Assembly: GCA_024867545.1 (NCBI GenBank)
Contig: JANFNE010000005.1
Span: 558,001 to 622,000 of the forward strand
Length of the DNA: 64,000 nt
Direction: 5' to 3'
Source: Phytopythium helicoides
Lineage: Eukaryota > Oomycota > Peronosporomycetes > Pythiales > Pythiaceae
Made by a program: the position numbers and the translations under genes. Below the pieces are notes generated by a model. That model made no database searches, had not been told where the DNA came from, and was given only the letters and a program-made list of their open reading frames with translations. This document shows positions 1 through 64,000 of the stretch, piece after piece (the stretch's first letter is position 1; every line of letters starts with the position of its first letter).

Positions 1-4
1 TCTG

Positions 5-724
5 ATGGACTTTCGATACTACGAGACGTCAACGGAGCGCCACCGAAAGATTGCGGCGGACTTTTGGTCGGAAGCTTTTTTTGAGGCGCAGTCGACGCGC
101 TCAGGAAACAGTGCATCGCGGCGCAGTCACAATAGCTCGCAGGCTCCATCTCGACTCACCCAGCTCTACGACACCTTCTACAATTACCTGGATCACAATG
201 CACCGTCGCTGCGGCATGTTTTCCGCTCCTCCATGCACGTGCGAAGCAAAGTGCTCGTGCATATCAGCGCGGGCATGCGCACGATACTGGAGAGCTCAAG
301 CCTGGAAGAAGAGATCATCCCTCTAGTTCGCACACATATCCGCTGTGGTGTCAAACTCGAGTATCACAACCCATTGGGCAACGCGCTCATGTTCTCAATG
401 AAGGAGGTGTCAGGCTCGCTGTGGTCGCCTGAGGTTGATGACGCATGGCGACGGCTATTCGCTCACTGCTGCGTGGTGTTGATAGCGGAGCACAAGAAGA
501 CACTCGAACATATGAAAAAGGGCGACGGACCAACTATGCCAGGTAGTAGTCCAGCTTTGGATGACATTTACACATCGACCAAGCGACCAATGTCGATAAA
601 AGAAAGGTTTTCAAGCTCGCGATCAAGCAGCGAGACCACAAGCTCAGCAAAACCAAACCCACAGGAACCATTGCCTTCACCTGGCAGCCTCGTAGCAAGT
701 AGTTTGACGAATCGGATCCGCTAG
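5..724 (+). CDS. Globin-like protein, copy A (5' end probably outside window)
   Basis: Predicted haem-binding globin-fold protein of 239 residues as visible. The segment RTHIRCGV followed about 25 residues later by a Trp and the motif DDAWRRLF has the globin F-helix His / H-helix pattern, with the His of RTHIRCGV as candidate proximal ligand. It aligns with the neighbouring copy B at 1264-1860, for example FYNYL versus FYKYL and VLVHISAGM versus VIVHISSGM. Copy B has about 30 residues before the point where this copy begins (MDF here aligns with FDF there), so the true start is probably upstream of base 1. The last 70 residues are Ser/Thr/Pro-rich and likely disordered. The role (oxygen or NO chemistry, or sensing) cannot be told from sequence. 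Confidence 0.7.
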   Translation: MDFRYYETSTERHRKIAADFWSEAFFEAQSTRSGNSASRRSHNSSQAPSRLTQLYDTFYNYLDHNAPSLRHVFRSSMHVRSKVLVHISAGMRTILESSSLEEEIIPLVRTHIRCGVKLEYHNPLGNALMFSMKEVSGSLWSPEVDDAWRRLFAHCCVVLIAEHKKTLEHMKKGDGPTMPGSSPALDDIYTSTKRPMSIKERFSSSRSSSETTSSAKPNPQEPLPSPGSLVASSLTNRIR

Positions 725-1263
725 CTTCAAATGGAGATAGGGATATCAACAACTTTATTTTGTTTCAAACCCAGCAACGACTTGTTCTCGTGTGCAAAAT
801 CTCTGATCGTTGACACTGGTGATAAAAGTCAGCGTCGCATTTCAGAACTTCTGGAACTCGGGCTTTAATCGGGGGCGGCGTACTTTCGTAATTGACTTTG
901 AGCGGTGGTTTCTCCACCTGCTTGCAGCAAAAATGAATTTGTCGCAGCGATTCTGAAAAGTGTCGGTGAGAAACATGCCATGGGATCTTACCAGACCAAA
1001 AATACTGCGGCCCGCGCTCAGCAGCGCTTGAAGTCGTCCTCGACGTTCAAAGGAAATTGTTGAAGCTCCGTAAATCATTCGTGACGCGTTCAACAACCAC
1101 AACCACTTCATTTCTCGCCGAGTCATGTTGGTTGCCTTTGGCATAGACGCGCGGAGCGCCATCCTGACTTTCCCTCGCAAGAGTTGAATCCGACAAAACA
1201 GGTTATAAATCAACCAGTCGGCTCGAGCAAGCACCTGGCCGGAATCAAGACACCGAAAGTCAC
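725..1263. other. Intergenic between the two globin-like genes
   Basis: AT-richer spacer. The only long frame (minus strand, 842-1234) starts with GTG, has no recognisable domain and shows no splice or paralogue support. It probably holds the 3' UTR of copy A and the promoter of copy B. I see no other feature. Confidence 0.5.
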
Positions 1264-1860
1264 ATGGGCTGCATTTGGGGAAAGTTCAGCATTGGAGCCA
1301 CCAACGAAGTGAGGTTCTCCAAACAATATCGCCGCATCATCAAGCGTTATCTACCACACTTTGACTTTGAGGAACTATCCACTCGCGAAGAGCACCTTGT
1401 CGCCTTTCAGCACTGGGAGCGCGTTTTCAAGGAACACATCTTGGGTGATGCACGACATCGAGAGCAAGACTCCATGATTGGTAAGCTGTACGACAACTTT
1501 TACAAATACCTGTTCGACCACTACGCCTACCTCAAACCGGTGTTCCGCGCGTCCGTCGAAGTTCAGAGCCGTGTTATTGTTCACATCAGCAGTGGCATGG
1601 AATCACTTCTTTCAGCCGAGGACCTCGTTGGACAGGTCTTGAATCTGGCGCTTGTGCACATGAAAATTGGAGTGAAGCCCGAGGACTTTGACCCCCTAGG
1701 CGAATCCCTGATGCAAGCGATGAAGATCACATGCGTTGACGACTGGAGCATGCAAATCGAGACTGCGTGGCGGAAGATCTACTGTCACGCGGCTATCCTG
1801 ATCCTCGTCAATATTCCCAACACCAAGATCGACCTCGACGACTATAATGACGCAGGCTAA
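1264..1860 (+). CDS. Globin-like protein, copy B, with N-terminal lipidation motif
   Basis: Single-exon gene of 198 residues. The candidate proximal His lies in ALVHMKIGVKPEDF, followed by DDWSMQIETAWRKIY, the usual globin F-to-H spacing. The protein begins MGCIWGKF: Gly2 with small residue Gly6 fits the N-myristoylation pattern and Cys3 could be palmitoylated, so a membrane-attached globin is predicted. The start is well defined because this motif is meaningful only at the N terminus. It is a tandem paralogue of the gene at 5-724. The family is clear; the substrate or signalling role is not. Confidence 0.78.
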   Translation: MGCIWGKFSIGATNEVRFSKQYRRIIKRYLPHFDFEELSTREEHLVAFQHWERVFKEHILGDARHREQDSMIGKLYDNFYKYLFDHYAYLKPVFRASVEVQSRVIVHISSGMESLLSAEDLVGQVLNLALVHMKIGVKPEDFDPLGESLMQAMKITCVDDWSMQIETAWRKIYCHAAILILVNIPNTKIDLDDYNDAG

Positions 1861-1966
1861 TCGCAACACCATCATAAGCAGACACCTGAAGCTATATTCA
1901 AGCACGCACGAAACATTCCGATTGGCCAAGCTGCGCACCAGAGCTCGCGAGCATGGCTATTCGAAT

Positions 1967-2993
1967 TTATGGAGCCTTGGCTTGCCGAGCTAACTCGGTA
2001 AGCTCTGCGCGTAGAGAACGTGGGGCGAGGTCAATACAGCGCTCTTTGTCATTGTTTTTGGCGTTCAGATTGGCGCCGTGCTGGACGAGAAACTTGGCAA
2101 GGCTCTCATGTCCCTCCATAATCGCGAGGTGAAGTGGCGAGTTGCCTGAAACTTGACAATCAGTTCACACTTGCGTTGTACAGTAATAGCTAAATGCTCC
2201 AATCTACCTGCGATGTCGCGCGTGTTGACCTTGGCACCGTGGTCTAGTAGCAAAGTGATGACTTCTGCTTGGAAAGAAAACTTCATTAGATCCTGTTCCG
2301 ATTCGAAACTGGCATGTCGGGCTGCCCAGCATGCCAATATTGCAGCATGGTAAACGCACCAATGCTCGGCTTGCCACCGATCGCCCGAGTCAGTGGGGTG
2401 CTACCGACGTCGTCCTATATATGTGAGGCTTGGTAAGAAACACTGTTATGCCTCGTCGAACGCTCGAACCCACCGCGTGGTTGACGTCGCGCGTGTAGTC
2501 CAGCAACAGCTCGGCAATCTCCTGGCGACCTGTTATAGCTCTTCATGAGCGAGCTGCCTTTGCAGTTCCAAATCCATCGATGGGGCTCACCTCGGTGGTA
2601 GTGCAGCGGGATCTGCCCGTTCTCGTTGGGTAGGTTGGCGTCCGCTCCGCTGCTCTCCACCAGCCATCAGTGCCCCCACAAACTTCCAAAACCCCAAGCT
2701 GCTCGAATGCACCCCGACCTATTGAGAAGCAGCGCCACCACCGGCGCGAACCCCGCGGACGCGGCGCTCATGAGCGGCGTCCAGCCGGCGTCGTCCTGAA
2801 CGTTGACGCGCGCGCGCTCGCGCTCCACCAAGAACTCGGCCACGTCCGCGCGGCCCGTGGCGCTCGCCCAGTGCAGCGGCGTGCGCTCGTCCTCGTCCTT
2901 GGCGTCGAGCGCCACGCCGCGAGCTGCCAGCACCTCCAGCGCCGCCACGTCACTGCTCTCCACCGCCGCGCGCAGCTCCGTCTTGTCGTCCAT
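1967..2993 (-). CDS. PSMD10: Gankyrin-like ankyrin protein, 26S proteasome regulatory-particle chaperone
   Basis: Multi-exon gene. The first exon starts MDDKTELRAAVESS and carries RTPLHWASATGRADVAEFL and then DDAGWTPLMSAASAG, the order and wording typical of gankyrin/PSMD10. Later exons give GADANLPNENGQIPLHYH, then EVITLLLDHGAKVNTRDIAG, and the last exon FLVQHGANLNAKNNDKE ending at TAA 1967-1969. Short introns with in-frame stops interrupt the ankyrin units. In other eukaryotes this protein binds the C-terminal tail of the ATPase Rpt3 and helps assemble the 19S base. An upstream in-frame ATG-like extension to 3047 exists but has no homologous look. A second proteasome assembly factor, UMP1, lies at 59 kb. 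Confidence 0.8.
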
Positions 2994-3415
2994 TTTCAGA
3001 GTCTCGACTGCGATATGTTGATTTGGGTATAGTGACAAGCTTGTCAACTAGTCAAAGTGCTTTGAAGTTGCAGCATCCCATTTGCGAAGTGGAGAGATCT
3101 TCGCCAGCAGCAATCCTAATTCGGTCGTAGCGTGTCAAGGCTCGCACGCGTGTATCAACACTCGCACATGTGGTCTCTGCATGCGATGCCCCGCGTACCT
3201 TGGACATGCATGGGGTTGTGCGAGGTCTATTTCCTGCTCCAGATTGCCCATGGACAAAAGTGTTGAGACAGCAGTCTGAGGCTGAAGCTGCGCTACATTG
3301 CGATGCTGCTACTACCAGTATCTCGCCAAGCTTCGTCTGCCGAGCTTCAGTTCGCAATCTCGCTGCCAGCTCGCAAGCAAGGACCAAGCTCTCCTACCAG
3401 GCCAACGAAAGAGCC
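2994..3415. promoter_or_regulatory. Divergent intergenic region, PSMD10 and SLC35F-like genes
   Basis: About 420 bases lie between the divergent starts at 2993 (minus) and 3416 (plus). Frames reading through it are not conserved in appearance. It should contain both promoters; I could not assign a specific element. Confidence 0.4.
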
Positions 3416-4574
3416 ATGCGGTGGCTTCAGACAGCAGCGAGGGTCACGGTCGGCCAATTTGTGTCGCTCTTCAGCATCCTGACGCTCGTGGTAGCCAAAG
3501 CTCTCGTGGTGCGCGGTGTCAGTGTACCCGGCTTGCTCAACCTGTTTTTCTACGTCGTCCTCGGGATGCTCTGCATTTCGTATTCGTGGGTCCGAGAATG
3601 CAAGGACGACCGAAATCAGCGACCAGGCACGCCGCTCACCACAAATTCACCACAGGAGATTGGAGCACTTGCAGTTACCCCTGTCGAGGCGAAAGCAGCT
3701 TTCGACCATCCACGACCTGCACCTACTCGCGTGCTGTGGTGGATGTATCCGCTCGCCGCGATGCTGGACGTGGAAGCCAACTTCTGCGCGGTCCGTGCGC
3801 TCGCGTACGTCAACTACATCACGCTAGGACTGATGCTCAACCTTACAATTCCGTTCCTCTCGCTCCTCCACTACGGCATCAACCACAAGAAACACACGAA
3901 GATTCACATGGCTGGTTGCTGCATTGCACTCATCAGTGCTGTTCCGCTGTTCTGTGGAGCATATCAGTTGGATCGTGTCAATGACACAGCCACAAACAGC
4001 TCCATGAGCTACCAACTCTACGGCGCACTGCTCGCCTTCATGGCAGCATTTCTGTACGCAGCGTCCAATATCGCGTCACAGTGGTGCGTCAAGGAGCCGA
4101 CGCTCGATGGCACAATCGAGTCCACGGGGTTCATTGCAGTCTGGGCTACCGTGTTCTCGCTCATCCACTTCCTTGCCATGGAGGTATCCAGGGCGTCCGA
4201 CATTGTGTGGGAAAGCGATATCTCCATCTGCTTCGTCGGCTATGCAGCGACCATGGTCACCGTATACGCGCTCGTCTCGTACCTCACTCAGGAGTCGTCG
4301 TCAATCACCTACGCACTGTCACTCATCTCGTCCAATCTTTTTCTGCTCGTGACTGGCTGCTACTGCTTCAACGAGACCATGACGCGGCTGGGGTCCGTCG
4401 CGCTCTGCCTCATCCTAATCGGGCTCGGACTTCACGCGTTCGAATCGAACATGCCCAAGACGAAGCCCAACTCGCTTCTTTCGCAGAAGATGCATGCCTC
4501 CGGCTTCGACGCGCTCTGCTCGCCCCACCCGATCGCGGCGATCAAGCTCGCTGCACCCCACGCCTGTCGTCTAG
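3416..4574 (+). CDS. SLC35F-type (drug/metabolite transporter superfamily) membrane protein
   Basis: Polytopic membrane protein of about 370-386 residues with roughly ten hydrophobic segments. It starts MRWLQTAARVTVGQF. The middle segment ANFCAVRALAYVNYITLGL and the later SSSITYALSLISSNLF followed by an aliphatic helix resemble the EamA/SLC35F1-F2 group, whose substrates are mostly unknown. Two unrelated polar loops contain Pro/Thr and Asn/Thr. The 3' end is uncertain: the main frame stays open to 5080 and would run into the next gene, but coding character fades after about 4500. The end given is the TAG reached if one base is shifted near 4530. The long read-through is probably artefactual. 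Confidence 0.65.
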
Positions 4575-4846
4575 CTGGATGGCGCCAACACTCAAGTCAA
4601 AGAGTCGACTTAGCTCACCGCAACACTACCTGCGGCTATCAACCATCTCTCCTTTCCACCATGCGGCGCACTGTCCGCCTCACGCTCCTCCTCCTTGCCT
4701 TCCATCCGCCTTCGAATACACTCACAAGTTGCCTTTATGTACCCATTCCCATGTGGCCCACACCGCCGTCCATGTTTGATTTATATTTTTTTCCCGCGCT
4801 CGCAGATTTCGCCCGCATACAATTCCCAAGTCAACTAGAGGCGAGC

Positions 4847-6061
4847 ATGGCGGCGCCAGGCGGCTCGCTCTCCGAGGTGACGCGGCGGACTGCAGCAGGA
4901 GCGCGACGCGCTGCGGCAGCAGGTGGACGAGCTGTCGACGCGCCTGGGCGAATCGCGCGCGGCGCTGGACGCGGCGGAGCACGAGCGCGAGCTCACGCAG
5001 CTGGAGCTGCTGCACGTCCAGCAGCGCGGCGCGCAGGGCTCGCAGCGGCTGCGCGAGCGCGTGGCGCAGCTGGAGCGTGAGCTGGAGCAGCAGCAGACGG
5101 AGCTGCGCGTGGCGACGGCGGCGCGCGGCTCGGCGGTGCAGAAGAGCGCGTCGCTGGCGACTGAGCTGCGCGCGCTCGAGGTGCGGGTCAAAGCCGAGGA
5201 GGAGAAGAAGGAGGTCGCGCTGGCCGAGGTGCAGCTGCTCAAGGACGAGCTGCGCGCGCTCGCACTCGACAGGGACCAGCTCGTGCAGCGCACAGAGGCA
5301 GACGCCAAGCGCGTGCGAGAGCTCTGGCAGCAGATCGCGCGCGAACACGAGGTCAAGCTCGCGGCTGTGAGTCAGGAGCTCACGGCGGCGCGCCAGGCCT
5401 CGACCACTACAGGGCTGTCCGTTGCCGAGTACCAGAAGAAGCTGGCTGAAATGGAGGCGGTGGTGGCCGGGCTCAACGCTCGCAACAGCGAGCTCGAGGA
5501 CAGGCTGCGGGTGACCGAGAGTGACCAGAACAGAACACGAGAGCGGCTGGAGAGTGAGCAGCACCGTGAACGAGACATGGGAGAGCGCCACCACAGGCTT
5601 GAACTGGAGGTCCAAGAGCTGAAGAACAAGTGCAAGATGGCGAGACAGTGCGAGGAAATGGCCGTACGCGAGAGGGATATAGCCGTCGCTACCGCCAAGA
5701 CGGCCACAAAGGAAGCTGACGACCGAACGCAAGAGCTGCTGCTGCTAAAAACCGAGTTCAGTCAGCTTCTCGACAAGCACGATGAGCTCCAGGAGTCTAC
5801 AAGCACAAGGTTCGCCACAGAGTGCAGGAGGCGAAGCTACTTGCCGAGAAGCTGTCCAAAGAGAAGCGGTACGCAGAGGAGCTCGCGATTTTGCGAAAGA
5901 ATGAGATCACGGGCTACAAGAAGGTCATCCACGCTGTTGAGCGCAAGCTTATTCAAGTTCCTGTGCACAACGACCACGTCGAATCGTCATCAAGTCGACC
6001 GATCGCACCTGAGGACAGAGCAAACCCAGCAAAGAGCTCGCTTTGTATTTATCGGCATTGA
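4847..6061 (+). CDS. Long coiled-coil protein, function unknown
   Basis: Starts MAAPGGSLSE and is almost wholly heptad-patterned Glu/Arg/Leu/Gln helix, for example LQQERDALRQQVDELSTRL and AQLERELEQQQTELRV, ending with YKHKVRHRVQEAKLLAEKL and a short tail to TGA 6059-6061. Two frame breaks interrupt it. Near 4889 one extra base separates LSEVTRR from LQQERDAL. Near 5798 one base seems missing between HDELQE and YKHKVRHR. Coding quality is high on both sides, so I treat it as one gene of about 400 residues. No catalytic domain is visible; a structural, centrosomal or vesicle-tether role is possible but not shown. Confidence 0.65.
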
Positions 6062-6137
6062 CGCCGTGTGTGAGAATAAAACTTGACAAACAAGCATAGA
6101 ATTGTCCTGGCCAAAAGTCTATCTGCCATCAGTACTC

Positions 6138-7227
6138 CTACATTCCAAAGCGCTGTCCGCCACCACGCCGATGAAGCGGTGCCCATGGTCGCCAAGTATT
6201 TGCTCGTTGTGGACGTTTCGAGGACGATTGCACACTTGAAGCAAGGCTCATGGTTCGCTTGGGGTTCTTCATCTGATGATGCTTCTGATTGTCACCGGAC
6301 ATGTTGGGCCGCTTCGAATGGCTAGAATCGTGCCGAGTTTTGGCTGTCTCAATGCCTGTGTCGCCCTCAATCTGGCTACTGTCAGGCGAGCTCACGACAG
6401 CATTCGGGTCGAAAGGATACTAAGAGAATTAAGTGGCAATGTTAGAGTGGGGTCTGCTCGTAACTCATCGACAAATGTGCACTCACCTTGGTGCGGTTGA
6501 CGACGAACGTGTAGGTGAGGCAGAGCTCGGCCTCGAACTTTTTCGCCTGCGGGTCGGTCGTGCGATGTCTGTACCCAGGAAAGAGCCTGGCATCAAACCG
6601 TCGCCGCTCCTTGAGCACAAATCCCCGCGTCCTTGGCCTGGTCTTCGACGAGCCAGTTGGAGTACGGCGGCCGCGTCTTGAGCGTCACGTGTGCCTCTCC
6701 GCTCTTGAGCAGCCGCAGGCCGCGCACTCTCGAAGAAGTCGCGCAGCAGCGCGCGGTTGATGTGCACGCGCTGCTGGCCGCTATGCGGAAAGTTGAAGAC
6801 GATGAACTGGAAGAAGGCCGGCAGCGTCTTGGTGTTGGCCGGCAGCTGGTGCAGCTTGGTGGCGTCCACGCCGTGGAGCACTGCGCCGCCCGCGCGCCTC
6901 ACGGCCGAGATGCAGTCGGCCGCGTTCTCGTACTTGCTGCGGACACGCGCGTGCGAGTCGAAGGACGTGGCGACGACGCCGCGGCCGGTCCCTCGGTGGG
7001 CCGCGAGCCCCTTGGAGAAGGAAAAGTCTGCAGCACAACAACCAGTCAGCGCATTTGAGCCGCAGCGCAGCGAGAAGCCGCAAGGCGCGCACCGCCGTCG
7101 CCCAGCACGAGCACCGAGGCGTCCGCGGCGTACAGCGAAGCAGACGCCACTGGCGGCTGCGGCTGCGACCGCCGGCGCTTGGAGGAGCCGTCGGCGTTGG
7201 CGCTCGGCGCTCGGCGCTTGCCCATTG
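6138..7227 (-). CDS. BMT5-like (DUF2431) rRNA uridine N3-methyltransferase family protein
   Basis: Three exons: 7227-7093, 7027-6487 and 6419-6138. Joining exons 1 and 2 across a 65-bp GT-AG intron restores the SAM-binding motif LGDGDFSFSKGLA. Then follow VVATSFDSHARVRSKYENA, GGAVLHGVDATKL and FQFIVFNFPHSGQQRVHIN, the diagnostic order of the BMT5-like domain, which in yeast modifies 25S rRNA at U2634. The C-terminal part reads LFPGYRHRTTDPQAKKFE, also family-typical. The third exon is a Ser/Lys/Arg-rich tail ending QRFGM. The N terminus MGKRRAPSANADGSSKRRR is a likely nuclear/nucleolar signal. Frame breaks of one base lie near 6720 and 6625 (a G run). Confidence 0.78.
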
Positions 7228-7350
7228 GCTCTGGGCGTGCGTGAGTGGTGAACGTGAGACTACTGAACGTATACTTGTGGGAATGCAACGTATACTATCG
7301 TTTGAACTCGTACAGCCCTCACGCCATCCGCTCGCGTCCTGACCGCAGCT

Positions 7351-10290
7351 TTAGGTGAGCCAGACGGACTTGACGTCGTCCTGTCCGAACATCTTCTTGC
7401 ATGTGGGGCACTTGCGGTTGCGCGACTTGAGGTTGTTGTCCACGCACTCCTTGCAGAACATGTGGAAGCACTTGGAGATGATGACCGACTTCTTCCGGTC
7501 CTGACACACGCTGCACTTGACCACCTTCTGCAGATCCTGCAACTCCAGTCGGTCCAGCTCCGTCATCGATGAGCTGGAGCTGCTCGTGCTGCTTAGCGCC
7601 GCTACTCGGAGCTTCTTCTCGGTATCCTCCAGCTTTTTACGCAATGCGTCGCACTGGTCGCACGGTCGTCGCTTCTCCTGCTGCTTCTGGTTTGTCTCGG
7701 TTGCGTAGACTTGCTTTGCAACCTCCGCCTCGCGAACCGCTTTGCGCTTTTCCGCTTCAGCAGTCTCGCGCTCCAACTCAATATTCTTTACGTGCTCCTT
7801 GAGCGTCTCGAGCTCCTTCTCTTTGGTCCTCAGTGACTCTTTGATTGCCTCGATGAGCGTCTTTTGTTGTGCCTGAAGAGATCCGAGGGATGACACTTGC
7901 AGACGAACAGCAGTAATCTCGTCAAAGTAATGCGTTTTTGCCTGCTCTTCGTGCTGCACTTGTGAGTGAAGCTTTTTGCACATGTTGCGTTTTTCATCAA
8001 CCTGCTGCATAAGCTTCTTGCGCGTGTGACCCAGCTCCTTCACACTGTGGTTTAGTGTTTCGATCTCCGCCACTAGAGCGTCGTTCTCATCTCGGGACGC
8101 ATCGGCAGTGGCCGTCATCTCCTCCAGCGATACACGCGCCTTCTCGAGCTCGGATCGTGTTTCTTCATGGCGAGATATTTCCTCGTTGTATCTTGCCTCG
8201 AGATCTGACAAGCGATTTGTATATGCCGAAATCTTCTCATCACTGTTTTTCAGTTAACGTCAGGAGCGATGATTAGGTACATCGGCCTCTTTTGTCAAAG
8301 GAATACTCACGATACATACCTGTCAGCTGTGCGCAGAGCATCAAGAGATTTCTGCAATTCGGTCTTTACTGTTTCGAGTGCAGCGATCTACGCCACAGAA
8401 CAATGAGTTTATCAGCGACCCGCACACACCCAAGAAGAAGAAAAAAAAGTAAGCTCACCTTCTCTGTCAACTCTCGAACTTTCGAGCTCTCAACGGCTTG
8501 TTCGACATGGCCCCCACGGACCTTGCTCTGCTTGAGAAGCTCTTTCAGACGCTTGTTTTCTCGCTTTATTGCGTCAAGCTCGGGCTTCAGCTCATTCAGC
8601 TGCGGTGACTCAGATTATTAGAATTTTGCCCCAGCGTTTCAAAGGCCGACCAGTCAGCACCCACCTGGTCTCGGAATGCGGACGCATTCGCGAGTTTTTC
8701 GCGCAACTTCATATTTTTGATGTTGACTTCGTCCAATTGTGCCTTTGACTTGGACGCGTCGGCTTGGACCTTGGCGATCGTTTGCTTCCACTGCTCTCCC
8801 ATGTGATCTTCTATTTCCTGCGGAGCACGATCAAGATTGTCAAGGTAAGTGGGCTGAGCAAACAAGCCTCCACGAATGTTTTGTGACCGTGTACCTTAGC
8901 TTTGAGCTTGGCTTCCTGAAATTGCTCCGCATTGTGGGCGCACTCATCTTGCAGCTGCTTAATCTTGCTCTCATACTCGAGCTTAAGCGAGGCTTCATCT
9001 CTTTTCCACTGCAACATAAGCACCAAGAAGACAATCAGAATTGGTCCAACAAGCACAGACAATCTGACACACAGATTAGACACATACCGCCTGCTCCATA
9101 ACCTTATATCGCTCCAGATCTCGTCGAAAGGTTTCGATCTTGGCCCGCTCCTGGTAAAGCTTGGTGGTTAGGATACCAATGTCGTCTCGGAGAGACTTCT
9201 CCCGAGCTGCGCGCTCCTGTTCGGTTGCTGAATTTGTTTCGCTCTTGACGCTGCTATCGCTACTCTTTTTGCTTGGCTCGTCGCTGGACGGATTCCCGTT
9301 GCTTGAGCTTGATGCAGCACTTCCATGCTCTTCAATGTGACGCTGCAATCGATCAAAATCTCTGCATACTCGATGCCGCTCTGTTTCCTTGTACTCCAGG
9401 TCTCGCTGTAAGTCAGCTAATCGGTGTTGGATCTGCTCACATCAAAACACATCGCAAAGCGGATGGTTAACGTGAATACTACAAAACAGACAGTAATTTC
9501 TGACACACGTACTGCTTGGAGCTGGTCCTTCACACGCATCGACTCTTCGAGCGCCTCGCGCTTTTCCTGCACTATGTGCGCGAATTGCAACGCATCGCCA
9601 TTGGCTTTGCCCCCCGCCACGGCAGCCACGAGGTTCCGAAGGAGTTCCACCGTTTCCTGACGCTTTTCTTCCGTCTGAGATGCCACCTCGCGTTCAAGCG
9701 AAAGTAGCTGCTCGCTCTTGACAATACGTTCGTCTGCATCGCCAGCATCGCCGTCAGACGCAGGCAGAGTGGCCTCCTCGGTCTTTTCGATCCCGATGGA
9801 CACGAACCACTCGGGCAAATGGAGCTCGAGGCTGTTCACGTCAACCTTAATTGATGCAAGCGAGTCGAATGCACGGAGCGCGTCGCTCAATTCTTCATCT
9901 GATTGATTGGATGGCGCCAACGTGCGCGAGCACTCACGGATTTCGTCCAGCACATGCGTCCACTGCCGCCGCACGCCTTGAAGCGACGCGTTTGCCAGCA
10001 CGCGCTGTCGGTACAGCGCCTGGCACTTGTGCAGCAGAAACGCGATCCGCCGGTTCTTCTCCCTCATATCCAGCTCCAGCGCGCGGTTGCGCTGTCGCAC
10101 AGCCTCGATCGTGTCTGGATTCGCCTGCCTCGCCAAGCACCAGCCACGCCGCGTCAGTCTACCGCTGCCACACACCGAGCTCTGGGCGCCGCACCTGCGG
10201 CGGGTCGTCCATCTCGAGCTTCATCTTTTTGTTCGCGGGCGACCCGTTCACGACCCCCGCGATGCTCACGCGCTTCCGGCTGCTCTCCAT
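7351..10290 (-). CDS. BRE1: E3 ubiquitin ligase BRE1 (RNF20/40 type), histone H2B monoubiquitination
   Basis: Large multi-exon coiled-coil protein with a C-terminal RING: VVKCSVCQDRKKSVIISKC, then FHMFCKECVDNNLKSR and KCPTCKKMFGQDDV, ending at TAA 7351-7353. The Cys/His spacing is C3HC4. It starts MESSRKRVSIAGVVNG with the basic stretch NKKMKLEMDDPPQ. Removing a 67-bp GT-AG intron joins this to ANPDTIEAVRQRNRALELD, typical of BRE1. Further exons of pure coiled coil follow, separated by short introns around 9.4-9.5, 9.0-9.1, 8.85, 8.6, 8.4 and 8.25 kb. In yeast, plants and animals BRE1 with RAD6 monoubiquitinates H2B in transcribed chromatin. No key RING residue is missing. Confidence 0.85.
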
Positions 10291-10623
10291 GCTGTCGGCG
10301 ATTTCTCGGCTTCTACTGGTCAGAAATCGGCCGCGAGACCCGCGCTCGCCTCCACTCGGCCCGCTCTTCAACGAGCACGCGCCGCTTCCGCTCCAATCCC
10401 GTCGCCTGGGCCTCCGCTCGTCCGCCGAGGTCGTCGCCGTCCGACAGCTCGCTGCCTGTCGCCGCCAAGCTGTTCTCCCCCGACTTTGGCCGGTCGGCTC
10501 GCCCAAAACGACTTGGCGTTTGTATGCCATACAATCCCCCGCGAGCCAACTTTTTACGCTCAAAACCTTTTTACGTAAAAACTAGTTTTTGCCATGCAAC
10601 TTGAAGTTGACGCGCTCAATGGC
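10291..10623. other. Intergenic upstream of BRE1
   Basis: GC-rich spacer between the BRE1 start and the stop of the next minus-strand gene. A minus-strand frame reads through it into BRE1 but looks like 5' UTR (Arg/Gly/Ala-rich, no conserved pattern). The BRE1 promoter should lie here. Confidence 0.4.
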
Positions 10624-12351
10624 TCAATGCAGCCTGCGCGCTACGAATGGCACCAAGCTGCTGAGCATCACGACGCCCATGGCCACGAACAGTAGCGTCC
10701 GCGCACGGTACTTTCGAACGACGCGCGCCAGCAGGAAGCGAGCGACGAGCGTCGAGAGCGCGCCAACAGGCAGCGCGAAGAGCACCAGGCGCAAGCCGAG
10801 CTTCCCCCACAGCATGTAGTTGAACGACGCCTCTGTCGCCGAGCACCCGCGCATTTACTGTAAGCTACCGTCATGGAGTTGATGGAAGGATGGAGGTACG
10901 TACGGCTAGTGGAGAAGAAAGCGGCCACGGAGGTCATGGCGGTTGCGGAGCCAGGGCCGACACCAACGTTGCGCAGTAGCGGGCCACTGATGACACCGCC
11001 GCTCACACCAAACATACCCGAAACAGCACCTGCTGCAAGCGACATGAGAGGGAAGCTGCGGATTGATTGCGGGGACCACTGCAATGCGATAGTTCGATCA
11101 GCTTACGAGGAAAAACGCAAAAGCTCAGTGCCATGTACCTGGATCTCGCTTTGCGAAAGAATGTATCGCGGGTTCTGCTGCAGCTGGTACGTGCCGACCA
11201 CGTCGCGCATAATGTAGTGCGAAGAAACCGACAGGAACACGAACGGGAGGAATGACACGAACACGAAGAGGAACGACGTCGGTGGGATCCCGAGGGGGCT
11301 CGGGTACAGCGCGCCACCTTGGAGAGCCGTCAGCAGCATTGTGCCAACGAAGACGCCAGCATTCAGCCCGACCTTGCGCCACGGAATCGACGCTGAGTAG
11401 CTGACATAAGCATCATCGCTCTATAAGCAGCAACATTCACAGCGTCAACATGCTTGAGAGGTGTGTGAACCTGTAGATAATCCCTCAAAGAAAACACACC
11501 TCGAAAGCGGATCCCGGTGCACCAAGCAACGTGATAGTCTCGTGCCCACCGCAGCAGCGCCATTTCTCCTGTCTGCCCGTTTTCACAGCCTTCTTGGCTG
11601 CCTTCGTCCCGGTATAGCCCAGGTACCCGGTAAAGCCCGCCAGGAGCAGCCACGTCGGCAGGATCGAGCCGATAGAAGCGCCGAAAGACGAGCCCACTAA
11701 ACACACATCCCTGTCAGGCACGATAGCCGGACAGCTAGTCTCAAGTCAACTGCTCTCACTCAGAAGCATCGGTTGCATTACCAGCATGACCTGCCAGTTG
11801 ATCAGCGGCGCCGAGACGAAGCGCTTCGACCGCTTGATGTCTACAAGGAGCTCGACAAGCGCTACAAAAGTGTACACTTGCATTGAGCAACCGCCACACT
11901 CCCCGGCAGCAAAAAAATGGTACTCCGCGCAGCTCACCCCCACCGCAGATGGTGATACTCGAGAGCGCGATCGCCTCCTGTCAATCGAGCGCACCAAACT
12001 TTCGTCAGTGGCCGCCGTCGTTCTCTCGAACCCTCGAGCCGCGCAGCGCACCGTCAGCCCGAGCTCCAGCACGAGCAGGTAGATCACCACGAGCGCTCCG
12101 CCGCCGTCCACCTTGCCCCCCGCCGAGATGAGCACGGCCACGGCCGCCATCGCGAGCCCCAGCGCCTCGCCGCGCAGCAGCCGCGCGATTTGCAGCTGCA
12201 CCGTCGCATCCAACGGCGGCGACTGCGCGTCGTCGAGCGCCTGCGCATCGCTTGGGAGCGCGCGCAGCGCCGCGAAGAAGCCGACGGCGCTGCCGACGCT
12301 CGCGACGACCAGCAGCACGGCCGCGAGCGGGAAGTCGAGCGCCGAGCCCAT
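10624..12351 (-). CDS. TauE/SafE-family membrane exporter, copy A
   Basis: Multi-exon polytopic membrane protein starting MGSALDFPLAAVLLVVASVG and ending VPFVARRLH. The segment AVSGMFGVSGGVISGPLL with following GVGPGSATAMTSVAAFFS is the repeat signature of the sulfite/organosulfur exporter family (Pfam TauE/SafE). The N-terminal half has ISAGGKVDGGGALVVIYLL, the matching first repeat. About nine hydrophobic segments are visible across the exons, separated by short introns at roughly 12.0, 11.7, 11.4, 11.1 and 10.85 kb. It lies in tandem with a second copy at 12610-14184. Family membership is firm. Transport of sulfite or other C2 sulfonates is inferred from bacterial members and is unproven in oomycetes. 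Confidence 0.78.
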
Positions 12352-12609
12352 GGTCGCGGTCTGAGTCAAAGATTTTGGCCTGCGACACAGTGGGTGGGTG
12401 GCACCTTGTCGACTCGGAAAGGTGCGAATCTATTATCTATGATGTGGGCTTCTGTCTACATGAGGCGGACAGGTGCATCCGACTTCAACGTGGAACGCGA
12501 TCAGCTCATCCACAGCAGAGTTGCTCGCGCGCTGAACGATAGCTAAGTAGTTCAATTAGGCAGTTGATTGGATTCCCTCCTCGTATAGATACTGACCGGC
12601 CTAGTCTAT

Positions 12610-14184
12610 TCAGTGACCGAGCACCGAGCGCACGCTCTCGACGCTCATGGCGACGGCGCTGACGAGCACCACGACGGCCATGGAGAAGACGATCATCGAT
12701 GGGCAGTTGAAGCGCTGGATAACCTTCATGAGGCACGCATGGCCCACGTACGTCATGGCAAACCCCATGGGGAACAGCACGCTCGCGAGCGATGTCTCCA
12801 CTGACCCGGCCAACGCGTACTGGAAGGCGGACACTGTAGGCAAAGCGTTGGTCAGACAGCTCTTTGGGAGCAAGCAACTAGAGATCACAAACGTACTTCC
12901 GCTCGAGAAGAGCACCGTCGTGGCAGTCATGGCGGACGCAGCAGCAGGGTCGACGCCGATCTCAAGGAGCAGCGGGCCATTGATGATACCACCACCAATG
13001 CCGAACATGCCAGACACTGTTCCAGCCGCGACCGAAAAAAGCGGGAAGTACCAGATTCGACTGCGACGTCCACTTGATCTCGTGAGGCGAAGGCTCGTAG
13101 TTCTCCTGCTGCTGCTTGTGGAACGTGCGTCTGATGTTCTTCCACGACAGATAGCTGATGGCCGCGAGAAAGCCGAAAGGCAGCGCGGTCAACAGCGTGG
13201 AGAGCCCAGACGATGCACTCACACCCAGCGGACTCGGGAATTTGCTCGTTCCGCGGAGTAGATTGAGAAGCAGGACGCCAAAGAAGAGCCCAAAGAGCGC
13301 ACCAATCTTGAGCCAGGGGATGGCCGCTCGCTGCGGCTCGTCTGTCTCGATGCTCTTGTGGTATGTTACAGTGTTGATCTGGACGCCTGTCGAGCTGATC
13401 GAGCTGTTTAGGTGCGCAGTCTCTTCCTGTGGCCGTGTGCAGCACAGCCACCGCTCCTTTCGCCGCGCTTCGATCGCCTTCTGGAGCGTCCGCACGCCCG
13501 TGACGCTGAGAATGAGTACCAGCAGGATGCACAGCATAGATGTCGGAATAACTCGGTTCAGGAACGTCCCGACGCCGGCGCCGACTGCAGGAGCGATCGA
13601 CAGCAATTCCAGTCCCAGTCAGCTGCATATCACCCAAACTTGTCCCCAGCAACAGTGAACGTACGCAAAAGCATGGGCTGCATCATGAGGATGAAGTCCC
13701 AGTCGATGAGCGGCTCAGTGGAGTTCTTTTGTGTGCGCTGGACGTTGAACAGGAAGTTGGCGATCGCCCCGCCGACGATCGGTTACACTCGACAGCGGAA
13801 TGGCCGTCTGTCCACCACAGAAAAGCAGGCTCGTCAGATCCCACTCATGGATCTCGACACCTTCGGCGCATGCGTTATCGCAATTCCCGCGCGTGTGATG
13901 AGACGTACCTTGGGGTCGAGGCCCATAATGAGAATGTAGATCGGGTCGAGCACGCCGCCACCGCCCGTGCCGCCGCCCGCTGCGACGAACACAGCGAGGG
14001 CAGCCAGCAGCACGCCAGTGACCTCGTCCTGCGTCCAGCTGACTGCCAGTCGAGCCGAGCTGTCCTGCTGGGCGTCCCCTGTGCGCAGTAGCGGCGTCTG
14101 AGGCTGCACCTCCTCGGCGGCGGCAACTGCGACCAGCAGCGCGGCCGCCATCGCGGCCAGGAGTGCCACGCGCGTGCGGAGCAT
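12610..14184 (-). CDS. TauE/SafE-family membrane exporter, copy B, with signal peptide
   Basis: Starts MLRTRVALLAAMAAALLVAV, a signal-peptide-like segment ending at AAA/EE, then VFVAAGGGTGGGGVLDPIYI, the first family repeat. After an intron comes IANFLFNVQRTQKNSTEPL and DWDFILMMQPMLL, then several membrane helices, and the second repeat SGMFGIGGGIINGPLLLEIG with GVDPAAASAMTATTVLF, ending SVRSVLGH. This is a tandem paralogue of copy A. One extra base near 13780 breaks the frame between SSV-T and IVGGAIANF. The signal peptide, absent in copy A, suggests a different N-terminal topology or targeting route. Confidence 0.78.
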
Positions 14185-15036
14185 GGCGAAGTTCAAGCTG
14201 TCCGTGCTCTTACGCCACCCGATTGCAGACTGAGGCGCTCGGGCGAGCTCGTTGCGCAACCAGCCGATGAATCTGCAATGGCGCGCAAGCGGTCGCGGCG
14301 AGGCAGGCAGGCAGGCAGCCCAGCCAAGGAGGAGCACGGGAATGCCGCCGTCACGAGCGCCTCTACGGTACAAAGCGGCAGAGATCCTCGTCAGCGCAGC
14401 CGTTTCTTTGTCTTGGCGGAGCTCCTCGGCGCCAACGGCAACTGTTGCGGCCGTTCCGGCCATGACGAAGCCGCCGCTCGCGGCCAATCACGGCGCCGGA
14501 CGCGGCCGACGCAGCATTGCAGCCGCGAGCGTGGAACGGCGCAAATCTTTTGGCGCGCGGGTTCGCACGGCCCGAGCGGCAGAGCGAGGCGCATCCTCCG
14601 CCCGCGCCGTCGTCCGGTCGGGCCCGCGGCCATGCTGGCTGGCGGCCAAGCGTCGCATGCTGCAGCAACAAGCCACGCGACTCGTGGTCCGTTTTTAACG
14701 GTGTACGTTACCGTTGTGAAAGTGCTAAGCAACCTTGTTTTTATGGAAAGTAGAAAGATCACTGTACAGTCAACTAACGTCAATGCAACCGTTCAGATCT
14801 TCAAGTCGGACAAGCTGGCTGGCTGGCGAGCATCCAGCCAGGTGACCGAGTATGAACTGCCGCCGCCGCCGCGCTGCTGGTGTTGCATTGCACCGTTCTC
14901 CTCACTGAACGCAGCGGTGACCGTGATCTGTGTTATCACGTCGCGGCTTGCCTGTCTCACGTGCAGGCGCGACACATTGCGCGAATGATGGCAAGCTTAC
15001 GCATCCAACAGCCACGCCGCTCGCCGGTTGACGACC
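14185..15036. other. Intergenic, about 850 bases
   Basis: Contains upstream DNA of TauE/SafE copy B and downstream DNA of the next minus gene. Several overlapping frames reflect high GC and show no domain. A small inverted repeat, CTGGCTGG against CCAGCCAG, lies at about 14818-14844 and could form a hairpin. Nothing else is recognisable. Confidence 0.4.
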
Positions 15037-15828
15037 TTACTGGATGGCGCACGAGATCGGCATCCAGGCCTCGTTGAGCTCCTCGCGCGGACGGGTATCC
15101 TCCGGGAACGGCACGTTGGCGAACTCGAACTCCTCCTCGAACTCGACCTGTGAAGCTCACCGACAGGCTCGCAAACGTCGCCGTGTTCGACCACCCAGGG
15201 TACTTGCGAGCGCAACACTACGCGAAGCGTGTCTCCGAGCTCGACCTGCTCCAGCAGCGGATGCGGCTGGCGGTAGTACCGGCGGTGGTGGCGCGGGTCG
15301 CGGTCCGCGCGGTGGTTCGTGCAGAACCTCGTGCGCTGGACCTCCTGGAGCTCGCCTTGCGCGGTAGGCTTGCTGAGCGCCAGCTCGTTCCACGACCAGC
15401 AGCCCGCGGTACGTTCCGTTGAACTCGCGCCCGTCGGTGGCCCAGCCCTGGTCCTTGGACGTGCAGTCGGCCACGATCAAGGCGCAGTTGCCGATGTTGA
15501 CGCCCTCGGGGATCTGCAGCTCCTCGCGCGTGGGCAGGTGCAGCGTCAGGTAGTCCTCGTTCATGTTGTCGAACCCGCGGCGCTGCTCGCTGGTCTGCGC
15601 CTGGAACGACAGTGCGACGCCCGCCATCTCGAGCACGAGCGCTACCACCTCCACTGGGCACTCGCCCGAGAACTGCCGCGCCACCGCCGACGCCACGAAC
15701 AAGATCTCGTCCACGCGCAGAGGCAGCAGCGCGCCCAGCGCGCGCTGCTCCTCGGCGGAGATGGGCCGCGCGTCGTCCGGCGCCTCGGCGCTGCCCTCCA
15801 CGACGAAGATCGGCTCGCTCGTCGCCAT
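15037..15828 (-). CDS. Conserved-looking protein of unknown function
   Basis: About 260 residues. It starts MATSEPIFVVEGSAEAPDDA, then RVDEILFVASAVARQFSGE, GNCALIVADCTSKDQGW and, after a frame break, WNELALSKPTAQGELQEVQR and LLEQVELGDTLRVVLRSQ, then YPGWSNTATFASLSVSF and FANVPFPEDT, ending CAIQ. The pattern of a loading or stickiness-free beta-rich domain with 'elGD.l.v...ypGW.n.a..a.l.v' resembles an uncharacterised domain also found in fungi; I cannot name it. Three apparent single-base insertions (about 15148, 15203 and 15393) break the frame. Removing them gives one continuous protein. No signal peptide or membrane helix is seen. Confidence 0.6.
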
Positions 15829-16238
15829 GCTCGGCGATTGCTTCTTTCTTGCGTGAGGAAACAGGCGGCGGAACGCTGGTGTACACCACGTCACATGGAT
15901 TATAGCCAATGGGATTGCCTTGAATGTGAATTACAGAGATGTTTCGGCCAATCAAATTTGAAGAATATGGCTTCGAGAAGTCGCAACGTCGTTGCCGCGG
16001 GAAAAATATTGCCAGAGTAAGGGTGCTAGTCTATGCATACCGACACAATCGGAGCATAACGCACGTTTGAAGAAACGATAATCGCGCCACTATACTCCCT
16101 TTTTTGCGTTCTCAGACTGGGCCTTGAACGGAAATGACGAAGTGAGAAGGAGCGCAGAAGCGAAAGAAGCGCGGAAACGCCGGCTCCACGTGGCTCCAGG
16201 CGACGACACCGACCGAGCCGCACACCTACCGGACACCC
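15829..16238. promoter_or_regulatory. Divergent intergenic region, unknown gene and CBS-PB1 gene
   Basis: About 410 bases between divergent starts, with an AT-rich core around 15900-16100. Expected to hold both promoters; no defined motif was assigned. Confidence 0.4.
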
Positions 16239-18359
16239 ATGCGCCGGCAGAAGCAGCTGGTGTTCTCCACCAAGAAGGTGGCGCGGCGCGAGCGCGAGCG
16301 GCTCGAGCAGGAGGCCAAGACCGACGACGCGCCGCCACAGCCTGCGCCACCGCTGACTTCCACCGCGTCGGTCGATGCGGCGGAGGTGACGACACCCACG
16401 CAGCGCCAGCGGCAAAGGACGCGCCGCACGCCGTCGCCCAGCGCGCGCCACCGGTCGGAGCGCCGCGGAGCGGGGGCGAGCGTCAAGCGGCTGCGGCCGT
16501 CGCAGGCGTTGCTGCAGGGCGACCACATGACGGTGGCGCAGTGCGTGCGCGCGATGGTCGACAAGAAGACGGACGCCACGCTGCTCATGGACAAGAACGG
16601 CCTGCTCACGGGCATCCTCACGGACAGGGTACGGCGGTGTGCGGAGCGGTGCTTGCTTTGGAGCGCTGACGATGGCGTGGGCGATGCAGGATATTGCTTT
16701 CAAGGTCGTGGCGATGGGCAAAAAGCCGAACCTCACGCGCGTAAGCGACGTCATGACGCCCAACCCGTCGTGCGTGTCGGTGCACGCGAGCGCCATTGAC
16801 GCGCTGAAGAAGATGACCACGGGGCAGTTCCGCCACCTGCCGGTGGCCGACAATGAGAAAGGTCAGCCTTGTTAGTTTGCTCCAGACAGTGTGCATGATC
16901 CTAACCCAGTGATTCGGCGGATGTGGCAGTGGTGGGCATCCTAGACATCGCCAAGTGCCTATACGAAGCAATCTCAAAGTTGGAGCACGCGTACGAAGTA
17001 TCGTCTAAACGGCTGGAAGAGACAGTCAAGAAGCTGCAGCGGAGAATGAATGGAGTTAGCGACAACCTGTTCGAAACGCTGCGTGAAAAGGTATGTCCTT
17101 GAGTGTTTCATGAATGGGCCGACACAACATCTCCACTCACTAGTTATGATCACCCCAGTTGTTTTTGCCGACACTATCGGCAATCATTGCAGAGGGCACC
17201 GACGTCCCCATCTTAGGTCCAAACGCCACCGCCTTGGACGCCGCAAAGCTCATGCTGGAGAAAAATAGAAGCGCAGGTGCGTTGGACAGAGAGTTCATCT
17301 TTTTGCAGTGTGGTGACTCAATAGTGTTTCGTTGCAGTGGTTGTCTGCGAGGATGCGCAAATGGTTGGGATTTTCACAACGAAGGACCTGATGCGCCGTG
17401 TGGTAGCTATGGATTTGGCTCCGGGTGCTTGTATCTTAGAGAGTGTCATGACAAAAAATCCACATTCTGCCAAGATGGGGACAACGATACTCGAGACGAT
17501 GCACTCAATGCATAACGGCCGCTTCCTGCACGTCCCAGTGTTCAATGAGGAAGGCAACTTGGTCGGCCTGGTCGACGTATTACAAGTCACCTGCGGCGTG
17601 CTACAACAGACAGGCTCCCTTCAAGTCAAAAGTGACAGCGTGCAGCCCCTGTGGGATGAATTTCGTAACAGCTTGGTCCAAGCTGACGAGAGCAATGATG
17701 GAGAAGACCCTGACGATGTTCAGTCGGACGGTCATGGGGACGAGAGTATCGTGTCGACTGGTATGTCATCGGCAATTGAGTCAATTATGGGATCGGGATC
17801 CTGGCAAGACATACACCGGTCAACGGACCAAGAGCTGGGAGATTCAGTTGATCCAGTCGACGGCGACATACCAACACAAGAAATCCAGGCTCCTGATGTG
17901 TTTGTCTTCAAGCTAGCGGATTGCTACGGGAACAATCACCGATTCACGAGCTCGGCCGAGTCTCTCAAGGAGCTACTGCAAGACGTCCAGACGCGACTGG
18001 GAGACCACACTATTCGGCGAGTCCACTATGTCGATGACGAAGGCGACCATGTAAGCTCGTCTCGTTGGATGCACGTTTCAGTTCGTGTTAGCTGACGAAG
18101 ATGTTTATCCACAGGTGCTTCTGTTCAAAGACGACGACCTGAAGGATGCGGTGAAGCGCGCTCGGATGTGGGGCAATAAGTACATCCGCCTAATTGTTCC
18201 CCACCGGCAACCTCCTCGCCGAGACCGTGACCACATTGCTATCGCCACGCATTCGCACACGGAGGTTCCTCAACTGATACAACACTCGGGATTGTGTATT
18301 ACGCGGCGGCAGCAGCTGCGATCGCTGGTGCATCATTCCTGCTTAGTCGACGAAAGTGA
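16239..18359 (+). CDS. Four-CBS plus PB1 domain protein with C-terminal membrane anchor (CBSCBSPB type)
   Basis: Starts MRRQKQLVFSTKKVARRER. Exons encode, in order: CBS1 (TVAQCVRAMVDKKTDATLLM ... GILTDR, joined by a GT-AG intron to DIAFKVVAMG), CBS2 (VSDVMTPNPSCVSVHASAI), a helical linker KLEHAYEVSSKRLEETVKKL, CBS3 (LDAAKLMLEKNRSA) and CBS4 (ILESVMTKNPHSAKMG). An acidic Ser-rich linker and a PB1 domain follow (DVFVFKLADCYGNNHRF and VLLFKDDDLKDAVKRARMW). The true C terminus is the hydrophobic VYYAAAAAAIAGASFLLSRRK, ending in TGA 18357-18359 and reached by a one-base shift near 18290. This order matches the plant/oomycete CBSCBSPB family. CBS pairs usually bind adenine nucleotides and PB1 mediates pairing with other PB1 proteins. 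Confidence 0.83.
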
Positions 18360-18569
18360 TAGTGAGGCTGCAGTCGACGAGAAGAGTAAGCTTCGTGTTT
18401 CCTTTTTTTCTTAGTTAAACTGGCGGCCATGATGAGGAGTGTGCATGCATGGCTTCCAAGCGCGATATATAAACGGCTGCGTTCAAAACTCCACTGGACT
18501 TGGGCAGCGCGGCATGACATCCAAGACGAGCCTCGCTTGAACATTGAGACAACGTAGCAACCGAGCACT

Positions 18570-19049
18570 TTACGACGACGTGAAGCGCGAAATTGATGCA
18601 GAGATGTGCACCGCGCTAAACACCGACAGCAACAGGATCGATTTCCAGGTGAAGTAGTGCGGGAAGTGGTAAAAGAGCGTCCAGAGTCCGTAGAGAAAGA
18701 CCCCTGTCAGCACCAGCAGTGCATTCGCTGGGCTCGACAGACCCTTGAGCTCGGCGTCGCGAGCTGCGTTTGGGTGCGCAGCTGGGGCTGCGCAGCAAAA
18801 GAAGGGCAGTGAGAACCGGCGTTCAAGGATTGCACAAGTTTCGACGGTACAACAACCCACGCGCGTTGTTGATGACGCCGTGGATGACACCGTCTTCTGC
18901 AACGCCATACTCGCCCATCGAGCGGTCCGAAAGCAACAGCATGCCCTGAACCACCAAGTCGTAAGATGGAGTTCTTGTAATGCGAAGAACGACTCAACCA
19001 TACCCGATAAATGAGGCGGATCTTCTTCCCGTTTGCTAGCTCGTCTGCA
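18570..19049 (-). CDS. Small ubiquitin-like-domain membrane protein (TMUB-like), 5' part unresolved
   Basis: Splicing by GT-AG rules joins ELANGKKIRLIYR to GMLLLSDRSMGEYGVAEDG and then VIHGVINNA. This is the second half of a ubiquitin-like fold as in TMUB1/2 (pattern 'GK.iRLIY.G.lL.....yg....viH..v'). The next exon continues AARDAELKGLSSPANALLVL with two hydrophobic segments and ends SISRFTSS. The layout, UBL followed by C-terminal membrane helices, is the TMUB/Dsc3 layout linked to ER-associated degradation. The exon carrying the first UBL strand and the start codon should lie at 19.05-19.41 kb. I could not fix it: one candidate starts METRAHEGDDWALVSDDA near 19.41 kb. Confidence 0.5.
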   Translation of the reverse strand, partial: CRRASKREEDPPHLSGMVESFFALQELHLTTWWFRACCCFRTARWASMALQKTVSSTASSTTRVGCCTVETCAILERRFSLPFFCCAAPAAHPNAARDAELKGLSSPANALLVLTGVFLYGLWTLFYHFPHYFTWKSILLLSVFSAVHISASISRFTSS

Positions 19050-19402
19050 AAGAACTGTTGACCACACCGCGCATTAGAGGACGGACACAGCAGAAGCGAT
19101 CTAAATGACGCAGCGACTGCTTCGTCGTGTTCATTCCGCTGCTCTGCTGTCCCGTCAGCAGCGTTGTCCTGAGCAGTCAGAGCGCCAGTTTGTCAATCAA
19201 CGACGCAGCCTTCTCGACGCGCATCCCGCTCACAAGGCCTCACCACCGCTGGCGCCGAGTGCTCCGCCGTCACAGCGTCGACGATCCTGGCTCACAGCAG
19301 CAGTTGAGTCGCTCGCCGCCTCAACTCGAGAGAACCAGATGGACGCACTCGGCGTCGTCGCTCACGAGCGCCCAGTCGTCGCCCTCGTGCGCGCGCGTCT
19401 CC

Positions 19403-19553
19403 ATGAGCTTCGGGGCAGCGACGCAACGCGCAACTGGACGAGGCGGCGGCCCGCCTGGCGGCGACAGCGGCGATCGACCAGAGCAAGCGGCAGCTGCAGC
19501 ACGAGGCCTCGCTGCACTTTCTCGAGTTGGGCCGAGCGGAAAAAGAACGCGGG
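19403..19553 (+). CDS. Unidentified helical exon fragment
   Basis: Reads MSFGAATQR, then after one apparent extra base near 19429, QLDEAAARLAATAAIDQSKR, QLQHEASLHFLELGRAEKER and G, followed directly by a good splice donor (GTGAGA). The amphipathic helix looks genuinely coding, but I could not find a convincing partner exon. The frame downstream is open and in phase with glycerate kinase, so it might be an upstream exon of that gene or part of a separate small gene. It overlaps the region where the first exon of the minus-strand UBL gene is expected. Confidence 0.3.
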
Positions 19554-19803
19554 GTGAGAGGCTCGGTATGCCATAGAAACTCCGTGCCTACAAGGGAACT
19601 TCAAGCCAGTGGTCGCTATATCAAGGCGACAGCTGTATGGATCCACTGTGGAGATGCAATGCCAGTGTCCGTCAACGCAGGGTTTCACCCCCTCGCGGCT
19701 TGACACGCACACGCCCAAAGGCATGCGCCGAGCATATCGCCACTTGTCGGCCCCCAAGCAGCACATTCGCTCTTCACCGCTCTCCACACGAAGCTCCGCG
19801 ACG

Positions 19804-21096
19804 ATGGAGCGCTCGCAGAGGCTCCGACACCACCTGGAGACGCTGCTGCGCCGCGACTTGGCGGCGCGCGGCCCCTCGGCGCCAGCCGTGGACGAGGCGG
19901 CGCTGCGGCGGCGCGTGGACGACTACTACCTCCCCATGTTCCTGTGGACCGAGGAGCTCGTGAACGTGGCGCAGAAGCGCAGCGAGGACCCGCGCTGCGT
20001 GATCGTGGGGCTCAGCTGTCCGCAGGGCGGCGGCAAGACGACGGTCTCCAAGTACCTGGAGGAGATGATGAGCTTCGCGGGCAAGCGCTGCGCCGTGCTG
20101 TCGCTCGATGACGTCTACTGGGAGCGCGCCAAGCAGATCGAGGTCGCGGCGGCGAACCCAGGCAACCCGCTGCTGCAGGTGAGTGATGTGTAGGCTGGCA
20201 CAACACATTGAAGTGGAGGTGCTAAACGGTTTTGTGGTGTGCAGTACCGGGGCAACCCGGGCACGCAGGACATGGACTTCTTCATGGACTTTATCCACGA
20301 GTGCAAGACGTCCAAGAGCGAGATATTGGTCCCGCGGTACGACAAGTCCATGCATAGCGGTCGCGGTGACCGAGCCCCGCGCTCGGAGTGGGCTCGCACG
20401 CAAGGTGGGGAGACGACTGTGCTTGACCACAAAGCTGGCAAGAGCTTACACTCTAGCGGCTCGACTGCAGGTCCGCTTGACATTCTTGTCGTTGAAGGCT
20501 GGTGCATGGGCTTTGAAGGCGCTCCAGCCGAGTAGTGCGCAGCTGAGGTTCGTGGCGTTCTTACTGTACTGAGCCTCATTGCATTCCACCCAACTCATTT
20601 TCTGGATGCCCACAGCGAGCACATGAAGGCCTGTGAACACCGCGCTGCACGAGTACGAGCCGTTCTACCAGGAGCTGGACGGCCTCGTGGTGATCAAGGT
20701 CGGGGACCTCGACTGGGTCTACAAGTGCGCACCACTTCCTCCCTTCCTTTTCGCTGGTTGGTTGGCTGATAACGCACGCGCTGGATGCGATGACGCAGGT
20801 GGCGCGAAGAGCCCGAGCAGCTGCTGCGCGAGGCAGGCAAGCCGGCCATGACCAAGGACGAGGTGCGGGACTTCGTGGACCGCTTCATGCCGGCCTACAA
20901 GCTGTACCTGCCGGCGCTTTACGCGGACCCGACGTCGCCCGCGGACCGCTCGACCCGCGAGCTGTGGGAGCCCAGCAGCAAGGTCGCGGCGGTGCCGCGC
21001 CTCGTCATGGAGATCTCGGCGACGCGTCAGCCGGCGGCCCAGCCCGTCGAGTTCAACTTCTCGTCGAGCGTGGTACGCCTCAGCAGGGGCAGCTGA
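19804..21096 (+). CDS. GLYK: D-glycerate 3-kinase (GLYK / YGR205W-type P-loop kinase)
   Basis: Phosphorylates D-glycerate to 3-phosphoglycerate in the plant family. Exon 1 is 19804-20178 and exon 2 begins at 20245. It starts MERSQRLRHHLETLL. The Walker A motif is GLSCPQGGGKTTVSKYL, followed by VLSLDDVYW. Exon 2 has YRGNPGTQDMDFFMDFIHE, VPRYDKSMHSGRGDRAPR and LDILVVEGWCMGFEGAPA, all diagnostic. Further exons give ELDGLVVIKVGDLDWVYKWR (restored across an intron), then AGKPAMTKDEVRDFVDRFMP and AYKLYLPALYADP. One apparent extra T near 20632 separates HMKA from VNTALHEYEPF. A longer in-frame upstream extension exists but this ATG matches the family length. Photorespiratory use is unlikely in an oomycete; serine/glycerate metabolism is more plausible. 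Confidence 0.82.
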
Positions 21097-21333
21097 GCAG
21101 CAGCGGTCAGCTTCCGAGATTCGCGTGTCCGAGGCGGCTAGATTTACGATTCTGTCCTGTTTATTGCAGAAGACACGCATTTTTACTTGCATATTTCCAA
21201 ATATAGTCCAAGGTAGGCTGGGAAGGTTTGTACAGATTCACAATTGTGACCCCAGTCGGAGAAGGCGAGCGATGCGACCGACAATCAAACGGGTGGAAGC
21301 CGGCCGAGCACTCGCGGCGAGGAGAAGGCGAGC

Positions 21334-22562
21334 ATGGAGCGGTACCAGAAGCTGGAGAAGGTGGGCGAGGGCACGTACGGCGTGGTGTACAAGGCCAAGG
21401 ACCGCGTGACGGGCGAGATCATCGCGCTCAAGAAGATCCGGCTGGACGCCGAGGACGAGGGCATCCCCAGCACGGCCATCCGCGAGATCTCGCTGCTCAA
21501 GGAGCTGCAGCACCAGAACATCCTGCGGCTCTACAACATCGTGCACACGGAGCGCAAGCTCACGCTCGTCTTCGAGTACCTCGACCAAGACCTCAAGAAG
21601 TACCTCGATGTGTGCGAGAAGGGCCTCGAGAAGCCCATCATGAAGGTTTGGCACGCGAAAGCTAGCGTCTGGCGGCGTACTCACCACTCACGCGCGCTTC
21701 TGCTGCTCAGTCGTTCCTCTTCCAGCTGCTGCGCGGTATCGCCTACTGCCACCAGCACCGCGTGCTCCACCGGTGAGCCCCGGCGCCCTCAACCACCGAT
21801 TCCGGAATTGCGGTCTAACGATTCCGCACTGTCCGCTCCAGCGACCTCAAGCCTCAGAACCTGCTGATCAACCGCGAGGGTGACCTCAAGCTCGGGGACT
21901 TTGGCCTTGCGCGCGCGTTTGGCATCCCCGTGCGCAGGTGCGAACGTCGCGGATGCGGCGTGCATCCTTTCGATATCGCGTTCTTATATACTCGCTCGCA
22001 TCACTGGCAGCTACACGCATGAGGTCGTGACGCTCTGGTACCGTGCTCCTGATGTGCTGATGGGGTCCAGGTAGGTGAATCTCTTCGCATTCATGGTCAT
22101 CGAACGGCACTAATTAGACTGTTGTGATTGCAGAAAATATTCGACGCCAGTCGATATTTGGAGTGTTGGATGCATCTTCGCTGAGATGGCGAACGGCGGC
22201 CCGCTCTTTGCCGGCACTTCCGAAGCGGACCAGCTCGACCGCATCTTCCGGCTGCTTGGAACGCCGACAGTCGACATCTACCCTGCCATCGTTGATCTTC
22301 CCGAGTATCGCGTACGTATCCAAGATGCCAAGAGAGTCGCACAAATACTAAGTTACTCCTTTGATGGTATCTGCAGCGGGACTTCCCCATGTACCCCCGA
22401 CCTGAGAACCTGCAGCACCTCGTGCCAACGCTCGATGAGGATGGCGTGGATCTTTTGGAGCAAATGCTGCAGTACGATCCTGCCAAGCGTATCACGGCTG
22501 CAGATGCTATGAACCACCCGTACTTCAACGACCTCGCTCCTGGACTCTCCGAGCCCAACTAA
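21334..22562 (+). CDS. PSTAIRE cyclin-dependent kinase (CDC2/CDK5 group)
   Basis: Complete Ser/Thr kinase of about 300 residues in six short-intron exons. It starts [20 protein letters not shown]. The glycine loop is GEGTYG, the ATP Lys lies in IALKKIRL, and the cyclin-binding helix is PSTAIRE. The catalytic loop is HRDLKPQN (across an intron), the Mg site [13 protein letters not shown], and the T-loop [20 protein letters not shown] carries the CDC2-like activating Thr. The C-lobe reads [17 protein letters not shown] and ends [15 protein letters not shown] and [15 protein letters not shown] lean towards CDK5/Pho85-like members, while YTHEVV is CDC2-like, so the subclass stays open. No frame break is seen. 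It probably controls the cell cycle with a cyclin. Confidence 0.88.
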
Positions 22563-22749
22563 CACGTCCTGTCCTGTCGATGGTATGGCTGTACGTGTGC
22601 GTGAGTATTGTGGTGACTGTTTTTGATGGTCACGGGTTGAGCAAGTGTGAATAGACACGAGTTTTCACGAACGATCCGAAAACTTCTCCCCTATATTTAC
22701 CTGCACGGATGTTGTTGAGTTCGAGCAGTCGGAGTTCACAGCAACTGGG

Positions 22750-25744
22750 ATGAAGATAAGATCACACCTTGCGGTGCTGCTGTTGCCATTGCTCTTCCGA
22801 TACCACACTTGTGTGTGCAGCTCTGAAGGTGCGCGATTACGACCCTGCTTGCGTCCAGCAAGCACCTCGTATCTTTTCGCAGCAGCAGAAACAAATTCTT
22901 TGTGTAATCGATTCGAGAGTGCAAGAGGAGCCCGACAGCTATGTGGATGAGGATATCCTCACCCACAAAGATTTATTACGGCACCCGCCAAGTGCGCTGA
23001 GCGAGCTCTCGAGACGCGAGTATCTCATTCGGCTCCAACTCGCCGTGACAATGACAGCGTGCTGCCTCATGTTCTATCTCTGTGTGCTATGGCAAATGGA
23101 TCTGAGCCTGCTGCTTGCTGGGTGTCGTTCCCTTCTAGTGTCCGCCACCAAAAAGTCGAGACTGCTGTGGCAGTATTCCCCCACGTTGAAGTGTGTCGCC
23201 ATGCCCGAGACACAGCACCCGGCCTCATGTTTCCAGTTGTGGCTTCGTTCCAGCGCTTTCTTGCTTTCACACGAAGCACGCGAGCTCTACCTTCAGTAAT
23301 TCGAGTATGCCAATCTCTACAGGTTTCAATGCTGACCGAGTTCAGAATTTGTGTAAAGCAAGGAACTCGTACAATTGGCGCAGCTGCAGCCTATCCCCTC
23401 TGTCAATTTGTCTCTCCAAAAGATGGGCTTTCAAATCGTCGAGCAATCATCGAGTGCGCACGACGCTGGCACGAAGTAGATTGCCAGCTTTGGCAATCGC
23501 CACAGCGTGTGCAAAGTCGACAGCAAACCCACTGCTAGTATCCGAGGCTAAGGACACAGCTTCAAATGTCCCAGTGCGACCAGAATCGTGCATGCTTGCA
23601 GCACAGCAGAGTCTTGGGCAGTGGTTCGACCCAACTCGCTTCGGAAACCTTTGCGATCAAGCGCAAGAAGGATCCACATCACCAGTGGTGTGCGCGAGCA
23701 CTCTTCAGCATGATGCTACGAGGCAAATCTCCCGATTTGGCACCACTTCTTCACAACGTCGAAGTGCTTTGTCAGATTTCGTCGTCAGCATGTGCCGACA
23801 TGCAGACGAGCAAAGCCCAGTGGGGTCATGTCTCCGACTTTTGCCACCCAAGGTGTTGACTGCTCAGCAAATCGTACAAGTGTGCTCGGCTGGCTCGATG
23901 GCAGCTAAGACAAAGTCGGCAGCCGTAATCTCTGCGCAATGCGTAGCTCGAGCTTTGCCGATCCTTGCCATGATGATGAGACAGCGTCAACACCAACGAG
24001 TTGGCGCTACTGACGAAAAAGACACCGGGTTATTGCTCGTTCGTTTATGCGAGAAAGCTAAATCACTTGCCCCAAGCGACTGCCTCGCTTCTGTGCAATT
24101 TGACAGAAGGCTGAGTCTTTCTCAAGCTGTCTCCATGTGCGCTGGAGCGCAATCCGATGCTCCGCAGCGCTGTCTTCGTCGCCTGCAATCACATATTTCA
24201 TCAAACCGATTCACAATTGAGCATAGCGCGGCCTTATGTGCTGGTAACTCTTCGGCGCGAGCAGAGTGTGCAGAAATCGCTCTACGTGAGATAAGCACCA
24301 GTATTAGCAATGCCTCTGCTTTGGTCTCAGCATTATGTGCTCACGCGTCGAGCACTGCTCCTGCAGAATGTCTTCGCAAGTCACCACGGAGCTATTCATT
24401 AGCCGAGAAAGTCGCGCTATGTCGCCGCGCTCAATCCACTGATCCAGCGCAATGCGCCTCCAAGCACTTGAAACGCTTATCTTTAAAGCCCCAGCATCAA
24501 ATAAGCCTTTGTCGAGGCGCGCTTTCCCAGTTTCCGGCACTTTGCGCACTCGAAGCTCCGTATGGCATGACAGCTCGTGAAATCGTGTTGCTCTGCCATG
24601 GTGCTGAGAATATAGTCCCGCAACTTGTGCTCGTGCGGTTTCTACCTCGTTGCGGCTACCACCGGAGATTGCTGCTCGGGTCTGCTCCAGAGCAATGTCG
24701 ACGCTACCAGGACGATGTCTAAACCAAGAGGCGATGAAGTTTCTGCGACGGTCTGTCCCAATCCCTGAAAGTGTTGTGCAGAACTGTCGAGCAGCGAATG
24801 CGGAGCTTTCTGGTCTCGAGATTTTGAAAGTTTCATACCTGTGCGACCAGCTGCGCGTGAACTGTCCTTTGTCGCTGACACTACGTGCGCTGGACCAGTT
24901 CGGTGACGAGATACCCAACCTGAGCGCAGGATACATTCATGTGGTGGCACAGTACGAGGGTCCTCTTGAAGATACCATGTCCGATCAGCAGGCCAACAGA
25001 GCTCCAAAGCAGATGACTTGCTGGATGGCTGCGACGTCAGTTGCACCTGGAGTTGAGGGACTTTTGGGGCAGTTGACCGTGCCCATAGCGAATGGCACTG
25101 CCTCGTTTCTTAACCTGCAGTTTTCATCTCCCGGGTGTTTTGCATTGACGTTTCGAGCGCTTCGAAATGGTGTTGAAAAGGTTGCTCGGATCCGTATCCA
25201 CCCGGATCTCGACGGCGCAGCGCTGGCTAACAAGTGCCACGCCCTCTTCTTCGAGCAGTTCCAAAGCCCTCACCTACATGATGGGACATCTGAGCACAAG
25301 ATAATGACGCTTTCATCCCGGTTCTTCCTGCAAGCTGCCGAGTGCGAATGGTACTGGAGCGCCAACATCGCGGGGATGGTCTCGATCCCGAGTGTCCATC
25401 GCCTATCATTCTCCATGCCGCGCGCCGTGTTTGATTTCCTCTTGTACGTCTACTCCACACTGTATTTGTATTTTGCCGTCTAACGCTGCTCTTTCATGCT
25501 GTCCAGGCGCACGGACGTCCCTCGTGCCGATATGAGCGACTGGGAGCGGCTGGGCATCGCTCCTGGCGCCAACCGCAGCACCGTGCGCCGCGCATACCAC
25601 CGGCGGTCGCTCGAGTGGCACCCAGACAAGTGGCGCGCCGTGCAACTGCTGCCCGCGTGGCGCCGCGAGCTTGACGCCGTGTACGCGCTCGTGACACAGG
25701 CGTACGTGGAGCTGCTGGGGACTGGTGACGAGTCAATCGCATGA
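22750..25744 (+). CDS. Secreted/ER cysteine-repeat protein with C-terminal J domain
   Basis: Starts MKIRSHLAVLLLPLLF, a signal peptide. A long region follows, built of tandem units of about 35-45 residues with pattern 'hxLCxxAxSxxPxxC', for example AVSMCAGAQSDAPQRC, ALVSALCAHASSTAPAEC, KVALCRRAQSTDPAQC and IAARVCSRAMSTLPGRC. A beta-rich domain comes next (LRVNCPLSLTLRALDQFGDE ... FSSPGCFALTFRALRNG). A 62-bp GT-AG intron at 25445-25506 then joins FDFLL to RTDVPRADMSDWERLG, followed by STVRRAYHRRSLEWHPDKW, a J domain with intact HPD. The frame breaks near 22.81, between 23.1 and 23.5, and near 24.63 kb, but repeats continue across each break. I do not recognise the repeat as a named family. A lumenal Hsp70 (BiP) co-chaperone is an inference. 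Confidence 0.6.
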
Positions 25745-26095
25745 CCAGGTTGAAGCCAGTCAACTTCAACTTTACCCGATGTGGTCCACACAATAATCTC
25801 CCTTTTCAGCCAATCAAGCGCGCGCGCGACCGTTCAGAAGCCTAGTTTAGGCCGTCCGTTTAACCAAAAAACTAGGCGAATAATCCTAGCGGTCTGACCT
25901 TGCGTCGCCGCCGAGAAAGCAGAACCCGACGGTGGCCCCAGGTTCTTCCCGCCGCCCCCGTGCCGCCCCCGCGGACTCCCCGAGCGCCTGCCGCTCCCCC
26001 CGACGCGTCGCCAGTCGCAGCGCAGCCCCCGCGCTCGCGTTTCGCGGTCTCCGCGCTCGAATCGGCGCCTTGGAGCCCGAGAAACGCCGGCAAAC
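25745..26095. other. Intergenic upstream of PXMP4
   Basis: About 350 bases. The first part is AT-richer, then Pro/Arg-coding-looking GC-rich DNA that is probably 5' UTR. No gene supported. Confidence 0.4.
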
Positions 26096-26803
26096 ATGAT
26101 GGACGTGGTGCTGAGCATCCTGCGAGGGGTGCGCAACGGCTCCTACTACGGCACCAAGGTGCGCGCGCCGCACGGTAAGGCGCGGGCTTGAGTGCGATGT
26201 CCGTCAGGCGGAGGCTGACGGTGGCGGCGCGCAGCCCTCGTCATGATCTTCCTGTTCCAGAGCGGGTCGCTGCGCCAGAAGCTGCGCGGCGTGGTGCGGC
26301 TGACGTTCGAGCACTCGAAGAACCTGGCGCTGTTCGTGGGCGTGTACAAGGCCGTGCTGGCGCTGCTGCGGCAGAACGAGCTGTCGCTGCCGGGCCACAG
26401 CGTGTCGGCGGCCGTGGGCAAGCCCGCGCGGCACTGGCACGCGGCGGTGGCCGGCGGCATCGGCGGCTACCTCATCTGGGGTCGCTATTCAAGCGTCAAC
26501 TTCCAGATCGTCATGTACCTGCTGTCTCGCGTGGTGATCAGCACGGCGCGCGCGCTGGCGGCGCGGGGCGTGGCGCCCTTCGCGGGCCACCGCTTCCAGC
26601 ACGTGTACCCGCTGTTGGCGACGGCCGTGTGGGCCAGCGTCATGTACCTGTACGAGAACGAGTCGGCGCTGCTGCACCCGTCACTGCGCCGCAGCATGGA
26701 GTTCCTCTACGACGAGTCGTGCCGCTGGGAGCGCGGGCTCGTCGACTTCCTGCCGTCGCCCGCCACGGCCGCCGTGCTCGCGCTCACGTGGCTGCAGCTC
26801 TAG
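26096..26803 (+). CDS. PXMP4: Peroxisomal membrane protein 4 (PMP24), Tim17 family
   Basis: Two exons, 26096-26174 and 26235-26803, giving about 215 residues. It starts MMDVVLSILRGVRNGSYYG. The exon junction restores KVRAPHALVMIFLFQSGSLR, the PXMP4 signature, followed by HSKNLALFVGVYKAVLALL, SVNFQIVMYLLSRVVIST and HPSLRRSMEFLYDESCRWE. Four hydrophobic segments with Gly-rich faces match the Tim17/22/23/PMP24 fold. It is an integral peroxisomal membrane protein in animals and plants; its molecular role there is poorly known. No frame break. Confidence 0.85.
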
Positions 26804-28007
26804 GCCCCGGCCGTTGGCGCGTCGACCAAAACCCTCGACGCCCCGGAGCCTCTTCGTACTGTATGCTGCAACGTCAACCGGGTCGACCGGCGCGCGGCGC
26901 TGCGCCACCGACGACCATGCGGGCTGTCAAGACATCGGCGGCGTTCGTCGGCTGGCGAGGAGCTGACGGGGTGTAAAGAGACGCACGTGACGTCAGTACC
27001 TACCACGAGGACGTCAGTTGAGCGGGGGAGTTCAGCGGCGCGCCTTGCTGATCGACGGGTCGGCGCTGGGACAGGTTGAGGTTGCAGCTGGCCGGAGGAG
27101 CCGAGTCTGCTCCTCTCCCCAGCGAGTTAAACCAGCCACTGCTTGGCAACCAGGACGGGAAGACGGGCGGTGAAGGCGGTGGAGGTGGCAGGTGGCGGGC
27201 GGGAATGGAGCATGGGAACGAGGAGGAGGGAACAAAACGACGTGACGGGCATTGACATGGCGCGCGCCGGACTGACGAGCGTCGGACTTGGCGCTTTGGT
27301 GTGTGCAAAAAACCAAAAAAAAATAAAATCTGCCGAAATTGCTGTTGTGATTTTAGTGCTCCGTTACTGCACGTGCTGAGATCCCGAAATTGACTACTAG
27401 ATAGTCTTTTTGAAGATTACGATGACTGCCAGGAAGTCATTCATGATGATGACAAATCCCTCGGAAAAAGTATATGAAGCGTACCACTTTGGTCGTACAA
27501 TATGGATGTTGTATGCAGCATACCTTTATCAACCCTATGGACCTGTATTCCTAGATGTGGAGCAGCCAAAACCTCTCGAAAAACATACAGAGTGCGTGCG
27601 GAGTCAAACATGTCGCGCGCTTCCACGCTTTGAGACACGTTCGCAACTGAAACAGCCATTTTTAGCAAAACGAAAGAACTGTCGTAATAAGGTCCATCCT
27701 TGCCTCTCTGAAAGCAAGACGAAAACGAAGTGCGGCAAAGAGCGGCGCGCGGATCTGCGACGCCCTTGCAGGCGAAAAAGAAGTCCCGCACGGTCGCTTT
27801 TCGGGCAAAAATCCGTCACAATGACTCATGCTCGCTTCCAGTCAGCGCGCGCGATTGTGAAAGTGTCGAAAAAAAAATAAAGCGGCGCCCTATTTCGCGC
27901 TAAAACCCCCGTCTCTCTTGCGCTCAGTATGCCATCAGGCATCCGCCCCCGCCCGAATAAAAAAGGCAACAGCCCCAAAACGGCCAGCCCACTCGCACAC
28001 CCGCGCC
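26804..28007. other. Intergenic, about 1.2 kb
   Basis: Largest gene-free stretch. It covers the PXMP4 3' region, a pyrimidine/purine-skewed GC-rich stretch at 26.9-27.25 kb, an AT-rich segment at 27.3-27.9 kb with A-runs, and the phosphodiesterase promoter/5' UTR. Plus frame 27410-27880 is open for 156 codons but is Lys/Arg/Cys-rich without domain; I do not call it. No repeats or RNA gene recognised. Confidence 0.4.
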
Positions 28008-31000
28008 ATGGGCAACAGCTCGAGCCTGGCGATGCCGCTCGCGCTGTCGCCGCTGCCGTCGCGGCCCTCGCTGCTCGCGCGCGGCGCGCCCGGCCGGCCG
28101 GCGCTCCCGGCGGCCTCGAGCGGCGGCGGCGGCGGTGCGAAAGGCGGCACAAAAGGCGTCGACAAGGGCGGAAACCGCGTAGACGGGGACGGCGGCGCGG
28201 TCGGAGGAGGCGACAGACGGCAAGGGCCACGCGCTGTCCGACATGACGGTGTCCTCGTCCACGAGCGGCGGGGACAATGAGGACGACGGCAAGCTCACGC
28301 TGCGCCAGGCGCACGAGCAGGAGAAGGAGGGCCAGCAGCAGCAGCAGCAGCAGCAGCGGCAGGAACAGCAGGAGCAGGAACAGGAGCAGGAGCAGCAGAC
28401 CCGCGAGCAGCTACAGAGGCAGCAGGTGCAGGCGCAGGTGCAGGCGTTCCTGGCCAAGGAGCCCGAGAGAGAGCGAGAGCGCAGGAGGCGAACCACCACC
28501 AGCGCCAGGAGCATCCCGCACGCGCGCAGGCCCCGCCGCCCGCGCCTGCTCAGCAGCAGCAGCAGCAACACCAACAGCGAGGACGACGACGTGGGATGCC
28601 ACACGTGCAGCAGCAACAGCATTCGCGCCGCCATGGCGCGCATGATGGACGACGCAGCGGGTGTGGCTCCACCCCTGCAGCAGCCACCACAGCAGCAGCT
28701 CCCGAGCTCTCCCAGAGCCCCGCTTTCGCCCACAAACATGTCAGACCTCGGTCCGTCCTCGCTGCGCAGACAGCTCTCACAGTCTTTCATCAAGGAGCCG
28801 TCGTCGGCTGCCGCACTTTTCAAGCACCTGGCCTGCCTGCAGTGGAAGAGCTTCGTGCCTGGTATGCACAGGCACTCAAACGACGAGGACGACGAGGACG
28901 AGCTCGGTCCGCGACCTGGCATGCCTCCGCGCATGCGCACAGAGAGCAGCTATCAGAGCCCGGCCAACCGCCGTCGTCGCCGCATGCGGCGCGCCTACAC
29001 CAGCAGCTTTGACGGATTTACGAACGAGCACTACTTGGACAAGCCACAGGTCGGCGGAGTCAATATGCCGAGCCCTCAGGACGACAGCGACGACGAGAGT
29101 GATGACGAGCCGTTCGACGAGAAATATGTCGTGGAACAGAAGCACCGCGCGTTTTGGGAGCTCGTGCAGCGGCTGCTTAACCAGAACGATGTGGTACTCA
29201 TGGTCCGCTATGTACTCGAGTTTTTGAGTGACCATTTGGAAGCAAGCTCTTGTGCCGTGTTCCTCGTGGACCAGAACACACAAGAGCTTTCACGCATTAC
29301 TCGTGGCCAGACGTCGCTTTCTGGCATTGCCCACGCTCGCGGCATTGTTGGGGAGTCGTACAAGTCGCACACGGCATTCTGCAAGCCTGACTTTCGCGAC
29401 GAGAACGAGTACGATGCCGAGGTCGACTTGGTGCAAGAGTTCCCAGGCCAGAAGCTGTTCTCGGTTCCATTGAGCGAGAACGACGTTGTTTATGCCGTGA
29501 TCCAAACTACGACGAGCCGTGCTTCTTCCCATCCCGAGATTGATGACCTGTATATCAAGCTGCTCACCTGGCTCGGACCCATCCTGAGCTCGTGCATGCG
29601 GAACTGTATCGAGTACCACGATGTCATGCTGTCAGAGCGCACGCAAAAGGCTTTGCTTCACATCATTAGCTCTTCGGACACGGAAGACACGGTGCTCAAC
29701 CTTGTCGAGGGGGTCATCGTTGGCGCTTGCCACATTACAAAGGCAGAGCGAGTGTCCTTGTTCATGGTGGACTGGGAGACAGAGGAGCTCTGGTCGCTCT
29801 CGACATCTTATCACGATGAGAAGGTGCGTGTTCCTCTGAACTCGAGTATCCTCGGACTCGCGGCCAAGTCCCAGACCACACTGAATGTCTGCGACCCTGC
29901 GAACGACGCTCGATTCAACCCATCCACCGATCGGAGGCGTGGCATTCGTGTTCAACGTGCGCTCTATGTGCCTGTCGGTGTCCAGCAGATCGAGTCGGGC
30001 AAGAGCTCAAAGCCGCTCGCAGTGCTCGAGATCATCAACAAGGAGGACGGGGCCGAGTTCACGTTCGACGATGAATGCGCCTTCGAAGCGTTTGCATGCG
30101 AGGTTGCTGTTATCCTGAGGCGACGCAGTACTGAAATCGCATACATGAAGCTGCTTGCGGACACGCTTTCGGAGCAGGTTCTCGCGCCGGAAACAGCTTC
30201 GCAGGTCAATTTGCTGGATGTCTACACGTCATATTCGTATTCCACGGCTGCACGCACAGATACTCTGGATCGTGTGGCCGCGAGTTCACTCGTCCTCGGG
30301 GGTAATGAAGACGTCCGAAACGCCACTTTGGCGACACTTGCCGCCAGCTCCCAGTCGAACACGACCATGACGGTTGGATGCACTTGCGGTCGCGCGGAGG
30401 GTACCAGTCACTCGTTGCCGAAGACACAACAACAGCGATCAGGGCGGCTCAACTTCGACTTCCACAGTCGTCCAGAGAATAATCTCTTCTCCGCCGTTCC
30501 AGTTGATGCCAAGTTCTTCTCGTGGGAGTTCAACGTGTTCAACATGGACAGCGATCTACTGCCGCAGCTGATTGAGGGAATGTACCTCGATTTCAAGGTG
30601 GACGAGATCCTTCGTACCAACAAGTACGTGATCCAGAACTTTATTGTCGCTATGAAGGGCCACTACCACCCAAACCCGTTCCATAACTTCCTGCACGCGT
30701 TCTCGGTCGTGCATTCGGCGTATTTGCTGCTCACGACCACCGATGCGGCGCAGATGCTGCAGCCTCTGGACATTGCCTCATGCCTTGTAGCTGCTCTGGG
30801 TCATGATGTGGATCATCCGGGCCACACGAACGGGTTCGAGATCGTATCGGGCTCGCAGCTTGCTTTACTGTACAGCGACGAGTCCGTGCTTGAGCATCAC
30901 CACGCATATACAACGTTCCGGCTAATTGCTAAGGAGAAGAACGCCAACATTCTTCAGAACTTGTCCCCTGCCGACTACCGACAGGTACGCAAGTTCATCA

Positions 31001-32104
31001 TCACGGCGATTCTGGGCACAGACATGGCAAATCACTTCAAGTTTTGCGAGACGCTCGAGAAGACACTGCGTCCATTGGCGCACCATTTGGACACGAACGC
31101 GATCTCGTCGAACAAGCGTGACTCGGGCGTGTTCAACTATGGGGCTGAGGGTATCAAGGCCAAGCAGTCGACGGAGCTGATGTCAGTGCTGCGGGACGCA
31201 GTTCTCCCGACTGATGGTGCAAGCACGCCACGCAGTGCTGCCGCTGCTGCGTCGTCGACTTCATCCGGCGGTTCAGGTCCTGGGCCGATGAGCAAGCTGC
31301 CTAGTGGTCGTAACTGCCGCGAGTCGACGTGCGGATGGGCGTACACTGGCAGCCTTGACGACCGACTGTTCCTGGTCAAGGCCCTCGTGCACACGAGCGA
31401 CCTGTCAGGACAGGTGTTCCCGACGCATGTGGCGCTCAAGTGGAGCAACATGATCTCCAAGGAGTTCGCTTATCAGGCGCTTCTGGAGCAAGCTGAGGGG
31501 CTCCCTCTGACGTACAACCGCGTTGACGACCCGCTTCAAATGGTGGAGAGTCAACTCTTCTTCGCGCAGAAGATTGTGACGCCGCTGTGGGATCTAATGT
31601 ATCTGATGTTCCCGGAGCTTGACGTGTGTGTGCGCAATCTTGCGACGAACGTGCGGCACTACGAGCACGAACTCGACCGATTGAAACAGTTGCGTGACCA
31701 AGGCACAGACTTTGACGATATAGCGTCGATGCTTTCAACGAGCTATCGTGACTCCGTGAGCTCATGTGGTGATGATGGAGATGGACTGGCAGTCCCTGGG
31801 CTGGCAAAACACAACCCCGCTCAGTTTAGCTCGTTTCGGGCGATCCCTGAGGAGCGAGGAAACGGACGGTGACCGGCGGGACCGAGACGCGATAGAGGAG
31901 CTTGTGGATGAGGACCTGCACAGCAGCGGGGATGACAAGCCGCCGGTTAACCGCACCGTGTTATCGGCTGCGTTAAGCAGCAAATCGCTGCGGTCACGCA
32001 GCCATTCGGTGTCCAGTGCGTGTTCAAGCTCGAGCTCAAGTTCGTCCGACTCGGTGGGCGAAGAGGTGTTTGACGTAGAACTCGAGCCGTTCAGACTCGA
32101 GTGA
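28008..32104 (+). CDS. GAF-GAF class I cyclic-nucleotide phosphodiesterase, predicted N-myristoylated
   Basis: Starts MGNSSSLAMPLALS, a strong N-myristoylation motif (Gly2, Ser6). A low-complexity Gln/Glu-rich stretch follows, then two GAF-type domains (EFLSDHLEASSCAVFLVDQ at about 29.2 kb; CHITKAERVSLFMVDWETEE at about 29.73 kb). The catalytic domain has YHPNPFHNFLHAFSVVHSA, the metal site LGHDVDHPGHTNGFE, and VKALVHTSDLSGQVFPTHV. A Ser/Gly/Ala-rich insert (about 31.08-31.36 kb) splits the catalytic domain between these motifs. It hydrolyses cAMP and/or cGMP; the GAF domains probably bind a cyclic nucleotide. One frame change is needed near 28.1-28.2 kb and one near 31.86 kb, the latter continuing the acidic tail EELVDEDLHSSGDD to TGA 32102-32104 instead of stopping at 31872. 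Confidence 0.83.
28333..28440 (+). repeat. CAG-rich low-complexity tract (polyGln/Glu)
   Basis: Imperfect CAG/GAG trinucleotide tract within the phosphodiesterase N-terminal region, beginning with nine to ten nearly pure CAG units and continuing as Gln/Glu mixture. Likely length-variable between strains. Confidence 0.75.
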
Positions 32105-32204
32105 GCATGAGTTGGAGAGCGGCGCGTCCGTCGCGCGTCGCCGCATTATTTAGCCAGTAATCTAAACAAACACGGTGATGGATTTCGCCAGAACCCAAAT
32201 GGAC

Positions 32205-34624
32205 TCAATTTCTTTCGAGGCATGACAAGCAGCGCTTCGTCTTCGCATCGACATCACCAGAGCAAAAGAAACCGCCACAAGTCCCGCATTCAAGCGCATG
32301 AGTGAAGAAAGCAAAGACGGCGTGACATCCGCGTGCGTTGCAATACCACAGTGGACGATCTGGGAACTGCAGTCCAAGCGCCACTACAGGCACGCTTGGG
32401 GGATGAGGATGCCGTCCACTCTCCGACTCGGAGCTAGACTGCGAAGGAGACGATAGAGACAAGATTCGGAGCCATTCCGATAGCCGAAGTGGGTGGTCTT
32501 TTCCTCTTGGGCTAGCAGATGACGACTCAGGTGTCTGGAGTGACTCTGCGGTTGATGGTGAGCTGATAAACACGATCGACGAGGACTCCGAAGTGGTGCG
32601 CGTCATGCTTGATGCACTTGCCCCGCTGAACGACCGAGGAATTCTCCCATCACTTTCATTCTCCTCGTCATCGTCGAACTTGCGCGAATGCGGCTCGGTT
32701 GCTGCTTGCTCTGTCTGATTTCGTTCAATCAAATGCCCGCAGTCTTCGAGGATTGTCGATAGAGTCTTACTCACGAGCGTTCGACGTTTTGCTGCGCCTC
32801 TGAGCCTCCAGAACTCGCTGGGGCATTGATGAGTATTGATGCATGGAGAGTGTGGGCGGCAGCAGAACTTGAACCGGCAACGAACACATGTTTCACTCTC
32901 GAATGTGAGCCTGTCGAACCGAGTGTTGCAGCACAGACATACTTCCTCTTCAAGTACCAGGCGAGCCGCTGTCGTATCTCGGAACCGCCAATTCCTTGCA
33001 GTGTCCAGTGGAGTTAGCCCTTCTAGGCGCCCGCTCCATAGGCCACCAAGTCGAGAGTCATCAGCTCCGTACGCAAGAAGCAAGCGTACCATGTCCGGTT
33101 CATTGCGCACCACACTAAAGTGCAGCGGAGTAAGCTCGGTATCATCAGTGTTATCCACATCGGCTCCGCAGCACTCAATAGCAAAGCACGCGATCGACGC
33201 CCGCCCGAACCAAATGGCATAGTGCAATAGCTCATTCGCAAGGACTTGGCAGTGTTCAAGACGCGGCTGCCGACGCACGAATTGCTCCCAGAGCTTACGA
33301 ACGGTCTCAAAGATCCCCCATGCGAATACTATCAGCGATGTCCGGCGGCAAGGTTCGATGTAGATCAAATGATCGTGGAGGAGAAGGCGTGGAGCCAGCA
33401 CTGTCGTTGTTGCTCAAACTCAGCAGTGACGACGATGCGCTGCGAAGGCATAGATTCCGGGAAATGGCAGCAGCCGTGTCCTCGTCGCCATATGCCTTGT
33501 TCGGTTCAAATTCAAGAGCCTGGAGAACAACCTGGTACGGATCGAGCTGCCGCACCCACGACTTGAACTCGCGCAAGAAGTCCTCGGAAGTCATGCACAT
33601 GAGCTTCGCCTCGAGGAGCTACATATTGATACGTTGGATTCCACGTTTTTACAGATGAATTTGCGAGGGAATGAATTACCTTGAGAATGGCGAGCCCTGT
33701 TCGTAGGAAGATATCTTGCACCCCCACGAAAAACATGTCGAATACTGCGGCCGCTAGCTCCAGTTTGGTTGACAGCGAGAACTGGAAGAAAAAATGCACG
33801 GTTAGTTTAGAGGCTCTCAAGCGATTTATCTACCAACAACGGCTTTTACCATCGTCGTGAACCACTCAATGCCGAACATGGGGATCGCAAATCCCTGTGC
33901 GTGCATGTGGTCGCTCAAATCGGGTAGTGTTCGACGAAACAACTGCTCAAATTCGTGCAGGTACTCATCCAGGAACGACGAGCTGCGGTGGAAGATCTGC
34001 CGAGGCACACGAGTCAGCGCTGTACTACGTAGAATCGCGGAAGCAGCAAACAAATCTCACTCGTGCAAAGTGGCGCTTGCGCAATAAATAAAGAAAGAGC
34101 GCGTATGCATCGGCCTCGTCCAGCCCCTCTACGAGGAACAGCGCCGCAATGAAGTTCATGCCCTGGCAGTAGCCGTCCTCCGCCTCAGCAATCGCGTTAA
34201 GCACCCGTAAGAGCGCTCCGTGTTGTGCAGCCAAGTCAAGTTTGTCCTGCGCACCCCGCTCGAAAGATGCTGAACGTGCGAGTAACGTCCCGCATAATGG
34301 CGCCTGATCGCTGGTACTCGCCCGTCGCGATCTGCCGTGCATGCACCATGAGCTCCCACACCGCGCCTTCAAGTAGCTAGGCGGAAGTTGCCCATTACCA
34401 GGTGATAGACCTCTCGGTGGCGCGCAACGAATGCCTCAGGGCAGCGCCGGCATTTGCATCCAGTCGACGCCGTCGGTTAGCGAGATGAGCAGCACGCGCT
34501 CCTCCTCTCTGGGGAAGTTGAACTGCCGGACGACATTGCGCCAGAACGCGCGCCTCCTGCCGCATCCGCTGCTAGCGTGGCACGCGCCTCCACTCGCGCC
34601 GAGGCGCTCAGCTACGTTGTTCAT
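32205..34624 (-). CDS. TBC-domain Rab GAP with ankyrin repeats and cysteine-rich zinc fingers
   Basis: Starts MNNVAERLGASGG. The TBC domain follows over several exons: QFNFPREEERVLLISLTDG, then SGAIMRDVTRTF (arginine finger IxxDxxR) and GYCQGMNFIAALFLVEGL (glutamine finger YxQ), then MHAQGFAIPMFGIEWF and VFDMFFVGVQDIFLRTGLA. Both catalytic fingers are present, so GTPase-activating activity on a Rab is expected. The C-terminal exon has ankyrin units (TELTPLHFSVVRNEPDMVRL), then CLCCNTRFDRLTFESETCVR with C-x2-C pairs, a Ser-rich linker, and a second Cys-rich finger (CGTCGGFFCSGDVDAKTKRC), ending CLERN. A one-base shift near 34262 lies just after the arginine finger. The combination of modules is unusual. 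Confidence 0.75.
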
Positions 34625-35044
34625 GGCGCCGGAGAGGGAGCAAAGTGATGTCCAGACGCGATCGCGGCTGCAGGGGAAACGGCTGGAGCGATCTGAGCGC
34701 GGCGACCGCTGGCGCCAGCTAAAGACGCTCAGGCAGCGACTGACGCGCCTCGCGTCGCCGTCCGCAGCCTCGTTCGCGCGTGCCGACGCCTCGCGCGGTG
34801 ACGTCCGGCGCAGGCTCGCGCTTCTTCCCCGGACGCCGCTTCAATCGAAACGCCGAAGAAACTCCCGTTTTCAACCAATCGCGCGCGCTCACGTTCCATT
34901 TTCAGCGAATGAAAAGCGCTGACCGCATCCTCCACCGCATCTGATAACTCTGGAGCGGTCCAGAGGAGGCCCCACACACGCAAGTGGGCCGGTGACGCGG
35001 ATCGTGGGGGTAGAATTGCACTCCCAGTCGAGAAAGGCGGCGGC
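34625..35044. promoter_or_regulatory. Divergent intergenic region, TBC gene and Miro
   Basis: About 420 bases between divergent start codons. It contains open but uninformative frames on both strands and presumably both promoters. Confidence 0.4.
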
Positions 35045-37268
35045 ATGGCGGGCGAGCCGGCGGCGGCAGGCGGCACGCGCGAGGCGGCGGACGCGCCGCC
35101 CAAGAAGCTGCAGCTGAAGCCGCAGGTGGTGCGCATCGAGGTGCTGGGCGACGAGAAGGTGGGCAAGACGTCGCTCATCTGCTCGCTCGTGTCGCGCCAC
35201 TTCAGCGAGAAGGTGCCCAGCGTGCTGCTCAACGTGCAGATCCCGGCCGAGGAGAGCGACGAGAACGTCATCATCTCCATCACAGACACCTCCTGTGCGT
35301 CCTGATTGCCGCTCCGTTATGACTGCCAGGGGGGCTGAGGCTGACGCTCCGACCTGTCAACAGCGCGCGTCTCGGACCTCATGCGCGTCACCAACGCCGT
35401 CAAGCGCAGCGACGCCATCCTGCTCGTTTACGACGTCACGCGCCCGGAGACATTCCAGCGGCCTGCGACGATGGCTAGACTATATCGCGCGCAACAAGGA
35501 CGTGCCAGTCGTGCTCGTCGCCAACAAGGTGGACGTCAACACGGTCTCCTCCACCACCGACGCAGCCTACGCGAGCCAAGCGAGGCAGCTCATCTCGAGC
35601 TACCCGTTTGTCGTCTCGCGCGTTGAATGCTCTGCCAAGAACTTCACGCAGGTCGCGCAGGCCTTCTTCTTGGCGCAAAAGGCCGTGCTCTACCCCATCG
35701 CCCCGCTCTACGACGAGAAGCGCCGCGAGGTGCAGCCCAAGTGCCTCAAGGCCATCAAGCGCGCCTTCCGCCTGTACAACCGGGACCGATCGGGGCTGCT
35801 CAGTCCGCGAGGAGCTCAACGAGTACCAGCATGACTGCTTCGGCATGCGCCTACTGGCTACTGAAATGGACACCATGATGGAATTTCTGGCGTCCGCCGT
35901 GCCCGACGGTGTGTCTCCGTCAGGCAATGGCATCTACCTCGACGGCTTCATCTTTTTGTGGAAACTATTTATCGACCGGAACCGCCCTGAAAGTTGCTGG
36001 CAAGTGCTTCGTACGCTCGGATACAACAACGAACTGCATCTGGAGATCCGCCTGAGCGTGTCACGCTCCCAGTGTACGACGAAGATCAGTCAGCGCAGCT
36101 CTCGACCCCGGCTGTCGAGTTTCTGACCAATTTGTTCCACCAGTTTGATCAAGATAAAGACAACAAGCTGAACCAGCACGAGATTGACGAAGTCTTTTCG
36201 ATTTGCGAAGACACGCAGGCACCTTGGCTTACGTGCTCTCCCATTGCAGCGCCGCTGTTGTTTGAGACAGCCGAAGCTGACGGAGAGCGCTTGCTGCCCA
36301 CTCTCTTCATGGCTTGCTTGCTGGAGTTTCGTGGCACAGGAAAACCCAAACAAGTTACTCGAGACACTCTTTTACCTCGGATACAATGACAAGGCGTTCC
36401 CAGCTGTCGAGCTGGTCAAGTACGTGTGCAGAGCTTTTAACGAGATAAGCAACTTGATTCTAACAGTGCGATTGAGTGTCACTCAGGGGTCGAAGTCTGA
36501 CGCGCAAGGTGAACCGCATTGAGCGCAACGTCGTCACTTGCTATGTTGTGGGTAAACCAAGCGCGGCCAAAGAGCGAGTCGTACGCACTTTTGTCGGTCA
36601 AAAGGACCCTCTTTCAATTCCAGATTTTGCTGAAGAAGATGAACAAACACTACTACGGGCTATCGGAGCTGTCGTGGACAAGGATACACCTCGCTATCTC
36701 TACGTAAGTGGCTCCCATCTGAGTTTGCGTTTGATATTTTGCTGAAAGACTTGTGTATGATGTTATTTAGATCACAGAGCCGCTGACCGACGATGAGGTC
36801 GAACTCAAGGCGGATGTATTGTGTATTGTGTTCGACCCGACAGACGACGCGAGCTACGAGCTGGCTGAAGATCTCGACAAAAAGCTGCCGCAGTCCTGTG
36901 CCGCACGTGGTGCTGAGCGTGCGGTCCGAATCGGACCAAGCAGCATCTGACGGCGACTTGGCCACCGAGGCGCGACTGAAGCAGTTTGCGACCACGGCCA
37001 TGTGCACGGACGACAAAAGCGTTCAGGATGTGATGGCCTTGCTCGTAAGCACAGCTCTTCGCCCGTACGTTGCGTCTGGTATCGATTTATGAACAGACCC
37101 CGACTAACCATGTTCCATTGCAGCCCCAAAAACGCACGGGCTGGTAGCTCCTTTGGTCTTGGAGCGACTGTTGTGATTGGCGCCGTGGTTGGAGCCTTCG
37201 CGATTGGCTACGTCAAACGCGATGAGATCCGCGACTTTGCAAAGTCCGTTGGCACCTCCCGTCGCTAG
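35045..37268 (+). CDS. GEM1: Miro, mitochondrial Rho GTPase (RHOT/Gem1)
   Basis: Outer-mitochondrial-membrane GTPase for mitochondrial movement and ER contact. It starts MAGEPAAAGGTREAADA. GTPase 1: P-loop VLGDEKVGKTSLICSLVSRH, RSDAILLVYDVTRPETFQR and VANKVDV. EF-hand region: AFRLYNRDRSGLLS with REELNEYQ, and FHQFDQDKDNKLNQHEIDEV. Linker: CWSFVAQENPNKLLETLFYL. GTPase 2: RKVNRIERNVVTCYVVGKPS, where the expected GxxxxGK[ST] is replaced by GKPSAAKERV. C-terminal anchor: GLGATVVIGAVVGAFAIGYV. Frame breaks lie near 35471 (extra C), 35808 (extra T), 36050 (missing base) and 36310, each with family sequence on both sides. Introns lie at about 35.29-35.36, 36.42-36.47, 36.70-36.77 and 37.06-37.12 kb. 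Confidence 0.82.
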
Positions 37269-37595
37269 AGGGGGAGATGCAGCGCATCAGTTTTGCAGTA
37301 TGAACTTGTAAACACGGGCTACTGTTGAGCTGGTGAGCTCTTTCGCTTCAGCTTGTGATGGATTGTCATATGCACCCAAAATCCATGAGCAGATTACGAG
37401 GTTACCTCGCGTTGAAATGGCCTTCACGTTTACTACGTGTCTAGTTGCCAGTGTCTCGTCCCGTGCACTTGCGTGATCAGTGTCGACCAGGAGATTACCT
37501 TAGTCGGCCTTGGTAAAATGCCGGAGCAACGCTGCATTCGCGATGGTGTGAGTGCTCATTTTTGCCTTAGCCTCCGTCCGCTCACGACACTGGCT
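37269..37595. promoter_or_regulatory. Spacer and promoter of DGAT2-like copy 1, with initiator-like element
   Basis: Holds GCTCATTTTTGCC at 37554-37566, which matches the first ten positions of the oomycete initiator consensus GCTCATTYYNCAWTTT, 42 bases before the ATG at 37596. This supports the 37596 start over in-frame ATGs further upstream. Confidence 0.45.
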
Positions 37596-39929
37596 ATGCC
37601 TTCTACGGGATCTACTAGAACCGCATCGTTCTCTCCGAAGAGTGAACCTCATCGTATTAATTCACCAGCCGCAGCCTCAAGAAGTGAAGAAATTGCAGAC
37701 GAAGGCCCCTCCATCCTCCACAAGCCTAGCCATGCGAGAACTCGCAGGTTGTTGCTCCTGATGGCTTCGTTCGTGACTTTTTCGGCGTTCATGCTGCTCG
37801 TGCTGGTCGAGATCACACATTTCGTCTCTCCAATCCTGCTGCCGCCTCGGGCTCGACAGGATGTGCTTTCATTCGCGCTTTGGATTCTCATGGTAGCTCC
37901 GCCGCTCACGTCGGCGCCTGTATGGTTTGCTGTGTCGATCCAGTCTACGCGCGGGGTTCACATGCGACTGCAGTCGTCCTCACTTGGATCCCTCCCAGAG
38001 TCGCTCGCGTTTGTGTTCGTCATTGCACGCCGCTACAAACACAACACCACGTTTGCCATCTACCAAGGTGTTGCCTGGGTGCTTTACGTCCTCGTGCTCA
38101 TCCTTCTCGCAGTATCGAGCTCGAACGCAGACCTCCCTGGCACGCCATCAGCGCTAGGGTATTGTGTGACAGGCGGACGTTATAGCCTTGCTGTTCTCGC
38201 TTTCATTGCCGAGGAGCTCATTATCTCCTCTGTGCTTGCACTCGAGGAGCGATGTGACCGTAACTTGCTCAGTCGGAGAGGCCGCTTCATCGTGCAACTC
38301 AACAATTTCAACAACATGCTGCTACTGGTCGGTGCCGTTGTGATGGCTACAGTTTTCGAGACTACTCGTCTTCAGACTTGCGCGACCACGACGTTGTCAC
38401 TGAATGCGGGGATTTGCTCGCTGATGCTCTTTTTGACAGCACTGCTCAACACGTACGGGCTCGGCGGTGTACTGTCAACTAAGGACGGGTGGCGATTCTT
38501 TCAACCGTTTGTTGGTGGAACTCGTTTCATCGTGTTACAGACGATTGCATGGACATGCTTTGCGGCAGGCTTGCTGCTCCAAGTCCTCACACTCACATCT
38601 CTCATCACGGTAGACGTGGAGTCGTTCATGGGTACCACACCTGCCGTGTGTGTGCTGTTCCTGATTGCTGAAGTTTCCACCATACTTTCACTTCTCGTGT
38701 TTCGTCGACCAGGCTGCAAACAAGGCTTGACAAGGCCAAATCGGCTGCTAAAGTGGCTCGTGGCAGAGGTTGGCGGGGTCATCTTGACAAGTGGCCTAGT
38801 CAACTTGCAGTTCATCCCGAACATGCTTTTCTTCGTCTATTACCGAGTCTTCACGAGCCTGAGCTTTCAAGGGATTCTGGTGTACGGAGCGGTGACCAAT
38901 GTGATCGATTTCAGTCTGTTCATGGCTCCTCTTGTTGCCAAGCACATGTACATCAAAGACTCTCACTACGGGGAGCGCTCGGAGATCAGCAAGCATAGCG
39001 TCAAATACGTGCTTCCGAGTTTTCTCACAGGAGTAATGCCTGCTTACGCGAGTTATCACCACTACGCCAGCAACTTGGACGAGTTTTGCGCAGTCTTTGC
39101 GATCTCGGTCGCAGCGTACGCCTACTTGGTCACATTCCGAGGAGACCCGCCCCATACGGGATGTCGTATGCGCACGAACTGGGTCAAAGGGAAGTCGGTG
39201 GTTATTGAAAACATCCGACGTTACTTCTCCGGGCGAATCATCACGAGTGCGCCACCCTTACACCCAAGCGAGCAGTATATCATGGCGTTCCATCCTCACG
39301 GCATCCTGCCACTATCAGTCATGTGGCTGCAGTTTACAGACGCTTGGAGACAACTCCTTCCCAACATTCACGCGCGGATTCTCACAGCCAGCGTGCTCCA
39401 TCAGATGCCGCTGGCGCGTGACATCCTACAGTTCTTTGGGGGACGCGAAGTGACGCGCCAGGCATTTGTCCACGCCCTGAATGCAAAAGAGAATGTGATG
39501 CTCGTGCCAGGAGGACAGGCCGAGATGCTCGAACAGCGGTCAGGCGTCAAGCAAGTCCGCGTCATCACGCACCACAAGGGATTCATCCGCATCGCGATCG
39601 AGCACGGCGTGTCGCTCGTGCCCGTGCTAAGTTTCCGAGAAGGAGAATTGCTGAGCAATGTGTACGCTCCGTCACTTCAGCGGTGGTTCATCACGAAGCT
39701 GGGCTTCCCGTTCCCGTACTTCCCCTACGGCCGCTGGTTCCTCCCAGTCCCGCGACAGGAGGAGGTAGCCGTAGCTGTAGGCGCTCCACTAGCCGTCGAG
39801 AAGGTGGAGAATCCGAGCCAGGAGGTCGTGGACAAGGTGCACGCGGAGTACTTCAGTCGCCTCGAGGCGCTGTTCCACGAGCACAAGAAGGCTGCCGGTT
39901 GCGAGGACTTTGAGCTCGTGCTCATCTAG
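37596..39929 (+). CDS. Polytopic membrane / DGAT2-type acyltransferase fusion, copy 1
   Basis: Intact single-exon protein of 777 residues. It starts MPSTGSTRTASFSP. Residues about 50-520 contain some ten to twelve hydrophobic helices with conserved NNFNNMLLLVGA, NTYGLGGVLSTKDGWRFFQP and similar blocks. The C-terminal about 250 residues are a DGAT2/MGAT-family acyltransferase: YIMAFHPHGILPLSVMWLQF (HPHG at residues 566-569), VMLVPGGQAEMLEQRSG, HHKGFIRIAIEHG, FPYFPYGRWFLPVP. The family transfers acyl-CoA to diacylglycerol, monoacylglycerol or alcohols in the ER. Usual DGAT2 proteins are 300-400 residues with one or two helices, so the N-terminal module is an addition I do not recognise. An in-frame extension to 37437 is possible. 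Confidence 0.82.
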   Translation: MPSTGSTRTASFSPKSEPHRINSPAAASRSEEIADEGPSILHKPSHARTRRLLLLMASFVTFSAFMLLVLVEITHFVSPILLPPRARQDVLSFALWILMVAPPLTSAPVWFAVSIQSTRGVHMRLQSSSLGSLPESLAFVFVIARRYKHNTTFAIYQGVAWVLYVLVLILLAVSSSNADLPGTPSALGYCVTGGRYSLAVLAFIAEELIISSVLALEERCDRNLLSRRGRFIVQLNNFNNMLLLVGAVVMATVFETTRLQTCATTTLSLNAGICSLMLFLTALLNTYGLGGVLSTKDGWRFFQPFVGGTRFIVLQTIAWTCFAAGLLLQVLTLTSLITVDVESFMGTTPAVCVLFLIAEVSTILSLLVFRRPGCKQGLTRPNRLLKWLVAEVGGVILTSGLVNLQFIPNMLFFVYYRVFTSLSFQGILVYGAVTNVIDFSLFMAPLVAKHMYIKDSHYGERSEISKHSVKYVLPSFLTGVMPAYASYHHYASNLDEFCAVFAISVAAYAYLVTFRGDPPHTGCRMRTNWVKGKSVVIENIRRYFSGRIITSAPPLHPSEQYIMAFHPHGILPLSVMWLQFTDAWRQLLPNIHARILTASVLHQMPLARDILQFFGGREVTRQAFVHALNAKENVMLVPGGQAEMLEQRSGVKQVRVITHHKGFIRIAIEHGVSLVPVLSFREGELLSNVYAPSLQRWFITKLGFPFPYFPYGRWFLPVPRQEEVAVAVGAPLAVEKVENPSQEVVDKVHAEYFSRLEALFHEHKKAAGCEDFELVLI
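39510..39929 (+). repeat. Near-identical 3' block shared by DGAT2-like copies 1, 2 and 3
   Basis: The last 400 or so bases of copy 1 recur at 42063-42472 (copy 2) and 44816-45245 (copy 3). For example, AGAAGGTGGAGAATCCGAGC lies within all three, with only a third-position change in copy 3. Copy 4 (minus strand, 47202-49553) is much more diverged in the same part. The N-terminal halves of all copies differ more. The pattern suggests local gene conversion among the three direct copies. Confidence 0.65.
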
Positions 39930-40247
39930 GGGGCACGCGATTGAATGACAAATCGCGTTCCGCCAGTTCTGCTCGTTCGTTTCTCCTCCAGATCTTCCAC
40001 ACCGATGAACAGCCATGCAGCGTCACCATCTCGGCTCGCTTTTCCTTGAAACGACAGGCGACACCTCCGGCGCCTGCCTGTCGTCGCTCCGGCCACGTGT
40101 TTACTCTCAAAGTCGCGGCCTCTCTCTCACCTCAGGAGATCGCGCGGGAATCATCGCAGTCCGTGGGCGAGATGCGGGCCAGCCAAGGCGCAAGGATCTG
40201 CTCGGGAGCTTCGCCGACGCGGCCGCAGCTCGGAGAGCAAGGCTGTG

Positions 40248-42472
40248 ATGGAGACCAGCGGGTTCAAAAGCGACGGCCTTGGAAGCCCCTCGACGCACGA
40301 GCTCTCGTGGCGCCTTCCTGCTGATCGCGTCGGTCGTCACCTTCACGGCCTTCATGCTGTTCGTGCTGACCGAAGTGATGCACCACGCGGCGCCTTTCCT
40401 GCTGTCTCGAGAGGTTCGCCATGACGTGCAGGCGGCATCGCTGTGGGTGCTCATGCTGAGCGCCCCGCTCACGGCGGCGATCTGCGTGGCTCTCCATCTC
40501 GGTATCCAACGCCAACGGGACGCCAGCGCGAGCTTACGCGTCTCCCGTTCACGGGTCGTTCGCGCTCGTAGCCGCCGTCCTGGACCGCTACAAACAGAAC
40601 GGCGTGTTCGCTGCATACCAAACCATCGCCTCGGCGACCTACGCGATTGTGCTTTTGCAACTTCTGTCATGTGCGGCAGCAGAATCGTCAGCGTCTGGAC
40701 TTTGCCAGGTCGGCAACCGCTGCATCCTCGTTGTGTTTGCTTTCATCGCAGACGAGCTCGTCGTATCCTCGGTGCTTGCGCTCGAGCAACGTCGCGACCG
40801 CAACCTGCAAGGCCTCCGCGATCGCTTCGTTATTCACCTCAACAATTTCAACAACATGCTGCTGCTAGTCGGCGCCGCTGTGCTGGCTGCTGCATCCGAG
40901 TTCGTGCGTCACTCGGACATTGCATCGACATCTTCGTATCCGCTGAGCGCAGGCATTGGTTCGCTGTTGCTGTTTGTGACTGCACTATTCAACACTTACG
41001 GTTTGGGCGGTGTGCTAGCGACCAAGGACGGGTGGCGATTCTTCCAGCCGTTCATGGGTGGGGCACGATTTGTGGTGTGTCAGATCATCTCCTGGTCGTG
41101 CTTCGGTGCTGGACTGCTGCTACAAGGGCTATACATCGTGTCATTCGGGATGATTGAAGGCGAGCTCTTTGTGGGGGCTATGCTGGCTGCTGGCGTGCTG
41201 TTCCTTGCTGCAGAGATCGCCACGATGGTGTCTCTACTCGTGTTTCGCAAGTCGAATGACACTCAGGGCAGTAGCCCATTCGAGAATCAGCTGAAATGGC
41301 TCGAAGACGAGTGTTTCGGGGTGTTTGTGGTCGCAGCTCTTGCCAACGTCTTTTTACTCCCGAACATTTTCTTCTTCGTCTACTTCGCCGTCCTTACCAA
41401 TCTGAAAACAACCCAGGTCATCGAATACGGGCTAGTTGCCAATGTTATCAACTCCTGCCTCTATATCGGACCGTTCATTTCGAAGCAGATCCACAATCAA
41501 GACATTCGCCGCGGAAGAGAGAAACGTTGCAGCATACCACCCCAAGTATGTTCTGCCGTGTGTCGTTGCAGGCATCATACCAGCATACGTCACCTACCGT
41601 CACTACATGGACGACCGTGAAGCGTTTCTTGCTGTGCTAGGACTGGTTGTGGCCCTGTACTTCTACTACATTACTTTCCGGGGTGATCCAGCACAAACAG
41701 GAAGGCGCATGCGTCCCGATTGGGTGAACGGGCCGGTTCTTTCTCGTTGAAAAATTCCGAGAGTACTTCTCAGGAAGGATTGTTACAAGCGAGCCGCCCT
41801 TGGATCCGAAAGCCCAGTACATCATGGCTTTTCACCCGCATGGAATCACCCCACTCTCTCTCATGTGGCTGCAATTCTCCGATGTTTGGCGTCAGCTCTT
41901 CCCAGGTGTGCACGCGCATGTTCTAACGGCAAGTGTGATGCACTTCCTCCCAGTTGCACGCGATATTCTCCAGTTCTTTGGTAGCCGCGAGATTACGCGC
42001 CAGGGATTCATCAATGTATTGCAAGAGAAAGAAAGCGTTCTCGTCGTCCAGGTGGCCAGGCAGAGATGATCGAACAACGATCTGGTGTCAAGCAAGTGCG
42101 CATCCACACTCAACACAAGGGCTTTATTCGAATGGCAATCGAGCACGGGGTTCCGCTGGTCCCCATTCTAAGTTTTCAAGAGGGTGAGCTCCTGAGCAAC
42201 GTGCGCTCGCCGGCCGTCCAGAAATGGTTCACCAAGAATCTTGGCGTCCCGTTTCCCCATTATCCTTACGGTCGGTGGATGCTGCCAATCCCGCGGAAGA
42301 TGAACGCTGTTGTAGCTGTAGGCGCACCACTAGCCGTCGAGAAGGTGGAGAATCCGAGCCAAGAGGTCGTGGACAAGGTGCACTTGCCGAGTACTTCAGT
42401 CGTCTCACGGCGCTGTTCCACGAGCACAAGAAGTCCGCCGGTTGCGAGGACTTTGAGCTCGTTCTCATCTAG
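40248..42472 (+). CDS. Polytopic membrane / DGAT2-type acyltransferase fusion, copy 2 (frame-disrupted)
   Basis: Same architecture as copy 1. It has SRGAFLLIASVVTFTAFMLF, NNFNNMLLLVGAAVLAA, NTYGLGGVLATKDGWRFFQP, then YIMAFHPHGITPLSLMWLQF, PGGQAEMIEQRSGVKQVR and QHKGFIRMAIEHG, ending CEDFELVLI. The frame changes at about 40481, 41515, 41740, 42052 and 42385 (two extra bases after VDKVH), yet codons on both sides remain family-like and no substitution stop codon is seen. It is either a very young pseudogene or a real gene spoiled by assembly indels. The start codon is uncertain; the ATG given is a guess and is not in the main frame. Confidence 0.6.
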
Positions 42473-42856
42473 TACTGCAGCAGCAATCCCGAGGTAATCT
42501 ACAGTAGACAGATACGCGAGCCAAACTAATGGAGAATAATCGAGCAAGAGATTACACTCTTCTTCTTGCACTTGTACTCGCACTCATACCGCAAGTGTCT
42601 CGGTTGACGGCAGGTTGCAAGTCGCATTTTGCATGTCTCGTTCATCCGGCGTAAACGCGTCCACGGCATCAACATATGATTTCCAAGAGTAAACGTCTCG
42701 ACAAAGCGTGCTTGATTGTGTAGCCATTGATGACGTTGGGAACGAAGAGCTACATCTCACATGAGTATGCGCCTGGGGCGTAATACATACGCCGCCGGGC
42801 GAGAGTTTGCAGCTCGCAGATCATATCAGTTCTAGTTTAGCGTCACGTCGGGCACA
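42473..42856. other. Intergenic between DGAT2-like copies 2 and 3
   Basis: About 385 bases, AT-richer than the flanking genes. It contains a 3' UTR and the copy 3 promoter; nothing else recognised. Confidence 0.4.
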
Positions 42857-45245
42857 ATGCCTCCGGTCAACCCGTTCGCGACCTATTCAAGCGACGAGAA
42901 AGCAGCAGACGCAGTCACGTCCAGATCGAGGGACCTGCCGTCAACGCTAAGGCTGCGTCGGCGCGTGCCTTCCAAGCAAGCGCAGCAAATCGAGGCTCAT
43001 GATACTGAAGACGAACTAAGTATGTGCTCCTGATCCACTCGAGCGAATGAGCTCGCGCGGCATCTTGCTGCTGTTGGCGTCTGTCGCGACCTTCGTGGCG
43101 TTTACACTCTTTGTGGTCGCCGAGCTGACCCACCACGACGCATCGTTCCTGCTACCAGACAAGCTACGGGGTGAGATCCACTCGACTGCCCAGTGGGTGT
43201 TGCTGCTACTTGTGCCGATCACTTCGACAGCTGCGTGGTTTCCCGCATCCATTTCAACACAAAGTACAATCCAGCCGCCAGCCAGTCCGAAGAGCAAGTC
43301 GTCATCACTTTTGGCAGTCATTGCATGTCGATACCGACGCAACGGAACATTTGCCGTGTATCAAGGCATCGCATGGATACTATTTGCATGTTATGCTTCT
43401 CTCATGATCCATTGCTCGAGATCCAGCACCTCGTCGGTATCTTCTTCGTCGGCACTGCCGTTGTGTGTCTCCAGGAAATCGGTCAAATATTGCAGTCATC
43501 GCATTCATCTCGGAGGAGCTAATCATTTCATCGGTACTCGCACTCGAGCGTCGGAGAGATCGAAATCTCCGCAGCTCAAGGGATCGCTTCATCGTTCAGG
43601 TCAACAACTTCAACAACATGTTGGTTCTTCTTGGCGCCGTCGCACTGGCTGCTGCATCGGAGCACGCCCGCTATTCAATCGCGCCAAGGTCATCTGGTGG
43701 CTGCTCAATATGCTCTCGGCACAGGTGTCGGCTCTCTGCTCTTGTTTGTGACGGCTTTACTCAACACTTACGGTTTGGGTGGCCTTCTATCGACCAAGGA
43801 TGGGTGGAGTTTCTTTCAGCCGTTCAGGGGAGGTGACCGCTTCGTAGCTTTTCAAATCGTGTCATGGTCGCTTTTTGGTGGAGGACTTCTGCTGCAGCTG
43901 CTATACATCGTGTCGCTTGTGATGTTGAAACTGGAAGTGTTCATGGGCTCGATGCTGGCAGGCGGGTGGACTGTTTCTAGCTTCTGAGATTGCCACAATG
44001 ATGTCGCTGCTTGTGTTCCGAAAGGACGAAGACGTTGGCGTTTATACTGGACTTGAGAAGAAGATGAGAAGCATTAGCAACGAGTGTTTGAGTGTGCTGG
44101 TTGTCGGGACATTTGCAAACATGTACTTCATCCCGAACACACTTCTTCTCTTCTACTTCAAGGCGACGACCAGCCTGAGTTCACCCGACATTGTTATGTA
44201 TGTCCTCGCAGCCACAACAGTCGAGTTTTTCATAATAATTTCCCGCTCCATTGCTACCCACATGTACAACAAGGACTCAAACTACGGCCGGCAACAAGAA
44301 ATCGGCAAGTACGACGTCAAGTATGTGTTTCCGCGACGTGATCACCGGAGCTTTACCAGCGATTGCTGCCTACCGCCATTATATGGATGGTCTGAACGCA
44401 TTTGGCGCCGTTCTGGCTCTCGCTATTGCCATGTACGCCTACGAGTTCACATATTACGGTGAGCCTGGTCACTCTGGCAGACGCATGCGTCCAAGTTGGG
44501 TGACAGAGAAGTTTCCACTCATGGATCGCGTCAAGCAGTACTTCTCTGGCCGAATCCTGACCAGTGCGCCGCCCCTAGATCCGAACGGCCAGTACATCAT
44601 GGCCTTCCACCCTCACGGAATTGTGCCTTTGACGGTGACATGGCTCCAGTTCACAGACGCGTGGCGCCAACTCTTTCCAAAAGTCTATGCACATATTCTC
44701 ACTGCGAGTGTGGTTCATCAGCTTCCACTAGCTCGTGACGTTCTCCAATTTCTTGGGGGCCGCGAGGTTTCCCGTCAGTCATTCGTTCAAACGTTGGAAG
44801 AGAAGAGAGTGTAATGCTTGTGCCTGGTGGACAGGCCGAGATGCTCGAACAGCGGTCAGGCGTCAAGCAGATCCGCGTCATCACGCACCACAAGGGATTC
44901 ATCCGCCTCGCAATCGAGCACGGTGTGCCCCTCGTCCCCATCCTGAGCTTCCGCGAGGGCGAGCTCCTAAGCAACGTTCGGGCTTCGTCTCTCCAGCAGT
45001 GGTTTGTCAAGAAGCTGGGCTTCCCGTTCCCGTACTTCCCCTACGGCCGCTGGTTCCTCCCCGTCCCGCGACAGGAAGAAGTAGTCGTAGCTGTAGGCGC
45101 TCCACTAGCCGTCGAAAAGGTGGAGAATCCGAGCCAAGAGGTCGTGGACAAGGTGCACACCGAGTACTTCAGTCGCCTCGAGGCGCTATTCCACGAGCAC
45201 AAGAAGTCCGCGGGTTGCGAGGACTTTGAGCTCGTGCTCATCTAG
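42857..45245 (+). CDS. Polytopic membrane / DGAT2-type acyltransferase fusion, copy 3 (frame-disrupted)
   Basis: Starts MPPVNPFATYSSDEKAADA, matching the start of copy 4 (MLANPFAAADAD), which fixes the N terminus of both. Then MSSRGILLLLASVATFVAF, NTYGLGGLLSTKDGWSFFQP, YIMAFHPHGIVPLTVTWLQF and PGGQAEMLEQRSGVKQIR follow, ending CEDFELVLI. Single-base frame breaks lie near 43033, 43465, 43675, 43973, 44335 and 44803. All flanking sequence stays collinear with copies 1 and 4. As for copy 2, assembly indels or very recent decay are the alternatives. HPHG, PGG..E and the other acyltransferase motifs are intact. Confidence 0.62.
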
Positions 45246-45415
45246 TTTAGGGAGTAGGATCATAAAATCGTCTAGCCAAGGATCATCAACCTGAATGAAC
45301 ATGTATCTCCATGTGTGTCAACCATGTTGAAGTGGGCGTCCGTCGTCACTGGCCTGAATGAATGCCTGCCCTCCCTCCTCCCTCGTGATGACGCCACTCA
45401 AGATATCATCGGGCC

Positions 45416-47118
45416 ATGAACGACGGGGGCAAGGCCGCGGCAGCGCTGTGGGACCAGGTGCAGGGCGCCTGTGAACCCGAGCGCCTCCGCCAGGCGCTGC
45501 AGAGCTGCGCGGACCGCTCCGTGGCGCTGGACGGCTGGACGCCGCTGCACTACGCGGCCGAGAGCCGCGCGGCGGCCAACGACAGCCGAGCGGCGGCGCT
45601 GTCGCTGCTGCTGCGCGCGGGCTTCGCAGTGGACGCGGTGGACGAGGTGGGCGCTGGGATTGCAGAGCTGCTGGGGAGCTGCGGGCGCTGACGGGGGGAC
45701 TGAGGGACGCCAGAACGGCTGGAGCGCGCTGCACTTGCTGAGCAAGAACCGCGCGGAGGACGGCGGAGACCTGAGCGCCAGCCTGCAGGCGCTGGCGGAT
45801 GGCAAGGCGGACGTGAACCGCAGGACGCTGGTGCGGTTGCGTGAGGGCTGAGGGGGTGGCGAGCCGGTGCTCACGGCTCGAGGGCTGCAGGACGGGAAGA
45901 AGACGCCGCTGCACTTGCTGTGCGAGAACGAGGCGGTCTCCGAGGCGGCCATCAATGTGCTGCTCAAGCACAAGGCGGACGCGAACGCTGTCGACGACGT
46001 GCGAGACTGCTTGCTGGCTTGGAATGAGGTGGTGTGGATGAATTGACGACGGACGCTGCAGGACGGCAACACGCCGCTGCACTACCTCGCGGAGAACGCG
46101 GCGTGTAAGGAAGGGATGGTCAAGGCACTTCTGGCAGCCAATGCCAACCCCAACACGCAGAACCAGGTTGGTGAAGCGATCGAATGCAAGTGCTCTAAAT
46201 TATAGCGAAGCACTCACTCGTCTGGCTTGGTGCAGTTCCAGTCGAGTGCTGCGCACTACCTGTTCCAGAACAGCGCCGTGTCGATCGGAATGATCCGCGC
46301 GTTGTTGGATCACAAGGCGGACCTGAATATCAAGAACAATGTGAGGCGCCTCACAAAGCACGCTTTTCAACAACCACCTTAGACTGATGCACGACACTCT
46401 TGGGCAGATTGGGAACACGCCGCTGCACTACCTGTGCGAGAATGACGCGGTAACGCTCGCCATGCTTGAGGCCATCATGAACTCCAAGCGTGCAAACGCG
46501 ACAATCGCCAACTCGGTTCGCTCGGTTCAACATGCTCTTGCTTGCGACGCCCAACTAACATTTGTCATCTGTACAGCTAGGAAAGCTCGCGATTGATTAC
46601 TTACCGACTGGTGCAGCCAAGCAGGATTGCTACACGTTTCTGCAGAAGTTTGCCGCTCCGAAGCTGGCATCTAGCGCGTCATCTCGTGAGACATCAGTGG
46701 TTGGCGGCGAAGATCCAAGTGAGCTTCCACCAAAACTCTCTACCGCCATGACCAAGTGGAATGCGTCGCTCCCTCCTTTCGACGCTGCATTCTACACAGC
46801 AATCTCGTGCGAGGCAGCGTTTTCCGACACGTACGAACCCTACAGGACGTCTCCGTTCAGCTTTGCGAGGCTCCGGATAATTCTACTCTCTTCAAGACCT
46901 GGGAAGCAAGCCTGGCGAAATGGCGTGGATGCGTTGTGCTCGCTTATGCAGCGCTCGTTCCGCCTAGCAGCTGGCCCCAGTATGCTGAGCAGTACGCTCG
47001 TGCAGTGCCCTCCGACTTGAACAAGCTCCTGGGCAAGATTGAAGCGGTGTGGGGTCAATATCCGGAAGCTACTCAGCGTCGCGAGCGATTCCAATCGCTC
47101 GGACCGCTTTTCAAGTAG
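45416..47118 (+). CDS. Ankyrin-repeat protein with roughly one repeat per exon
   Basis: Starts MNDGGKAAAALWDQVQGACE. Successive short exons each carry one ankyrin unit: LDGWTPLHYAAESRAAANDS, NGWSALHLLSKNRAEDGGDL, DGKKTPLHLLCENEAVSEAA, DGNTPLHYLAENAACKEGMV, SSAHYLFQNSAVSIGMIRAL and IGNTPLHYLCENDAVTLAML. They are separated by introns of about 50-90 bases containing stops. The last exon is a non-ankyrin helical tail ending RERFQSLGPLFK, with one frame change near 46855. It sits inside the DGAT2-like array, between copies 3 and 4. No enzymatic domain; the partner is unknown. Confidence 0.65.
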
Positions 47119-47201
47119 CAGCTGAGCAAGCAGCTTGGAATGGTAAGCGTTTGGCTATCATTTCTTACATGTAAATATACTGTGGCTTGCACGTTGCTCG
47201 T

Positions 47202-49553
47202 CTAAATGAGCACGAGTTTGACGTCCTCACACTTCGCAGCCTTCTTGTGCTCGTGAAAGAGAGCCTCAACGCGGCTGTAATACTCGGCATGGACCTTGTC
47301 GACCACTTCTTGCGTTGGGTTCTCAACTTTCTCAACAGCAAGTGGCGAGCCAACGGCCACGGTGACATCAGTCTTCCGTGGGACTGGCAGCAGTCCGCGT
47401 CCATACGGGATGTATGGGAACGGAAAACCCAGTTTCTTCACGAACCATTGCTGCATCGCAGGTGCACGAACATTGTCCATGATCTCGCTTTCATGGAAAC
47501 TCAGCAAAGGAACAAGGGACACGCCGTGTTCGATCGCAAGGCGAATGAAACCCTTGTGGTGCGTGTAGACACGAATCTCCTTGACGCCAGATTGCTGCTG
47601 GAGCATCTCTGCTTGGCCGCCAGGAACGAGCATCACGCTCTCCTTCTCCTGGAGAGTTGCAACAAACGCTTGACGTGTAACTTCGCGACCACCAAAGAAC
47701 TGGAGAACATCACGGGCAAGCGGAATCTGATGCAACACGCTTGCCGTCAGAATATGCGCGTAAACGTTGGGGAAGAGTTGGCGCCATGCATCCGTGAACT
47801 GGAGCCACATAACGGACAGAGGCATGATGCCATGCGGATGGAAAGCCATGATGTACTGGCCATTCGGGTCAAGCGGCGGGCCACTGGTGAGGATTTGGCC
47901 AGAGAAGTACTGCTTGACACGATCAATGAGCACCGACTTTCCGGTAACCCAATCCGGGCGCATGCGGGAGCCAGATTGCTGAGGATTGCCGCGGTACGTG
48001 AACTCGTAGATGTAAGTCGCTGCCGTGAGAACTAATACCGAGTAGAATGGCTCCAAGTCGTTCACGTAGTGGTGGTAAGTGAAGATGGCCGGTGTGATTC
48101 CCGTGATAACTCGGGGAAGCACGTACTTGACATGGTACTTGTTGATCCCCGTGCGCTCACCGTAGCGGGAGTCCTTGTTGTACAAATGGGTCGCGATGGA
48201 TCGCGAGATGACCATAAAGAATTCGATGAGAAAAGCTGTGAGGGCGTAAAAGGCCACTCCAAAAAGGCTCAAGTTGGTCGTGAGTGCAAAGTAGACAAAC
48301 ATAAGAGCGTTCGGGATGTACTGGATGTTGGCGAGTCCACCAGCCACAAGCACACCGAGGCATTCGTCTGCAAAGTTGTGGATCCGCTGTTCGAAGCTTC
48401 CGCGTGGCCGGTTGGCGTCCGACTTGCGGAAAACAAGCAGCGACATCATCATGACGACCTCTGACGTCGCAAATAGAGCTCCAGCTGCTACCATTGCCCC
48501 AACGAACAACTCCAGCTCAACCACGACGAGCGAGACGAGGTACAATCCTTGGATGAGAAGACCCGCCCCAAAGCAAGTCCACGAAACGATCTGGAAGGTC
48601 ACAAAGCGAGCGCCGCCCGTAAAGGGCTGGTAGAAGCGCCAGCCATCCTTGGTCGAGAGTACACCGCCGAGACCGTACGTGTTGAGCAGAGCAGTGACGA
48701 ACAGCATCAGGGACCCAACTCCAGCGTTGAGAGGGTAAGCAGACGGCTTATGGTCCAACTGGCGAGCAAACTCGGAAGACGCAGCCAGCGCCACGGCACC
48801 AACCAGTAGCAGCATGTTGTTGAAGTTGTTGAGCTGCACGACGAAGCGGTCGCGAGGCCCACGGAGGTTGCGGTCGCGGCGACGCTCGAGCGTGAGCACG
48901 GACGAGATCACTAGCTCCTCGGCGATGAAGGCGAGCACCGCGAGCGAAGACCGGCCCCCAGGGACGCAGAACCACAGGGAGGCCGACTCCGCAGCCGCTT
49001 CTGAGGACGACGGCTCCGTAACCGCGCAGGTGGCCAGTTGCAGCAGTACGACGCCGTAGAGCGTCCATGCGACGCCCTGGTAGACCGCGAACATGCGGTT
49101 GCGGCGGAAGCTGCGCGCGACCATGGCGGCGATCGACTTGGATCCGCTGGGGCTGACGGGCGACCGGATGCGCAGCTGGCCACCCGCGGACGCCACCGAC
49201 ACGGGCAGCCACGCGGCCGTGGCCGTGGCCGGCGCGGCCACCACAAGGACCCACAGCGCGGACGAGTGGACGTCGCGCGCCACGTCGGGCCGCAGCAGCC
49301 CCGGGGCCACGAGCGGCGCCAGCTCGGCCAGCGCCAGCAGCGCGAACGCCGCGAAGGACGCGACGGACGCCAGCAGCAGCAGCGCGCCGCGCGCGCTCAT
49401 GCGATCGAGCGGCCGCGCGGCCGGGCTCTCTCCGTCCGAGTCGTCCGCGCGGTCGGCCGCAGTGTGGACGCGCACGGGGGCCGCGCGGCGCCGCAGCCCC
49501 AGCGCGGACGGCGGCGGGTCCGCGTCCGCGGCCGCGAACGGGTTGGCGAGCAT
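47202..49553 (-). CDS. Polytopic membrane / DGAT2-type acyltransferase fusion, copy 4
   Basis: Intact, single exon, about 783 residues, inverted relative to copies 1-3. The start MLANPFAAADADPPP is chosen because it matches the start of copy 3; an upstream in-frame ATG at 49649 exists. The N-terminal module has MSARGALLLLASVASFAAF, NNFNNMLLLVGAVALAA and NTYGLGGVLSTKDGWRFYQP. The acyltransferase part has YIMAFHPHGIMPLSVMWLQF, VMLVPGGQAEMLQQQSG, HHKGFIRLAIEHG and IPYGRGLLPVPRKTDV, ending CEDVKLVLI. It is more diverged from copies 1-3 in the C-terminal third than they are from one another, consistent with being outside their conversion group. Confidence 0.82.
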   Translation of the reverse strand: MLANPFAAADADPPPSALGLRRRAAPVRVHTAADRADDSDGESPAARPLDRMSARGALLLLASVASFAAFALLALAELAPLVAPGLLRPDVARDVHSSALWVLVVAAPATATAAWLPVSVASAGGQLRIRSPVSPSGSKSIAAMVARSFRRNRMFAVYQGVAWTLYGVVLLQLATCAVTEPSSSEAAAESASLWFCVPGGRSSLAVLAFIAEELVISSVLTLERRRDRNLRGPRDRFVVQLNNFNNMLLLVGAVALAASSEFARQLDHKPSAYPLNAGVGSLMLFVTALLNTYGLGGVLSTKDGWRFYQPFTGGARFVTFQIVSWTCFGAGLLIQGLYLVSLVVVELELFVGAMVAAGALFATSEVVMMMSLLVFRKSDANRPRGSFEQRIHNFADECLGVLVAGGLANIQYIPNALMFVYFALTTNLSLFGVAFYALTAFLIEFFMVISRSIATHLYNKDSRYGERTGINKYHVKYVLPRVITGITPAIFTYHHYVNDLEPFYSVLVLTAATYIYEFTYRGNPQQSGSRMRPDWVTGKSVLIDRVKQYFSGQILTSGPPLDPNGQYIMAFHPHGIMPLSVMWLQFTDAWRQLFPNVYAHILTASVLHQIPLARDVLQFFGGREVTRQAFVATLQEKESVMLVPGGQAEMLQQQSGVKEIRVYTHHKGFIRLAIEHGVSLVPLLSFHESEIMDNVRAPAMQQWFVKKLGFPFPYIPYGRGLLPVPRKTDVTVAVGSPLAVEKVENPTQEVVDKVHAEYYSRVEALFHEHKKAAKCEDVKLVLI

Positions 49554-50065
49554 GCGGACGGTCGGAGGGACGGCCGGTAGTTTACGGGACGTGTGGACGG
49601 CCGAGGAGCGTGCGGCCGCCGGGGTGAAAGCAGGAGTGGTCGCGGCCACAGCCAGCGGCGCACGCCCTATTTTCGGCGAGGAGTGGGCGGCTGGCGTTGG
49701 ACCGGAGCGTAATCGTCCGCGGCCGGGCGGTGGGCAATGATCGCGGCGACGCTTGGCCCCTTCTTTCGCGCACCTCGCGGGGAACCGTGCGAGAGATTAC
49801 GAAGTTGATGCGGCCGGGATGAGGTGGCCGTCCGCCGGTCGGTAAACTACCGGACGAGCGAGGTTTGCGTTCGGTTCGTCCGTTCAGTGCACGATACGCA
49901 CTTTGCCCTCATCCTCTAGTCGCCGTAATCGTGAGGTGGCCATGTTGAAGCTCCTCCCATCTCCTTCAATGGCGAGAGATACGCAACAACTGCTCATCAA
50001 TGCACATCAGTCCTTCACACTTTGCTTGCTACATCCACTACACCTGCCACTTGTCCGTGACGGGA
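49554..50065. other. Intergenic upstream of DGAT2-like copy 4
   Basis: About 510 bases. The first 200 are very GC-rich, then mixed. It probably holds the copy 4 promoter/5' UTR and the 3' UTR of the next minus-strand gene. No other feature seen. Confidence 0.4.
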
Positions 50066-53000
50066 TCACTTGAGCAGCGCGGGGGTCGGCGCGCTGCTGG
50101 CGAGCGCGAGGCCGTGCAGCTCGCTGTGGTCCAGAGGCTGCCCGTCGGCACTCGTCACCGGCAGGTTCTGCGCAAGTAAGAAGCGCTGCAACCCCTGCGT
50201 CGACATGAGCGAGCACATGACGTCGAGTCGCTTGTCCGCGTCCACGTTGGTAGCAGCTCTGGCTTTCGCGTCGAGCGCAGGCTTCTTCTCCTCTTCCTCG
50301 GCGGCGGTGGAGGATATTTCGTCTCCACCGGTGAAACCGAACGCCTCACCAACGATCCCGTTCCCTGCGGTCAAGTCGGCAAGACCTTCATGCATGGCTG
50401 CGATCGTCTTGCGTGCCGACGCGCGGACGTCGGGATCGTCCGACTCGAGCTGGTCACGCAGCTGGAATGCGTCGTCGGCTGTCAAGTGCCCAGCGTTCAC
50501 GAGATATTCCATTTGAGCCTTGAGTACCACTGGACTCTCTTGATCAGGCTCCTTCGGCCCAACATCACTCGTGTCGGGAAGTGCAGGCGGTTCCTTGCCC
50601 ATCAGTTTGAGCGTTGACCGAACGCCAGGGTACATGGACGCCGTGACAAGCGATGCGGCTCCCACCACCTCCATACTAGACTGCACTGGCTGCTCGAGCG
50701 TCGTCTTGCCGTACGAGAAATAGTTCATATAGCTCGTCCACCAAGTTTCTCCCGACACGGGTTCAGACAGCTTGGCAGCCTCTTCGTGCTCCATTTTTCG
50801 AAGTGACTGCGCAGCTTCCGTGCTCACCCACTCCCAAAACATGCTCCAGGTCACAGGTCCTTCAAACGCGTCGTCCTGGATGACCGCTAGCGTTCGCTCG
50901 TAACCTTTCTCTGACACAGACCCTGACGCCTCGAAAAGCTTTGTCATGATCCGGATGCAGTCCTCCTTCGAGATCTCACCCTTTGCGTTTGGATCATACT
51001 CGTCGAACATGAGGCGAGCACCGAGCTCCAAGCGGTCAATATGTTCTTTCGCGTGCTGCTGACTCGTAAAGTAGGATGCCGTGGATGCTGTATATGCCTT
51101 CGAACCGGCAAAGAACCCGAGCATACCACCAACGACAGCTGCACTGGTGGCCGCGACAATCCCGACGGGACCGCCTGCGATACCTGCAGTCGACCACATC
51201 CCAAGCGCTGACGCCACGCTGTAAGCGCCGATGCCAGCACCCGCGGCAGCTGCTGTCCGACTCACAATCACTTCACCCGTCTTTAGGCGAAACTCTTGCA
51301 TCATAAGCTGCTCGCTCGTTGTCGAGAGTACACCAAGAGACTTGCGATCGGCATATTTCTTGCGGTAGTCGTAATACTCTTTGCCAATATCAACAAGGAT
51401 CGAGGCGATCGTGAGAGGTGCTGCAACTGCACCTCCTAATGCCGATGTAGTGCGAGCCATGCCGTTTGCGAGCGCGACGCCACCAGCCGCACGAATGCCA
51501 CTGTCAAGAGCTCCATCAGCCCCGGCAGCAACGATGCTCTTGACAGCACCACTGGCGTTTTGGTCCTCAAGCTGATATCGATTGATCACCCTTGTTGCAA
51601 GCTCCAACCGCTTAGTTTCCACTGCGTCACTGGCTGCTGCTCGGGCCAGCGAGGCACCGCGACTGATAGTAGACTTCTGAATATAGCCGGTCATGAAGAC
51701 TGGCGAGCCAAAGCTGATAACGGCGGATGTCTCGCTGTCTCGCCAATCAAGGAGCGTACCGATTCCAAAGGGTGTGTTGAGGAGCGAGCCCACCGGATAG
51801 AAAACTTCCGCATCCGAAACAGTCGCCTTTGTCTCGGTTTGTGATGGTTCAAGGTCAAAGTGGGCATTCACTTCATCCAAGAGGTCGACGCAATCGAAAA
51901 ACTCCTCCTCCGCAAGGGCTTCCATTGCGGCATTGTCAAAATCAGCCACACAGTCGAAAAACTCGTCGACAAGCTCATTTTCTTCTTCAATTTCTCGCTG
52001 ACGTTTTTCAATAATCGCTTGTTCGGCGCCTCTGATCATGAGCTCACGTGTGTTCACGTGTTCCGCAGATGACTCGGAGCTTGTGGTAGCAGCAGCTGCA
52101 ATCTGCTTCTGGCGAGCAGCAGCCTGTTGCAACATGAGCTGTGTGTGATCACTTGCTTGCTGCGTCTGACGATGATCCTCAAGCAGCAAAAGCAAGCACT
52201 CTGCAGGCATCTCCTTCACGACCGATGCTTGGTGTTTCTTTCGTGCGTTTTCAGAGATCTGAGACCAAGCGCTCACGATCAAAGCAACGCTGGCACCAAC
52301 TGCGACTGCACCGCCAACAACCGACATTGTTCGCAACCCTGCGCGTGCACCCGAAGAAGCGGTTTGCGCTGGAGCGGCCACATCACCAGCCATCACTTCG
52401 TCTGGCTGCAAATACAGGATCTGTTCATGCTCGTCGACACCAATCCCAACAGTCCTTGAAACGCGAATGCGATCTGGCATAAAAATGTTGTCGTGGTTGT
52501 TTACAACGAGCCCACTGCGAGTCGAAGCGCCATTGTGCTGTAGTGGATGACCAACAACCGTAGAGCTTGAGGTCGAAAACCGCGACGTAACCTTCGAGAC
52601 AGCACCAGACAAGTTATCAATCACGTCTCGGAACGTTGCAATAGCTTCATCCAAGGTCATGCCGTTAACTGTGCCTTGGTGAACAAACTCTTCTCTGATA
52701 CTAGGGGCCTTGTTCAGGTGCACATCATAAGCCTTGCGTGCAGATTCATCAGACAGAACCTCATACGCCTCGGCAAGCAGCTTGAAGATTTCCTCTGCTG
52801 TTGCCTGCTCTTGAGGATTTGTAGACGAGTTGGCCCATCGATCGGGGTGCCACTTCAGCGCAAGAGCCTTGTAAGCACTGCGAATTTGCTTCTTGGTTGC
52901 ATTGCGAGGTACTCCCAGTCGCTCGTAGTAGTCCATTGTTGCATTGATCTGAATCGAGGTAGAACGACGCGCTACTGCGTCGACGTAAGCACTCATCAGA

Positions 53001-54283
53001 TGCTGAAGGATGGTGTTTCCAGTTAGTGAGGTAGTTGCGTCATCGCTGCGCGCCAACTCCTTCGTGATTGATGAACTGTCCGAATAAATCTGGTACTCGC
53101 TGCCGTTCTTGGTCAGAAAGATATATGTGCCGACTGGGGAGTACTGGTAGTCAATATCCTTTACCACATCCATGTCACGGAACTTCCGAAACGTGCTCTG
53201 CAGGATATTCAGTGACATCGTTAGATAGGCAGAAGCAGCGGTCGGGACTGCACCCGCCTGACTTGCTGTCGCCAGATTCACAAATCGTTGCTGCATATGC
53301 AATGGCAGCATCTTCAGTAGCGCTGTTGTTGCTCGGCTGATAGTGACAACACGCTCGGTTGTCTTCGCTAGCATCGATGCGGACTGGGCGACGTTTAGAA
53401 TGCTCGGGATGCAGTCGAACTCGTTCACAAAGTTGATCATTCGTGGCACAAGACCCAGCGGCTCCAAAAAAGCGCTTAGGCGAGACGACCCCACATACGG
53501 CGCACCGAAGCCCACGGCCATTACTTGTGGTAGCCCGGTTGCGATTTGCTGTCGCTCGTCATCGCTGCAGGCATCAATGAACTCACTCAAACTCTTGAAC
53601 TGCGCTCGCGTTCTCCCCACCGCAGTGCTCTCCTCGTCATGGTGCGCGTCCCTCTTTCGCTCGTCAAAATCCAATTGCTCCAGGAACAGCCTCGTCTTGG
53701 TCGGCAGTCGCTGGAATGCAAGCTCGCACATCGCGAGTTGCGCGATGCTGCCAGCCATCGAGTGTCCACACAAGATGAGCACCTTCTTGAGCTGCAGCGC
53801 GCGGCGGTAGAGCGGCTGTAGCTCCAGGCGCTGCGTCTTCTTCCAGAACGGCGCGTGTACGCGCGCTCCTCCGAACCTGTGCACGAACGGCTGGGAGAGC
53901 GGCACGGCCGAGCCCACGACTGTCTCCACGATGTCGCTGGCCTTGGTCGCACGCACCGCGCAGACGACGGCCAGCTCCGTCTCCATGAGCACGAAGTCGC
54001 GCGCGAACTCCAGCACCGGGAAGCGCAGGTTGTGCGGCAGCGGCGACTTGCGCACGTGCGCCTCCAGCTCGCGCGCGGCTCGCTCCGCTCCGTCCGCGCT
54101 CTCGGCGTCGCCCTTGGTGGCGCCCAGCGCCGCGCACAGCACGGCCGCGCTCAGCAGCTCCGTCTCGCTAGTCGCCACGCGCAGCTGGGCGCTGCCGCCG
54201 GCCCACCACCACGCGGGCTGCGGCTCGTGGGCCTCGCGCGCGGCGGCGGCGCGCGGCGCTCGCACGGCGGTCGAGAGCTCCAT
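50066..54283 (-). CDS. Class 3 lipase / J-domain / EF-hand fusion protein
   Basis: Intronless protein of about 1,405 residues from [14 protein letters not shown] prefer this start to an in-frame ATG at 54403 because it leaves room for a promoter before the divergent TM9SF gene. Lipase region: nucleophile elbow [17 protein letters not shown] (Ser about 175), [17 protein letters not shown], candidate Asp in [13 protein letters not shown] (about 290) and candidate His in [12 protein letters not shown] (about 428). J domain: [20 protein letters not shown] ... ALKWHPDRW with HPD at about 479-481. A helical segment (STTVVGH onward) and Gly/Ala-rich hydrophobic stretches ([20 protein letters not shown]) follow, then an EF-hand-like loop [12 protein letters not shown] at about 1,098. 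A membrane-associated lipase recruiting Hsp70 is an inference. I know of no named family with this order. Confidence 0.75.
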
Positions 54284-54429
54284 GGCGGATGTCGAAGTGC
54301 CACTTGCTTTTCTTCTCGCTGAGTTGGGACAGTAGGTTCGCGCGTAAAGTTCGCTTTTGTCACTTGATGACTGTATGGTGATCCTCTCGCCAGATCTCGT
54401 CATTCTCCTGGCCGCCTCCTGCGTCGCCC
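54284..54429. promoter_or_regulatory. Compact divergent promoter, lipase-J and TM9SF genes
   Basis: Only 146 bases separate the two start codons. A TCATTCTCC element at 54403-54411 resembles the first half of the oomycete initiator, 27 bases before the TM9SF start. It suggests a shared bidirectional promoter. Confidence 0.35.
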
Positions 54430-56501
54430 ATGGCCGCCGACGCTCGCTGCTCGCTGCTGCTGCGCGTCGCGGTGCTCGCGCTCTGTCTGTGCGCAGTGTC
54501 TGCGGAGGATGAGGCCCAGTACAAGCTGCGCGACGAGGTGTTCGTGGTCGCCAACACGGTGGGGGGTTTCCCTTTTCGTTCTGCGAGAAAGGCGGTGGCG
54601 GTGACGCGATGGAGGTGCTCTCGCTTGCAGATCCGGCCGTACGCTAACCCAACCGAGACCTACCAGTACTACAAGCTGCCCTACTGCAAGCCCAAGGAGC
54701 GCCAGTGGGACGACCACGACCTTGGCGAGCTGCTGACCGGCAGCCGCAAGGTCGTGACCGACTACAAGTTCTACTTTGGCGTCGACCAGTCGTACGCGCA
54801 GCTCTGCCGATTGCAGATGACACCCGACATCATGAAGGCATTCACGGACGCCGTTGATGAAGACTATGAGATATCCTTCCCAATGATTGCTCTCGATGTT
54901 TTTGCATGTTTGTGTGGGCTCCTTGCTGGCGATTTCCTTGACTGGGTGTTGTCGTCGAAATTCACTTCGAGATGTATGTCGACGATGTGCGGCTGGAAGG
55001 GCAGGTTGGATACTTGATACAGCAAGGCATCACGCGCGAGAATCTGCGCATCCAGAACTTTTACTTCCTCAACACGCACCTGCATTTCGACATCGCCTAC
55101 AACGACGTTGATGCTGAAGCCGGCAAGTATAAGGTGCATGAACAATATGTTTTCATGAGCATTTCATGAGCAGAGCGACTAACCTCTGTCACTTGATGGC
55201 AGATTGTTGGAGCGAACCTGACAGCAGCTTCGCCTGACCCGGACCTCGAGTACCATTACGCGTTGTCGTCTGAGAACATCGCGACACATCCGGAAGCGAC
55301 GTTCACGTACTCTGTCAAGTGGCACCTGCGCCCTGATCTCCTCTATGAGAACCGCAACGCTGAAGTCGAAGACGTGTTTGCGGACGACCTTGAATTGCAC
55401 TGGATCTCGGTCATCAACAGCTTCATGCTCGTCATGATGCTCGTGGTGTTCCTGTCTGTGGTCATGTTCCGAATCCTCAAGCGAGACTTCTCGCGGTACA
55501 TGGACGTCGAGGCGGGGGATATCGGCTCCGCGGAAGACGACTCTGGATGGAAGCTGCTCCACGCCGACGTGTTCCGCTTCCCGCGTTATCTCAGCGTCTT
55601 TTGTGCCCTCAATGGAGCAGGCGCACAACTCTTTGTCATGCTGACTGTGGTGCTCGGCTCCTCGCTGCTTGGTCTTGTCAAGCCCAATAAGCGTGGAGGT
55701 ATCATGACTGCGTTTATCGTGCTGTACGCGCTGACGGCCGGTGTGGGCGGCTACTACTCTGCGAGACTTTATCGGCAACTGGGTGGCCAGCGATGGGTCT
55801 GGAACATCTTGCTCTCTGTGTTTGTCATCCCAGGCCCACTGCTCATCGTTTTCTCTTTCCTGAACTCGGTTGCCATCTGGAATGACTCGTCGGCTGCCCT
55901 GCCGTTTGGAACGATTATGATCGTGCTTGCGTTGTTCATGCTTGTGGCACTGCCTCTGACAATTATCGGTGGCATTGCTGGGCGAAACTTGGCTGGCGAA
56001 TTCAATGCACCGTGCCGTACCAATAAGATCCCGCGCGAAATTCCACAGACGCCAGGATACCGAAGCCCGCTCATTCTTACTGTTGCCGCTGGATGTCTTC
56101 CATTTAGTGCAGTTTACATCGAACTGCACCACATCTTCGCTGCGATCTGGGGTCATTCGATCTACAAGCTCTTCGGTATTCTATTCTTGGCATTCGTGAT
56201 GCTTGTGTTTGTGACGTCGTTCACAACCATTTCCCTCACGTATATCCAGTTGGCGAGCGAGGATCACCGCTGGTGGTGGCGCGCGTACGTATCGGGCGGC
56301 ATCACTGGCGCCTTTGTTCTCGCCTACAGCGTTTGGTACTACAACACAAATACGAGCATGACTGGATTTCTCCAGGCGGCATTCTACTTTGGCTACAGCG
56401 GCATGATGGCGTACTGCTTTTTTGTCATGCTCGGCTTCATCGGTTTCCAGAGTTCGCTCCTGTTTGTCCGCAAGATTTACCGCACCATCAAGGTTGAATG
56501 A
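54430..56501 (+). CDS. TM9SF / EMP70 nonaspanin, endomembrane protein
   Basis: 611 residues in four exons: 54430-54558, 54631-54870, 54966-55133 and 55203-56501, all phase 0. The signal peptide is [20 protein letters not shown]. The lumenal domain has [19 protein letters not shown] and [20 protein letters not shown] (joined across the AT-AC intron). Nine membrane helices follow from [20 protein letters not shown], with family blocks [39 protein letters not shown] and [20 protein letters not shown]. It ends KIYRTIKVE, a KxE-type COPI-retrieval motif placing it in Golgi/endosomes. Related proteins act in membrane-protein sorting. Complete, with no frame break. Confidence 0.9.
54871..54965 (+). 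other. U12-type (AT-AC) spliceosomal intron in TM9SF
   Basis: 95-bp intron with 5' end ATATCCTT, an exact minor-spliceosome donor; branch sequence TTCCTTGAC at 54934-54942 with branch A at 54941; and 3' end AC at 54964-54965. Removing it joins DEDYE to FEMYVDD in phase, matching the TM9SF family without gap. No GT-AG alternative gives this join. The other TM9SF introns are ordinary GT-AG. Confidence 0.85.
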
Positions 56502-56694
56502 GAAGAATAGGTGGTGGTCGTCATCGTCCCAGTCAAGAAAATAGCTGGGATTCGTTTCAGCTGTAACGGTGCTATAGTACCATGCTATCGTTCACAAAGG
56601 TCGCTCCCGCTCGCTTGCTTGCTTGGTTGCCTGCTACTGTATGTCTCGAGTGGCGTGTATGTTTTCTTCTTTTCTTCGTCTCTTAGCAGCGCAA

Positions 56695-57734
56695 CTACTT
56701 CGTCACGCGCTTGATTTCCCAGATTTCAATGTCGCCAGCACGGTAATGCGGATGATACTCGTCTTCATCAAGCTCGCGCAATTCGAATCCGCGCGCAGCC
56801 ATGAGTTCCCAGAATCGCGCCTTCGGGTCAAAATGCTGGTAGTACCGATGCTCGAACGAAATTAGCACGTGGGTGTTCGCACCGCTAAGCATGTCGAGTG
56901 CGTCCACTAGCGGTTCAATGGGGTATAGGCGCGGGAGAATGCAGTCCGACACAAGGATGAGGTCCGGGTACGTCCTCTCATTCTGGCTGTTATTGCCATG
57001 CGGGTTGTTGGCGAGAGGCAGCAGCTGCTCCGATGGCTCGCTGCCCCACTCGTACGCCATCACGTCGATGTCCACGCTCTTGTCAAGGTCAGCACCAGCA
57101 CGCTCGGCGTTTTCACGCATGATGAACTGGATCTTGTCGACATCGGAGATCACCACGCGTGCCGGAGCCTGGACGAGCATCGCCGCCGCGATGCCCACCG
57201 CTCCGGTCCCACTGCCAAGCTCAATGACGAACGCTCCTCTCTTACGCAGCCACGCGTCGCTCGCATTCCTTTCGGCGCGGTGGTCCAGGTGCTTGAGCAG
57301 CACACACGCGGCCGGCCACACCTGCTCGAGGTCACCACGGTCACTGTCTGGAGCGTCGGCACATCCTCGATGCACGGCCGTCGTACCGTCAGCCCCGTGC
57401 CGAAGCCGTTGAGCTCGCCCTGCATGACCTGCTTGACCTTGAGCGCGCGGCCCGCGACCGCGGACTCGAAGAAGGGCTCGGTGGAGAAGGCGTCGCGCCA
57501 CGCGAGCGCCTCCCAGGCCGCCACGCCCCCGCGTGCGGCCGGAAACGCGCCGCCCTCGCGCTGCTCGGCCGCGTCCTCGTCCGGGTCCTCGCTGCTGCTG
57601 CTGCACGTGCGGCTGCTACTGTAGCCGCTGGCCGCGTCCGCGCGGAGCTTGCGCTGCTGGTCGGCGACCTTGGCGCGCACGCCCTGGCGCAGCAGCCGCA
57701 GGAAGGCGAGGCGCTCGGCCGCGTCGGTCGCCAT
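56695..57734 (-). CDS. METTL21-type protein lysine methyltransferase (Methyltransf_16)
   Basis: Starts MATDAAERLAFLRLLRQGV. An Arg/Ser/acidic linker is followed by FESAVAGRALKVKQVMQGE. After a frame change near 57345 come DLEQVWPAACVLLKHLDH and the SAM site GAFVIELGSGTGAVGIAAAM, then ARVVISDVDKIQFIMRENAE, PDLILVSDCILPRLYPIEPL and a C-terminal GFELRELDEDEYHPHYRAG, ending EIKRVTK. The order (W-PA...L..., ELGSGTG, SDC) is that of family 16 lysine methyltransferases, which modify chaperones or translation factors. The substrate cannot be assigned. Confidence 0.75.
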
Positions 57735-57852
57735 GGCGATCCTGCAGCAACACTGATACCTCCGAGGGTTCAACACAACACTCCCCCGGAGGGCACTGAA
57801 GCGAGGCACCCCTGCTTGGCGGAATTGTACCCATTTTTACATGCCTACCAGC

Positions 57853-58741
57853 TCACTCCGAGTCGCTCTGCTGCTGGAAGAAGGACGAGAGGCGCACGGG
57901 CGACGCCGACGCCGACGCCGAGCGCTCGCGCCGCTTCCTGCTGCGCTTGCGGCTCTTGCGGCGCTCGTCCGCGCTCGACTCGGAGCCCGAGCTCGACGAC
58001 GAGCGCTTGCGCTTGTGCCGCTTCCTGCGTGAACGGCGGTTAGCGACTCGGACTCATTCGGTGGGGATGGCTGGCGCCGCGATACGCACTTGGACTTGCG
58101 GCTCTTGCTCTTGCGCGACCGTCGGCGGTCGTCGTCGCTGTCCGAGTCCGAGCTGTCCGAGTCGGAGCGCGAGCGCTTCTTGCTCTTCTTCTTCTTCTTC
58201 CGGCGCGCGCTGCTGGACCGAGAGAGCGCCTGCACCGTTCCATGCGTCAACCACCCGTGCAACCGCGCGCTGACGCTCGCAACACCCCCAGTCGCACCTT
58301 CTCGCGCGCGGCATCCAGCTTGCGGCGGTAGGCGAGCATCTCCTTCTCGCCCGAGTCGTTCAGGTCGAGCTTGTCGGCGTTCTCGCGCTTGTACTGCTCC
58401 CACGTCGGCCGGTTCGGGTCGCTGATGCGGTCCGCGATCGTGCGCTCCTCCTTGCCCGTCATCATGCGCATGAACGCGTCCATGGTGGCCGACTGCGGCG
58501 CCGCCACCTTTCCCGCCGCGGCCTTTGGCTGCTCCGCCGGCGGCTGCACCGCCATCAACTCCGTCAGTTCGCGCTTCCTCCGCAGCTAATTCGGCCGCCA
58601 ACGCACCGCCGAGGGTGCCGCGCGCACCGCCCGCTGCCGCTCGAAGCGCTCGTCGTCCACCTGGCGGCCCGACACCTGCGCGTAGTCCACGCCCGACGAG
58701 CGCTTGAGCCCGAAGTCCTCGTCGCGCCCGCGCCGCGCCAT
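57853..58741 (-). CDS. Lys/Arg/Ser-rich nuclear-type protein, function unknown
   Basis: Starts MARRGRDEDFGLKRSSGVDY. The conserved-looking core reads SATMDAFMRMMTGKEERTIA, DRISDPNRPTWEQYKRENAD and KLDLNDSGEKEMLAYRRKLD. A very basic Ser-Asp stretch (SARRKKKKKSKKRSRSDSDS) and a tail ending RLSSFFQQQSDSE (TGA 57853-57855) follow. At least one frame change lies near 58.57 kb and introns near 58.21-58.27 and 58.03-58.08 kb. RS/KS-rich composition suggests a nuclear RNA-processing or chromatin protein, but I recognise no named domain. Confidence 0.5.
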
Positions 58742-59027
58742 GGTGTCGACTTGTTGCCTCGTGAGCAGCCAGTAGCTGATATCTGACGCGTAGCCGTTAC
58801 ATGCCTCTATTTAACACAAAGATCCGGCATCTTCCCCCTCACAAAGCCGAAGCGAGCGAGAAGCAAGCGAGATCGCCATGGTGCGTTGGTGATAGTGCGC
58901 TGCTGCGCTGGAGGAGGACCGCTGCTCGTTTACGCTTGCGGAGGAGACGACGCGCCTCGATCTGCGCTTTCTGGCCATCTCGGTGCGGGAGCTGACGCGG
59001 CGGTGGATCCGTCGGTGTGAGCAGGAC

Positions 59028-59531
59028 ATGAACAGCCTCCCCCTCGTGCGCGCGCCGCCTGATGCGCTGCGCTACGGCTTCTACAGCGCCAGCGAGGACG
59101 CGCGCCCGGTGCACGAGGTGCAGCGGCTCCAGACCATGGTGCGTGCTGTGTTGTTGCCGGCTCTGGCCGCGATCTGGCGACTGATAACCCTGCGCTCGAG
59201 CAGCACCGCCGTAACAACTGGGAGATGAAGATGGCCACGGTCGAGCAGGTCTACGGCAAGGCCGCCGCCATGCGCCTGCGCACCGAGAAGGCCGTGCTCG
59301 AGCAGTTCCAGCGCCTGCCAGGCCTCCCGAGCTCCCGTGTTGGCGTGGACACCCTGACTGGCGCCGACGAGCAGATCGAGTTCTCGGACTTCCTCAACGG
59401 TGCGACCCGAAACGATCGATGCGAGGAGGGACATACTCTAACGAATAGACTGTCCCGCAGACCCGAACGAGCACCCGGAGCACTCGTTCCGCGTGCACGA
59501 GGCCATGGAGGTCAAGCTTTCCATCTTCTAA
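59028..59531 (+). CDS. UMP1: Proteasome maturation factor UMP1 (POMP)
   Basis: Three exons (59028-59138, 59204-59399, 59461-59531) encode exactly 125 residues in phase. It starts MNSLPLVRAPPDALRYGFYS. Then HEVQRLQTM, NNWEMKMATVEQVYGKAAAM, LEQFQRLPGLPSSRVGVDTL, and across the last intron EQIEFSDFLNDPNEHPEHSF, ending AMEVKLSIF. Motifs 'DALR.G', 'GaDE.I.F.D.LNDP' and the terminal 'E.KL' are diagnostic. UMP1 guides 20S core half-proteasome assembly and becomes its first substrate. An open frame upstream of the ATG may be 5' UTR or an alternative N terminus. Confidence 0.85.
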
Positions 59532-59652
59532 GCGGCGCGAGAGCTGCTGTAGCGCTCGAGGTCGCGGAGACCGAACCATGACTCGACTGCGCCAATGGAA
59601 TACAACTTGATCTATGTCTCACCTACCCTTCTGATCTAAGATCCACCGCCTC

Positions 59653-62600
59653 CTATGCGTCTGTGTCGGCCTCCACGCATCGCACGTCGGCCACCAGGTG
59701 CCAGACCTTTGGTGCGTAAGATTTGACGCGCTCGACGTGCTTGCAGGTCACCTTCCACTTGCGTCCGTGCTGACGCGCGAGCTCTTTGATGGAATGCACG
59801 ACGTGGTCTTCCCACTTCTCGCGGTCCTCTCCTGCTACGTTATCATGCACGTGCATCCATCCACCCGAGGGCTTCATCACCTGCACTGCGAGTGGCCACG
59901 CCTTCTCGCTCGTGGGTAGCAATCCGAGATTGACACGATCAGCAACGGCGCCAATCGTCGGTGCAGAAAGTTGGTTGTCGCCCTCATACACCTTGCATCG
60001 ATCTGCGACGCCGTTCCTCTCAAGATTGAAGCGCAGCGCGTCCACCGAGTCGGGATTCCACTCACAGGCGTGGACGAAAGCTGCACCACCATGCACGAGG
60101 AAAGGCAAGACGTAGTATCCGATGCCGCAGAATAGGTCTACAATGACGTCGCCACGACAGCCAATGCGCCCCATGCGTGCCTTCTCGGTGACGTTGCCCG
60201 ACGAGAACATGACACGCGTAAGGTCCCAGCCGTAGATGATGCCATTTTCGCGCACCTCGACCCATCCCTGTTGTGCCCGCGCACGCTTGGAAGGCGACGT
60301 TGCGAGCAACTGCTGGTTGACGTACAGCAGCTCGACATGGCTTTGACGCTTCTCACCTGGATCAATGTAAGCCTTACGCGCCACCCGTGAAAAGGGAGGC
60401 GACGTCGACTCACACACTTGTGCCCACATCTGTTGTGCGAATGGAGCCCACTGAGGCTCGGTAAACGATTCACGTGGGACCAGAAGCACGTCCGAGACAA
60501 ACTCGAACCGATCAGGGATAGATTTTTGTAGCTCCAAAGGCAGCCCATTTTGCTGAGCAAATGACGAGATGATACTTGCAATGACTTCGTTGCGATTTAG
60601 CCCGCTATGCTTGCCGAACTTGTTGGCGTACGCGTCCTCATCATCGACAATCGATAGTCCACGGAGCTGATCGTTTGTGGAAGCCTCGACCACGTCATGG
60701 ATGCTTGAAAGCACGGGAATAAGGAAGGAGCCCGCAGATGGAGCCATAACGCGCACACGACGGCTCTTGTCATACACACCAGCGCTCTCAAGCAAGGTCT
60801 TGACAGTCTTCACCTGCCGCTTTTCGACGACGACACCAAACAAGCTGTTATTTGCAGAATCGTTGGATGACTTCGATGTGAATACGCTTGTCGAGGTATC
60901 ATTGAAGGGTCCAAAGTTCTCCTTGCTCAATTGCTTTTCTTGTGCGTCAGTTGACATGGCGAGTTGACAGTGTACCGCTGGCGAGTAAACTTGACCAAAA
61001 CCAAAGCACTGAAACCCGCCGCCAAGAATGAGCAAACTCTTACTCTGCCGCACCCACTCACAAGTATGTCCCACGAACGCACCACCATTGGGTGTTGCTG
61101 ACGAGCTTGAGAAGTCCCCTAATCTTGACCATTGATTAGAGCGCGTGTTGAGCAAGTAGATCTCTTGCGTTGATTGTGTGTTTGCTGATCTGCTGGAGAG
61201 CGATAAAGATGTTGCACCGCCAACTAGGGCTACCAAGTCGTCACTGATCGCGCATGCGCTCGCACCGATCAAAGGATGCGAGGGTGAGTCATTTGTCGAC
61301 CCAACTACCTTGTGTGGTTGCCACTTAGTAGCATTAGTGTCAAACGCCCAGATCGACGAGCTGTTAGAGCTTCCAGCGTCACCCTCTAGCGAGGTTTGCC
61401 CACCAACAATTAAAACCTTCGAATCCTTGACAACCACGCCAACGTGGTCAAAGAGAGCAGGGGGCGAGGGACCAGATGTAACGTCTGTTGAGCGCACAGG
61501 TCAGTCGAGGAGACAGCTACAGCAATGTTCATCGACAGACGGACGTACCGATACGACGCCATTTCAGTGTTGGTTCACTCAAGTTGAGAGCATACAGGTC
61601 GCTGAAGACGCTGCTCTCCGATCGACCACCAAACACATACAGTATCGATCCCACTGCAGAGCACGTTTCCACAAGTTAGATATGAAGCCTTGCGGTCGCA
61701 CAATGCAGCTCAAAAGCCTTACCGACACAAGACACATGCTTCCAGCGCGGACTGGGAGTTGTGCCCTCAGGAGATAATTCCTCCCACTCCCTTGTCTCAA
61801 GATCAAACGTGAGGAGGTCGTTGAGTGGCCGAGTTGGGCCTGCTCGTCCACCGAAAACAATCATTTTCGTGCCAAAGGCGACAGCAGAATGATACATTCG
61901 AGCGGACGTGGCGTTCGTGTGGAAAGAGCGTGTCAATTCCAAGCCGTCGGCAGGCACTTTGAAGACCGTGAGATCCGACACCCGAGATACTGTGCCGGCC
62001 GCAGTGGCTCCTTGGCCGCCAAACACGACTATGCTATCGCCGAAGTAAACTGAAGTATGACCGACAAGTTTGAGTTCCTCTGCATCGCCTCCCAGCACAC
62101 TGAACTTTTCAAGCTTCACATCGGACACTGCAGCTGAGGCGGTTGAGGTTGATGTCATCGTACTAGGTCCAAATTTTGCCAGGAACGCGGCAAACAATGA
62201 ATCTGTCTTGCGCTGGTTCGCACGGAACTTCTCATTGGCGATATCCACAATCCACTGCAGGTACGCGTCCGACACCAGCAGCGGTTTGTCAGTGTATAGT
62301 CGGCCAAGCGGGATCTCGAGTGAGTTGGCGGTTGTTCGGATCGCACACATGATCTTTTTGTTGCCGAGTACAACTCCTGACTCGCGGTAGCCGCTCGCAA
62401 TTCCCCACTGAAGCAGTTCCTTGGCTGAGTCCAGGTCGCGGCACACGACATGCATGATGAACGGCTCGTGCTTGAAGATGAGCTGATCACACCTTACTGT
62501 TAGAATATAAGGTACACCGCGATCATATTCATGACACGCTGCTGCACTAACCATGTTGCCAGTGGCGCTCGAGGTGGCCTCGGTCGGCTGCAGCGCAGCC

Positions 62601-62945
62601 TTGAGCTGCTCGAACGTGACGACTGCGTGCTCCGCCAGCAGCCACTTGCCGCCCTTGGTGATAAGTGCCGAAGTCTCGCCCTGGTCTGCCGCGCCTCCGC
62701 TCGCCGGCTCGCCGCAGAAGACCGCAATGCGCCCCGAGCACGAGCTACTAGTCACCTGCGCATCCATCCGCTGATCAGCTCGCCAGTTGTCCGCGGTGCC
62801 TAACGCCGCCGACACGCACGTAGTTGGGGTGCGCGTTGATGGCGCGGATCATGTCGACGATAGGCGCGTCGATGCTCCCCTTGGGGCTCTTGTCCTCCGC
62901 CATGCGCAGCTTGCGCAGGCTCTCGCGCTTGAGCTGCGCGAACAT
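59653..62945 (-). CDS. tRNA wybutosine-synthesis fusion, TYW3-kelch-TYW2
   Basis: Starts MFAQLKRESLRKLRMAEDKS. The TYW3 domain has SPKGSIDAPIVDMIRAINAH. A GT-AG intron after NY (exon 1 ends at 62820) restores NYVTSSSCSGRIAVFCGEP, and then come KGGKWLLAEHAVVTF and KHEPFIMHVVCRDLDSAKEL. Kelch repeats follow: VGHTSVYFGDSIVVFGGQGA, RMYHSAVAFGTKMIVFGGRA, FDHVGVVVKDSKVLIVGGQT. The C-terminal TYW2-type SAM-dependent domain has DRFEFVSDVLLVPRESFTEP, DVIVDLFCGIGYYVLPFLVH and HACEWNPDSVDALRFNLERN, ending VRCVEADTDA. This order matches the plant TYW2/3/4 polyprotein. It should perform the methylation (TYW3) and alpha-amino-alpha-carboxypropyl transfer (TYW2) steps on position 37 of tRNA-Phe. No frame break seen in the C-terminal half. 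Confidence 0.85.
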
Positions 62946-63065
62946 GCCGCCTGTCGCCGTCCAGCAATTTGCCAAGTTGCCTTTCTCGAGCTGCAGACCT
63001 ATATATTTTGCGCTCACGGTAGTTACCAACGGCAACCTTGAATTGAAGCCTTTCCCACAGTCGAA

Positions 63066-64000
63066 ATGGAGCTGCGGCGGATCCGGACGCCTTGTGACGG
63101 CGCGCGGCCCGTCGCCTCGCGGGCTCGGGGATCACCGGCGGTGCTGGAGGACGCGGAGGAGGCGCCGAGCGGCTCGCCGCTTCTGCTGCGCGTCGATGGC
63201 TCGTCCGTGGCTCTCGTGCACCGCGGGACGAGCGTGGTGGAGCGTCGGCTCGAGTTCCCGGAGCGCGTGGTGCACGCAGTGCGTGCGCGGTTCCCCGCGA
63301 AGGATGAGCCAGACGACGATGCGCGAGAGCAGTGGTGTCTGTGCGTGCTTGTGCGTGGGGACTGCGTGAACATCTACACGCCGTCGGGCGAGGTGTTCGA
63401 GGTAGCTCTACCCTTCCAGGCGAGTCGGCTGTTCCCGATGACGGACGTGCAAGGTCGAGGAGCAGGGCTGCTGCTGCAGCGCACAGCGCTACCGGTGCAG
63501 CTGTCTACTCCAGCCAAGAGGCCGTCGACAGCGGCTGCGGGGGCCACGACTGGCAATAGCAGCAGCTACAGCGACCATCGATACGTTCCAACCAGTGCGC
63601 CGCCGCTGCACACTGGCGACTCTGCTCCAGCGTTCGCGGACCCATTGCTAGCACGCCCACGATTCTTCACTCTCTCTCACCCACTAGATGAGGTCAAGCC
63701 AATCGCCCTTGGAGCTGAATCGAACTTAGCAATGCCACAGTTTCTGTCGGACCCGGCACTGGAGGTTGTGGCGTTGTTGAGTGAACTCTCTGCGCTAGTG
63801 ACCTACAACACTGAAGCTCAGATATTTATTGTCTACCGAATGGCCAAGATTGTTTGTGACGCACAACATTCAAATGCACATGCACCACGTGTCGATATTC
63901 TCGATGGGCCTGCATGGACAGCGTTCCGAAAGCACATGGAATTTCAAGAGCAGCGGATTGTTATCGAACCCGAGTGGGAGACTCACGAGATATGGCGATC
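63066..64000 (+). CDS. APC1: Anaphase-promoting complex subunit 1, N-terminal part (runs off window)
   Basis: One frame is open from MELRRIRTPCDGARP to the last base, about 311 codons, without stop or needed splice. The APC1 blocks are WCLCVLVRGDCVNIYTPSG, then FFTLSHPLDEVKPIALG, and LLSELSALVTYNTEAQIFIV with YRMAKIV, the WD40-like N-terminal domain of APC1/ANAPC1. APC1 is the scaffold of the cell-cycle ubiquitin ligase APC/C. Start choice: only ATG shortly upstream of conserved sequence, 120 bases from the divergent TYW gene. The C-terminal proteasome/cyclosome repeats lie outside the window. Confidence 0.75.
   Translation, partial: MELRRIRTPCDGARPVASRARGSPAVLEDAEEAPSGSPLLLRVDGSSVALVHRGTSVVERRLEFPERVVHAVRARFPAKDEPDDDAREQWCLCVLVRGDCVNIYTPSGEVFEVALPFQASRLFPMTDVQGRGAGLLLQRTALPVQLSTPAKRPSTAAAGATTGNSSSYSDHRYVPTSAPPLHTGDSAPAFADPLLARPRFFTLSHPLDEVKPIALGAESNLAMPQFLSDPALEVVALLSELSALVTYNTEAQIFIVYRMAKIVCDAQHSNAHAPRVDILDGPAWTAFRKHMEFQEQRIVIEPEWETHEIWR

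What the first reader, a model, noticed from the sequence alone, without database searches (positions are those of the whole stretch)
22750..25744. Secreted cysteine-repeat protein ending in a J domain: possible undescribed ER-lumenal chaperone system
The sequence shows a signal peptide, at least ten tandem units of pattern 'hxLCxxAxSxxPxxC' (about 35-45 residues each), a beta-rich segment and, after a clean 62-bp intron, a J domain with intact HPD. J domains activate Hsp70 (established); a J domain behind a signal peptide would face BiP in the ER lumen or be secreted (inference). The regular paired cysteines suggest one disulfide per repeat. I know no named family with this repeat plus J domain.
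Basis: partly seen in the sequence, partly recalled or inferred. Interest (0 to 1): 0.82.

Follow-up and report, generated by a model that had tools for sequence, protein, structure and literature searches.

The report
Secretory co-chaperone family of stramenopiles
This locus is one copy, with a disrupted reading frame, of an apparently unnamed protein family found in water moulds, brown algae and relatives; intact members look like secretory-pathway helper proteins that would switch on the Hsp70 chaperone from a long cysteine-rich helical arm.

Summary
The locus belongs to a conserved family: signal peptide, 7-17 tandem two-helix units of about 28-31 residues with two conserved cysteines, an immunoglobulin-like sandwich, a small alpha/beta segment and a C-terminal J domain. 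Three searches gave 65 relatives; the 12 with species names are all stramenopiles (oomycetes, brown algae, Tribonema, Hondaea). 53 of 65 carry the J-domain HPD at the C-terminus of the same protein. Apart from the J domain no Pfam or NCBIfam model matched convincingly. It changes frame six times before 24620, yet shows no loss of constraint: a very recent pseudogene or local sequence errors. The same genome encodes BiP-type Hsp70s ending in H(D/N)EL. Best reading: a class C J-protein that recruits BiP in the secretory pathway, laid out like DNAJC3/P58IPK but with unrelated repeats. Localisation, Hsp70 activation and disulfides are inferred. New variant of a known kind.

The parts
22750..22830 (+). 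Signal-peptide-like N-terminus (MKIRSHLAVLLLPLLFRYHTCVC...)
   Evidence: hydropathy 2.44 over 11 residues; P0001, P0002, P0003, P0010, P0063 pass the same test, P0059 by eye
22829..24727 (+). Tandem Cys-pair two-helix repeat region, spread over several reading frames relative to intact relatives (pieces about 22829-22970, 22975-23215, 23216-23284, 23302-23463, 23463-24610, 24614 onward)
   Evidence: tblastn of P0001, frame translation and open stretches, repeat profile, piecewise alignment with 39 of 40 conserved Cys kept
24812..25207 (+). Immunoglobulin-like beta-sandwich domain
   Evidence: open frame 24608-25483; AF2 models of relatives P0010 and P0059 show seven strands here; best solved folds are filamin rod, GH2 Ig-like, FdeC and intimin domains
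25214..25443 (+). Small alpha/beta segment with conserved Cys between Ig-like and J domains
   Evidence: AF2 models; invariant Cys columns in 10 rows
25444..25506 (+). 63-nt GT-AG intron before the J exon
   Evidence: four relatives' models stop 13-40 residues past the site; P0059 is continuous across it; not tested by RNA
25507..25744 (+). J-domain exon and stop; helix II STVRRAYHRRSLEW, HPD at 25619-25627, helix III ALVTQAYVEL
   Evidence: PF00226 28.8 bits, genome search, alignment with relatives
20797..22562 (+). Upstream neighbour: cyclin-dependent-kinase-like gene (the Pythium insidiosum relative P0005 carries this kinase and the repeat-J protein in one model)
26243..26803 (+). Downstream neighbour: Tim17/Pmp24 family exon (peroxisomal membrane protein 4-like)
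   Evidence: PF02466 E 2.6e-6, 28.2 bits, below cut-off 32.7; the Phytophthora relative P0059 bears the name 'Peroxisomal membrane protein 4'

Best explanation
The locus is a member of a stramenopile family of secretory-pathway class C J-domain proteins. SHOWN: the family's architecture (hydrophobic N-terminus, Cys-pair two-helix units, Ig-like domain, alpha/beta segment, C-terminal J domain), its presence in oomycetes, brown algae, a xanthophyte and a thraustochytrid, and its intact HPD. PREDICTED by structure models: the units stack as an alpha-helical arm. INFERRED: the protein enters the ER; each unit is stapled by a disulfide; the arm and/or the Ig-like domain hold client proteins while the J domain stimulates BiP-type Hsp70 ATP hydrolysis and hands the client over. 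With no KDEL, it either stays through binding partners or travels on through the secretory pathway. The copy in this window is frame-disrupted and may not make the full protein.
Confidence: 0.6

Rival explanations
1. The protein is exported: an extracellular or cell-surface chaperone or structural protein whose J domain acts only during passage, or carries clients out, as reported for ERdj3/DNAJB11 under stress.
For: Signal-peptide-like starts and no KDEL-type end in 65 relatives; Cys-rich repeats and an Ig-like domain resembling adhesin and S-layer domains; export of an ER J-protein is documented (PMC9867986, passages read).
Against: HPD kept in 53 of 65 suggests that Hsp70 coupling matters; ERdj3 and P58IPK also lack KDEL (recalled) yet work in the ER.
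Confidence: 0.22
2. The window copy is a recent pseudogene, so the full protein is not made in this organism, whatever the family does. (Compatible with the main reading of the family.)
For: Six frame changes in about 1.8 kb of coding sequence, while other conserved genes are open: 28 of 30 Hsp70 matches, including the best 11, show no stop, two show one TGA each, and PDE, DAGAT and SLC35F ORFs in the window are long (long ORFs are open by selection). Third-position GC of the pieces is 0.33-0.58 against 0.64-0.72 in three open genes, though 0.82 in the J exon. One match each for the repeat and beta pieces in the genome.
Against: No in-frame stop in the matched pieces. Changes unique to the window 59 against 68 unique to P0001; conserved sites lost 8 against 8 of 123; conserved Cys kept 39 of 40. 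Window branch 0.40 against 0.31 for P0001. Local assembly or sequencing indels would look the same.
Confidence: 0.45
3. The J domain no longer works with Hsp70 and serves as a protein-protein interaction module within a structural protein.
For: Low Pfam score; an uncommon-looking Trp after HPD(K/R) in 52 of 53 (rarity recalled).
Against: HPD, basic helix II and the AY of helix III are kept across most rows of the J alignment (helix III AY is not kept in Hondaea P0065 or P0064); HPDRW also occurs in another, high-scoring J domain in this window (50066-54403, 75 bits).
Confidence: 0.08
4. A secreted effector acting in a plant or animal host.
For: Some relatives are in plant or animal pathogens; J-domain effectors are known elsewhere (PMC6802931, search listing with start of abstract; a Pseudomonas J-domain effector, title in a reference list).
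Against: The family is just as present in free-living brown algae, Tribonema and a thraustochytrid, gives one match here and tracks species groups in the tree.
Confidence: 0.02

Closest known systems
DNAJC3 / P58IPK (ERdj6)
   Same: Layout: signal peptide, long alpha-helical repeat arm, C-terminal J domain, no KDEL (its architecture is recalled).
   Different: Its repeats are TPRs without the Cys pairs (recalled); no TPR model matches here. No Ig-like domain in DNAJC3 (recalled).
ERdj3 / DNAJB11
   Same: Secretory-pathway J-protein; can be exported (PMC9867986, passages).
   Different: J domain N-terminal, followed by DnaJ_C substrate domains (recalled); no DnaJ_C match here.
Filamin / bacterial Ig-like (invasin, intimin, GH2) domains
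   Different: Single domain inside a J-protein; no Pfam Ig-like model matches.
TAL effector repeats
   Different: No Pfam sequence match; mostly 28-31 rather than 34 residues (34 recalled); two Cys per unit; secretory rather than nuclear context. Probably only a common arrangement.

Membership tests
J-domain proteins (Hsp40) | Recognisable J domain with HPD | tested here: met
   PF00226 28.8 bits over cut-off 27.8, HPD present; 6 of 7 relatives scanned score 31.5-41.4 bits, P0002 none
J-domain proteins (Hsp40) | Stimulates Hsp70 ATPase | not testable with these tools
   needs biochemistry
Class A/B DnaJ | DnaJ_C domain and, in class A, CXXCXGXG zinc finger | tested here: not met
   no such Pfam match in six locus pieces (E<=1) or seven relatives (E<=10)
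DNAJC3 / P58IPK | TPR repeats between signal peptide and J domain | tested here: not met
   no TPR match in six locus pieces or seven relatives
DNAJC3 / P58IPK | Signal peptide and C-terminal J domain, ER lumen | tested here: inconclusive
   layout matches; localisation not tested
ERdj5 / DNAJC10 | Thioredoxin domains after an N-terminal J domain | tested here: not met
   no thioredoxin match; J domain is C-terminal
GLG1-type Cys-rich repeat (PF00839) | Match to the repeat model | tested here: not met
   no match at E<=10 in seven relatives; folds not compared
TAL effector repeats | Sequence match to the repeat | tested here: not met
   no Pfam match; only a fold-level similarity
Stramenopile repeat-J family described here | Cys-pair repeats + Ig-like + C-terminal J in one intact ORF | tested here: inconclusive
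   all parts present in order and by homology but the window copy is not one open frame

The most novel reading that the evidence does not exclude
A stramenopile-specific BiP co-chaperone, present in the common ancestor of the group, whose disulfide-stapled arm serves a client class peculiar to stramenopiles, for instance the tubular flagellar hairs that are built in the ER or nuclear-envelope lumen (site of assembly recalled). All 12 named relatives come from lineages with flagellated stages (recalled). The window genome keeps flagellar genes (IFT57 243 bits, RIB43A 159 bits), so its disrupted copy does not reflect general flagellar loss; the radial-spoke model gave only sub-threshold matches (23.9 and 23.3 against 25.7 bits).
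Probability: 0.08. Interest if true: 0.85.

Novelty: new variant of a known kind. Interest (0 to 1): 0.55.

Why it matters
ER chaperone biology is known mainly from animals, fungi and plants. A conserved J-protein with an undescribed Cys-repeat arm, spread over oomycetes, brown algae and a thraustochytrid, would be a lineage-specific addition to the BiP machinery and a handle on how these ecologically and agriculturally important groups fold secreted and cell-wall proteins. The repeat itself is a candidate new Pfam family, and public gene models that merge it with the neighbouring kinase or call it 'Peroxisomal membrane protein 4' could be corrected.

Tried and rejected
Whole-model Foldseek search of PDB gave no match at E <= 0.001. 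The C-terminal model gave 12, led by a GH2 galactosidase, S-layer SbsC, velvet, STAT1 and alpha2-macroglobulin chains; the second look placed matches on the sandwich, residues 4-128. The alpha/beta segment between Ig-like and J domain was never searched alone, so nothing is claimed about it.

Cys co-loss to find disulfide partners, all-family alignment: intra-unit pairs, 17 of 734 cells with at least one Cys lost and 0 with both; inter-unit, 9 of 947 and 2 with both (expected 0.1). Too few losses and an uncertain alignment; if anything not in favour of intra-unit pairing.

The Cys percentages at positions 2 and 13 of the 28-residue consensus are largely fixed by the pattern used to pick units and are not used as evidence. 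The first relative-rate run used wrong frames for two pieces and was replaced. The splice check of the kinase gene was inconclusive: two of five tblastn blocks contain two stops each, probably introns, so kinase integrity is not a control. Flagellar loss as the cause of the disrupted copy: not supported. The absence of diatoms, downy mildews and others from the named hits is not used, because each search scored only about 8000 candidates. P0066 and P0067 (E 2.9e-29 and 8.8e-18) were dropped: their sequences and Pfam lists are those of long multi-Ig-like-repeat proteins without the Cys units or J domain, and they presumably match through the Ig-like domain; counts are out of the other 65. Weak sub-threshold Pfam matches of the beta piece (BenE E 0.07, DUF7794 E 0.084) were taken as chance.

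Papers: PMC9867986 and PMC4617103 seen as passages only; all others as search listings with starts of abstracts. Listings were capped (for example 20 of 78, 15 of 98, 15 of 354).

Full report
WHAT IS THERE. The window is part of a 49-Mb eukaryotic genome (unnamed). At 22750-25744 on the + strand there are, in order, a hydrophobic signal-peptide-like start, Cys-pair repeats, a beta-rich stretch, a 63-nt intron and a J-domain exon. Six pieces of the locus and one neighbouring frame were scanned against Pfam at E <= 1: for the locus the only match over a cut-off was the J domain (PF00226, 28.8 bits, cut-off 27.8); the beta piece had two sub-threshold matches at E 0.07-0.08. Neither the repeat piece nor the beta piece has a relative in PDB by sequence at E <= 10. 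Each gives one match, itself, in its own genome at E <= 1.

NOT ONE OPEN FRAME. The three forward frames and tblastn of the close relative P0001 show that the sequence follows an intact protein through a series of frames: signal peptide to about 22820; about 22829-22970; 22975-23215; 23216-23284; 23302-23463; 23463-24610; and 24614 to the intron. That is six changes of frame, none after 24620. Read piece by piece (J exon not included), the window keeps 570 of 830 residues identical to P0001. It has 59 changes of its own against 68 in P0001 (P0002 as outgroup), has lost 8 of 123 conserved sites against 8 for P0001, and keeps 39 of 40 conserved cysteines. The matched pieces lie in open stretches. 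So there is no sign of relaxed constraint. Against this, 28 of 30 Hsp70 matches in the genome, including the 11 best, have no stop and two have one TGA each; several long genes in the window are open; and third-position GC of the pieces (0.33-0.58) is below that of three neighbours (0.64-0.72), though the J exon has 0.82. A very recent pseudogene and local sequence errors both remain possible.

THE FAMILY. Three searches gave 67 proteins; two (P0066, P0067) look like multi-Ig-like-repeat proteins and were dropped, leaving 65. Twelve carry species names: Scytosiphon, two Ectocarpus, Hapterophycus, Choristocarpus (brown algae), Tribonema (xanthophyte), Pythium insidiosum, three Phytophthora, Aphanomyces invadans (oomycetes) and Hondaea fermentalgiana (labyrinthulomycete). 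All are stramenopiles (checked by taxonomy for Hondaea and Tribonema, recalled for the rest). 53 of 65 have a J-domain HPD near the C-terminus: 43 HPDRW, 9 HPDKW, 1 HPDRS. Of the 12 without, four (P0001, P0002, P0044, P0045) stop 13-40 residues past the site of the pre-J intron and P0003 runs into a J exon in another frame; the remaining seven are truncated or unclear. The tree of the Ig-like-to-J region has 59 rows; P0018 and P0026 were left out for want of the cutting motif, P0047 and P0055-P0058 as fragments, and the window row covers only part of the Ig-like region onward. It puts the window beside P0001 (100/94) in a 12-row oomycete clade (99/98) with Phytophthora and Pythium insidiosum. 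Aphanomyces falls outside with a long branch, which the tool flags as unsafe. A 31-row clade (98/99) holds all five named brown algae.

THE REPEAT. Among 653 spacings between unit starts the commonest are 28, 29, 30 and 31 residues (97, 73, 48, 58). The 28-residue consensus is LCRGATSDAPAACAAAAPHRLGEAGRVA; its Cys positions are partly fixed by the picking pattern. By pattern, 21 relatives with seemingly complete N-termini have 7-17 units; a profile finds 5-18 per protein. In columns that are Cys in at least half of the rows, Cys fills 98.8% of cells over 62 sequences. At E <= 10, seven relatives match no Pfam model but DnaJ, apart from kinase models on the kinase-fused P0005. At E <= 10, six relatives match NCBIfam only in J-domain models plus one stray hit (adenylosuccinate lyase, E 0.12, at the J region); P0002 matches none in either library.

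HOW IT MOST LIKELY WORKS. Shown: architecture, distribution, kept HPD, and lumenal-type Hsp70s in the same genome (L016 ends in HDEL, L017 and L018 in HNEL; L016 and L017 begin with what looks like a signal peptide). Inferred: import into the ER, disulfides, client holding by the arm or Ig-like domain, and J-driven loading of BiP. DNAJC3/P58IPK is the nearest analogue in layout, not a family match. None of 65 relatives ends in a KDEL-type signal. An ER J-protein that can leave the cell is precedented by DNAJB11 (PMC9867986 passages), so export is a live rival.

CONTEXT AND PRIOR ART. A CDK-like kinase lies upstream and a Tim17/Pmp24-type exon downstream. Public gene models show traces of the same neighbours (P0005 joined to the kinase, P0059 named Peroxisomal membrane protein 4), which hints at conserved order but does not show it. 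Nine searches of the open-licence PMC library listed no paper describing this family; listings were capped and subscription papers are not covered.

VERDICT. The given copy is disrupted, the unit length and intron needed correction, and the ER function is the best inference rather than a result.

Noticed in passing
window 50066-54403 (-): A 1445-aa ORF combines a Lipase_3 match (27.5 bits, cut-off 22) with a strong J domain (75 bits, HPDRW at residue 519); another long ORF with a J domain lies on the same contig (C46:463831, 1596 aa).
   Followed up: partly
window 37518-39929 (+) and 47202-49553 (-): Two long diacylglycerol-acyltransferase (DAGAT) genes in opposite orientation about 7 kb apart, each with a roughly 500-residue N-terminal extension without Pfam match at E <= 0.001.
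   Followed up: no
G000 contigs C72 and C11: Cytosolic-type Hsp70 genes occur as inverted pairs about 8 kb apart on two contigs, possibly one region assembled twice.
   Followed up: no
P0005 (Pythium insidiosum) and P0059 (Phytophthora pseudosyringae): Public gene models appear to be merged with, or named after, the neighbouring kinase and peroxisomal genes.
   Followed up: partly
window 22975-24608: Third-position GC of the repeat pieces (0.33-0.46) is far below that of the J exon (0.82) and of three neighbouring genes (0.64-0.72).
   Followed up: no
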